A DNA stretch of 40,621 nt from Candidatus Moraniibacteriota bacterium (lineage in GTDB: Bacteria; Patescibacteriota; Minisyncoccia; Moranbacterales; UBA11712): the NCBI GenBank assembly GCA_028695025.1, contig JAQVJV010000007.1, positions 1 through 40,621 on the forward strand, written 5' to 3'. Below are positions 1 through 40,621 of this stretch, in pieces (positions within the stretch are counted from its first letter, which is position 1; the number at the start of each line of letters is the position of its first letter). The translations under genes were made by a program, and so were the position numbers. The notes beneath the pieces were generated by a model. It had not been told where the DNA came from, made no database searches, and saw nothing but the letters and a program-made list of their open reading frames with translations.

Positions 1-14
1 AAACGGACTCTCCT

Positions 15-689
15 TTGACAGCCATGAGGGCAATTGAAGCTTTTTGCTTCGGGGTGTATGATTTTTTCATACTTCCATTATATCAGATCCATCTAATATG
101 GTTGTCTAGATTTGCCAGTCCATTATATCTATCACCTTTCAAAATCAGTCTTCGAACCCATTGGCATCCAAAAAATCCAGGAAATCTCGATCTTTCTCGT
201 CTTAATGATTTTGTTTTTATACTGGTTGATCTAATCGAAGAAAACAGACTAAAATTCGATTTCGTGTGCGGACTACCACATGCCGGAGAGCCATTTGCCA
301 GGATAATTTCCTGGATTTCAGGAAAACCACTTTTGAGGCTAGAGAAAGTCGAGAAAGACGATGGGAAACGAGAGATTGGAGATATGATTTCCCATATCCC
401 ATTTAAGGATAACCAAGCTGTACTCATCGTCGATGATCTTATTTCAAAAGGGCGCACAAAAGATGAAGGCGTTTCAAAAATTATCAGCGCCGGACTAAAA
501 GCCATTCTATGCGTTTGTATTGACCGAGAAGAAGGAGGATCTAAACGCTATAAAAAAATTGGCATTCCTTTTTTCGCTGGCTTGACTGCTCGTGAAATAT
601 TGGGATTAGGATTCATAGAGGGACGAATATCCCCTGCTGAATATTTCTCCTGCACCGAATACCTAATGGGTTCCAAAAAATCTTACTAA
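15..689 (+). CDS. Phosphoribosyltransferase (orotate phosphoribosyltransferase-like)
   Basis: ORF with PRPP-binding loop AVLIVDDLISKGRT and upstream GLPHAGEPFA segment, as in PyrE-type PRTases. Confidence 0.7.
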   Translation: MTAMRAIEAFCFGVYDFFILPLYQIHLIWLSRFASPLYLSPFKISLRTHWHPKNPGNLDLSRLNDFVFILVDLIEENRLKFDFVCGLPHAGEPFARIISWISGKPLLRLEKVEKDDGKREIGDMISHIPFKDNQAVLIVDDLISKGRTKDEGVSKIISAGLKAILCVCIDREEGGSKRYKKIGIPFFAGLTAREILGLGFIEGRISPAEYFSCTEYLMGSKKSY

Positions 690-728
690 AAAGCCTAGAC
701 TGGTAACAATTTAAGTTTTAGGCTTTTT
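688..728 (+). terminator. Intrinsic terminator after the PRTase gene
   Basis: AAAAAGCCTA ... TAGGCTTTTT inverted repeat directly after the stop codon. Confidence 0.65.
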
Positions 729-833
729 ATATTGCCAATTTTGGGAAAGTTTGCTAATATTCAAAGAGAAATGAATGCCTCGGGTATTGACTAAATTCTA
801 TTTAGTTGTATAATTTTTTTTATTGTCCAAATT

Positions 834-890
834 ATTTGGGTCGTTAGCTCCCGCCGTCGCTAAGGCTTTGGCGGGCAAGCAGTCGGCTAG
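834..890 (+). pseudogene. tRNA-Lys 5' fragment duplicate interrupted by a GC-rich palindrome
   Basis: ATTTGGGTCGTTAGCTC (834-850) duplicates 910-926; AGTCGGCTAG (881-890) resembles tRNA 927-936; between them lies CCCGCC...GGCGGG. Confidence 0.6.
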
Positions 891-913
891 GATAATATTA
901 TTCAAGATGATTT

Positions 914-986
914 GGGTCGTTAGCTCAGTCGGTAGAGCAGTGGCCTTTTAAGCCAATGGTCGCAGGTTCGATCCCTGCACGACCCA
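914..986 (+). tRNA. tRNA-Lys (TTT)
   Basis: Acceptor GGGTCGT/ACGACCC, anticodon loop CTTTTAA, T-arm GGTTCGATCC. Confidence 0.95.
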
Positions 987-990
987 CAAT

Positions 991-1060
991 TTAAAAAAAT
1001 CAAATCTCAAAGCGCAAAACTCAAAACTTTTGACATTTGATTTTTACCTTTTGAGATTTT
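991..1060. repeat. Phased heptad array between tRNA-Lys and tRNA-Ile
   Basis: TTAAAAA AATCAAA TCTCAAA GCGCAAA ACTCAAA ACTTTTG ACATTTG ATTTTTA CCTTTTG AGATTTT. Confidence 0.75.
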
Positions 1061-1063
1061 ATT

Positions 1064-1137
1064 GGGCGTGTAGCTCAGCCGGTTAGAGCGCGTCACTGAT
1101 AATGACGAGGTCCCAAGTTCGAGTCTTGGCACGCCCA
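1064..1137 (+). tRNA. tRNA-Ile (GAT)
   Basis: Acceptor GGGCGTG/CACGCCC, anticodon loop CTGATAA, T-arm AGTTCGAGTC. Confidence 0.95.
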
Positions 1138-1184
1138 CAAAAAATAGTTAGTACACATAGGTATATTTAGAGGAGGATATATTT

Positions 1185-1391
1185 ATGGAACAACTCAAAG
1201 GTATTTTCCAATTTAAGTGCCGTACATGCGGCCGTTCTTTCAATCCAGAGAAACAAACCGAAAAATGCCCAAAATGTAACGGCATTGATCTAGAGGATTA
1301 TTCTTTATATCAATGCCCTTGCGGTTGCGGAAGCCTTCTTGACTTACCAAACATGCGCATTTTTCTTGGACTAAAAATTAATTTTTGCTGA
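1185..1391 (+). CDS. Small zinc-ribbon protein (CxxC...CxxC)
   Basis: Strong SD AGGAGG upstream of ATG; CRTCGRSF...CPKCNG motifs. Confidence 0.65.
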   Translation: MEQLKGIFQFKCRTCGRSFNPEKQTEKCPKCNGIDLEDYSLYQCPCGCGSLLDLPNMRIFLGLKINFC

Positions 1392-1412
1392 TAGCTCCTC
1401 GGGGCTATCTTT
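1389..1412 (+). terminator. Terminator-like hairpin after the zinc-ribbon gene
   Basis: GATAGCTC-CTCG-GGGCTATC followed by TTT. Confidence 0.5.
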
Positions 1413-1414
1413 CC

Positions 1415-1487
1415 GGGCCCGTAGCTCATCCGGTAGAGCGCCTGTTTTGCATACAGGAGGTGAGGAGTTCGAGTCTCCTCGGGTCCA
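1415..1487 (+). tRNA. tRNA-Ala (TGC)
   Basis: Acceptor GGGCCCG/CGGGTCC, anticodon loop TTTGCAT, T-arm AGTTCGAGTC. Confidence 0.95.
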
Positions 1488-1511
1488 CAAATCTATTTTA
1501 GAACCGACATA

Positions 1512-2210
1512 ATGTCCGAAAACGAACAAGAATTCATCGAAAAAGCAGAAGCATATATCAAAAATCACAAAAACGAGCTGATCAAACGCTTTGCCAATCT
1601 GGAAAAGTATTGTCCGGTCGAAAACCCGGTCTCACTTTTCATGGCCGGGTCACCAGGGGCAGGAAAAACGGAAATATCCAAACGACTCATTGAACAATTC
1701 GCCAACGATTCTCCGGTGCGCATTGATGCCGACGATATTCGTGAAATGTTTCCAAATTACACCGGCGCCAACTCGCATATTTTCCAGCGTGCCTGCACAA
1801 CGGGAGTCCATAAATTGTTCGACTATGTCTTGGATCATAAGCTAAACGTTATTCTGGACGGAACTTTTGCTTATGAAAAAGCGATGAAAAATATCGAGCG
1901 CTCGCTCAAGCACGATCGGCGTATTATTATCTACTATCTTTTTCAAGATCCGGCAGTAGCCTGGAAATTTACCAAAATTCGCGAAGAAACGGAAGGTCGC
2001 CGGGTTTCCAAGGATGTTTTTATTCGTTCATTCCTACGCGCCCGCGAGAATATCCAAGAGGCCAAGAGCCATTTTGGCGAAAAGATCGAGCTGAACATTA
2101 TTATCAAGGATTTCACGAAAAATATTGAGAAAGTTTATCCTGATGTCGAACGTATTGATAAATATTTGCCGAAGGTGTATACTGAAAAGGAACTTGAGAA
2201 AATATTATGA
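1512..2210 (+). CDS. Zeta-toxin-family P-loop kinase
   Basis: Walker A GSPGAGKTEI, IDADDIREMFPNYTG and LDGTF motifs typical of the zeta toxin fold. Confidence 0.8.
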   Translation: MSENEQEFIEKAEAYIKNHKNELIKRFANLEKYCPVENPVSLFMAGSPGAGKTEISKRLIEQFANDSPVRIDADDIREMFPNYTGANSHIFQRACTTGVHKLFDYVLDHKLNVILDGTFAYEKAMKNIERSLKHDRRIIIYYLFQDPAVAWKFTKIREETEGRRVSKDVFIRSFLRARENIQEAKSHFGEKIELNIIIKDFTKNIEKVYPDVERIDKYLPKVYTEKELEKIL

Positions 2211-2392
2211 TCAAGAAAATTAAAAGTTATTTTTGCCCTAAACACAAAGAGAAGAAGGATTTTTCTTCGTTTTTTAGCCGTGCTTCGGTTGAAGAAAGAC
2301 GTCAACTGATGGAAAATGTCGCTAGAAAAGCCAATGAAGATCAAAGGAGCATGATTGAGCGTTATGAAAGAGCCGGACACGAAACAACCTAA
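2207..2392 (+). CDS. Small hypothetical protein translationally coupled to the zeta-like kinase
   Basis: ATGA overlap with the upstream gene; 61 aa, charged helical sequence. Confidence 0.6.
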   Translation: MIKKIKSYFCPKHKEKKDFSSFFSRASVEERRQLMENVARKANEDQRSMIERYERAGHETT

Positions 2393-2414
2393 ATTTTTGT
2401 TTTTTTCCAAACAG

Positions 2415-2448
2415 CTCGCCTGATTCCCGAATCGTGGCGAGTTTTTTT
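2415..2448 (+). terminator. Intrinsic terminator of the zeta-like operon
   Basis: CTCGCC-T-GATTC-CC-GAATC-GT-GGCGAG + T7. Confidence 0.8.
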
Positions 2449-2466
2449 CAGGTTAAAGTAGTCTAC

Positions 2467-2497
2467 AAAAAAACGAGGAATATCCTCGCTTTTTTTA
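2467..2497. terminator. Bidirectional terminator
   Basis: A-run CGAGGA-ATA-TCCTCG C T-run between convergent genes. Confidence 0.75.
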
Positions 2498-2512
2498 TTT
2501 CCCAAATTTTCG

Positions 2513-3010
2513 CTAGTCGATCCTTCTCCGCACCACCCCAAGATATGCCACCGGTGCGGCAACCCAGAGGAATTTGTATATACCCGAAACAAAATATTCC
2601 CGCACATCCGGAAGAATGAGACTAGCCGTTTCCTTCGCTGAATACCATCCAAGGATGATTGAAAGGGAAAACCCAATCACAATTGCCGTCCCAACCGTCA
2701 CTTTCAAAAAATAGCTTGGACCTGATCCGGAAATCCGCCCGCGAATGACCGGCGAGAAAAGCATCACAAAACTCACCAGAACCGCAAGAAACAGCAAGGT
2801 TTTCATCTGCGGATCTTTGAGAAAATCGAAATCAGCGAGATTCAAAATGGCATAGGCGACATAGACACCAAGAAGCGAAACAAGAATACGGTGTTTTCCT
2901 AATGCAAAAGAAAGCGCAAAGCTTGCCAAAAGAAAAACAACCAAAAAAGAAACTTCTCCGGCCAACGCGCCCTTCAGGCCAAGACTGCTGATGAGATTCG
3001 TTAGGTACAT
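2513..3010 (-). CDS. Multi-pass membrane protein, hypothetical
   Basis: 165-aa ORF with several hydrophobic helices. Confidence 0.65.
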   Translation of the reverse strand: MYLTNLISSLGLKGALAGEVSFLVVFLLASFALSFALGKHRILVSLLGVYVAYAILNLADFDFLKDPQMKTLLFLAVLVSFVMLFSPVIRGRISGSGPSYFLKVTVGTAIVIGFSLSIILGWYSAKETASLILPDVREYFVSGIYKFLWVAAPVAYLGVVRRRID

Positions 3011-3026
3011 GTTATTTTTTACTTTT

Positions 3027-4148
3027 TTATTTTTTCAACTTCTCAAATATTTCTTTTTCCTCCCGCGTGAGATCCCGCGGTGTTACTACTTGTATCTTAA
3101 CATATTGATCGCCATGTCCAAAATGCGACAAGTGCTTCACGCCATGCCCCTTGAGCCGGAACACCTCGCCCGACTGCGTCCCCGCCGGTATTTTGAGCCT
3201 CACTTCCCCGCCAATCGTTTCCACTTCGATCTTGTCGCCAAGCGCCGCCTGCGAAAAAGAAATTTTTGCTTCCGAGTGAATATCATCGTCCTTTCTTTCA
3301 AAGCGCTTGTCGGGAAGAACATGAATAGCAACATAAAGATCTCCCGCTTGTCCCCCATGTTCGCCCGCTTCACCAAGATTTTCAAGACGGATCGACTGGC
3401 CGTCTTTGATCCCCGCCGGAATTTTCACTTTGATTTTTTCATACTCCTGGATCCGCCCGCTTCCCGAACATTTTTTGCATTTTTTCTCGGGAACTTTTCC
3501 TTCTCCGTGGCATTCCGGACAAACGGTCACCTGGGAAAAAGTGCCAAGAATCGTTCTCCGTTGAGTTTGGACTTGCCCTTCACCCTTGCAAGTGGAACAC
3601 CTCACCTTCTTCGATCCCGGCTCAACTCCGTCCCCGTCGCAACTCGAACATTTCACGTACTTATATATTTCCAAATCCTTCTCCATTCCTTCAGCCATTT
3701 CGGAAAAAGTGATTTCCATATCAACTTGAATATCCTCTCCTCGAGCCGTTCGGGATCGACGGGATCGGGGCCCGCCAAATCCAGCCTGCTCGAAAATGTC
3801 TCCAAAAATATCCTCGAAACCAGAAAATCCAGCCTGCCGCCGCTGGCCACCGCCAAAATTGAATTCGAAACCGTCCGCGAACGAGGAAAAATCGCGGAAG
3901 CCCTCGAACCCTCCAAACCCGCCTTGTGATTGCGCCTGCTCAAAAGTCTGGCCATACTGGTCATATTGCGAACGTTTTTCCTTGTCGGAAAGCACCTGAT
4001 AGGCCTCGTTCACTTCCTTAAAGCGCGCCTCATCGCCACCCGCTTTGTCCGGATGGTGCTTGTGTGCCAATTTCCGATAGGCTTTTTTGATTTCCTCGTC
4101 CGTTGCTCCCTTCTCAACGCCGAGTATATTGTAATAGTCTTTAGACAT
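3027..4148 (-). CDS. dnaJ: Chaperone protein DnaJ
   Basis: J domain with HPD, G/F region, four CxxCxGxG repeats. Confidence 0.97.
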
Positions 4149-4203
4149 AAAAAATAGTATAGCCTAAGAGTATAAAATTCAAAAATACACCGCGCCCAAT
4201 AAG

Positions 4204-5256
4204 CTATACATCATATCTTATCGTCATTACCTCTCTTTGCTCCCGGACCATTTCAATTAAGCCAGTTTTTTCCAGCATTTTAATAATCAGCAAAATGACC
4301 AGTCCCAGAAAAATTTCCACAATCGTTCCCAAAACCCGCGCAGTGAGAAAAATTCCAATGGCGATAATGATCGGGACATAAAATTTGTCTGTTCCCGAAT
4401 ATTCAAAGAAACTGCGTTCCGTCTTGTCGATATAGGACATGAGGACGTTTTTCATCGGCAACTCCCCGACAACATCCACTCCAAGTTGCTTGGAAAGATC
4501 CTTTTTCGATTTGGCAAGAAGTTTTTGCTGAACCTCGACCGCCGCCGTATCTCCAATCACCTTGGCGATTCCAGGCGCACTGTCTGAATTCAGGATTGTC
4601 TCATCGACTTCTGGCTGGACAAAATTCTTGGAAAGAAAGTCGTCCACTGACATTCCGCTTGTGATATCGTCGATAATTGCCCTTTTCTCCTCCGGCAGAA
4701 CGAACCCGGCCGTCTTGAGACCGAAATCCATTTCCGCTTGAAGCGTTTCATCTTCGAGAAAAATCGGCGACGGAACTGCCGAGCGCTCGAGGAGATGGAA
4801 ATAGTAGGCAACAGCAACAACCATGCAAACAGCTGTCACGAAATATTTGAGCGTGTGGCCGACAAGGCGGTAGAAATTCAAATGAATCCCCTGCGCAATC
4901 TCTTTTTTCGCCTGATTTTCCGTGAGCAGAAAAAGACCAAAAGTAATCAGCGCCCCGACAATCGAGAGGTTGAATCCCAGAAAAAACGGATAGACAACAA
5001 ATCCAAGAACAAAACTCGCAAATTGCAGTTTCCAATTGCGCACAAACATCACCGCGAGCGCAAAAACAATCCCCCAGAGGCTAAAAGCAAGCGTCGGATA
5101 TATCCAGCTGTGAGTTGATTCTCCTAGAAAAGCCCGCCGCAAAACCCACCAACTGGCCCATGTAGCGATCACATTCAACCCGAGGATGGTATACGCAAAG
5201 ATTTTGTTTTTTCCGCTATAGGCGGACCCACCTTTGGCGGGCACGTTTTTTATCAC
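4204..5256 (-). CDS. Membrane protein, hypothetical (in chaperone operon)
   Basis: 350-aa ORF with multiple TM segments between dnaK and dnaJ. Confidence 0.7.
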   Translation of the reverse strand: MIKNVPAKGGSAYSGKNKIFAYTILGLNVIATWASWWVLRRAFLGESTHSWIYPTLAFSLWGIVFALAVMFVRNWKLQFASFVLGFVVYPFFLGFNLSIVGALITFGLFLLTENQAKKEIAQGIHLNFYRLVGHTLKYFVTAVCMVVAVAYYFHLLERSAVPSPIFLEDETLQAEMDFGLKTAGFVLPEEKRAIIDDITSGMSVDDFLSKNFVQPEVDETILNSDSAPGIAKVIGDTAAVEVQQKLLAKSKKDLSKQLGVDVVGELPMKNVLMSYIDKTERSFFEYSGTDKFYVPIIIAIGIFLTARVLGTIVEIFLGLVILLIIKMLEKTGLIEMVREQREVMTIRYDV

Positions 5257-5277
5257 TTTTTTATTTTACAACAAACT

Positions 5278-5309
5278 ATTGGGGATAGGAAATAAATCCT
5301 GTCCCCAAT
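5278..5309. repeat. REP-like palindrome ATTGGGGATAGGA-AATAAA-TCCTGTCCCCAAT
   Basis: 13-bp inverted repeat with a single mismatch, downstream of dnaK. Confidence 0.65.
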
Positions 5310-5321
5310 TTTTCTACTATC

Positions 5322-7250
5322 TTACTTTTTCTCTCCATCATCAACCACTTCGCCCTCTTTCACGTCGCCGTCTTTTTTCTCTTCCGTAGCGCCTTCTGCC
5401 GGTTTTTCTTCGGTTTTGCTTTCACCGGCCTTCGCCTTGTCCGCTTCTTGAGCTGCTGCGTAAAGCTCCTGTCCGATTTTCTGCGCTTCTTGCGACAATT
5501 CCTCCGTCGCTTTCTTGATTGTCTCCAAATCGTCGCTATCTTTCACTTTCTTTAAGGCTTCAACTTTCTCCTCGACCGGCTTTTTCTTGTCAGTGGCGAT
5601 TTTTTCACCGGCATCACGCAAGGCTTTTTCGGTTGTATATACCAGCGTATCGGCCATATTTCGTGCCTCCACTAGATCTTTTTTCTTCTTATCCTCTTCC
5701 GCATGCGCTTCGGCTTCCTTTGCCATTTTTTCCACTTCTTCCTTGGAAAGTCCGGTTGAGGCCTCAATCCGGATAGATTGTTCTTTCCCAGTTGCCTTAT
5801 CCTTCGCTTTCACGCTCAAGATTCCGTTCGCGTCGATGTCGAAAGAAACTTCAATTTGAGGCACTCCGCGCGGAGCCGGCGGAATCCCGTCAAGCATAAA
5901 CCGCCCAAGGGTCTTGTTGTCGACCGCCATTTCCCGCTCCCCTTGGAGAACATGAATTTCCACACTCGGCTGATTGTCTGCCGCTGTGGAAAATGTTTGC
6001 GACTTCGAAGTTGGAACAGTCGTATTCCGGTTAATGAGAGGTGTTCGCACCCCACCCATTGTTTCAATTCCGAGCGTAAGCGGCGTCACATCGAGAAGCA
6101 GCACGTCTTTCACATCTCCCGCAAGAACTCCACCCTGAATTGCAGCACCAAGCGCCACTACTTCGTCCGGATTCACCGTCGCGTTCGGTTTTTTCCCGAA
6201 GAATTTTTCCACCGTCGCAAGGACCAGCGGCATGCGGGTCATTCCGCCTACCATCACAACTTCATTGATGTCCCCCGCCGAAAGTTTTGCATCTTCAAGC
6301 GCTTTTTTGCATGGCTCAAGCGTTTTTTCCACCAATTCTCCGACCAGCTCTTCGAGTTTCGCTCGTGTCAGCTTCATCACCAAATGTTTCGGCCCGCTCG
6401 CGTCCGATGTGATGAACGGCTGGTTGACTTCCGTTTCCATAGCTGTCGAAAGCTCGATTTTCGCTTTCTCCGCCGCTTCTTTGATCCGCTGAAGAGCGAG
6501 ACTATCATTCGACAAATCAATTCCCTGATCTTTTTTGAATTCCTCGAGAATCCAGCCGATGATTTTTTGATCAAAGTCGTCGCCGCCGAGATGTGTGTCA
6601 CCATTCGTCGATTTCACTTCCACCGTGTCATCACCCACTTCAAGGATGGAAATGTCAAAAGTTCCGCCCCCGAGGTCATACACTGCGATTTTTTCGTTCT
6701 TTTTCTTGTCGAAACCATAGGCAAGCGCCGCCGCTGTCGGCTCATTGATGATGCGCTTCACTGTGAGGCCGGCAATTTCTCCCGCTTCTTTCGTGGCTTT
6801 TCTTTGCGCATCGTCGAAATAGGCCGGAACAGTGATCACCGCTTCCGTGATAGTTTCTCCCAATTTTTCTTCCGCGTCAGCTTTGAGTTTCTGGAGGATC
6901 ATCGCTGAAATTTCCTGCGGAGTATAGCTCTTGTCTCCCATTTTCACTTTCACTCCGCCGTTTGATTTTTCAATTTTGAACGGCATGAGCTTGAGATCGC
7001 GCTGGACTTCTTCATCTTCAAACCGGCGTCCGATGAGTCGCTTGATGGAAAACAGCGTATTTTCAGGATTGGTCACCGCTTGGCGCTTGGCAAGAAGCCC
7101 CGCCAGCCGCTCTCCCGATTTAGAAATTGCCACCATCGATGGCGTAGTCCGCGCTCCCTCCTTGTTTTCGACGATTTTTGGCGATCCGGCTTCCACTACT
7201 GCCATAGCAGAGTTGGTTGTCCCGAGATCAATGCCTAGTATTTTGGACAT
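5322..7250 (-). CDS. dnaK: Molecular chaperone DnaK
   Basis: [15 protein letters not shown] start; full-length Hsp70 motifs. Confidence 0.98.
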
Positions 7251-7293
7251 AATATTTTGATTAATTTAATAAATTATTACTAACTTCCCATTT

Positions 7294-7321
7294 TCTCCCC
7301 TGAGATTACTCTCAGGAGAGA
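7294..7321 (-). other. Intergenic mRNA hairpin hsp20-dnaK
   Basis: TCTCTCCTGAGA-GTAA-TCTCAGGGGAGA on minus strand; the only non-WC pair is a G-U in the minus sense. Confidence 0.6.
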
Positions 7322-7337
7322 TTATGAAAGTCACCTT

Positions 7338-7748
7338 TTACTTCCCATTTACCTTCACCGCGATTTTTTTCGGTTTTGCTTCCTCTGCTTTTGGAACAGT
7401 GACGCGAAGCATGCCTTTTTCATAGGTCGCCTCCGCCTTGTCGCCCTTCACATGCATCGGAAGAACCACCGACCGAGAGAAACTTCCCTCCCTAATTTCT
7501 TTTCGATAATAATCCTCACGCTTCGTTTCTTTCTTTTCCTCACGATGTCCGGAAACAGAAAGAACATCATTTTCGACATTGATATCAACATTGTCCGCCT
7601 CCACACCCGGAAGAGCCATCTCGACAATCACGTTGTCTTTGTCCTGACGCACGTCCATCGCCGGCACAAAACCGGCCGACGGCCACATATCCTCGTCAAA
7701 AAAGCGGTCAATTTCGCGAAAAGGTGTCCATCTTGTAAGTCCGTTCAT
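7338..7748 (-). CDS. Hsp20/alpha-crystallin small heat-shock protein
   Basis: alpha-crystallin domain (VIVEMALPGVEADNVDINVENDVLSVSGHR). Confidence 0.93.
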   Translation of the reverse strand: MNGLTRWTPFREIDRFFDEDMWPSAGFVPAMDVRQDKDNVIVEMALPGVEADNVDINVENDVLSVSGHREEKKETKREDYYRKEIREGSFSRSVVLPMHVKGDKAEATYEKGMLRVTVPKAEEAKPKKIAVKVNGK

Positions 7749-7799
7749 GTTTTTTCACCCCCTTATCTAGGTTAATTTTTAAACTCAAAACTTCAAATT

Positions 7800-8627
7800 T
7801 CATTCCACTTCCACTCTCGCCGCCCGCACAATCCGCCCATTCAGCCGATAGCCTTTCTGCAACACTTTTTTCACTTTTTCGCCTTTTCCAGCCATCGCCT
7901 CGTGGATCCCCGGATCAAAATCGTCTCCCGCTTTCACCGAAATTTCTTCGATATCATTATTCCGCAAAACATCTTCGAGCTGCTTTTTTATATACACGAT
8001 TCCCTCCACCCATCCGTTTTCTTTTTTCTCTTCCGGCACATGGGCAAGCGACGCCTCAAAATTGTCGACAACTGGCAAAATCTGCTCGATCACGTCCATT
8101 TTGGCAAACTTACGGAAATCTTCCTGCCGCTTCGCCTGACCTTTCTTGTAATTCTCAAAATCCGCTTGGCAACGCTTCCAGGAGTCGAGATAACCTTCGC
8201 CCTTCAAACTTTGGATATATTTCTCCAATAAGTGCTTTGTCCCATTAGCCAAATCTTGCTTTAACGCGTCATCTGGATTAAACCATTTAAATTCTTTTTC
8301 AAATTCTTCATTAGTCTCAACCAATGCTTCATCCCCATCGTATTTACACACAAAATCGATAAATACAAAATGTTTTTTCTTGTGAAAATCTTTTTCAAAA
8401 ATACTCTCATTGAAACCCATCTCCCCGATAATCTCAACATCCAAACTTGTTTCTTCTTTGGCTTCTCTGACCACAGCTTTTTTCAGACTTTCACCCATCT
8501 CGACGTGTCCGCCAAAACAAGTATATTTTCCGCCCCACTTTTTTCCTTTCGCTAGAAGAATTTTTCCTTCATTATTCACAATCAACGCTCCAACAATTGG
8601 CTCTGGATATTTTTTTTCCTCACTCAT
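7800..8627 (-). CDS. grpE: Nudix hydrolase-GrpE fusion protein
   Basis: Nudix box GGHVEMGESLKKAVVREAKEETSL followed by GrpE-like WKRCQADFENYKKGQ...ILPVVDNFEASL...FDPGIHEAM...GYRLNGRIVRAARVEV. Confidence 0.88.
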   Translation of the reverse strand: MSEEKKYPEPIVGALIVNNEGKILLAKGKKWGGKYTCFGGHVEMGESLKKAVVREAKEETSLDVEIIGEMGFNESIFEKDFHKKKHFVFIDFVCKYDGDEALVETNEEFEKEFKWFNPDDALKQDLANGTKHLLEKYIQSLKGEGYLDSWKRCQADFENYKKGQAKRQEDFRKFAKMDVIEQILPVVDNFEASLAHVPEEKKENGWVEGIVYIKKQLEDVLRNNDIEEISVKAGDDFDPGIHEAMAGKGEKVKKVLQKGYRLNGRIVRAARVEVE

Positions 8628-8655
8628 AAATCTTAAATCTTAAATCAAAAATACT

Positions 8656-9411
8656 TTATACTTTATACAATATGCTTGATACGATCAGCAAAACCAGCGT
8701 TCCGCCCATCAGCCTTTTCATATACTCAATCAGCGATTTGTTGCGGGCGTATTTCATCCGTTTCGGCCCGATGAGAGCCAAGATCCCTTTTTCGCCTGAT
8801 GCGGTCTTGTACGGCGTTACCATCATCGAGCAATTGGAAATCTCCTTGATCGGATTCTCTTTCCCGATGAAAATTTTCACCTCATTATCTTTGAGCTTCA
8901 CCAGAAGCTGATCCACCCGCTCGTCGATATAGTCGAGTGTTTCCGCGAGACGGCACAAATCGTCCATTTCCTGAAATTCGGGCTCGTCCAAGAGTTCCCG
9001 CATCCCGAAATCATAGAATTCGTCTTTCCCGATCACGCCGGAAATGGCAAGATTTCCCGAAAGTCCCGAAAGCAGTTTTGCCGCCGTTCTCTCAAGCCGC
9101 GTATTCTTGGCTTTGAGCTTCAGAAGTTCCGCTTGCAGTTTCTTTTGTTCGGCTTTGGAAAGCTTTTTGTCCGGCATTATTTCCTCGACGAAATAGCGAT
9201 AACCCTTGTCCGTCGGAATCCTTCCGGCCGACGTGTGCGGCTGGAAAAGATAGCCCATATCTTCCAGCTCGTTCATTTCTGCCCGAATCGTCGCCGAAGA
9301 AAGATCGAAGCCGTATTCTTTGGCAATATGCTTTGACCCGACCGGCACCGCCGTTTCGGTATATTCTTTCACCACCACCGAAAGCAAATTTTTCTGGCGA
9401 TCTGTGAGCAT
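8656..9411 (-). CDS. hrcA: Heat-inducible transcription repressor HrcA
   Basis: MLTDRQKNLLSVVVKEY...VGSKHIAKEY...SSATIRAEMNELEDMGYLFQPHTSAGRIPTDKGYRYFV; ATG at 9411 preferred over the TTG at 9426 in the ORF track. Confidence 0.93.
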   Translation of the reverse strand: MLTDRQKNLLSVVVKEYTETAVPVGSKHIAKEYGFDLSSATIRAEMNELEDMGYLFQPHTSAGRIPTDKGYRYFVEEIMPDKKLSKAEQKKLQAELLKLKAKNTRLERTAAKLLSGLSGNLAISGVIGKDEFYDFGMRELLDEPEFQEMDDLCRLAETLDYIDERVDQLLVKLKDNEVKIFIGKENPIKEISNCSMMVTPYKTASGEKGILALIGPKRMKYARNKSLIEYMKRLMGGTLVLLIVSSILYKV

Positions 9412-9419
9412 AACCAAAA

Positions 9420-9457
9420 CATTCAATGTTCGGGATACCCGAACATTGAATATTGGG
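9420..9457. repeat. Palindromic repeat ATTCAATGTTCGGG-ATA-CCCGAACATTGAAT
   Basis: 14-bp perfect inverted repeat between the CIRCE and hrcA; related sequence recurs inside cysS. Confidence 0.8.
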
Positions 9458-9471
9458 GTAAGCCCGTATAA

Positions 9472-9498
9472 CTAGCACTCAACCAATCCGAGTGCTAA
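9472..9498 (-). promoter_or_regulatory. CIRCE operator (HrcA binding site) of the hrcA operon
   Basis: TTAGCACTC-N9-GAGTGCTAG, one mismatch to consensus. Confidence 0.95.
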
Positions 9499-9502
9499 TT
9501 CC

Positions 9503-9530
9503 ATTCTATATTACTCAAAAACAGTGTCAA
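9503..9530 (-). promoter_or_regulatory. Sigma70-type promoter of the hrcA operon
   Basis: TTGACA-N16-TAGAAT on minus strand directly upstream of CIRCE. Confidence 0.85.
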
Positions 9531-9535
9531 GTCTT

Positions 9536-9769
9536 TCACTTTACCGGATCGTTTCCGCCCTGCGCCCAAGGGTGGCAACGGACAATGCGCTTGAGCCCCA
9601 TCCAACCGCCTTTTGTGAGTCCGTATTTCTCAATCGCCTGATAGGTGTACTCACTGCACGTCGGATGAAAACGGCAAACTCGCTCCGAATATATGAACGA
9701 CAAAAACCCCGTATCGAGGGAAAGGTACTTCTGATACCACCTAATAGTTTTGAGAATAATTGATTTCAT
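9536..9769 (-). CDS. yidD: Membrane protein insertion efficiency factor YidD
   Basis: IRWYQKYLS...CRFHPTCSEYTYQAIEKYG...RIVRCHPW. Confidence 0.95.
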   Translation of the reverse strand: MKSIILKTIRWYQKYLSLDTGFLSFIYSERVCRFHPTCSEYTYQAIEKYGLTKGGWMGLKRIVRCHPWAQGGNDPVK

Positions 9770-9805
9770 GGTATAATTTTATAAAAGAATTCGAAATTAT
9801 CAAAA

Positions 9806-10711
9806 ATGCGTCAAATAAAAACAAAAAAAGTCACCTGGATCGATTTCACCGAGCCGAGCGCCGACGAAATCCTTTTTCTAAAAAAACTCAAGCTCCATCC
9901 CTTGGCGATTGAGGAGTTCACCATGCCTTCGGCGCGCCCCAAAGCAAGCCTTTATGACCATTGTCTTTATCTCACCATCCATATTCCCCTTTTCGACAAG
10001 GAAAACCGGAGGACTTTCCCCAGCGAGCTCGACATCGTCATAACGGACAAATATCTCATCACCGGCCACGATCAGGATATTTTCCAGCTTCGCGATTTTT
10101 TTGTCAAACTCCAGCGTAGCAAACGACTCCAAGCCAAGTATATGTCCCAAACGCCCGGGTATCTCCTATATTATATCATCGAATCCCTGCTTGAGTCCTG
10201 TTTTCCGAAAATCGACCATATCAACGAAAACCTCGACAGAATCGAAGAAGAAATTTTCAAGGGGAACGAAAAAGAGATGGTCCACGAAATTTCCTATGTG
10301 AAGCGCGACATCCTCAATTTCCGTCGGACACTGAAACCGCAAAAATCCGTGCTTGAATCCCTTGCCCGCGATAAATATCCGATGGTCGATAAGAAACTGC
10401 AGGAATACTATCAAGATCTTGTCGGCACCAACGAGCGGGTCTGGAACGCCCTTGAAAACGCCAAGGAAGTGATTGAATCACTCGAAGAAACGAACAATGC
10501 CCTCCTTTCCAACAAATTGAACCATACGATGAAAGTTCTCACTGTTTTTTCGGCAATTTTCCTCCCGATGACGGTGATTTCCAACATCCTCGCCATGAGC
10601 GCCACCATTCCTTTCGGCGACAATCCTCACGGCTTTTGGATCTGGATCGGCATCATGATCGCCGTATCTTTCCTCACTATCGGCCTTTTCCGGTGGAAAA
10701 AGTGGATTTGA
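9806..10711 (+). CDS. corA: CorA-like Mg2+/divalent cation transporter with a non-canonical GMN motif
   Basis: CorA N-domain architecture and two C-terminal TM helices; LPMTVISNILAMSATIPFG at the selectivity-filter position. Confidence 0.88.
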   Translation: MRQIKTKKVTWIDFTEPSADEILFLKKLKLHPLAIEEFTMPSARPKASLYDHCLYLTIHIPLFDKENRRTFPSELDIVITDKYLITGHDQDIFQLRDFFVKLQRSKRLQAKYMSQTPGYLLYYIIESLLESCFPKIDHINENLDRIEEEIFKGNEKEMVHEISYVKRDILNFRRTLKPQKSVLESLARDKYPMVDKKLQEYYQDLVGTNERVWNALENAKEVIESLEETNNALLSNKLNHTMKVLTVFSAIFLPMTVISNILAMSATIPFGDNPHGFWIWIGIMIAVSFLTIGLFRWKKWI

Positions 10712-10735
10712 TATTGAAATTGGAAAATATATTTG

Positions 10736-10765
10736 AAAAGCAGGGCCGTTGGATCCTGCTTTTTT
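10736..10765 (+). terminator. Intrinsic terminator after corA
   Basis: AAAAGCAGG...CCTGCTTTTTT. Confidence 0.8.
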
Positions 10766-10875
10766 GGGGCGTGCTTTATAAGTTATCCACGCCAAATTAT
10801 TCAGTTTTTATCAAGCCCATTTTACAAAAGAAAAAATGACAAGTAGTATTAAGAGGTAATATAAAGTACAAGTTT

Positions 10876-12306
10876 ATGCTAAAACTCTATAACACCCTCA
10901 CCAAGAAAAAAGAAGAATTCGCGCCTCTTCACAAGGGGAAAGTCGCCATATATACTTGCGGGCCGACGGTTTATGATTTTGCACACATCGGCAATTTGCG
11001 GGCCTACACCGCCTCCGACGTTTTGCGCCGATATCTTGAATATCTCGGCTATGAAGTGAGACAAATAAAAAACATCACCGACGTGGGCCACCTCACCGCC
11101 GATGATATCGCTCAAGCCGACACAGGCGAGGACAAAATGGCAAAAGCCGCCCGGCGCGAGAAAAAAACGCCTGAAGAAATCGCGAGGTTCTATGAAAACG
11201 CCTTCCGCCGCGACGAAGAAGCGATGAATATTCTCCCTGCCCACTATTTTCCCCGCGCCACCGCCCACATCCCGCAGATGATCAAGATTATTGAAACCCT
11301 GATCGAAAAAGGCCACGCCTACGAAAAAAACGGCAATGTTTTCTACGATGTCACCAGTTTCCCGGGATATGGGAAACTTTCCGGAAACACGCTCGATAAC
11401 TTGAAAGTCGGCGCGCGCCTCGAAGAACATCCCGACAAAAAACATCCATGGGACTTTGCTCTGTGGCTTAAGGCCCCTGAAGAACATATTTTGAAATACG
11501 ATTCTCCTTGGGGGGTCGGATATCCGGGCTGGCACATCGAGTGCTCGGCTATGAGCGTTGAGTATCTTGGCGACACGCTCGACATCCACACTGGTGGCGA
11601 AGATCATATTTTCCCACATCACGAAGCCGAAATCGCCCAATCGGAAGGCGCCACCGGAAAAAAATTCGCCAACTTTTGGTTCCACAACCGCTTTTTGCTC
11701 GTCGACGGTGAGAAAATGTCAAAATCGAAAGGCAATTTCTACATCTTGAAAGATATCACTGAAAAAGGCTTTGATCCGATGCATTTGAGATTATTTTATT
11801 TGTCATCGCATTATCGAAAGCAAGCCGATTTTTCCTGGCCGGCGCTTGAGCAAGCCAAAACCAATTATAATCGCATCGCCGAATGGCGGGGAAAACTGGA
11901 AGATTTATCGAAATCAAGACAAACAGATAATTCTAACCGAACATTGAATGTTCGGGTAAGATATTTTGAATCCGCGATGGGCGACGATCTCAACACGCCT
12001 CTTGCTTTGTCGCATCTTCATGAACTCATCACCGAAACGAACAAACAAATCTCTGAAAATAGCTTGACGGCCGAAAAAGCCAGAGAAATTCTCGCCGTGT
12101 TTGAAAAAATGAACACGGTTTTCGGCCTGCGTTTCCCCGAAAAGGAAAAGGAAATCCCTGAAGAAATTAAGCACCTCGCCGAAGAAAGACTAAAGGCCCG
12201 GAATAATAAAAACTTCCAGGAAGCCGACGACCTGCGCCAAAAAATCGAAGAATCAGGATTTGAAATTGAAGATATCGAAAAAGGCTATAAAATAAGGAAA
12301 AAATAA
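10876..12306 (+). CDS. cysS: Cysteinyl-tRNA synthetase
   Basis: CGPTVYDFAHIGNLRAY, GWHIECSAMS, KMSKSKGN motifs. Confidence 0.98.
   Translation: MLKLYNTLTKKKEEFAPLHKGKVAIYTCGPTVYDFAHIGNLRAYTASDVLRRYLEYLGYEVRQIKNITDVGHLTADDIAQADTGEDKMAKAARREKKTPEEIARFYENAFRRDEEAMNILPAHYFPRATAHIPQMIKIIETLIEKGHAYEKNGNVFYDVTSFPGYGKLSGNTLDNLKVGARLEEHPDKKHPWDFALWLKAPEEHILKYDSPWGVGYPGWHIECSAMSVEYLGDTLDIHTGGEDHIFPHHEAEIAQSEGATGKKFANFWFHNRFLLVDGEKMSKSKGNFYILKDITEKGFDPMHLRLFYLSSHYRKQADFSWPALEQAKTNYNRIAEWRGKLEDLSKSRQTDNSNRTLNVRVRYFESAMGDDLNTPLALSHLHELITETNKQISENSLTAEKAREILAVFEKMNTVFGLRFPEKEKEIPEEIKHLAEERLKARNNKNFQEADDLRQKIEESGFEIEDIEKGYKIRKK
11934..11961. repeat. Palindromic repeat CCGAACATT-G-AATGTTCGG inside cysS
   Basis: Perfect odd palindrome; matches the hrcA upstream repeat at 22 of 24 positions (CCGAACATTGAATRTTSGGGTAAG). 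Confidence 0.75.
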
Positions 12307-12360
12307 AAACAAAAAAAATATGCACAGCTTATCAGGAGTGCTTGTTTTGTGTTTGTCTGA

Positions 12361-12366
12361 TATAAT
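12361..12366 (+). promoter_or_regulatory. Extended -10 element of dnaB
   Basis: TGATATAAT ending 9 nt before the dnaB ATG. Confidence 0.6.
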
Positions 12367-12375
12367 ATTTTCACT

Positions 12376-13785
12376 ATGCCGGAGAAAAAATCCCGATCCG
12401 CCTCATCGGCGGACGACAAGCGAAAGCCCACTAAGTTTTATTTAGGGGAAGCCCGGATTCCGCCGCAGAATATTGAAGCGGAAATGTCCGTTTTGGGCTC
12501 CCTCATGCTCGACAAAAACGCGATTGTGAAAATTGCGGATCTTGTGCGCCCGGAAGATTTCTACAAAGACGCAAACCGACTGGTCTATGAAACGATGCTC
12601 GAGCTCTACGAAGACCGCGAACCAATTGATGTTCTTTCTCTTTCCAACCGCCTCGAGGAAAAAAAACAACTGGAGAAAATCGGCGGCGCGACTTATCTCA
12701 CCGAACTTGTGAACACCGTCCCGACCGCTTCAAACGTCGTCCACTACGCCAAGGTCGTCCAGAAAAAAGCGCTTTTGCGAAGACTCATCGTCACCGCATC
12801 GGATATCGTGGAGCTCGGATATGAAGAAGCCGAGGATGTGGAAAAAGTGCTCGACGAGGCCGAACAGAAGCTTTTCGGTGTTTCCCAAAAATACGTGAAA
12901 GCCGACTTCGTCCCCTTGAAAACTTATCTCGAATCCGCTTTCAACCGAATCGACGAACTTCATAAAGGCGACAAAGACCTGCGAGGCGTGCCTTCCGGAT
13001 TTCACGATCTTGATTCCATCCTTGCCGGATTCCAAAAATCGGACCTTGTCATCCTTGCCGCCCGCCCGTCAATCGGAAAAACATCACTCGCCCTCGACAT
13101 CGCCCGGAACGTCGCCGTAAAGCAAAAAGTTCCGGTGGGCATCTTCTCTCTTGAGATGTCATCCGACCAGCTGGTGGACCGCATGCTTTCCGCCCAAGGC
13201 CGCGTGGATGCCTGGCGGATGAGAACCGGGAGATTGGTCAGCAACAAGGACGAAGACGATTTTGCCAAAATCGGCGAAGCGATGGGAGTCCTTTCCGAAG
13301 CGCCGATTTTCATCGACGACGCGGCAAGCGCGAATGTCATGGAAATGCGCACGATGGCCCGGCGACTCCAAGCCGAGCACAATTTGGGACTCATCATCAT
13401 CGACTACCTTCAGCTTATGCAAGGCCGCTCAACCGACAACCGCGTCCAGGAAGTTTCCGAAATTTCCCGGTCCCTCAAGCAACTCGCCCGCGAACTCAAT
13501 TTGCCTGTGATTGCCCTTTCCCAGCTTTCCCGCGCCGTGGAAAACCGCTCTCCCCAAGTGCCGAAACTTTCCGACCTTCGTGAATCCGGATCCATTGAGC
13601 AGGACGCTGATGTCGTGATGTTCCTCTATCGCGAAGACCGCGAAAAACCGGATACCCCAAACAAAAATGTCATCCAAGTCATTGTCGCGAAACACAGAAA
13701 CGGCCCACTTGGAACGGCGAATCTTTATTTCAATGATATGTATACGAGCTTCTCGTCGCTTGAAAAGCGTCAGGCAGAAAATTAA
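12376..13785 (+). CDS. dnaB: Replicative DNA helicase DnaB
   Basis: PPQNIEAEMSVLGSLMLD; RPSIGKTSLALDIA; IIIDYLQLM. Confidence 0.98.
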   Translation: MPEKKSRSASSADDKRKPTKFYLGEARIPPQNIEAEMSVLGSLMLDKNAIVKIADLVRPEDFYKDANRLVYETMLELYEDREPIDVLSLSNRLEEKKQLEKIGGATYLTELVNTVPTASNVVHYAKVVQKKALLRRLIVTASDIVELGYEEAEDVEKVLDEAEQKLFGVSQKYVKADFVPLKTYLESAFNRIDELHKGDKDLRGVPSGFHDLDSILAGFQKSDLVILAARPSIGKTSLALDIARNVAVKQKVPVGIFSLEMSSDQLVDRMLSAQGRVDAWRMRTGRLVSNKDEDDFAKIGEAMGVLSEAPIFIDDAASANVMEMRTMARRLQAEHNLGLIIIDYLQLMQGRSTDNRVQEVSEISRSLKQLARELNLPVIALSQLSRAVENRSPQVPKLSDLRESGSIEQDADVVMFLYREDREKPDTPNKNVIQVIVAKHRNGPLGTANLYFNDMYTSFSSLEKRQAEN

Positions 13786-13877
13786 TTCAAAATTAAAATT
13801 GTGGAATAGGGCAATTTTTATAAAACAAACTTGCGAGCGTTGCGAGCTCAAAAATTTTGCATTTTGATTTTTAAGTT

Positions 13878-14480
13878 TTGAACTTTTTTATGTTTCCTAA
13901 ATCCTTCCAAAAACTCATTGATCACTTCGCCTCTCTTCCCTCCGTCGGACCCAAGATGGCCGAACGGCTGGTTTTGCATCTCTGGAAATACGACCAGGAA
14001 AAACTTGACGATTTTTCCCAAGACTTGCAAGGTCTCAAACGAAACATCCATTTCTGCTCCCAGTGTTTCAATATTTCCGAAAACGGACTCTGCGCTATCT
14101 GCGCCGACAAAAAACGTGAACAGAACACAATCTGCGTCGTGGAAGAGCCGCTCGACATCATTGCCCTTGAAAAAACCCGTCGGATGCGCGGGCTCTATCA
14201 CGTCCTCGGCGGGACGATCAATGCCCCCGACGACAAAAACAATCCGTTGAAAATAAACGAACTTATAACCCGCCTCAAATCGGGAAATATAGAAGAAGTG
14301 ATCATTGCCACCAATCCGACCACCGAAGGCGAAGCAACAGCCCTCTATCTCGCAAGGCTAGTGCGGCCTCTCAATATAAAAATAACCCGCCTGGCGCGGG
14401 GACTTCCCACGGGCGGGGATATCGAATACGCCGACGAAGCAACCTTGAGCGGAGCAATTGAGGGGAGACGAGAGCTATAA
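13878..14480 (+). CDS. recR: Recombination protein RecR (start may be the ATG at 13890)
   Basis: LPSVGPKMAERLVLHL; C4 zinc finger CSQCFNISENGLCAIC; Toprim VVEEPLDIIALE; GLPTGGDIEYADEATL. Confidence 0.96.
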   Translation: MNFFMFPKSFQKLIDHFASLPSVGPKMAERLVLHLWKYDQEKLDDFSQDLQGLKRNIHFCSQCFNISENGLCAICADKKREQNTICVVEEPLDIIALEKTRRMRGLYHVLGGTINAPDDKNNPLKINELITRLKSGNIEEVIIATNPTTEGEATALYLARLVRPLNIKITRLARGLPTGGDIEYADEATLSGAIEGRREL

Positions 14481-14493
14481 AAATCCCAAAATA

Positions 14494-14577
14494 AATTTCC
14501 AATATCCAATAAAAATTCAACGTCTAACTCCCAGATTTTTGATTTTTCGATTTGGGTTTTTGTTGGATATCGGGTAT
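14494..14577. repeat. Phased heptad array recR/rplU
   Basis: AATTTCC AATATCC AATAAAA ATTCAAC GTCTAAC TCCCAGA TTTTTGA TTTTTCG ATTTGGG TTTTTGT TGGATAT CGGGTAT. Confidence 0.7.
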
Positions 14578-14578
14578 T

Positions 14579-14610
14579 AAAAAAACAAACCCCCGAAAGG
14601 CTTGTTTTTT
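14579..14610. terminator. Bidirectional terminator between recR and rplU
   Basis: AAAAAACAAacccccgaaaggcTTGTTTTTT. Confidence 0.7.
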
Positions 14611-14621
14611 ATTGGAGAAAA

Positions 14622-14927
14622 TTATATCTTAGTTATCTCCACTTCCGTCACCATCTGCCGATGGCCGAATTTTACCTTGTAACGCTTTTTCGGCTTGTGT
14701 TTGATGCCGGTCACTTTTTTCGCTTTGGCCTGGCCCAAAATTTTTCCTTCCACCTTCACGTCTTTCACAAGCGGCATTCCGACTTTCACTTCCTTATCCC
14801 CGCCCCAAAACAAAACCTCCGGAAATTCCACTTGCGTTCCGATCTCGCCTTCGATTTTTTCAATTTTAACTTTGTCTCCCTTTTTGACGAGATACTGCTT
14901 CCCGCCGGTTTTGATAATTGCAAACAT
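14622..14927 (-). CDS. rplU: 50S ribosomal protein L21
   Basis: MFAIIKTGGKQYLVKKGDKVKIEKI; HRQMVTEVEI tail. Confidence 0.95.
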   Translation of the reverse strand: MFAIIKTGGKQYLVKKGDKVKIEKIEGEIGTQVEFPEVLFWGGDKEVKVGMPLVKDVKVEGKILGQAKAKKVTGIKHKPKKRYKVKFGHRQMVTEVEITKI

Positions 14928-15006
14928 GACTTTTATCAAATAAATTCTAAATACGCTTAACTTCAATAGATTAGCTTTTTATAGTCAAAATGTCAATAAT
15001 CGCTGA

Positions 15007-16227
15007 TCATTGCAACGTTACTTTCACTTCCGTCTCCTGGCCGCCGCGGTTGATCTTGAGCGTCACCCGGTCTCCCGGCTTGTATCCAGAAATGAGATAC
15101 GCCAAATTTTGATCGGGATTTATTTCATCATTGTTTACGCCAAGAATAATATCCCCGAGTTTGATTCCCGCTACGTCCGCCGCGCTTCCTGCGATCACCG
15201 CAAGTCCCTGCTGTCCGCTCGGCGACCAAACCAAAGCGCCCTTGTCAAAACTGTTTCCCGCGAGAAAAGCGGTTTCTTTGGAGAGTGAGACATAATAAAC
15301 ACCCAAACCGGCCCGCTCTATCTTCCCCTGATCAAGATATTTATCGATCACGAACTGGACGTGATTGGCCGGAACCACGAAATAGCGCGCTTCCGAATCT
15401 TCAACACGGCTTCCGATTATTCCCGAAGAATTTCCGTTTTGATCCGCCGCCGCGCCGCCCACCATCGCTTCATTCAGGGAATTTCCGGGGTTGAGCTGGC
15501 CGAAAAGCACGCCCTGCAATTTTTCAGAAGTGGCAATCGGCCCTGCCAGGGAATAATCCTTGGCCAGTTCGCTTGAGAGGCCGAACCGCAAAGAAAGTTC
15601 GGCGTTGAACCCGCTCCGGCCGATGAAAACCGTTTTTGTCCCCACTTTGATGTCCTCCGGTGCGATGAACTCCGCCACCGGCAAGTTCTGGGCGCCGTCA
15701 TCAAGCTTGAGAAGGACCAGATCCGTATAGGGATCCGCAACAACCACTTTGGCTCCGTATGATTTTCCGTCTTGGGAAAATGCCTTGTATTCAACATCTT
15801 TTCCGCTGAAAAATTTTTCGCCGAAGCTCGCCACCAGTCCGTCTGCTGTGACAATTGTTCCGCTTTGCGAAGAAATATTTGCATAAGAAACATTTTTAGA
15901 ACTGCCAACCGCCGCCGGACGGGCCACGATTTCCACGATGCTCGCCGCTGATTTGTCGGTGTATCCGGAAACGTTCCCGCTCTCGCTCACCGTCACCTCC
16001 TCGGTTTTGTTGATGACCGTCACATTCTCCATGGCTTTTTTGAAAAAATCCTGATTCTCAAACCAGCTTAAGGTCGAAAGCCTGGGGAAAATATATTTTT
16101 CCATCGCCACCGAACTCACTCCCGCAACCAAAAAAACGAAAAAGGCGACAATAATCACTTTTGCAAGCTTCGATTTCCATTTTGAATTTTTTTCTTTTCC
16201 CATAAGCTTTATATAACCGGATACCAC
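15007..16227 (-). CDS. HtrA/DegP-like trypsin-fold protein with C-terminal PDZ domain, apparently catalytically inactive
   Basis: N-terminal TM; VVADPYTDLVLLKLDDGAQNLPVAEF; PDZ VIAGSAADVAGIKLGDIILGVNNDEIN; canonical TNxHV and GNSGGP absent. Confidence 0.8.
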   Translation of the reverse strand: MVSGYIKLMGKEKNSKWKSKLAKVIIVAFFVFLVAGVSSVAMEKYIFPRLSTLSWFENQDFFKKAMENVTVINKTEEVTVSESGNVSGYTDKSAASIVEIVARPAAVGSSKNVSYANISSQSGTIVTADGLVASFGEKFFSGKDVEYKAFSQDGKSYGAKVVVADPYTDLVLLKLDDGAQNLPVAEFIAPEDIKVGTKTVFIGRSGFNAELSLRFGLSSELAKDYSLAGPIATSEKLQGVLFGQLNPGNSLNEAMVGGAAADQNGNSSGIIGSRVEDSEARYFVVPANHVQFVIDKYLDQGKIERAGLGVYYVSLSKETAFLAGNSFDKGALVWSPSGQQGLAVIAGSAADVAGIKLGDIILGVNNDEINPDQNLAYLISGYKPGDRVTLKINRGGQETEVKVTLQ

Positions 16228-16946
16228 TTGGTGCTGAAAAGGATCAGCGCCGCCGACCCGACCAAAAAAAGGATCTCAAAAAATATCACCCGGGCGCTCA
16301 ATTTTCCCTGAAAAAAACTGAGAATGATCTCCCAGCCAACGCAAAAAATTATAAGGGTTATTACGCTTGTTGTCAAATATCCGAAAGGCCAAAAATTTTG
16401 GATCCAGGCGGTTTGGGCGATGAGTATTGCTAAAAAAACGCTGTATATAAGCCTTTTTTTCGGATCAATCTGATTGGCAAAAAAAGAGGATTGGGCCGCA
16501 ATAAAAGTGACTACCGCAAAAATGACCATAAGCCCCCAGATCGGGAAAGCTACGTTCAGATACCAGCCAAACACCGCCGCGTACCAAATGAACAAAGCGG
16601 CAATCGTCGCTAAATTGAACATCGCCTTGGCTGTTTCGTCTCTTTCATATTGCTTTAGCCGCCAGCCGGCCAAGACGGAAAAATAAAAAACCACTGTCGA
16701 CAAAATGAAAAATAACCGTATCTCTCCCGGCGAATCGATGAGAAAAAGCAAAAAAACCGAAGCCGGAACCAGAATTGCCGGAAGGATGAGGTGGCTCCAT
16801 CGGCCGACCGATAGTTTAGCCCAGATGACAATAATCAGGGAAAAAACAATTCCAAACCAAGTGGAATAACTTGCCATTGTCGCCGCCGCCCACAAATTGG
16901 CGGCAAAAAGAAAAGATAAAAAAAGTGTGTTAAATTGAAGAAACAT
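16209..16946 (-). CDS. Multi-pass membrane protein, hypothetical
   Basis: 245 aa, about 8 hydrophobic segments. Confidence 0.65.
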   Translation of the reverse strand: MFLQFNTLFLSFLFAANLWAAATMASYSTWFGIVFSLIIVIWAKLSVGRWSHLILPAILVPASVFLLFLIDSPGEIRLFFILSTVVFYFSVLAGWRLKQYERDETAKAMFNLATIAALFIWYAAVFGWYLNVAFPIWGLMVIFAVVTFIAAQSSFFANQIDPKKRLIYSVFLAILIAQTAWIQNFWPFGYLTTSVITLIIFCVGWEIILSFFQGKLSARVIFFEILFLVGSAALILFSTKWYPVI

Positions 16947-16994
16947 GCGCCTTTATAAAAACCTATTTCAGCTGAAACCAGTATATACCCGATC

Positions 16995-19607
16995 CTATTT
17001 TATGACAATTTTTCCTTTTTCAATGTCGATTTTTACTTTCTGCCCTTCTTTCACTTTTCCCTCGACGATACGCAGGGCCAACTCGTCCAAGACTAAATTT
17101 TGGATAGCTCTTTTCAAGGGTCGCGCCCCATAGATCGGGTCAAAACCCTCTTTCACCAAAAAATCTTTTGCCGCCGGACTCACCGAAAGGGTGATATTTT
17201 TTCCAACCAGCCGCCGCGCCACCAGATCGAGCTGAAGATCAACTATTTTTTTGATTTCACCCGTTCCCAAAGGGTGAAAAATAATGATCTCATCCACCCG
17301 GTTCAAAAATTCCGGCTTGAACTGCTCGCGAAGAGACCCCAAAACCCGTTCCTTCATTTCCTCCTCGCGCAAAACAAAATTTTTGCCTTTCTCTTCTTTG
17401 AACCCGATTTCCTGCATCTTATAGATAATGTCCGACCCGACATTGGAAGTCATGACGATCACCGTGTTTTTGAAATTGACCGCCCGCCCCTTTCCGTCCG
17501 TCAACCGCCCGTCGTCAAGGATCTGGAGCAGGATATTGAAAACTTCCGGATGGGCTTTTTCAATCTCGTCAAAAAGGATGAGGCTATACGGCCGGCGGCG
17601 GACCTTCTCCGTGATTTGCCCGCCTTCTTCGTGGCCGATATATCCCGGGGGAGATCCGATGAGCTTTGCCACGCTGTGCGCCTCCATGAATTCGCTCATA
17701 TCCACCCGGATCATGGCATTTTCATCATTGAACAAAAATTCCGCGAGAGTTTTGGCAAGCTCCGTTTTCCCCACCCCGGTGGGTCCGAGAAAAATGAATG
17801 ATCCGATCGGCCGATTTTCTTCGCTGATTCCGGCGCGGCTACGGCGAAGAGCGTTCGCCACCGCTTTTATAGCTTCATCCTGGCCAACCACCCGCATTTT
17901 GAGTTCCTCTTCGGCTTTTGCCAGCTTTTCCATTTCACCTTCGAGCATTTTCGAGACAGGAATCCCTGTCCAGCGCGAAACCACCCGGGCGATATCCTCT
18001 TCCGTCACCTCTTCTTTCAAAATCGGATTCTTGCTTTGCATCTGCGCCAGTTTTTTCTGTTCATTCTTGATTTCTTGCTCAAGCTCCGGAATTTTTCCGT
18101 AGCGGATTTCCGCCACCCGGCTCAATTCCCCTTGCCGTTCCAAAACATCCGATTCCATCCGCAATTTTTCGATCCCGCTTTTGTGTGTCCGGATATTGGT
18201 GATGAGATCCTTTTCGCTCTTCCATTGCAGTTTCAGCTTGTTCGCTTTTTCGTTTATTTCCGCCACTTTTTTCTCGATTTCTCTCAACCGGTCTTTTGAA
18301 GTTTTGTTCTTTTTTTCCTTTTTCAGCGCTTCTTTTTCAATTTCAAGTCTCCGCTTTTCGCGCTCCATCTGATCAAGCTCCGCCGGCATACTGTCGATTT
18401 CCATGCGAAGGGACGAAGTTGCCTCATCAATGAGGTCAACCGCCTTGTCCGGCAAATTGCGATCGGTGATATAGCGGTCGGAAAGTTCGGCCGCCGCCAC
18501 AATCGCGCTGTCGGTGATCCGCACCCCGTGATGAATTTCGTATTTCTCTTTGAGCCCGCGCAAAATGGAAATTGTGTCTTCAATTGACGGCTCACTCACA
18601 AAAACCGGCTGAAAGCGGCGTTCGAGAGCCGCATCCCTCTCAATGTACCTCTGATATTCTTTGAGCGTGGTCGCCCCGATCGCCCGCGCTTTTCCGCGCG
18701 CAAGAGCCGGCTTGATCATATTCGACGCATCCATCGAACCCTCGATGGCGCCCGCCCCCACCAAAGTATGCAATTCATCGATGAACAGGATATATTTCCC
18801 GGCCGACTTTTCGACTTCATTCATGATTGCCTTGAACCGCTCCTCGAATTCTCCCCGGAATTTCGAACCGGCAAGGAGCGAACCGAGGTCAAGCGACAAA
18901 ATTTCCTTCCCTTTGAGCGTTTCCGGAACATCCCCGGCTATGATTCTTTGCGCGAGCCCTTCCACGATCGCCGTTTTTCCGGTTCCGGCTTCCCCGATCA
19001 GCACCGGATTGTTTTTCGTCCGCCGGGTGAGCACCTGCATGATGCGCCGGATTTCCTCTTCCCTCCCAATCACCGGATCAAGCTTTTCCTCCGCCGCTTC
19101 TTTCGTGAGATTGACGGTATATTTTTCGATAACCTGATATTTCCCTTCCGGGGCGGGGCTGTCCACCCGCTGGTTGCCTCGCACTTCTTTCATAATTTTA
19201 GTTACTTTATCGCTGTTAATATTTGCTTCTTCGAGAATTTTCTTGGCACGGCTTCCCACTTTGAGAAGCGCCGCAAAAAGGTGCTCCGTGGAAACGAACT
19301 CGTCCCCCATCCCCCGCGCTTCATGGAAAGATTCCTGAAGGACCGCCGCCATTTCCGAAGAAAGAAAAAATTGGGGCGTTCCGGTCACTTTTGGGATTTT
19401 TTCAATATCTTTATATATTTTCTGCCTCAACTGTTCCCGATCGACCTCCAGCTTGTCGACAATAATTGGAACTACGCTTTCCGACTGGCCGAGAAGGATA
19501 TAGAGGAGATGCAAAACATCCACCACGTTCTGTTGGAGATTTTGCGAAATTTGCTGGGCCCCTTGGAGGGCTTCCTGCGATTTGAATGTGAGTTTGTTGA
19601 GATCCAT
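16995..19607 (-). CDS. clpB: ATP-dependent chaperone ClpB
   Basis: Two AAA+ Walker A ([20 protein letters not shown]), coiled-coil M domain. Confidence 0.97.
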
Positions 19608-19622
19608 AAAAAAATTTTCACA

Positions 19623-19663
19623 ACCTACCTCTCCTTCCCAAGGAGAGGATCGGGGTGAGGTTA
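19623..19663. repeat. Palindrome CCTCTCCTT-GGG-AAGGAGAGG in the clpB leader
   Basis: 9-bp inverted repeat with 3-nt loop between CIRCE and the clpB start. Confidence 0.65.
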
Positions 19664-19667
19664 TAAC

Positions 19668-19694
19668 TTGGCACTCTCATTATCCGAGTGCTAA
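19668..19694 (-). promoter_or_regulatory. CIRCE operator of clpB
   Basis: TTAGCACTC-N9-GAGTGCCAA, one mismatch. Confidence 0.93.
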
Positions 19695-19698
19695 TTCA

Positions 19699-19726
19699 AT
19701 TATACCGCATTGGAAATTACTGTCAA
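19699..19726 (-). promoter_or_regulatory. clpB promoter
   Basis: TTGACA-N16-TATAAT on minus strand immediately upstream of CIRCE. Confidence 0.9.
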
Positions 19727-19766
19727 TACAGTCATTAATACATCATCAGGCTTCCATAAAATTCAA
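19714..19766 (+). repeat. Imperfect direct repeat, copy 1
   Basis: AAATTACTGTCAAT...TACATCATCAGGCTTCCATAAAATTCAA resembles 20840-20891. Confidence 0.7.
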
Positions 19767-19883
19767 GCGACTCTTCTAGGGTGCATAGCTCGTTCTGATC
19801 TACTTATTTGACCAAGCTTAAACCGTCTTGACGCCCCCCCCGAAACAAATATAATAGAATTAATAATAAATAAAACAAAAAAC

Positions 19884-20786
19884 ATGGATAAGGAAATTAA
19901 TAAGCCTCTCGGAATCAGCATGATTGTGATTGCCGCCATTGTTGCGGGCGGATTGATTTTTTGGATGACAAAAAAAATTCAATTTTCCCCGGTCGTAGTG
20001 ACGCAAAGCAATGTTGAAACAAAAGCTGGGCAAAATAATAAACCCGAGGCAATAAACACCGCCAATCCAGTTGCAACCCAAGCAAACCAGAGCCAAAATA
20101 AATCATTTTATTCTTTTTCGGCAGGAAAAGATTTCTGCAGCGAAGAAGGGGGAAACATGCCAGATAATGGACAAGGAAAAGTTCAAATACTAATTCAGAG
20201 GGATAATAAAAGCGCAGGATCTTTCACCCTAAATGGAATGTGCGTACCGGGCGGATACAAGATATTGAGCCGAACCGATCAATATCTTTATTTTGCTATC
20301 AGACCCGATGGCTTAGGAGGTTTTTATGTCCATGATTATGTTTATCCGAACATTTTGCGGATGAAATTGTCAGACAACAGTGTTGAACAATTGGCTGATA
20401 TGAAAGAATTGACAACGGTCGGAGTTTCAAATGATGGAAATCTTGCCGTTTATTGGGCCAATGAAGGAGAAAAAAATGCCAATTGGAAAATTGTTACTCT
20501 AAATACGGAAAGTCTATCAAAAAAAGAATACGTTATGCCGACAAAGAATGCTGACGATAGCTACGGCGATTATATATTTTCCCCATCCAATGACATGCTC
20601 GCAATAGGCGTGATCGACAGAAATAAAGCTGCTGAAAATGAAAAATATCTGAAAAATACCTTTTATATTCTCGACTTAGCTAACGGAACATACACAAAAT
20701 ACGATTCAACCAACAAAAGTAAATATCCCTGGGTGAATCCAGATTATGTTCAGCCCGCCGAGCAAGACATGAATGCCGATAATTAG
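19884..20786 (+). CDS. Membrane-anchored/secreted hypothetical protein
   Basis: N-terminal TM helix, 300 aa, propeller-like repeated strands. Confidence 0.6.
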   Translation: MDKEINKPLGISMIVIAAIVAGGLIFWMTKKIQFSPVVVTQSNVETKAGQNNKPEAINTANPVATQANQSQNKSFYSFSAGKDFCSEEGGNMPDNGQGKVQILIQRDNKSAGSFTLNGMCVPGGYKILSRTDQYLYFAIRPDGLGGFYVHDYVYPNILRMKLSDNSVEQLADMKELTTVGVSNDGNLAVYWANEGEKNANWKIVTLNTESLSKKEYVMPTKNADDSYGDYIFSPSNDMLAIGVIDRNKAAENEKYLKNTFYILDLANGTYTKYDSTNKSKYPWVNPDYVQPAEQDMNADN

Positions 20787-20795
20787 AAAATTATA

Positions 20796-20827
20796 AAAAA
20801 ACAGTGCAAAAAGAGCGCTGTTTTTTA
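20796..20827. terminator. Intrinsic terminator
   Basis: AAAAAACAG...CTGTTTTTT after the stop codon. Confidence 0.7.
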
Positions 20828-20839
20828 TATCGCATCAAC

Positions 20840-20891
20840 AAATACTGCCAATTCGGTTCTTATTACATCATCAAGCGTCCATAAAATTCAA
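20840..20891 (+). repeat. Imperfect direct repeat, copy 2
   Basis: AAATACTGCCAAT...TACATCATCAAGCGTCCATAAAATTCAA. Confidence 0.7.
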
Positions 20892-20904
20892 TTTTTCAGC
20901 CAAT

Positions 20905-20931
20905 ATAAAAGGAGCCGCCAACGGCAGCTCC
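20905..20931 (-). terminator. Intrinsic terminator of the small lipoprotein gene
   Basis: Minus strand GGAGCTGCC-GTT-GGCGGCTCC + TTTT. Confidence 0.75.
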
Positions 20932-20939
20932 AAACTTCC

Positions 20940-21131
20940 TTATTTTCCCCGAATCATACTTGCCTCTTTATCTGAGACAAGCTGATAATCCGAGGGACTC
21001 ACGCCCCAAAGCGCCCGCGGAACGCTGGGGTTGGGGAAAATTTGCACTTGATGATTTACCGGCGGCAAACTTTGGGCGCCGCCACACCCACCAGCCAAAA
21101 AAACCATTAAAACAAAAAAAATATTTTTCAT
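20940..21131 (-). CDS. Small lipoprotein
   Basis: MKNIFFVLMVFLAGGC lipobox-like signal. Confidence 0.55.
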   Translation of the reverse strand: MKNIFFVLMVFLAGGCGGAQSLPPVNHQVQIFPNPSVPRALWGVSPSDYQLVSDKEASMIRGK

Positions 21132-21254
21132 ATACCCCCCTTTTTTTGTATGTGGTTATTATACACCCTTTTTCTGTTTTTGTCAATAGATGCACTTTAC
21201 ACACAAAAAAAGCCTTAAAAAAAGGATTTTTTTAGCTTTCAAAGCTTATGCAGC

Positions 21255-21722
21255 TTATTTCGCTCCCGGACATGGGGAAAAATCGCAATTTGGTCCGCTT
21301 CGTCCGACGTAACTTCCATCCGGGCACTGCCTGGCTTCCATTGTGCAAGCTTTTTCAGACCCCAATCCCGCTCCCCCATTGACTGAAACACAACTCTTTC
21401 CATCAAAACATTTCCCCTCGCCGCAGTCACAGGCTTTCACCTGATGACTATGATCCGGCGCGCATCCGCAAGCGCCGATCGCACAGGTATTCGAAAAATC
21501 GTTTGCTGATTGACAACACAGGCTTTGAGAAATTTTTCCGCCCGCGTTCACGCACGCCAACTCTTTAGCATCTTTTTTAGGTTGCATTGTTGAGCGACTA
21601 GCAGAAGAATAATCCACTCTCAAGCTACAAATATTAACCACCCCCGCAAAAATCAAAGCCACAAAAATCAAAATCAAAATGCCAAGCCTGGTTGAGATTT
21701 GTTTTTGCATGCTATAAAACAC
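21255..21722 (-). CDS. Cys-rich membrane-anchored extracytoplasmic protein
   Basis: N-terminal TM, 16 Cys, RQCPDGSYVGRSGPNCDFSPCP motif. Confidence 0.6.
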   Translation of the reverse strand: MFYSMQKQISTRLGILILIFVALIFAGVVNICSLRVDYSSASRSTMQPKKDAKELACVNAGGKISQSLCCQSANDFSNTCAIGACGCAPDHSHQVKACDCGEGKCFDGKSCVSVNGGAGLGSEKACTMEARQCPDGSYVGRSGPNCDFSPCPGAK

Positions 21723-21872
21723 AATCTACATTATCAATTTTCCAAATTCCGTCCGTAAGAATAAGATTTACTTTCACAAGATTATTAGGAGCCATATAAG
21801 TTCCAGAATTTTCGTCACAAAAGCGAATTTTGAGATAAGCTCTAGACAACTATTCACATTTTCAGCGAGCAA

Positions 21873-22493
21873 TTATTTAGAAGGAATCAGTGACACAAAA
21901 ACAAAACCGGGATATTCCGCTTCGTGAAATTTGTTTTCGGCTATTTTTTCAACCAACCAAAGACTATCTTGGACCGGAATCATCATTCGTCCGCCAACGG
22001 CAAGTTGATTTTTGAGTGCTTCGGGAATTTCTTCTGCCGCGGCCGAAACCAGAATGCGATCATAAGGAGCTTCTTTTTTCCAACCCTTTGTTCCGTCAGC
22101 GCAGATTATTTTCGCCCGTCCCTCGGAAATAAATTTGTATTTTTTGACATTTTTCCTCCCAAAATCACAAAGTTTCTCAATTCTTTCAATTCCGATTACT
22201 TTTCCGGATTTGCCGACAATTTCCGCCAGAAGCGCCGTCGTCCAACCTGATCCGGAACCAACATCCAGTATTTTCTGACCTGGTTGCGGAGCCAATTTTT
22301 CAAACATAAAAGCCACTGTGAGTGGCTGGGAAATGGTCTGGCCTTCGCCTATTGAAAGCGGCATGTCCAAATCGGCGCTTTCTTTTTCTTTCGGCAAAAC
22401 AAAATCATCGCGTCTTATTTTTTTGAATGCCTTGATCAATCGTGGGGTTTTAAGATAACCTTCGGATACAAGATATTGGATTAATCTACTCAT
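21873..22493 (-). CDS. pcm: Protein-L-isoaspartate O-methyltransferase
   Basis: SIGEGQTISQPLTVAFM, ILDVGSGSGWTTALLA; ATG 22493 chosen as start. Confidence 0.93.
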   Translation of the reverse strand: MSRLIQYLVSEGYLKTPRLIKAFKKIRRDDFVLPKEKESADLDMPLSIGEGQTISQPLTVAFMFEKLAPQPGQKILDVGSGSGWTTALLAEIVGKSGKVIGIERIEKLCDFGRKNVKKYKFISEGRAKIICADGTKGWKKEAPYDRILVSAAAEEIPEALKNQLAVGGRMMIPVQDSLWLVEKIAENKFHEAEYPGFVFVSLIPSK

Positions 22494-22498
22494 AAAAA

Positions 22499-22554
22499 AA
22501 CCAATAACCGATTCTCCAACCACCAAACTTTTGGTTATTTGGCCATTGGTTATT
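22499..22554. repeat. Phased heptad array pcm/yjbQ
   Basis: AACCAAT AACCGAT TCTCCAA CCACCAA ACTTTTG GTTATTT GGCCATT GGTTATT. Confidence 0.7.
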
Positions 22555-22557
22555 CAC

Positions 22558-23019
22558 CTATTCCCCCATCACTTGCACGATTATATCCCTCTTTCTCGCC
22601 CCATCCAGCTCCACCAAAAAAATATTCTGCCGCGGTCCAAGAAGCATTCTCCCTTCTTCCACCGGCACAACTTCGCTCACCCCCACGATCAAATTTTTGC
22701 AATGGCTGTGCCCGTTGGACCGTCCGTCCGAGGTCGATTTTCCCGATTTTAGCTCAAAAAGGTCATGGGAATAGCGCTCGTCGATCGGAACCAGGCGGTA
22801 TAGCATCCGCTGAAAATCCTGGACCAGAAGCGATTCATCCTGGTTGATTGCCACTCCGCAAGTGGTATGCGGCGAAAAAACCATTATCTGCCCGTTCCTT
22901 ATGCCGGAACCGGCAAGAATTTCTTCCACATTGTGGGTAATATCAATAAATTCAATCTGACTTTTGGATTCAACACTTATGTTTTGTTTTTGTATTTTCA
23001 TTTTATTGGCATTAAACAT
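22558..23019 (-). CDS. YjbQ (UPF0047) family protein
   Basis: FSPHTTCGVAINQDE, HSHCKNLIVGVSEVVPV, GPRQNIFLVELDGAR. Confidence 0.92.
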   Translation of the reverse strand: MFNANKMKIQKQNISVESKSQIEFIDITHNVEEILAGSGIRNGQIMVFSPHTTCGVAINQDESLLVQDFQRMLYRLVPIDERYSHDLFELKSGKSTSDGRSNGHSHCKNLIVGVSEVVPVEEGRMLLGPRQNIFLVELDGARKRDIIVQVMGE

Positions 23020-23066
23020 CTGGCATCTGGTACAAAAAATACCAGATACTAGATACTAGATACAAA
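23018..23066. repeat. Phased heptad array yjbQ/malic enzyme
   Basis: ATCTGGC ATCTGGT ACAAAAA ATACCAG ATACTAG ATACTAG ATACAAA. Confidence 0.8.
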
Positions 23067-24161
23067 AATTCGAGACACTGCTTTCGCCACTTTCTTGTCG
23101 AGAACTTCTGGTACAATTCTATCATTTTTTGGATTTTTCACCAAATCGGCAATCGCCTTTGCCGCCCTAATCTTCACTTTTTCGGAAATATTTTTCACCC
23201 GCGCGTCCAACGCTCCCCGGAAAATCCCCGGAAAAACAAGGGCGTTGTTGATCTGGTTGGGAAAATCGCTCCGCCCGGTAGCCACGATCTGCGCCCCGCC
23301 TTTTTTCGCTTCTTCGGGCATTATCTCCGGGACAGGATTGCTCATCGCAAACACAATCGCGCCTTCGTTCATCTTTTCCACGTCTTTCGCCCCAAGCAAA
23401 TTGGGCGCTGAAACTCCGATGAAAATATCCGCCCCCGCCAAAGCCCCGGAAAGATTCCCTTGGAAATTTTCAAGATTCGTTTTTTTGGCCAATTTGTCTT
23501 TGGCGTCGTTTTTGTTATAGGCGCAAATTTTGCAAAGCGGGCTACGGCTGTCGAAAACGATCAAATTTTTGGCGCCGTACGCCATAAGCAACTTCGAAAT
23601 GGCAATCCCCGCCGCCCCGGCTCCGGAAATGACAATTTTCACTTTTTGGATATCTTTCCCGACAACTTTGAGCGCGTTGATGAGTCCCGCAAGAACCGCA
23701 ATCGCCGTTCCATGCTGATCATCATGAAAAACGGGAATATCAAGCTCCTTTTTGAGACGTTCCTCGATTTCAAAACAACGCGGAGCGGAAATATCCTCAA
23801 GATTAACGCCGCCAAAACCAGGCGCGATATTTTTCACCGTCTCGATTATTTTTTCCGTATCCTGCGTCGCAAGCACAACCGGCACCGCATCCACTCCGCC
23901 GAGCTCCTTGAAAAGGGCGGCTTTCCCCTCCATCACCGGAAGAGCCGCTTCTGGGCCGATATTTCCCAAGCCCAAAACCGCGCTCCCGTCGGAAACGATC
24001 GCCACGCTGTTTGATTTCCAGGTGAGCTCATATGCCTTCTTCTTGCTTTTTGCAATCGCTTTTGAGAGTTCGGCTACTCCGGGAGTGTAGATGATTGGCA
24101 GGCTTTTTTTCGTAATCCGGTGACGACTTCTAATTTCAATTTTGCTATTTTCAAATTTCAT
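23049..24161 (-). CDS. NAD(P)-dependent malic enzyme
   Basis: YTPGVAELSKAI, VFHDDQHGTAIAVLAGLINAL, GAGAAGIAISKLL. Confidence 0.95.
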   Translation of the reverse strand: MKFENSKIEIRSRHRITKKSLPIIYTPGVAELSKAIAKSKKKAYELTWKSNSVAIVSDGSAVLGLGNIGPEAALPVMEGKAALFKELGGVDAVPVVLATQDTEKIIETVKNIAPGFGGVNLEDISAPRCFEIEERLKKELDIPVFHDDQHGTAIAVLAGLINALKVVGKDIQKVKIVISGAGAAGIAISKLLMAYGAKNLIVFDSRSPLCKICAYNKNDAKDKLAKKTNLENFQGNLSGALAGADIFIGVSAPNLLGAKDVEKMNEGAIVFAMSNPVPEIMPEEAKKGGAQIVATGRSDFPNQINNALVFPGIFRGALDARVKNISEKVKIRAAKAIADLVKNPKNDRIVPEVLDKKVAKAVSRIFVSSI

Positions 24162-24166
24162 AAAAT

Positions 24167-25081
24167 CTAAGACGCAATCTGCGTTTTTTTATACACGCTT
24201 GCCGTAGCAACCGCCCCTTCCGCCGCCGCGGTGAGGATCTGGCGCAATTTGTTCGATCCGGTGGTCGCGTCACCTGCCGCGTATAGTCCCGAAACATTCG
24301 TACTTTGGTCAGGATTAACCAATATGAACCCCCGCTCATCAAGGTCGACGCCTAACTGCTTTGGAAGCTCGACTCCCGGCTCGCTCCCGATTTCGACGAA
24401 AACCCCCTTCAAATCAAGCTCGTTACTGCCGTTATATTCCTTATCGAGCTTCACTTTCGAAACTGTCATTTCTCCCATTATCTCCAAAATGTTCGTTTGA
24501 TAGATTATTTCGACATTCTCTTTCTTTTTCAAACTTTCTTCATAGGCCGGATCCACTTTCAATTTGTCGCCGCGATAAATAAGATAGACCTTGGAGGCGT
24601 ATTCCGCAAGAAGTTGCGCCGCCGAGGCCGCGCTGTTCGCGCCGCCGACCACCGCTACCGCTTTTCCGCCGAAAAAAGCGGCATCGCACGTCGGGCAATA
24701 GGAAACTCCCTTCCCGCGAAATTCCTCTTCGCCGGGAATAGCCAATTTTTTGTATTCCATCCCGAGGGCCAAAATTATATTTTTCGCTCTATGTTCGCCG
24801 GTGTGGGCCGTGACAGAAAACCCGTTTTCGCCCTTTGCTATATTTAAAACCGAGTCCATCACAACTTTCGCGCCCAGTTTTTCCGCATGGGCGCGCATTT
24901 TTTGGGTGAGTTCAAGCCCCGAAACTGATTCTGTTCCCGGCCAGTTCTCCACCTTGTGCGCTTCAACCGCCTGGCCGCCCGGTTCTTTGGCAATCACGAT
25001 ATGGTTGAGCTTATAGCGCGAAGCGTAAATAGAAGCCGCCAGCCCCGCCGGTCCCGCGCCGATGATTATAAGATCGTACAT
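24167..25081 (-). CDS. trxB: Thioredoxin-disulfide reductase
   Basis: GAGPAGLAASIYASRY, CPTCDAAFF, GGANSAASAAQ. Confidence 0.95.
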   Translation of the reverse strand: MYDLIIIGAGPAGLAASIYASRYKLNHIVIAKEPGGQAVEAHKVENWPGTESVSGLELTQKMRAHAEKLGAKVVMDSVLNIAKGENGFSVTAHTGEHRAKNIILALGMEYKKLAIPGEEEFRGKGVSYCPTCDAAFFGGKAVAVVGGANSAASAAQLLAEYASKVYLIYRGDKLKVDPAYEESLKKKENVEIIYQTNILEIMGEMTVSKVKLDKEYNGSNELDLKGVFVEIGSEPGVELPKQLGVDLDERGFILVNPDQSTNVSGLYAAGDATTGSNKLRQILTAAAEGAVATASVYKKTQIAS

Positions 25082-25103
25082 TTATAGTAAATTTAAACTT
25101 GCT

Positions 25104-25418
25104 TTATATCTTCTCCAATTCACTCTTCAATACTTCCTTTGATTGCACTCCCACAAACTGTTTCACCGGTTTTCCGTCTTTGAAGATTATGAGGGTCGGG
25201 ATGGACATGACCGCATATTCGCCAGCCGTCGAACGATTCTCATCAACATCCAATTTTCCCACTTTGAACTTGTCTTTTACCTCTTCGGCCAATTCTTCAA
25301 TGATCGGACCCATCATTTGGCATGGTCCGCACCAAGTCGCCCAAAAGTCAACCAGGACCGGCTTGTCGCTCTTGAGAACCTCGGCCTCGAAATTTTCATC
25401 CGTGAATTGCATCGCCAT
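25104..25418 (-). CDS. trxA: Thioredoxin
   Basis: [22 protein letters not shown]. Confidence 0.97.
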
Positions 25419-25446
25419 ATGTTTTTTTTGATTAATTTTTAGCTAA

Positions 25447-26055
25447 TTAGGTCTCCCGGTTGAAAAAAATCATTGCGCCCGCGCCGAGAATCACGAGTGC
25501 TCCAATGATGAGGGGGGCATAGCTCTTCTTCTGTCCTGGGTCAGCCGCTTGGACGGTGTTATCCGCCGTTTGAGCGGTCTCCGATTTGGCGGAAGTTTTG
25601 CTGATCAGACCATCATGGACCACCAGCCCGGAAATATCCGCCCCGTTCGGATCGGGGAGTTGATAGGCTTTGTCTGATACCTCAATCTCTTTTTCAAAAT
25701 TATCAATAATGGGCTTGTCGCCGATCAAAAATTTGTCTCCGAAAGCAACAACCGGAACCCCGCCCCGTTGTTCTTCGGGATATCCGTTGGCTTCATAAAG
25801 CTTCATAAGAAGCTCCCCATTTTTTCCGGCAGAAGCATCCAGCTTCACGATGTCATATTTGCCATATATTCCATTTTGGGTGAAATAATCGTCCACATTA
25901 TGGCAATGCGGGCATGTATCAAGATAGAAAAAATAGGCAGTTTTTTTGGGAGCATCCTGCGCAAAGGAAAAGATAGGAACCGCCAAAAGGATGGATAACA
26001 GCGCAACTCTGATTTTCATAGAATTTTTAGTTTTCAATTTGAAATTTGAAATCAA
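25447..26055 (-). CDS. Membrane-anchored thioredoxin-fold protein (start possibly at MKIRVALLS)
   Basis: Signal peptide, YLDTCPHCHNVDDYF, GVPVVAFGDKFLIG, C-terminal TM. Confidence 0.8.
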   Translation of the reverse strand: MISNFKLKTKNSMKIRVALLSILLAVPIFSFAQDAPKKTAYFFYLDTCPHCHNVDDYFTQNGIYGKYDIVKLDASAGKNGELLMKLYEANGYPEEQRGGVPVVAFGDKFLIGDKPIIDNFEKEIEVSDKAYQLPDPNGADISGLVVHDGLISKTSAKSETAQTADNTVQAADPGQKKSYAPLIIGALVILGAGAMIFFNRET

Positions 26056-26091
26056 TCCTAAATTGAAAATTCAAAATTTAAAATTTATCAC
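26029..26091. repeat. Phased heptad array Trx-fold/uppS
   Basis: AGTTTTC AATTTGA AATTTGA AATCAAT CCTAAAT TGAAAAT TCAAAAT TTAAAAT TTATCAC. Confidence 0.75.
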
Positions 26092-26801
26092 TTCCCGTAT
26101 CTCCTCCCCCGCTTAGCATAATCCAAAATCGCCTCTTTTATCTTTTTTTCATCGAAGTCCGGCCAAAGCGTTTCGGAAAAATATAGCTGGGCATTCGCCA
26201 CGTCCCACATCATGAATCCGGCGCTGTTATGCGGCTCGCCTCCGGTCCGCACCAAAAGATCGACCGGCGGCAGATCCCTAGTTATGAGATTTTCTTTGAC
26301 CATCTCCGCACTAATACGCTTCATCCCGCTTTTGCATTTCACAAGAATGGAATTCATGGCCTCCAGCATATCGTCATCCCCGTTGTAAGCCAGCAAAAAA
26401 TTGAGGAAATTTTTTTTATAATCCTTCGTTTTTCGGAGGCAATCCTTCACGATTTTTTTGAGAGTTGCCGGAAACTGTTCTTCCCAGCGGCCAAGCGCAT
26501 TGATCTTCACCTCGTTTTTGTGGATATCGTCGCTGTCCATCAGCTTCAAAAAATAGCGCCGATAGATATCAAGAAGCGCCTTCTTTTCCCTGAAAGGCCG
26601 CTTCGTGAGATTGTCAACCGACGAACCCCAAAAAGTGACATATTTCACCCCGGCATCAAAAAGAGCTCTCAAAACTTTCTCAAAGTTTTTTGCTCCCGCT
26701 TCATGTCCATCCCACGGCTGGAGCCCTTTCTTTTTTGCCCAGCGGCGGTTCCCGTCGGGGATGATCGCCACATGGACCGGCACGTTTTTTATTTGAGACA
26801 T
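26088..26801 (-). CDS. uppS: Isoprenyl (undecaprenyl-type) diphosphate synthase
   Basis: HVAIIPDGNRRWAKKKGL, WGSSVDNLTKRP, LVRTGGEPHNSAGFMMWDVANAQLYF. Confidence 0.92.
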   Translation of the reverse strand: MSQIKNVPVHVAIIPDGNRRWAKKKGLQPWDGHEAGAKNFEKVLRALFDAGVKYVTFWGSSVDNLTKRPFREKKALLDIYRRYFLKLMDSDDIHKNEVKINALGRWEEQFPATLKKIVKDCLRKTKDYKKNFLNFLLAYNGDDDMLEAMNSILVKCKSGMKRISAEMVKENLITRDLPPVDLLVRTGGEPHNSAGFMMWDVANAQLYFSETLWPDFDEKKIKEAILDYAKRGRRYGK

Positions 26802-27008
26802 AAGAAAACAGAAAACTGGGAACAGCGCACGCCCCTGTTTATTTTTCGCCTATTCAACAATATTGGTATCACAAGAATATTATATAAAATAGATTTGAAA
26901 TTGACAATATAAATAACTGCTTGACCGAGATACGTAATGAATGATAACATCTGGTAAGTTATTTTTTAGATCTTTAATTTTAAAGCAATTACATGAGGAG
27001 TGACGGCA

Positions 27009-27206
27009 ATGGATGAAAACTGTCTGATTATTCCCTGTCCATGTATGGATGAATGTGCTCGCAGAGGCGTCAAGCTTTGCGAAATTTCTGAAGAAGAGTA
27101 TAGAAATTTACCTCCCTTGGACAAAAAAAGTGTTATTGGAGTAAAATCACTTTCAGATCAAGATCTTGAATTTATAGCATCATTAGCAGAGCTACTGCTA
27201 TCTTAA
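27009..27206 (+). CDS. Small Cys-rich hypothetical protein
   Basis: SD GAGGAG upstream; MDENCLIIPCPCMDECARRGVKLCEI; own terminator. Confidence 0.6.
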   Translation: MDENCLIIPCPCMDECARRGVKLCEISEEEYRNLPPLDKKSVIGVKSLSDQDLEFIASLAELLLS

Positions 27207-27231
27207 TCTGAACCAAACGAAATTTAACACT

Positions 27232-27255
27232 TGGCCCTTTCGCAGGGCCATTTTT
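27232..27255 (+). terminator. Intrinsic terminator
   Basis: TGGCCCT-TTCGC-AGGGCCA-TTTTT. Confidence 0.85.
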
Positions 27256-27294
27256 ATTTCCCGAAAAATTATCGGGTCGAAATCGCACGCAATA

Positions 27295-28350
27295 CTACAT
27301 TTTTTCCAACTCTTTGCGAAACTCTTCCAACAAATCCTCTTCATCCACTTTTCTCACAATTTCCCCTTTTTTGCAAATCAACCCCACTTTTTCACCGCCG
27401 ATGACGGCAAGGTCGGCTTCGCGCGCTTCCCCTGGCCCGTTCACCGCACAACCCATCACAGCCACGTGGATATCCTTGTCGATTCCTTCGACCATTTTTT
27501 CCACTTTTTTTGCCAGCCCTATCAAATCAATTTTTGTCCTTCCGCAAGTGGGACAGCTCGTGACGGTAATCCCTTTTTTCCTTATCCCAAGCGAGCGCAA
27601 TATTTCCCAGACAACCTTGACTTCTTCGACCGGATCGTCCGTGAGAGATACTCGGATAGTGTCACCGATTCCCTCATATAGCAAATGGCCAATGCCGATC
27701 GAGGACATGATTGTCCCTCGAAATTTCGTCCCGGCCTCGGTGATTCCAAGATGCAGAGGATAATCCACCTTTTTGCTTAGCATCTTATAGCTCTCGACTG
27801 TCCTTTCAATGTCCGAAGCTTTGAGCGAAATCACGATGTCGCGAAATTTGAGCTTTTCCAAAATTTTTATGTGCCGCATCGCCGACTCCACCATTCCTTT
27901 GGCGGTGGCTTTACCGCCGTATTTCTCCAAAATATCTTTTTCAAGCGACCCGCCGTTGATCCCAATGCGGATGGGGATATTTTTTTTCTTGCAAGCCAAT
28001 GTCACTTCCTTCACTTTTTCAATTGAGCCGATGTTTCCCGGATTGAAACGGATCTTGTCCGCTCCCTGGCGGATCGATTCAAGCGCCAAAAGATGCGAAA
28101 AATGAATATCGGCCACCAGCGGGATTTTGATCTGGGATTTTATTTTTCCGAGAACTTTCGCCGCTTCCATGTCCGGGACTGCCACGCGGATCACTTCACA
28201 ACCGGCTTTTTCAAGTTTATGTATTTGCGCGACCGTTGCTTGGACATCTTCCGTTTTTGTGTTAGTCATCGACTGTACCGCGATCGGCGCATTTCCACCG
28301 ATGAAAACATTCCCTACTTTCACTTTTCTTGTTTTTTTTCTTTTGATCAT
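27295..28350 (-). CDS. ispG: 4-hydroxy-3-methylbut-2-enyl diphosphate synthase
   Basis: IAVQSMTNTKTEDV, CPTCGRTKIDL, GCAVNGPGEAREAD. Confidence 0.97.
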   Translation of the reverse strand: MIKRKKTRKVKVGNVFIGGNAPIAVQSMTNTKTEDVQATVAQIHKLEKAGCEVIRVAVPDMEAAKVLGKIKSQIKIPLVADIHFSHLLALESIRQGADKIRFNPGNIGSIEKVKEVTLACKKKNIPIRIGINGGSLEKDILEKYGGKATAKGMVESAMRHIKILEKLKFRDIVISLKASDIERTVESYKMLSKKVDYPLHLGITEAGTKFRGTIMSSIGIGHLLYEGIGDTIRVSLTDDPVEEVKVVWEILRSLGIRKKGITVTSCPTCGRTKIDLIGLAKKVEKMVEGIDKDIHVAVMGCAVNGPGEAREADLAVIGGEKVGLICKKGEIVRKVDEEDLLEEFRKELEKM

Positions 28351-28351
28351 G

Positions 28352-29431
28352 CTATTTTTCCCGACTGATTATATATTCCGCGATCCCCGCGAAAAAATCT
28401 TTGGCTTCCTCGTTTTTGAAATCAACTTTTTCAAGCGCGGCAATGGATTCCTCCACGAATTTCCTGGCCAAATTTTCCGAATACTCAAGCGATCCGGTTT
28501 CGCGGATGATCTCGCGAAATTCTTCCACGTCGCGTTCAGTGATATTTTCCCGGTTGAGACAGCTTTTGATGATCTTTTTTTGCTCCCGATTGCCATTTTC
28601 AAGAGCTTTCACGAGAAGCAAAGTCTGTTTTCCCTCCATAATATCCGACCCGACCGGCTTTCCGATTTTTTTCTCATCGCCGAAAATCCCCAGGATATCG
28701 TCCCTGATCTGAAACGCTTTCCCGAGCGGCAAGGCATAATCGGAAAATTGCTGAAGATATTCCTTTTCCGCGCCCGCGAGCACCGCTCCCAAATGCATCG
28801 GCCCTTCGAAGGTGTACCGAGCCGTTTTCCCTTCGTGCATTTTGAGAATTTGTTCTTCCGTCGCTTCCCCGGCATGGCTCATGATCACGTCAATCATTTC
28901 TCCCGGGATAGTGACAAAAACAATTCTCTGCAACTGGTCAAGCGCTTTCAAAATCGTTTCCGCCGGAAAATCGGCATTGAAAATGATATCGCAAGCCATC
29001 GAAGCCGCCAAATCTCCCGAAACAATTGCCATCGAATTCCCGAAGTGATCACTGTCTTTCACGAGGCTTAATTTTTTCCCGATTTTTTTGTAGCGTTCGT
29101 GGATCGTCGCCACCCCGTGCCGGCTGGCATCTTTGTCGATGATATCGTCATGGATCAGCAGGAACGAATGCAAAAGTTCCATCGACATCGACGCCTTCAC
29201 AACCTTTTCTTCATCTTTCCCGCCAACCGCAAGATAGCTATAGTACATCACCGCCGGACGGATCCTTTTCCCGCCGGAAACCGTATAATCCCGGATCATC
29301 TCCACCGCTTCTTCCGCTACCATGTCCAGTTCCCCCGCCTCTTTCAATTTTTCGCGAAAAAAAGCCTCGAGATGAGGATCGAAACGGATTTTATAGTTTT
29401 TGAGAAGCTCAATAGCGTGCATATAAGTCAA
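28352..29431 (-). CDS. Polyprenyl synthetase (trans-isoprenyl diphosphate synthase)
   Basis: GGKRIRP, LIHDDIIDKDASRHG (first DDxxD), FQIRDDILGIFGDEKKIGK. Confidence 0.95.
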   Translation of the reverse strand: MTYMHAIELLKNYKIRFDPHLEAFFREKLKEAGELDMVAEEAVEMIRDYTVSGGKRIRPAVMYYSYLAVGGKDEEKVVKASMSMELLHSFLLIHDDIIDKDASRHGVATIHERYKKIGKKLSLVKDSDHFGNSMAIVSGDLAASMACDIIFNADFPAETILKALDQLQRIVFVTIPGEMIDVIMSHAGEATEEQILKMHEGKTARYTFEGPMHLGAVLAGAEKEYLQQFSDYALPLGKAFQIRDDILGIFGDEKKIGKPVGSDIMEGKQTLLLVKALENGNREQKKIIKSCLNRENITERDVEEFREIIRETGSLEYSENLARKFVEESIAALEKVDFKNEEAKDFFAGIAEYIISREK

Positions 29432-29503
29432 GATCTATAGCCAACTCTTCCTTTTTCTAAAGGGGGATTTCACTTATCCACATCATAAGATTTTATTTTG
29501 GGG

Positions 29504-29534
29504 TTGACAAGGGAGGGGAAAAGTTTAATAATAT
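29504..29534 (+). promoter_or_regulatory. Putative promoter of the small zinc-ribbon gene
   Basis: TTGACA followed by overlapping TAATAA/TAATAT -10 candidates. Confidence 0.55.
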
Positions 29535-29588
29535 TCGATAGTTAGTACTACTACTAATCAAAATCTATACTAGTCAGGAGGAAGAACT

Positions 29589-29825
29589 TTGAGGTGCGGA
29601 CATAAGAACTGGATTACTGGAAAAAGATGTAGAAATTTTCTTGGGGATGCAACCAAAATGGAACCCGGAACCATAGTGACTTGCTCTGGATGCGGACAAA
29701 AAACAAAAGTGAACCGTCTTCACATTGAACTGGACAAAAAAATGCAACGAAAATCATTTGAGGCGGGTTTAGAACCCGCGTCTCCTCGCGCTCTTTTTGT
29801 AGGTCACTCTTTTATGGATTCCTAA
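29589..29825 (+). CDS. Small zinc-ribbon protein (TTG start)
   Basis: AGGAGG SD 6 nt before TTG; CGH...CRNF...CSGCGQKTKVN; C-terminal tail covers a hairpin so the true stop is less certain. Confidence 0.6.
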   Translation: MRCGHKNWITGKRCRNFLGDATKMEPGTIVTCSGCGQKTKVNRLHIELDKKMQRKSFEAGLEPASPRALFVGHSFMDS

Positions 29826-29862
29826 ATTTAACCTCTCTCCTAGAACCTAGAATAGTAGCTTT

Positions 29863-29895
29863 AGCCCTCCGCAAAACGCTGCCGAGGGCTTTTTT
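29863..29895 (+). terminator. Intrinsic terminator
   Basis: AGCCCTC...GAGGGCT + T6. Confidence 0.8.
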
Positions 29896-29917
29896 ATTTG
29901 CAAAAATAAAAATTCTG

Positions 29918-29989
29918 TGACCCCAACGGGAATCGAACCCGTGTTACCAGGATGAGAACCTGGCGTCCTGGCCGCTAGACGATGGGGCC
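29918..29989 (-). tRNA. tRNA-Glu (CTC)
   Basis: Minus strand GGCCCCA...TGGGGTC acceptor, anticodon loop TTCTCAT, T-arm GGTTCGATTCC. Confidence 0.93.
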
Positions 29990-30055
29990 ATTTGCAGTAT
30001 TCAAAATACAAGAAAAATATATATTTGTCCATAAAACAAGAATTTCGGCAAATTG

Positions 30056-30105
30056 AAAAGCCCCGGGCTTGTTATCTGAACGATGTCAGACACAGACGCC
30101 GGGGC
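30056..30105 (-). terminator. Long terminator-like hairpin downstream of the small Cys-rich operon
   Basis: GCCCCGG...CCGGGGC arms with internal CTGA/TCAG pairing, TTTT on the minus side. Confidence 0.6.
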
Positions 30106-30152
30106 CTATTTTCGGTTTTTTGAGTCTCATTTTTTCTCCCCTTTTTTCATTT

Positions 30153-30476
30153 TCATAGTGTTGCATGATGCACCATCCTTTCAGGTTGATACCTGACGTC
30201 CCACGCAACCATGAGGGTCATAAATTCTTTTGCGTCTTCACTGGTTGGGTTGGGGTTGGTGCACATTGTCCGCCAACAGCAATTTCTATCACAATACCCT
30301 TCACAAGTTTTAAAGCAAGGAGAATTTCCTTCTCGAATTTGCCTAGTCCTTATGAATTGGATAAATCGATCTCCCAGACATTTTGGGCAAAGTCCATGAC
30401 TGTCGGCAACAGAATCGCCATCAGATACATACGGATGGCCGCATCCAATGCAACCACGCATAGATTTTTCAAACAT
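30153..30476 (-). CDS. Cys-rich zinc-ribbon-like hypothetical protein
   Basis: CIGCGHPY...LCPKCLGDR...CEGYCDRNCCWRTMC; SD GGGAGA upstream of ATG. Confidence 0.6.
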   Translation of the reverse strand: MFEKSMRGCIGCGHPYVSDGDSVADSHGLCPKCLGDRFIQFIRTRQIREGNSPCFKTCEGYCDRNCCWRTMCTNPNPTSEDAKEFMTLMVAWDVRYQPERMVHHATL

Positions 30477-30651
30477 GGCTGTCTCCCTTTAAGCCGACAT
30501 CACCGGCAACCTTAGATCTTGCTTCGTAGCAGGCGGTTTTCGGGCCGTAAAGCACCAAATGCCTAACCACCATCGCGTGACGCTCCCGAAGAGGGAGTTG
30601 GAAATAAAGATCACTCGACATGAGCGATCTAATTATCTCTCTGAAAGTCAT
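30469..30651 (-). CDS. Small hypothetical protein (start MTFREIIRSLM)
   Basis: AAGGGGG SD before ATG 30651; 4-codon-scale overlap with the next gene; the longer ORF to 30816 reads through a structured leader. Confidence 0.55.
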   Translation of the reverse strand: MTFREIIRSLMSSDLYFQLPLRERHAMVVRHLVLYGPKTACYEARSKVAGDVGLKGDSHV

Positions 30652-30680
30652 AACCCACCCCCTTAAAATTTTTTTATATT

Positions 30681-30727
30681 TTCTCTCGCCCAAGAAACTA
30701 TGCTTCATAATTTCCTCGGCGAGAGAA
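30681..30727 (-). other. Strong leader hairpin
   Basis: Minus strand TTCTCTCGCCGAGGAAATTATG-AAG-CATAGTTTCTTGGGCGAGAGAA, about 21 bp, two G-U wobbles only in the minus sense. Confidence 0.7.
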
Positions 30728-30745
30728 GCTATATTTTGGGAGTCA

Positions 30746-30856
30746 ACCCCGCACCAGTTCCCATAATTATTCTTGCTATTATTCAAGGCTAACTGCAAAA
30801 CGGCTTCGCCTTGCACGATTGCCTACTAATAATTATCACCAGAACTGGTGCGGGGT
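30746..30856. repeat. Palindromic element copy B (related to the rsmH insert)
   Basis: ACCCCGCACCAGTTC...GAACTGGTGCGGGGT 15-bp perfect TIRs plus AATAATTAT inner arms. Confidence 0.75.
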
Positions 30857-31034
30857 AAAAAAAAGCGACCGCATGAAAAAACCGAATCGCTTATCTTCAA
30901 GTTTCAAGGTACAACGGTTATCCCCTATTTTTACCCAGTTAAACTCGCAAAGCGAATATATCAACCGGGGTCTTTTCACAACCGTGGTACCTCGCCATAT
31001 TTGACATGATTTTTGTTTTCGAAGAAGTGCTGGT
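30857..31034 (-). ncRNA. Candidate orphan structured RNA (about 178 nt)
   Basis: Promoter upstream, nested helices GGTACCACGGTT/AACCGTTGTACC and CGGTTGA-TAT-ATTCGC-TTT-GCGAGT-TTAACTG, terminator AAGCGATT...GGTCGCTT+T8. Confidence 0.6.
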
Positions 31035-31040
31035 TCTTTT

Positions 31041-31070
31041 ATTTTAGGCTTGTTTCAGAAAAGCTGTCAA
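31041..31070 (-). promoter_or_regulatory. Promoter of the candidate ncRNA
   Basis: TTGACA-N18-TAAAAT on minus strand. Confidence 0.65.
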
Positions 31071-31116
31071 GAGGCAGTTATCCACATTTTTTTAGCTTGA
31101 ATTGGCTATTTTTCGC

Positions 31117-32409
31117 CTATTGTCCCGGAAGCCATTTTTTCGCTTCTTCCGGATGGAGCATAACTTCTTTGGATATGATCTCCATTTTCATTCCTCGGGA
31201 TCCTTTCACTAAAATCACATCCCCTTCTTGAAGCATATTTTGGATAGGGTTCTTTGCTTCAATCGGGGTATGATAGCAGATTATTTTCGAATTGTCAAGG
31301 CCAGTCTTTCCTGCTTCGTCGGCAATGAAACGCGCCCGCTCACCCACCGCAATCAAAACATCCGCCACTTCCGCCGCTTTCCTCCCCACTTCGCGATGTC
31401 CCTCTTCCGTTTTTTCACCGAGTTCAAGCATATCCCCCAAAACGGCAATTTTTCTCCGCGCGTCAATCTTTTCCAAAACTTCAAGCGCGGCGAGCATCGA
31501 TTGCGGCGCGGCATTATAGCTATCCTCAATAATCATCGTGTTTTTAATCCCTTCAATAAGGTTGAGCCTCCCGGCTGGAGAGCGGAAGTCCCGGATCGCG
31601 GCGGCAATCTGCACAAGATTCATATTGAAACCGATCCCGACCGCCGCCGCCGCCAGCACCGCCGAAATTTGCGGCCGTCCGACCGAATGAAGAAGCCGCA
31701 TGGGAATCGTCGTTCCTTGATAGCTCAACTTGAAGCTCACTCCCCGGATTTTGTTCATGCTTCCGCCCATTCCGTCCGCCGTTTTCTCATAGCCGAAAAA
31801 TATGTCCGAAGCGCGCACGTCCGCGTCTTCCGAAAAGCCGAAGGATATTTTCCGCGCTTTCACTTTCTCCGCCATCTTCCGAATTTCCTTGTCATCCCAA
31901 TTGAGGATCGCCACGCCGTTTTTCCCAAGTGTCCGGACAAGCTGGCTTTTCTCCCGCGCAATCGATTTCTTGTCTTTGAAAAACTCCAGGTGGCTTATTC
32001 CGACCGCTGTCACCACCCCCGCCTCCGGATGGAGGAAATCAACCAGATATTTGATGTCGCCCGGACGATCCGCCCCCATTTCAAGCACCAGTATCTCCGG
32101 ATATTTTTCCCGGGAGCCGAAAAAAGCGATTGAAAACGCTTTCAAGATGGCCAAAAACCATTGGGAAAAACTTCCGCCCCCGCCATCAAGGCCCAAGACA
32201 GTGAGCGGAAGGCCAATTTCATTGTTGTAATTCTTTTCATTCCTGCGAACCCGGTACTTGGCGGAAAGGACGGCATAAACCGCTTCTTTGGTGGAAGTTT
32301 TTCCAACTGATCCGGTGATGCCAACCACCCGCGGTTTGAACCGCGCGAGAGCCTTCGCAGCAAAATATTTGAGAATTTTTTCGAGCAATATCAGTTTTTT
32401 GGATTTCAT
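31117..32409 (-). CDS. murF: UDP-N-acetylmuramoyl-tripeptide--D-alanyl-D-alanine ligase
   Basis: GITGSVGKTSTKEAV, EMGADRPGDIKYL, EDSYNAAPQSMLAAL. Confidence 0.95.
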   Translation of the reverse strand: MKSKKLILLEKILKYFAAKALARFKPRVVGITGSVGKTSTKEAVYAVLSAKYRVRRNEKNYNNEIGLPLTVLGLDGGGGSFSQWFLAILKAFSIAFFGSREKYPEILVLEMGADRPGDIKYLVDFLHPEAGVVTAVGISHLEFFKDKKSIAREKSQLVRTLGKNGVAILNWDDKEIRKMAEKVKARKISFGFSEDADVRASDIFFGYEKTADGMGGSMNKIRGVSFKLSYQGTTIPMRLLHSVGRPQISAVLAAAAVGIGFNMNLVQIAAAIRDFRSPAGRLNLIEGIKNTMIIEDSYNAAPQSMLAALEVLEKIDARRKIAVLGDMLELGEKTEEGHREVGRKAAEVADVLIAVGERARFIADEAGKTGLDNSKIICYHTPIEAKNPIQNMLQEGDVILVKGSRGMKMEIISKEVMLHPEEAKKWLPGQ

Positions 32410-32491
32410 AACGGAAGCTTTAAAGACTAAATTTAAAATTTTTTCACTTAAACTTCATTTCAAATTGAAAATTTTAAACTTCAAATTTTGA

Positions 32492-34375
32492 TTAATCTTT
32501 CTTCTTGTCTTTATTTTTATCTTTTTTTTCTTCTACGGGTTGGGCCGGCTGCTCCGGCTGCGTTTCTTCTTCAACCGGCGTTTGATATATTGAAACATCA
32601 TGCGTCGCGTTGAAAAGATCCACGTCTTTCTGGGAATATTCTTCCGTCGGCTCGACATTGTAATAATCTAGCAGGAATTTCGCCATTTCGCCAAATGTCG
32701 GCGCGGCGCTTGATTCCGCCCATTCCACATTCTTCGGATTGTCCAATTTCACGAGCATCGCGAACTTCGGGTCGTAAGCCGGCGCATAACCGGCAAAGGA
32801 ACCGATATGCTGGTCTTCTTCATATCCTCCGCCTTCTTTTTTCGGAACCTGGGCTGTTCCCGTTTTTCCGGCAACAAGATAGCCCGGAACGCCCGCCCGC
32901 TTTCCGTGCCCGTTTTGCACCACGCTTACAAGCATGCGCGTGAGATCAAGGCTCGCGTCTTTGGAAATAACGCTCCGCACAATTTCCGGTTCGATATCTT
33001 CTTCTTTGCCTTCATCATGCTCAATTTTTTCTATCAGATGCGGTTTCATCAAATTTCCCCCGTTGGCAAAAACCGCGAAAGCCGCGGCCATTTGAAGCGG
33101 CGTCACCGAAATTCCCTGGCCGAACGAAGCCGTGAAAGCGTTGATATCCCGGAGCGATTCAAGACCGGAGATATTCCCCCTCGCTTCGCCGATCGCATCA
33201 ATCCCGGCTTTTTGGCCGAACCCGAAATTTTTCACGTAATCCAAAAACCGGGTGTTTCCGAGCAATTTTTCCACATAGATCGCTCCCGTGTTGAGCGATT
33301 TTTCCAGCACTTCCGTCATTGTTTGCGTCCCATTGGCCTTGAGATCGGAGTTTTTGATCGTATATCCAGCTTCATTCACTTCTCCGGTGTCAACATAAGT
33401 CGTGTCCGGCTCCACTTGATCCGCATCCAGGCCGGCCGCCATCGTAATCGCCTTGAAAATCGACCCGCATTCATATGTTCCGCTCACTGCCGGATTGGAG
33501 AAAACGGAAATATCCTCCACTTGCGAAAAATCATTCGGATTGAAATCCGGCACTGAAGCCATGGCAATCACTCCGCCGGTTTTCGGATCAAGAATCACGA
33601 TGCTTCCCCGATCGGCTTCATATTTTTCCAACGCCTTCTTGAGGGCCATTTCCGCCCGGTACTGGACAGTATGGTCAATCGTTAGATAAAGGTCGGCTCC
33701 GTTTTTCGATGGCTGGATGTTTTTTTCCCCGATCGATATCCAGCGGCCGCCCGTGTCCTGTTCCTGCTCCAAATGTCCGGGAACACCCGCGAGCTCTTGG
33801 TCATAGTAGGCCTCAAGCCCGTATCTTCCGACAGTCTTTTCACCGTCCGATCCGACAAAACCGATGACTTGGGAGGCGAAATTTCCTCCGGGATAGTATC
33901 TTTCGGGCTCCGGAGAAAAATATATCCCGCTCAATTTCCTTTCTTTTATCCTGTCAGTTTGTTCATCGGGAACTTTGTGCTGGATGACAGCATACCAACC
34001 GTCCGGCTGATCTAGTTTTCTCTCAATTTCACCACTATCCAGCTGTAAAATATCCGCCAAAGCGCCGGCCGCGGTTTTCGGATCTTCAACTTCCCGCGGA
34101 ACCGCAAAAACCAATGACAGATCCCGATTGATAGCCACCGGAAAATATCCGCTTCCGTCATGGGCAAAAATCTCGCCCCGCTTGGGTATCAGTTCCTGGC
34201 CGTTCCGATGCTGGTCATCTGCCATTTCCCGGTAGTAAGTATGGGCTTTTATTTGAAGGAAATACAGCCTCACAAAAACGGCAAATGCGCCCGCCAACAC
34301 AAAAAAAACCAGGATATAAATCCGGAAATTGGCTTTGAAAGACCATTTTTTGTCTTTTGTATTCTTCGCCACCAT
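32492..34375 (-). CDS. ftsI: Penicillin-binding protein 2 / FtsI transpeptidase
   Basis: SGTYECGSIFKAIT (SxxK), KSLNTGAI (SxN-like), KTGTAQ. Confidence 0.93.
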   Translation of the reverse strand: MVAKNTKDKKWSFKANFRIYILVFFVLAGAFAVFVRLYFLQIKAHTYYREMADDQHRNGQELIPKRGEIFAHDGSGYFPVAINRDLSLVFAVPREVEDPKTAAGALADILQLDSGEIERKLDQPDGWYAVIQHKVPDEQTDRIKERKLSGIYFSPEPERYYPGGNFASQVIGFVGSDGEKTVGRYGLEAYYDQELAGVPGHLEQEQDTGGRWISIGEKNIQPSKNGADLYLTIDHTVQYRAEMALKKALEKYEADRGSIVILDPKTGGVIAMASVPDFNPNDFSQVEDISVFSNPAVSGTYECGSIFKAITMAAGLDADQVEPDTTYVDTGEVNEAGYTIKNSDLKANGTQTMTEVLEKSLNTGAIYVEKLLGNTRFLDYVKNFGFGQKAGIDAIGEARGNISGLESLRDINAFTASFGQGISVTPLQMAAAFAVFANGGNLMKPHLIEKIEHDEGKEEDIEPEIVRSVISKDASLDLTRMLVSVVQNGHGKRAGVPGYLVAGKTGTAQVPKKEGGGYEEDQHIGSFAGYAPAYDPKFAMLVKLDNPKNVEWAESSAAPTFGEMAKFLLDYYNVEPTEEYSQKDVDLFNATHDVSIYQTPVEEETQPEQPAQPVEEKKDKNKDKKKD

Positions 34376-34413
34376 GTCTATTGGTCGTTGTTCATTGATT
34401 TTTGTCCGTTGAT

Positions 34414-34779
34414 CTATTTCATCGCTACGTTTCCGGGCAAAGACATATAGCTCACGTCTTTGGGCGCGGTCATATTCAAATTTTTGGCTTTTTCCTCAAT
34501 GTCATACATTGATCGCAACTGCGCTTCTTTGATTTGCAATTTTTCATTGTCGTCTTTGAGCTGATCCACCTGTTTTTCCAAATCCCGGATCTGATACCCC
34601 TGTGTCGCCACTTGGTTCACTTCAAAAATATAAGCCACTCCGAAAGCGCAAATCATCACAACCAGGAAAAAATTCAAAGTCGTCCAGCCTGTTTTTGCGG
34701 GCTGTTTTCGGCGCGCTTTTTTCTTTTCCCCAAATGTCATGGGGTTTGCGTGCGCGATGGATATTTGAGTGGCATTCAT
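34414..34779 (-). CDS. FtsL/DivIC-like septum formation protein (ORF open to 34842)
   Basis: Single TM followed by a coiled coil (LEKQVDQLKDDNEKLQIKEAQL); position between rsmH and ftsI. Confidence 0.75.
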   Translation of the reverse strand: MNATQISIAHANPMTFGEKKKARRKQPAKTGWTTLNFFLVVMICAFGVAYIFEVNQVATQGYQIRDLEKQVDQLKDDNEKLQIKEAQLRSMYDIEEKAKNLNMTAPKDVSYMSLPGNVAMK

Positions 34780-34825
34780 TGGACTTGCGTCCCCCCGAGT
34801 TATTTTTTTGTTTTTTATTTTTTGT

Positions 34826-35878
34826 TTATATTTTCTTGGCAATTCTCAATTTGGCGCTACGGCTCCGCGGATTGGAGATGATTTCCGCTTCACCCGCCAT
34901 AATGGGCTTCCTGGTGATGATTTCAAGCTGTGCCTTGTGCTCGCAGACACATTTCGGGAATCCCGGCGGGCAAAGACACCCTTGCCCGGCCTCCCGAAAA
35001 AAATTCTTCACTATCCGGTCTTCAAGCGAGTGGAAGCTGATGATAGCTAATGTCCCCTGACTAGCCAGCACATCAACCGCCTGGTTGAGAAATGTTTTCA
35101 AATTTTCAAGTTCACGGTTGGTTTCAATCCGCAAGCCTTGAAAAACTTTGGTGGCAAAATGAATTTTTCCTTTTTTGTATCTTTCCGGCACGGACCGGGA
35201 AACAATTTCCACCAATTCTTCCGTTTTTTCTATATTTTTAATTTTTCTTTCTTCTACGATTTTTCTTGCGATGCTCCCGGCAAACCTTTCTTCTCCGAAA
35301 TTCCTGAAAATTTTGGCCAATTCTTTCTCGGAATAACAGTTCACGACATCCGCCGCTGTCCCTTTTTGTGAATTTGAGTAGCGCATATCGAGCGGCCCGT
35401 TCCGGAGAAAGCTGAAGCCCCTTTCAGGATTTTCAATCTGGTCGGAACTGAATCCGAGGTCGACGAAAACTGCGTCTGCGGTCTTCACCCCCAGCCCCCT
35501 CAAAATACTTTTTAAATTGGCGTAATTATCGACGGCTCCGCACCAATTTCCAACGATCTTCCCTTCGCGATTCCCTAGTTTCGTGAAATGAAGAAGGGAT
35601 TGGCCGTCATTTTTTGTTTTAATATTGATCGGCGCGGAGCCAGCCGACATGATCAACTCTCTTTTTGCAATAGAAATTCCTTTTTGGAGCGTTCTTTCAA
35701 AATTCCGGATCGGCTTCTCATCCCAATCGATCGAAATCAGCCTGCCTCCGGGAATAATCTTTTCCAATATGGCTTTCGAATGGCCGCCCGCCCCCAACGT
35801 TCCATCAACTACTGTCATTCCGGGTTTCAGGCGCAAATTTTCAATTACCTCCCCCAGCAATACTGATTTGTGTAGCAT
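34826..35878 (-). CDS. rsmH: 16S rRNA (cytosine1402-N4)-methyltransferase with a 36-aa palindromic insertion
   Basis: HKSVLLGEVIENL, DGTLGAGGHSKAIL, DLGFSSDQIENPERGFSF, ISFHSLEDRIVKNFF. Confidence 0.96.
   Translation of the reverse strand: MLHKSVLLGEVIENLRLKPGMTVVDGTLGAGGHSKAILEKIIPGGRLISIDWDEKPIRNFERTLQKGISIAKRELIMSAGSAPINIKTKNDGQSLLHFTKLGNREGKIVGNWCGAVDNYANLKSILRGLGVKTADAVFVDLGFSSDQIENPERGFSFLRNGPLDMRYSNSQKGTAADVVNCYSEKELAKIFRNFGEERFAGSIARKIVEERKIKNIEKTEELVEIVSRSVPERYKKGKIHFATKVFQGLRIETNRELENLKTFLNQAVDVLASQGTLAIISFHSLEDRIVKNFFREAGQGCLCPPGFPKCVCEHKAQLEIITRKPIMAGEAEIISNPRSRSAKLRIAKKI
35534..35641 (-). repeat. Palindromic element copy A, in frame in rsmH
   Basis: GGCTCCGC...GCGGAGCC termini, 108 bp = 36 codons; excision restores canonical RELIMSA-VDNYANLKSIL. 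Confidence 0.8.
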
Positions 35879-35947
35879 GATCTTCAGTAATTAATGACCA
35901 AATTTATATCGACTATTGATCATTGTTCTTTGTTCACTGTTCACTGT

Positions 35948-36382
35948 CTAATAGATTCCCAGTTTCCCCAATTGTTCGGCAATATCATCCGTATTCTTTT
36001 CCGCTTCTTTTTTGTACTTGTCCCAGCTTCCGCTATCCCAAATTTCGAGACGATTATAGAGCCCGGCCACCACCACTTCCTTTTCAAGGCCGGCGTATTC
36101 TTTCAGATAATCCGGGATTAAAACGCGTCCCAATTTGTCGATATCCACGTCCACCGCCCCGGCAAGCATCAAACGCACGAAACTGCGCGTTCCCGATTCA
36201 CCCATCGGCAAACTCCCAAGTTTCGAAGACAACTCTTCCCAGGTTTTCATCGGATATACGAAGAGACATTTATCAAGACCGCGGGTAATCACTGCTTTCC
36301 CATTGAAGTCATTGCGGAATTTGGCCGGCACCGCGACTCTCTTCTTCGGATCTATATTATGGCTGTATTCTCCTATAAACAT
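35948..36382 (-). CDS. mraZ: Transcriptional regulator MraZ
   Basis: MFIGEYSHNIDPKKRVAVPAKFR; DIDKLGRVLIPDYLKEYAGL. Confidence 0.96.
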   Translation of the reverse strand: MFIGEYSHNIDPKKRVAVPAKFRNDFNGKAVITRGLDKCLFVYPMKTWEELSSKLGSLPMGESGTRSFVRLMLAGAVDVDIDKLGRVLIPDYLKEYAGLEKEVVVAGLYNRLEIWDSGSWDKYKKEAEKNTDDIAEQLGKLGIY

Positions 36383-36425
36383 AAAGTGAAAATATTTTTG
36401 AAAAAATATTTGTCCACAGATTTAC

Positions 36426-36459
36426 TGACTTATCCCCACTTCTATCCACTTTGAAACAC
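36426..36459 (-). promoter_or_regulatory. MraZ operator (10-bp-periodic GTGG boxes)
   Basis: Minus strand GTGT-N6-GTGG-N6-GTGG-N6-GTCA. Confidence 0.75.
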
Positions 36460-36468
36460 CTTAGATAT

Positions 36469-36497
36469 ATTCTACCCCACTTGAAAACATCGGTCAA
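36469..36497 (-). promoter_or_regulatory. mraZ (dcw) promoter
   Basis: TTGACC-N17-TAGAAT on minus strand. Confidence 0.8.
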
Positions 36498-36579
36498 CAC
36501 TTTTGAGTAAAAATAAAAATGGCTTATAAAAGCCATTGTATCGCTCAAAAGCCACAAGTTATCCACTCTTTTTCGTTTA

Positions 36580-38097
36580 TCAATCCATAATCAAAATTTC
36601 CTCACCTCCTGGCTCGATCTCTTCCTTGGCGATAATCATCAATGCAAGAAGAGCGCCAACGAAAATTATCACCGAAGCGACGAAAAAAACTGTTCGATAA
36701 GCTTCAATCTGCGCCTTAAGGATAATAAGAGAAGTAAATTGGGTAAGGTGGGTCTGATCAAAGGCACGAAGCGAACTATAGCGAGCGATTTCCAGAATCT
36801 TAGATTCGGTTGAGTTATTGAGAATAGTTCCGAAAACCGCAATCCCGAAAGCACCGGCAATATTCCTCGCGAGCGCCAGTATGGAAGACGCAATTCCAAT
36901 CTCCTGCGGAGGAACCACCGTGGCGATGATATTCGTCCGCTGAGCCATTCCAAAACCGATTCCGAGCGCCATAACAACCATGGGAATGATGATGTCCGTA
37001 GCGTGCGATCGGGCATCAATACCAGTAAACATATAGAGCCCGACAGCAGCAACAAGCGTGCTTAAGGCGATAACATAACGGGGTTGGACTTTTCCAGTAA
37101 GCGACCCCCCCAAAGGCGCCACAAGAACAATCGCGAAAGCCATCGGAATGAAAAGGTAACCAGTTTGGGTGGCATCATATCCAAGATAAGTTTGGGCAAA
37201 AATCGGAATAAGAAAAACGCTTCCCATCATCGCCATGAAAACGATGAAATTATTAACAAGCGTATTGGTAAAGACGCTTTCTTTAAAAAACTTGAAATCA
37301 ACAATAGGTTCTGGATGGTTTTTCTCCACAGCAATGAATAGTGCGAGCGATAGCAAAGAAATAGCGTAAGAAGCCAAACTTTCCCAAGCAAGCCATCCCC
37401 AGCTCATACCCTTATCAAGGACCAAAACCAACGCCCCGAGAGAAATTCCCAAGAGTATCGCTCCCCACCAATCAAAATGAGTGGCTTTCTTTTCCGAAAC
37501 TGATTCATGGATATATGTGAGAGCCATAATGACCCCAATGATTCCAATCGGGAGATTAATGAGAAAAACTGAGCGCCAACCGAAATTGTCAATGAGCGGA
37601 CCCCCGATAAGCGGACCAAAAACCACTGCGGCAGCAAAAGAAGACGACCAGATTCCAAGCGCCTGCGCCCGTTCTTTTCCATCAGGAAAAGTGACTGCAA
37701 GGATCGCCATCGCCGTTGGATAATCAGCTGATCCGGCGACTGCCTGAATAACCCTGAAGATTATCATTGAAGACAAATTCCAAGCGAAACCCGCCAAAAC
37801 GGATCCAAAAATAAAAATGCCAAAACCCCAAAGATACACTTTTTTGCGGCCGATGGTATCTCCCAATTTTCCCCAAATCGGCACAAAGATGGCGTTGGCT
37901 AGAATATAGGCCGTGGCAATCCAACCGGCAGAAGTCACAGTTATCTTGAAATCGGTGATGATATCCGGAAGCGCCAAATTGACTACCGTCTGATCTAACC
38001 GCCCCAAAAAAGTCCCCACAATCACCGTGATGAGAACCATCCATCGATCACGGCCGATTTTTGATTTTGAGTCATCGCTCTCTGTCATTGCTGCCAT
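36580..38097 (-). CDS. MFS drug:H+ antiporter, EmrB/QacA (DHA2) type
   Basis: About 14 TM, GRLDQTVVNLALPDI, GKLGDTIGRKKVYLWG; ATG at 38097 preferred. Confidence 0.92.
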   Translation of the reverse strand: MAAMTESDDSKSKIGRDRWMVLITVIVGTFLGRLDQTVVNLALPDIITDFKITVTSAGWIATAYILANAIFVPIWGKLGDTIGRKKVYLWGFGIFIFGSVLAGFAWNLSSMIIFRVIQAVAGSADYPTAMAILAVTFPDGKERAQALGIWSSSFAAAVVFGPLIGGPLIDNFGWRSVFLINLPIGIIGVIMALTYIHESVSEKKATHFDWWGAILLGISLGALVLVLDKGMSWGWLAWESLASYAISLLSLALFIAVEKNHPEPIVDFKFFKESVFTNTLVNNFIVFMAMMGSVFLIPIFAQTYLGYDATQTGYLFIPMAFAIVLVAPLGGSLTGKVQPRYVIALSTLVAAVGLYMFTGIDARSHATDIIIPMVVMALGIGFGMAQRTNIIATVVPPQEIGIASSILALARNIAGAFGIAVFGTILNNSTESKILEIARYSSLRAFDQTHLTQFTSLIILKAQIEAYRTVFFVASVIIFVGALLALMIIAKEEIEPGGEEILIMD

Positions 38098-38112
38098 AAA
38101 AATATACAAATA

Positions 38113-38134
38113 GTCGTCCCGCAAAGCGGGAATC
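38113..38134. repeat. REP-like palindrome GTCGTCCCGC-AAA-GCGGGAATCC
   Basis: CCCGC-AAA-GCGGG hairpin at a gene junction. Confidence 0.5.
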
Positions 38135-38169
38135 CAAAATTTTTAATTTTTCATTTTTAACTTTTAGCT

Positions 38170-38829
38170 TTATTGATAGATCCACATTTTTGCCGACATT
38201 CCATTTTTGAGTTCCGGATATTGGCCGACATTGAAGCGCGCTTTCACATTGAATTCATTCTCCTGACGCTGGTCGGAAATATTGAAAACGACATCGGAAG
38301 GCCGTGAAGTAGGACTCACCTCGTCAATTACGCCTTCAAATTGCTTTGATCCGAAGGCGTCCACGGTGAAAATCACCCGCTGTCCAACCTTCACTTTGTC
38401 CAACCCCTTATCCTCCTCCAAACGGCCAACCACTCGAAAATCTTCAGACTTCAGCATGGTGACAACCGCTTGTCCGGGAGAAAAATAGGTACCGATTTGA
38501 TTTTGCCTACTGATGATAAGCCCCGCATCTTTGGTTTTCACAAGCTCATTTCCAATCCGGGCCACAACTAAGTCTGCGGGGACAAAGTCACCCGTTTCCA
38601 CATATATCTCCTCGAGAACTCCCCCATTCTTGGCGGAAAGTGTTATTTGCGGCGCATCTATCTCCGATTTTTCCACATAAACCCGCTTGGATATGATGTT
38701 CAGATAAAAACCACCTCCAATGACGGAAATAATCACAAACAAAACGAGAGAAATAATCATGATTTGCCTGGTTTTGGACTCACCGGTACTATTTTTCGCA
38801 CTATTGTTAATGCTATTTACTTCTGGCAT
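38170..38829 (-). CDS. HlyD/EmrA-like membrane fusion protein (short)
   Basis: N-terminal TM, biotinyl-lipoyl-like half motifs, NGMSAKMWIYQ end. Confidence 0.8.
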   Translation of the reverse strand: MPEVNSINNSAKNSTGESKTRQIMIISLVLFVIISVIGGGFYLNIISKRVYVEKSEIDAPQITLSAKNGGVLEEIYVETGDFVPADLVVARIGNELVKTKDAGLIISRQNQIGTYFSPGQAVVTMLKSEDFRVVGRLEEDKGLDKVKVGQRVIFTVDAFGSKQFEGVIDEVSPTSRPSDVVFNISDQRQENEFNVKARFNVGQYPELKNGMSAKMWIYQ

Positions 38830-38847
38830 ATGTTTTTTATTTATAAT

Positions 38848-39936
38848 TTAGAATTTGATAACCTTATCCCCTTCGGAAAGACCTGAAAGAATTTCCACGT
38901 TTCCATCCGAACCGCGCGCGCCTTCTTCCACCTCTTTTTTCTCCGGCAAACCGCCGGATATTACCATGACATAATCCTTCCCGCCATCTGAAAAGAGAGA
39001 ACTTTGGGGGACAAAAACTGCATTCAATTCCCGAGAGAGTTTTATCTTGGCGGTTCCTGTGAGGCCAACTTTCAAATTTGATCCTGAATCAATGAGATCA
39101 AAAACAACTTTGTATGCCGCCGGTCCACCGTTTTGGACAGCCGGCGCGGGATATATATTTGATATTTTCGCTTGCAATGTTTGGCCATTTCCGTCTGTTG
39201 AGACGAGGGTTACCTCGGCAGAATCGCCTACTTTCACCTTTTTCATATCCGTTTCAGTAAGATAAGCGTCCGCTTCAAGAGCATCTTCCGAAGAAATGGA
39301 AAGGATCGGAGTGGCTTGCGCTTTCACTTCGCCCGCTTCCGCATCTTTTTCAGTGATCACGCCTTCCATAGGCGCATAGAGCCTGGTTTTTGCTAATTCC
39401 AGCTTGGCTGATTCCACCGCGCTTTCAGCGGCTTCAAGTAAAGATTCTTGGGCGTCTACGCCAGCCTCCGATTTGTCTCTAGTTTTTTCTTGCGCCTTGA
39501 CATCGTATTTATTGGCTGTATCCGATTTTTTAAGGCTTCTCACTTTCGCTTTTTGAACCTCAACATCTTCTTCAGCCTGGCCTAATTGAGCGTCAGCAGC
39601 ATCACGCAACGCCTCTGCGCGGCTCAAGCCAGCCAAGTACTCACTATTTTCCTGCTCGGCTAGAAGCTGGCCTTTTTTCACCATATCCCCAACAGAAACA
39701 TATATCCCTTTTATTTTCCCCGTATTTTCAAAAGAAAGGTCGCTAGCCACAGCTGGAGCAATGGTGATATCTTCGCTCAACTCGGTTTCAATCGCTCCTT
39801 TTTTAACCTCAAGAATCTCAACCTGGTTGAAGGCGGGCGTTTTGGAAAAATACATTCCCGCCCAAGCCAAACCCGCCAAAAAAACAACTATCGCGGCATA
39901 TAAAAGCATTTTGTACTGTTTTTTCATATTGTTCAT
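38848..39936 (-). CDS. Efflux RND/HlyD-type periplasmic adaptor subunit
   Basis: N-terminal TM, GKIKGIYVSVGDMVKKGQLLAEQ, coiled-coil hairpin, LKVGLTGTAKI. Confidence 0.9.
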   Translation of the reverse strand: MNNMKKQYKMLLYAAIVVFLAGLAWAGMYFSKTPAFNQVEILEVKKGAIETELSEDITIAPAVASDLSFENTGKIKGIYVSVGDMVKKGQLLAEQENSEYLAGLSRAEALRDAADAQLGQAEEDVEVQKAKVRSLKKSDTANKYDVKAQEKTRDKSEAGVDAQESLLEAAESAVESAKLELAKTRLYAPMEGVITEKDAEAGEVKAQATPILSISSEDALEADAYLTETDMKKVKVGDSAEVTLVSTDGNGQTLQAKISNIYPAPAVQNGGPAAYKVVFDLIDSGSNLKVGLTGTAKIKLSRELNAVFVPQSSLFSDGGKDYVMVISGGLPEKKEVEEGARGSDGNVEILSGLSEGDKVIKF

Positions 39937-39967
39937 GGTTTTTTCAATATACTTATTGCTATCAAAT

Positions 39968-40384
39968 CTATATTTTTGCCATTTTTTCCAATATTTTCAA
40001 TAAAGCTTCTTTTTCTTTCGCCGAAAGAATTTCCACTCTTTTCCGAAAATTCTCAAGTTTTTTTTGAAGTGATTTCTCCAATATTTTTTTTCCTTTTATT
40101 GTTAGAAAAATCTTCGTCACCCTCCGATCTTTCGGATCGCCCAGTCTTTCGACCAAGCCTTTTTTAACCAAATCGTCAACTAGTGAAGTGGCCGACGGAG
40201 GAGTAATATACAAATAATCGGCCACATCCCTCATCAAAACCTTGCCGCCCCCTCGAATAAAACGCAACGCCTCTATTTGCAAAACGGATAATCCCTGAAT
40301 ATTTTCGGGAACGGCTTTGCGAATTAATCTTCCTAATGAAAAAATAGCTGTGGTTATTTTTTCCGAAATTATACTGTCTGTCAT
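39968..40384 (-). CDS. MarR-family transcriptional regulator
   Basis: Winged helix LSVLQIEALRFI...LYITPPSATSLVDDLVKKGLVERLGDPKDRRVTKIFLTIKG. Confidence 0.95.
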   Translation of the reverse strand: MTDSIISEKITTAIFSLGRLIRKAVPENIQGLSVLQIEALRFIRGGGKVLMRDVADYLYITPPSATSLVDDLVKKGLVERLGDPKDRRVTKIFLTIKGKKILEKSLQKKLENFRKRVEILSAKEKEALLKILEKMAKI

Positions 40385-40398
40385 AATATAATATTTTA

Positions 40399-40417
40399 TT
40401 TCCTAAATATTAGAAAA
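40399..40417. promoter_or_regulatory. Putative MarR operator
   Basis: TTTCCTAA-ATA-TTAGAAAA imperfect palindrome just upstream of the marR-type gene. Confidence 0.5.
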
Positions 40418-40525
40418 TCTAACTAAATTCAGTATTGGCCATAAACATCTTTTTGTCAAGCTTTCACTTCAGTTTACACGGCATTAAATTTTTATTTGGC
40501 TCTAGACTAGCACTTTTCTAAAAAA

Positions 40526-40621
40526 TTAATAATACTTGGTAACGATTTTCATCAATTCTTTCTCCAAATCAGCATCGTTTCTTTTCCATCTCCATTCGCA
40601 TTCCTTGAGGTGCATGTAAAA
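40526..40621 (-). mobile_element. C-terminus of an IS1595/ISXO2-like transposase (truncated by window edge)
   Basis: Open minus-strand frame FYMHLKECEWRWKRNDADLEKELMKIVTKYY*; HLKECEWR motif typical of ISXO2-like transposase C-termini. Confidence 0.6.

Follow-up and report, generated by a model that had tools for sequence, protein, structure and literature searches.

A Nudix domain in place of the GrpE tail in Candidatus Moraniibacteriota, and exchange of modules ahead of the GrpE core

We analysed a 40,621-nucleotide stretch of a Candidatus Moraniibacteriota genome (the window; contig JAQVJV010000007.1). Its grpE gene encodes a Nudix domain joined to a GrpE core, and the data support a genuine fusion in which the Nudix domain replaces the usual GrpE tail. 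Among the relatives, the front end of GrpE is a slot in which Nudix modules have been exchanged between lineages, even inside one genus. This modular turnover is the most unusual part of the finding. GrpE, the nucleotide exchange factor of DnaK, is a small cofactor found almost universally and is commonly assigned a single job. In Moranbacteria, which are ultra-small and uncultured, its front end has repeatedly been swapped for what look like active nucleotide hydrolases, and this suggests that stress nucleotides are linked directly to the Hsp70 cycle. The fusion also illustrates clearly how one domain can be replaced at a fixed point in a core chaperone gene of bacteria with reduced genomes. 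A search of the open-access literature turned up no published description of a Nudix-GrpE fusion. Each half belongs to a known family, and the architecture may stand uncommented in domain databases.

The fusion gene and its heat-shock operon

The gene (7800–8627, minus strand) has an ATG start and runs through 275 codons with neither a stop nor a frameshift. The Nudix domain occupies aa 10–136 (8220–8600, minus strand; Pfam PF00293 NUDIX, E 3.4e-21). The GrpE core (7800–8195, minus strand) matches Pfam PF01025 over aa 129–274 (E 3.5e-33; 115 bits against a curated cut-off of 25.8) and carries the conserved DnaK-contact positions R152 and K162. Only ∼8 residues precede the Nudix domain, which stands in the place of the disordered N-terminal tail seen in Mycobacterium tuberculosis (Mtb) GrpE. 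The first-pass annotation had described one uninterrupted reading frame of this kind, with the Nudix domain substituting for the N-terminal region of GrpE, and the domain search of the 275-aa protein bore this description out. The gene is the sole grpE of its genome; the whole source genome (983,882 bases, 98.98% complete) gave no second GrpE match.

The order of the genes on the minus strand is hrcA, Nudix-grpE, hsp20, dnaK, a further ORF and dnaJ, which agrees with the earlier placement of the fusion inside the heat-shock operon where grpE is expected. These correspond to the HrcA heat-shock repressor (8656–9426; PF01628, E 1.7e-22), a small heat-shock protein (7338–7748; PF00011, E 8.1e-23), DnaK (5322–7250; PF00012, E 1.2e-258), an apparently membrane-spanning protein of 350 aa without any Pfam match (4204–5256) and DnaJ (3027–4148; PF01556/PF00226/PF00684). 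A CIRCE operator with one mismatch lies upstream of hrcA (9472–9498). Two CIRCE sites were found in the window where 0.01 would be expected by chance; the second, CIRCE-like element (19668–19694, one mismatch) is located upstream of a ClpB-type gene (16995–19607, minus strand). In nearly all the loci of the relatives, hrcA is upstream and dnaK or hsp20 downstream of the fused or plain grpE, and the fusion is therefore the operon's own grpE.

The AT-richness of the Nudix-coding part, pointed out in the first-pass annotation, was reproduced. Its GC content is 0.36 (GC3 0.34) against 0.48 (GC3 0.55) for the GrpE core; the other genes measured have 0.46–0.50, and only 1.9% of 420-bp windows are equally AT-rich. 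An AT-rich half adjoining a GC-richer core is what an assembly or binning artefact could also produce. However, the identical architecture is present at the same locus in dozens of independent genomes and assemblies, and one of these proteins (L032) is ∼70% identical to the fusion protein from end to end. We therefore reject an assembly join at the Nudix/GrpE boundary and regard an artefact of any kind as having next to no probability. We also considered whether GrpE alone is made from an internal start. Only 13 of 64 fusions have a start with a Shine-Dalgarno-like sequence at the junction; the arrangement is therefore not conserved, and the possibility was rejected.

An AlphaFold2 model computed from 24 sequences had a mean pLDDT of 86.5, and the relative placement of the domains in it is uncertain because the pTM is low (0.54). 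The model predicts a continuous helix of 68 residues (aa 128–195; 8043–8246, minus strand) that is common to the Nudix C-terminus and the long helix of GrpE, with the junction at about aa 140–150 by sequence comparisons. In the fold search Nudix structures came first (4kyx, NudI, Ap6A and Ap4A hydrolases), 4kyx with a probability of 1.00 and a TM-score of 0.75 on the target length (0.82 for chain B). The GrpE half was confirmed by sequence comparison.

Distribution of the fusion and exchange of its N-terminal module

Searches with the whole fusion protein in 57 related genomes, together with a scan of 84,980 species that covers close relatives only, recovered the architecture from many Candidatus Moraniibacteriota/Moranbacteria genomes. 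Both domains were present in all the 33 fused proteins scanned. A profile built from these 33 was run on 131 genomes of the order, 286 of the class and 287 of the phylum, and the loci were fetched. Among the 115 classifiable grpE genes of the order (L223, truncated by a contig end, and the N-containing L176 and L203 being left out of the count), 56 are Nudix-fused, 3 are fused to a nucleotidyltransferase (NTase)-like domain and 56 are plain. All eight genomes of the window's family have the fusion. It is rare outside the order in the class and phylum genomes searched, where clear cases were confined to one class family (f53) and one genome of another class (G619); further fusions outside the order are L038 (Parcubacteria), L044 (unclassified bacterium) and L053 (Magasanikbacteria). 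Two candidates were set aside. G234, a fusion by its profile coordinates, is actually a plain GrpE with an acidic tail, and G052, a candidate for separate Nudix and grpE genes, has N in the contig at the join that makes a reading impossible.

In a Nudix tree the fused domains form three clades, A (which includes the domain of the window fusion), B and C, plus a single sequence, L012; L273 groups with clade B only loosely. Members of the three clades are nearly all GrpE-fused, the non-fused exceptions being L249 and L235, with L238 cut by a contig end, and the close clade-A relatives within the order are almost only GrpE fusions. The GrpE core is constant, and what precedes it varies: a Nudix domain of clade A, B or C, an NTase-like domain, a tandem of two Nudix domains or an ordinary short tail can take this one position. 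The module boundary is sharp, directly ahead of W-K-R-C-Q-A-D-F.

The GrpE-core tree broadly tracks the families, and on it at least 26 changes of N-terminal state are required. Since many of its forks are weak, the case for exchange rests on three firmer facts. The first is that six genera have more than one N-terminal state: B/C in g2, A/C in g23, B/plain in g62, C/plain in g15 and in g21, and B together with a tandem B+A in g50. The second comes from pairs. Two genomes of one genus (G007 and G001) are 91% identical in hrcA, 95% in dnaK and 71% in the GrpE core, and only 34% in the N-terminus; mismatched pairs in the window's family have Nudix identities of 27–34% against 71–82% for the cores. 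In pairs that share a module type, the identity of the Nudix part is close to that of the core (65% and 73% for L001/L093; 91% and 86% for L072/L073). The third is given by AU tests. The eight GrpE cores of the window's family (f1) form one clade (support 95/81), and holding their Nudix halves as one clade was rejected (AU p = 4e-46). A single clade was also rejected for the order's clade-A cores (AU p = 4e-71) and for the clade-C cores (AU p = 3e-46). Fast divergence rather than exchange was discarded on the pairwise identities and on the AU tests, which reject a single history for the Nudix halves and the cores.

Several individual loci are worth recording. In G082 one ORF (L169:156-1706, minus strand) encodes a clade-B Nudix, then a clade-A Nudix, then GrpE. 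The N-terminal NTase-like domain (L054:4563-5489, L030:1426-2403 and L063:4455-5414) was found only GrpE-fused, in three genomes of three families; it has a GS-x-GL...DxD-type motif, and its assignment is weak, the best Pfam matches being NTP_transf_2 (E 0.004) and DUF2204 (E 0.009). G007, a member of the window's family, has a clade-A Nudix on a DUF3850/ASCH domain (L249:890-1594, minus strand), while its own GrpE carries a clade-B Nudix. A free clade-B Nudix in G108 (L235:488-1030, minus strand) has a C-terminal YLQMQNFSDGRRK that resembles the Nudix-GrpE junction, and the GrpE of G108 is plain; L235 is possibly a module freed from an earlier fusion. For L072/L073, dS is 0.15 in the Nudix half against 0.68 in the GrpE half, 0.28 in hrcA and 0.40 in dnaK, hinting at a recent transfer of the module alone.

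The first-pass annotation had taken the AT-rich Nudix part as a sign of a later fusion. This holds for the particular AT-rich module and not for the architecture itself, which is widespread in Moranbacteria: the composition fits a module that entered the window's lineage recently, not an architecture that arose recently. Across 64 fusions GC3 of the Nudix half is lower by 0.047 (Wilcoxon p 3e-4, an optimistic value as the rows are related).

Catalytic residues and the likely role of the fused domain

The Nudix box of the window fusion (aa 40–62) reads G40-x5-E46-x7-R54E55-xx-E58E59, with R54, E55, E58 and E59 as the catalytic residues. It differs from the consensus Gx5Ex7REUxEExGU only at the last conserved Gly, which is Ser61, so the box earlier called complete is so apart from this position. 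In the alignment of 33 fused proteins R54, E55 and E59 do not vary and E46 and E58 hardly do, and in clade A the family-specific H86 and W115 are also invariant. The strict pattern was found in 50 of the 64 fusions, most of the others departing from it by a single substitution or by an insertion of one or two residues; by inspection REx2E[ED] is retained in 61, lost in L103 and L175, and cut by missing sequence in L104. Judged from these residues, the Nudix domain is most likely catalytically competent. Its dN/dS is about 0.1–0.2 in pairs with measurable dS, resembling that of the GrpE half, which indicates purifying selection. On the GrpE side, R152 and K162 align with R64 and K74 of Mtb GrpE (8gb3), and R75 of the latter is replaced by Gly163.

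In Mtb GrpE the long helix contacts the substrate-binding domain of DnaK, and the disordered N-tail is required for substrate release (PMC10803776). Ap4A, which is broken down by Nudix enzymes, forms crosslinks with DnaK, GroEL and ClpB (PMC10148737). The role of the tail, the presence of a Nudix domain at the same place and the crosslink of Ap4A to DnaK lead us to favour, with moderate confidence, a working GrpE that carries an active Nudix hydrolase beside DnaK, is under heat-shock control and removes a stress nucleotide. The one continuous helix predicted in the model would fix the Nudix domain to the tip of the long helix of GrpE. HrcA/CIRCE control would cause the fusion to be made together with DnaK, and each GrpE dimer would place two Nudix domains adjoining the substrate-binding side of DnaK. 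There they might hydrolyse a nucleotide made under stress, at a place where it could bind DnaK or interfere with it; adenine compounds, for example ApnA, ADP-ribose or an NAD-type dinucleotide, are the likeliest candidates. The modules filling the slot, Nudix and rarely NTase-like, have been exchanged between lineages. Coupling of nucleotide chemistry to DnaK, which the first-pass annotation had also raised, is plausible, and the fusion, as a natural protein, makes the old observation of Ap4A binding to DnaK testable.

Some observations weigh against this reading or narrow it. The degraded boxes of L103 and L175 count against an active hydrolase. Mtb GrpE fails in substrate release without its tail; a GrpE that lacks the tail could thus be impaired if neither the Nudix domain nor the short charged N-terminus makes up for it. 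The 56 plain grpE genes of the same order mean that a Nudix-DnaK coupling is not essential. Three Nudix clades in one slot, probably with different specificities, argue against one precise substrate. We had also looked to the nearest structures for the substrate; matches were obtained to ADP-ribose, NTP, ApnA and RNA pyrophosphohydrolases, and no substrate was therefore assigned. In our judgement ApnA is a tentative choice, ADP-ribose or NAD-type compounds are equally so, and modified NTPs are somewhat less probable, on a level with all other classes.

The main rival, to which we give a smaller but real chance, is that a house-cleaning Nudix enzyme gains heat-shock control through an essential chaperone gene without any mechanistic coupling to DnaK. 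The HrcA/CIRCE control of the operon, the fact that different Nudix clades serve equally well and the close relatives that manage without a Nudix are all in keeping with co-expression of this kind. A separate gene in the operon would suffice for it, yet no clear separate Nudix neighbours were seen at the loci, the sole candidate being G052 with N at the join, and the clade-A Nudix is almost only GrpE-fused in the order. Alternatively, the Nudix fold may cap a shortened GrpE helix or stabilise its dimer, or may serve as a nucleotide-binding sensor, with catalysis incidental. The predicted direct continuity of the helix, the several unrelated domains that occupy the slot and the degraded boxes of L175 and L103 fit such a structural role, but nearly all the other fusions keep the catalytic residues across three divergent clades and the Nudix half is under purifying selection; we consider this role improbable.

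The rapid replacement of modules within genera could also reflect a conflict, their turnover being driven by phages or mobile elements that put pressure on the DnaK machine, or by a conflict based on NAD or ADP-ribose. The Nudix part matches a PADLOC candidate, PDC-S07 (E 1.5e-11). This lead was dropped, the similarity being no more than Nudix homology and the context a purely housekeeping heat-shock operon, and no defence genes were seen beside the fusion; we rate a conflict as very unlikely. Returning to the active hydrolase on a working GrpE, the occupants of the slot (Nudix clades A, B and C, and the NTase-like domain) are domains that act on nucleotides. The slot might, more speculatively, be an exchangeable effector site, where GrpE-dedicated modules acting on nucleotides are shuffled to tune Hsp70 to particular stress nucleotides and nucleotide signalling is a built-in input of the DnaK cycle.

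Comparison with known systems

With the GrpE family (PF01025; 1dkg, 4ani, 3a6m, 8gb3) the fusion shares the long helix, the bundle, the beta domain, the DnaK-contact residues and the operon with hrcA, dnaK and dnaJ. Instead of the disordered N-terminal tail, it has a folded Nudix domain whose last helix is predicted to continue into the GrpE helix. With Nudix hydrolases of the MutT and ADP-ribose pyrophosphatase type it has in common the complete fold and the catalytic box, and 4kyx of Rickettsia felis is the best match of the Nudix part both by sequence (E 2.9e-11) and by fold; these enzymes, however, are not fused to a chaperone cofactor and have Gly at the last position of the box. The Nudix part also matches the NAD(+) diphosphatase NudC (NF001299) at 48.9 bits, but the curated cut-off of 158 bits is far above this score and the N-terminal part of NudC is missing. 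The PilZ-DnaK proteins of Myxococcus xanthus likewise join a nucleotide-related domain to the Hsp70 machine (PMC10313047); there a PilZ domain (c-di-GMP-type) is on DnaK itself, whereas here a Nudix hydrolase domain is on GrpE.

Follow-up and report, generated by a model that had tools for sequence, protein, structure and literature searches.

A palindrome-bounded, probably mobile element family in protein genes, tRNA genes, and intergenic DNA of Moranbacteria-like Patescibacteria

The palindrome at positions 30746 to 30856 of the 40,621-nucleotide stretch of Candidatus Moraniibacteriota DNA analyzed here (the window) most probably belongs to a family of non-autonomous mobile elements with palindromic ends, which occurs in Moranbacteria-like Patescibacteria and in some related lineages. 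We put the probability of this reading at about 0.7. We observed many dispersed copies, sites that are occupied in one genome but vacant in a closely related one, and arms that are kept complementary even in coding sequence. An earlier note on this DNA had proposed that the palindrome and an insert in rsmH belonged to one family that lands in both coding and noncoding DNA. This is borne out by the copies we found between genes, within protein genes, and within tRNA genes.

The outer 15 bp of the window element, ACCCCGCACCAGTTC (30746 to 30760) and GAACTGGTGCGGGGT (30842 to 30856), are fully complementary, as the note had read them, and the inner AATAATTAT arms that it described are present as well. 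The full inverted arms extend over 30746 to 30774 and 30828 to 30856. In its family-sense orientation the element lies on the minus strand. It belongs to an intergenic subfamily of 110 bp (n = 19; covariance model score of the window copy, 84.8 bits, with the copy itself in the model), which shares the center AAGGCGAAGCCGCTTCGC and is an exception to the otherwise unrelated interiors of the family. The central hairpin GCAAGGCGAAGCCGTTTTGC (30795 to 30814, minus strand) is the interior motif common to this subfamily in other genomes. Folded as a hairpin, the 111-base element reaches −46 kcal/mol on the plus strand and −55 kcal/mol on the minus strand.

The genome of the window is 984 kb and 99% complete. 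The upstream neighbor of the element is murF (31117 to 32409, minus strand), whose homologue in genome G001 has a different, in-frame copy. After murF comes a small-RNA-like unit (30857 to 31070, minus strand) with a TTGACA/TAAAAT promoter, a conserved stem, and a terminator, and the element starts right where this terminator ends. The unit, with its own promoter and terminator and a stem around AATAGGGGAUAACCG, is conserved 3′ of murF in G000 to G005, and 8 of its 24 predicted consensus pairs show compensatory changes. An Rfam search with the unit gave no match. The loop of its conserved stem holds an extra hairpin in G000, G001, and G005 and none in G002, G003, and G004. Downstream of the element is a small open reading frame of 60 amino acids with a strong Shine-Dalgarno sequence (30469 to 30651, minus strand); as read from the sequence, the element lies within its leader. 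A 28-bp imperfect hairpin, CTCTCGCC...GGCGAGAG, is found at 30675 to 30733, between the element and this Shine-Dalgarno sequence. By the same kind of reading, a TTGACT stands at the end of the window copy with no −10 box at the correct distance. The window copy probably has no dedicated function.

The arms of the family read (C)CCCGCACCARTT...AAYTGGTGCGGGG and stand 60 to 150 bp apart around interiors that are mostly unrelated. We used a covariance model, R1, made from nine copies with all rsmH copies left out. R1 matched the rsmH inserts of the sister genomes G001, G005, G003, and G007 at E values of 1e-5 to 0.01, which places the window site and the rsmH insert in one dispersed palindromic family. 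The match to the window genome's own rsmH copy was weak (E = 0.11). The right-end pattern found seven paired palindromes in this genome (C3:40323, C7:30746, C20:21340, C20:74795, C25:8367, C25:8974, and C8:9638), eight with the rsmH insert. Thus, where the note had allowed that a genome-wide search might find only two sites, there are at least eight; this is a lower bound that comes from pattern and model searches and retrieved stretches. With R1 we found about 10 to 30 copies each in G001, G003, G004, and G009, few in G002, one to two in G010, and no copy in G008. A DNA search returned related copies in G002, G004, and G007.

The significant signal is the pairing of inverted ends, not the lone end motif. 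The 13-base end motif alone was not significant in the window (6 matches versus 4.75 expected). Paired inverted ends occurred 90 times in 214 kb of family loci, versus a mean of 0.12 and a maximum of 2 for 100 control 10-mers of equal GC content; these loci were retrieved via the model, so the count measures motif specificity rather than unbiased density. The strict arm pair CCCCGCACCA-N60..90-TGGTGCGGGG was present in at least 113 stretches of GTDB genomes, with many Patescibacteria among the matches listed, and the chance estimate from base counts for the whole GTDB collection is about 14. Matches outside the Patescibacteria may in part be chance or other repeats. An exact rsmH-type match in a Moranbacteria genome (L096) was also among the matches listed. 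A thinned phylum-wide search, whose stricter filters lose weak matches, found the family in 6 of 190 other genomes. We rejected a phage-borne element, as the viral_contigs collection gave one match versus two for a control palindrome.

The coding copy that the note had singled out lies in rsmH (MraW methylase, PF01795; 34826 to 35878, minus strand). It is in frame at 35534 to 35641 on the minus strand, with 36 codons between the arm ends, the arms GGCTCCGCACC / GGCGCGGAGCC, and the peptide SAGSAP...GNWCGAV. The insert is present in G000, G001, G003, G004, G005, and G007 and absent from G002, G006, and the aligning members of the order; a different palindrome lies close to this position in G009. 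In the six genomes with the insert, 12 of 12 arm pairs were kept, four of them with changes on both sides, and slid controls kept 0 to 2. Palindromy is therefore maintained by compensatory changes inside coding sequence. Other housekeeping genes had in-frame copies as well, among them those for MurF (G001) and TopA (G002, G003, and G004, confirmed with Pfam for G002 and G004). Further in-frame copies interrupt a PriA-like helicase, ThiI (two copies), YchF, YebC, a DUF763 protein, and glycosyltransferases, and those in YchF and ThiI sit between blocks that align to solved homologues. Half of the interior residues of the coding copies (50%) are Asn, Lys, and Ser. The family is a source of unexplained loops in the proteins of Patescibacteria.

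The note had also pointed to a GNWCG peptide shared by the window copy and the rsmH insert. The peptide is indeed the right arm read in one frame, but it is not a conserved unit, because other copies read the arm in other frames (GVGV and EVVRG). As the coding copies use different arm frames, the shared peptide is a by-product. Judging from the position of the element upstream of a good Shine-Dalgarno sequence and ATG at 30651, GNWCG is probably not translated from the window copy. A second palindrome type, CCCGCCTCG...CGAGGCGGG, is in frame elsewhere in the rsmH genes of G004 (L030) and G009 (L037), so more than one such family exists.

Because the interiors are mostly unrelated, copies are not traceable to a source copy, and it is filled and empty sites alone that show recent mobility; all of these comparisons are between species rather than between strains. 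The murF site was filled in G001 only. It was empty in its congener G005 as well as in G000, G002, G003, and G004. The topA site carries the insert in G002, G003, and G004 and lacks it in G000, G001, G005, G008, and G009. Filled and empty topA alleles meet at the same codon, and the junction of the insert, GAT|TCA-CCCC...GGGG-C|AAG, is exactly shared by G002 and G003. In a concatenated tree, G000 was sister to G004 and G001/G005 was sister to G003 (support, 92 and 88), and the topA tree gave the same two groupings (support, 68 and 93). Filled and empty topA alleles are therefore split across sister genomes, which calls for precise loss or for repeated insertion at one codon. Spread of the insert by gene transfer was rejected because the filled genomes are not grouped in the topA tree. 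The window site was occupied in G000 and G001 and vacant in G005, G002, and G004; the sequences without the element fold into a hairpin, with the insertion point as its loop. A rule of insertion only into hairpin loops suits the tRNA genes and the window site, but we rejected it because the murF target is without a strong hairpin. Together with rsmH, the murF, topA, and window sites are concrete filled and empty sites for dating gain and precise loss.

The family also has copies that carry tRNA genes. We found 30 distinct palindromes that enclose a complete tRNA gene, typically 13 to 20 bases from each arm end, and in most of them the flanks are parts of a second, interrupted tRNA gene. Interruptions of the T loop have the junctions CYYG|CCCC...GGGG|TGAA, and an example from an anticodon loop is TTCA|CCCC...GGGG|CAAG. 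In several copies one outer tRNA half is decayed or not recognizable. Wherever the outer anticodon was intact, it equaled the inner one (6 of 6 cases). The tRNA carried in the window genome is Arg-TCT (C20:74813-74884), the sole Arg-TCT among the 47 tRNA genes found; provided that little of the genome is missing, the working gene has to be the inner one. The interrupted tRNAs of L076, L087, and L111 also have REP-like hairpins in the D loop (CCTGCCTGCCGGCAGGCAGG and others).

These copies suggest a minimal mobile element that has made itself indispensable: it would insert into the loop of a single-copy tRNA gene and carry a complete tRNA of the same anticodon between its arms, with the same arms bounding in-frame inserts in essential proteins and with precise gain and loss. 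We regard this fuller picture as plausible, at slightly short of even odds. A different origin of the carried gene, which we think unlikely, is that the target tRNA was duplicated into the element at insertion or repair, by template switching or gene conversion, with no foreign tRNA brought in. The inner and outer Arg-TCT of the window genome are identical (65 of 65 nt), and the anticodons agree in every readable case, both of which fit duplication. Inner and outer tRNAs elsewhere differ by 7 to 30%, however, and the acceptor stems of L257, L049, and L234 have compensated differences. For Leu-CAG (L260) and Pro-GGG (L120), the outer tRNA is clearly nearer than the inner one to the genome's own gene, which argues against duplication, and Lys-CTT and Pro-TGG show the reverse. 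We give very little credence to the idea that the interrupted outer tRNAs still function, with the palindrome as an intron or a split-tRNA joint and another tRNA within the intron. Split tRNAs occur in Nanoarchaeum; the complementary, GC-rich arms that stand at anticodon or T loops here may recall them by analogy, and the acceptor, D, and T stems of the outer genes often still pair. Yet the outer tRNA is redundant when the inner copy has the same anticodon, and extra D-loop hairpins or the loss of one half (L076, L087, L111, and L119) speak against a working outer gene. Archaeal-type splicing was rejected, because the tRNA splicing endonuclease (PF01974) was absent from the eight genomes searched, with control archaea positive.

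Copies of a mobile palindrome that carry tRNAs could serve to exchange tRNA genes or to transfer them between genomes. They also call for care in annotation: in these genomes, tRNA fragments next to an intact tRNA can be the two parts of one gene that an insert has split. The literature searched, mostly outside subscription papers and preprints, yielded nothing on palindromic elements in Patescibacteria and nothing on tRNA genes nested in tRNA loops. The replacement of tRNA genes by tRNA-carrying palindromes therefore appears undescribed in that literature and adds a context without earlier report there.

The note had called the family MITE-like and had proposed looking for target-site duplications and a mobilizing transposase. 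The likeness held for form but extended to neither of these two features. No constant target-site duplication was found, and the filled and empty pairs of murF and topA show none. The end tetramers vary (TTCA, TTTA, TTGA, CTTG, and TTAC), and TTGA/TCAA direct repeats are found in a subset of copies only. The transposase search covered the Y1/RAYT type: 0 of 56 Y1/RAYT open reading frames in the order had family arms, and the family loci contained no arm pair enclosing a gene, such as an autonomous long copy would have. RAYT was therefore rejected as the mobilizer at the genes tested in the family and the order, where the family arms are absent.

A Y1 transposase is still the most natural candidate mobilizer. 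A more specific form of the mobile-palindrome explanation, which we hold only tentatively and consider somewhat improbable, is that a Y1 (HUH) tyrosine transposase of the RAYT/TIRYT kind moves the family via single-stranded hairpins, with the arms as its terminal inverted repeats. The lack of a constant target duplication, the hairpin ends, and the insertions into loops are consistent with this, and RAYTs are present in most family genomes. Published RAYT relatives are flanked by long terminal inverted repeats with the motif GGGGWSAS (PMC3733652), which part of the outer ends here (GGGG-TGAA/TCAA) resemble. A Zixiibacteriota locus, L052, has a Y1_Tnp gene between GGTGCGGGG arms, but these arms form a REP array in which their order is mirrored, and it was a motif search that picked out the locus. 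Against such a mobilizer, none of the 56 open reading frames lies near family arms, and many have other hairpins of their own; G006, which was covered by the Y1 search and not by the element search, is without a Y1 match. No GTAG tag of RAYT/REP elements was seen on reading the ends. In L052 (Zixiibacteriota CP070839.1, 5900 to 7200), the RAYT gene stands amid REPs of the form TTGGTGCGGGGTACCCTTACCCCGCACCAA, whose stem is the arm motif mirrored.

Intergenic copies often lie directly against a −35 box. Outward ends abutted a promoter-like TTGAC../TAnnnT pair in 12 of 132 intergenic cases versus 0.09 in shuffles, a count in which one locus was entered twice because its arms pair in several ways. 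This count, the stability of the hairpins, and the position of the window site after a terminator would also suit recurrent RNA structures (processing or regulatory hairpins, or terminators) that converged on the same arms without being mobile. We find that reading very improbable, because the same arms are present in coding sequence and around tRNAs in both orientations, orthologous sites are filled or empty, and the interiors are unrelated.

We therefore favor a mobile family. The inverted GC-rich arms are conserved and the interior is not, from which we infer that the arms are the recognition unit of a mobilizing enzyme. The elements would move in trans by an enzyme that reads the arms. Insertion would be largely untargeted, frequently at the edges of promoters and in tRNA loops, and the visible copies would be the tolerated subset. 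An intergenic copy would be neutral or placed against a promoter. A copy in a protein gene would survive if its length were divisible by three and it had no stop codon, and the interior would drift to a hydrophilic, probably disordered linker. A copy in a tRNA gene would survive by bringing a functional tRNA with the same anticodon to take the place of the disrupted host gene. The elements may excise precisely, as suggested by the insert-free topA alleles that lie within an insert-bearing clade at the same codon.

Palindromic elements of Rickettsia (RPEs) have counterparts in Wolbachia, and we know of no enzyme that mobilizes them. RPEs are palindromes of about 100 to 150 bp, of several families, which are found in frame in housekeeping genes and between genes (PMC10969869). 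The present family resembles them in form, with a similar palindrome size, in-frame insertion into unrelated protein genes, and intergenic copies, and it shows that in-frame palindromic insertion, as reviewed for Rickettsia, also occurs in the Patescibacteria, a large group with small genomes. It differs in phylum and probably in arm sequence. Its interiors are unrelated between copies, whereas RPEs have a conserved element sequence and peptide, and it includes copies that carry a tRNA within a tRNA gene, a context for which the review (PMC10969869) mentions no RPE. Prokaryotic MITEs are likewise short, non-autonomous, and dispersed, with terminal inverted repeats, some copies within genes, and no capacity to code for a transposase; unlike MITEs, the family here has no constant target-site duplication, no parent insertion sequence that we found, and hardly conserved interiors.

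Mobile elements that integrate at tRNA genes also preserve the function of their target, and most of them reconstitute the end of the tRNA where they join it. Here, in contrast, a complete second tRNA lies within an insert of ~105 bp in the loop of the first. REP/BIME sequences and RAYT/TIRYT terminal inverted repeats are similarly palindromic and without target duplication, and GGGG-TGAA/TCAA recalls the TIRYT motif GGGGWSAS (PMC3733652). Unlike REP/BIME sequences, the family arms are not beside RAYT genes in the order, enclose arbitrary sequence at a spacing of 60 to 150 bp, and occur within coding sequence and in the loops of tRNAs. Elsewhere in the window, at 9413 to 9459, we observed a hairpin, AACATTCAATGTT, that is like the hairpins beside RAYT genes in sister genomes (L172, L181, and L186).
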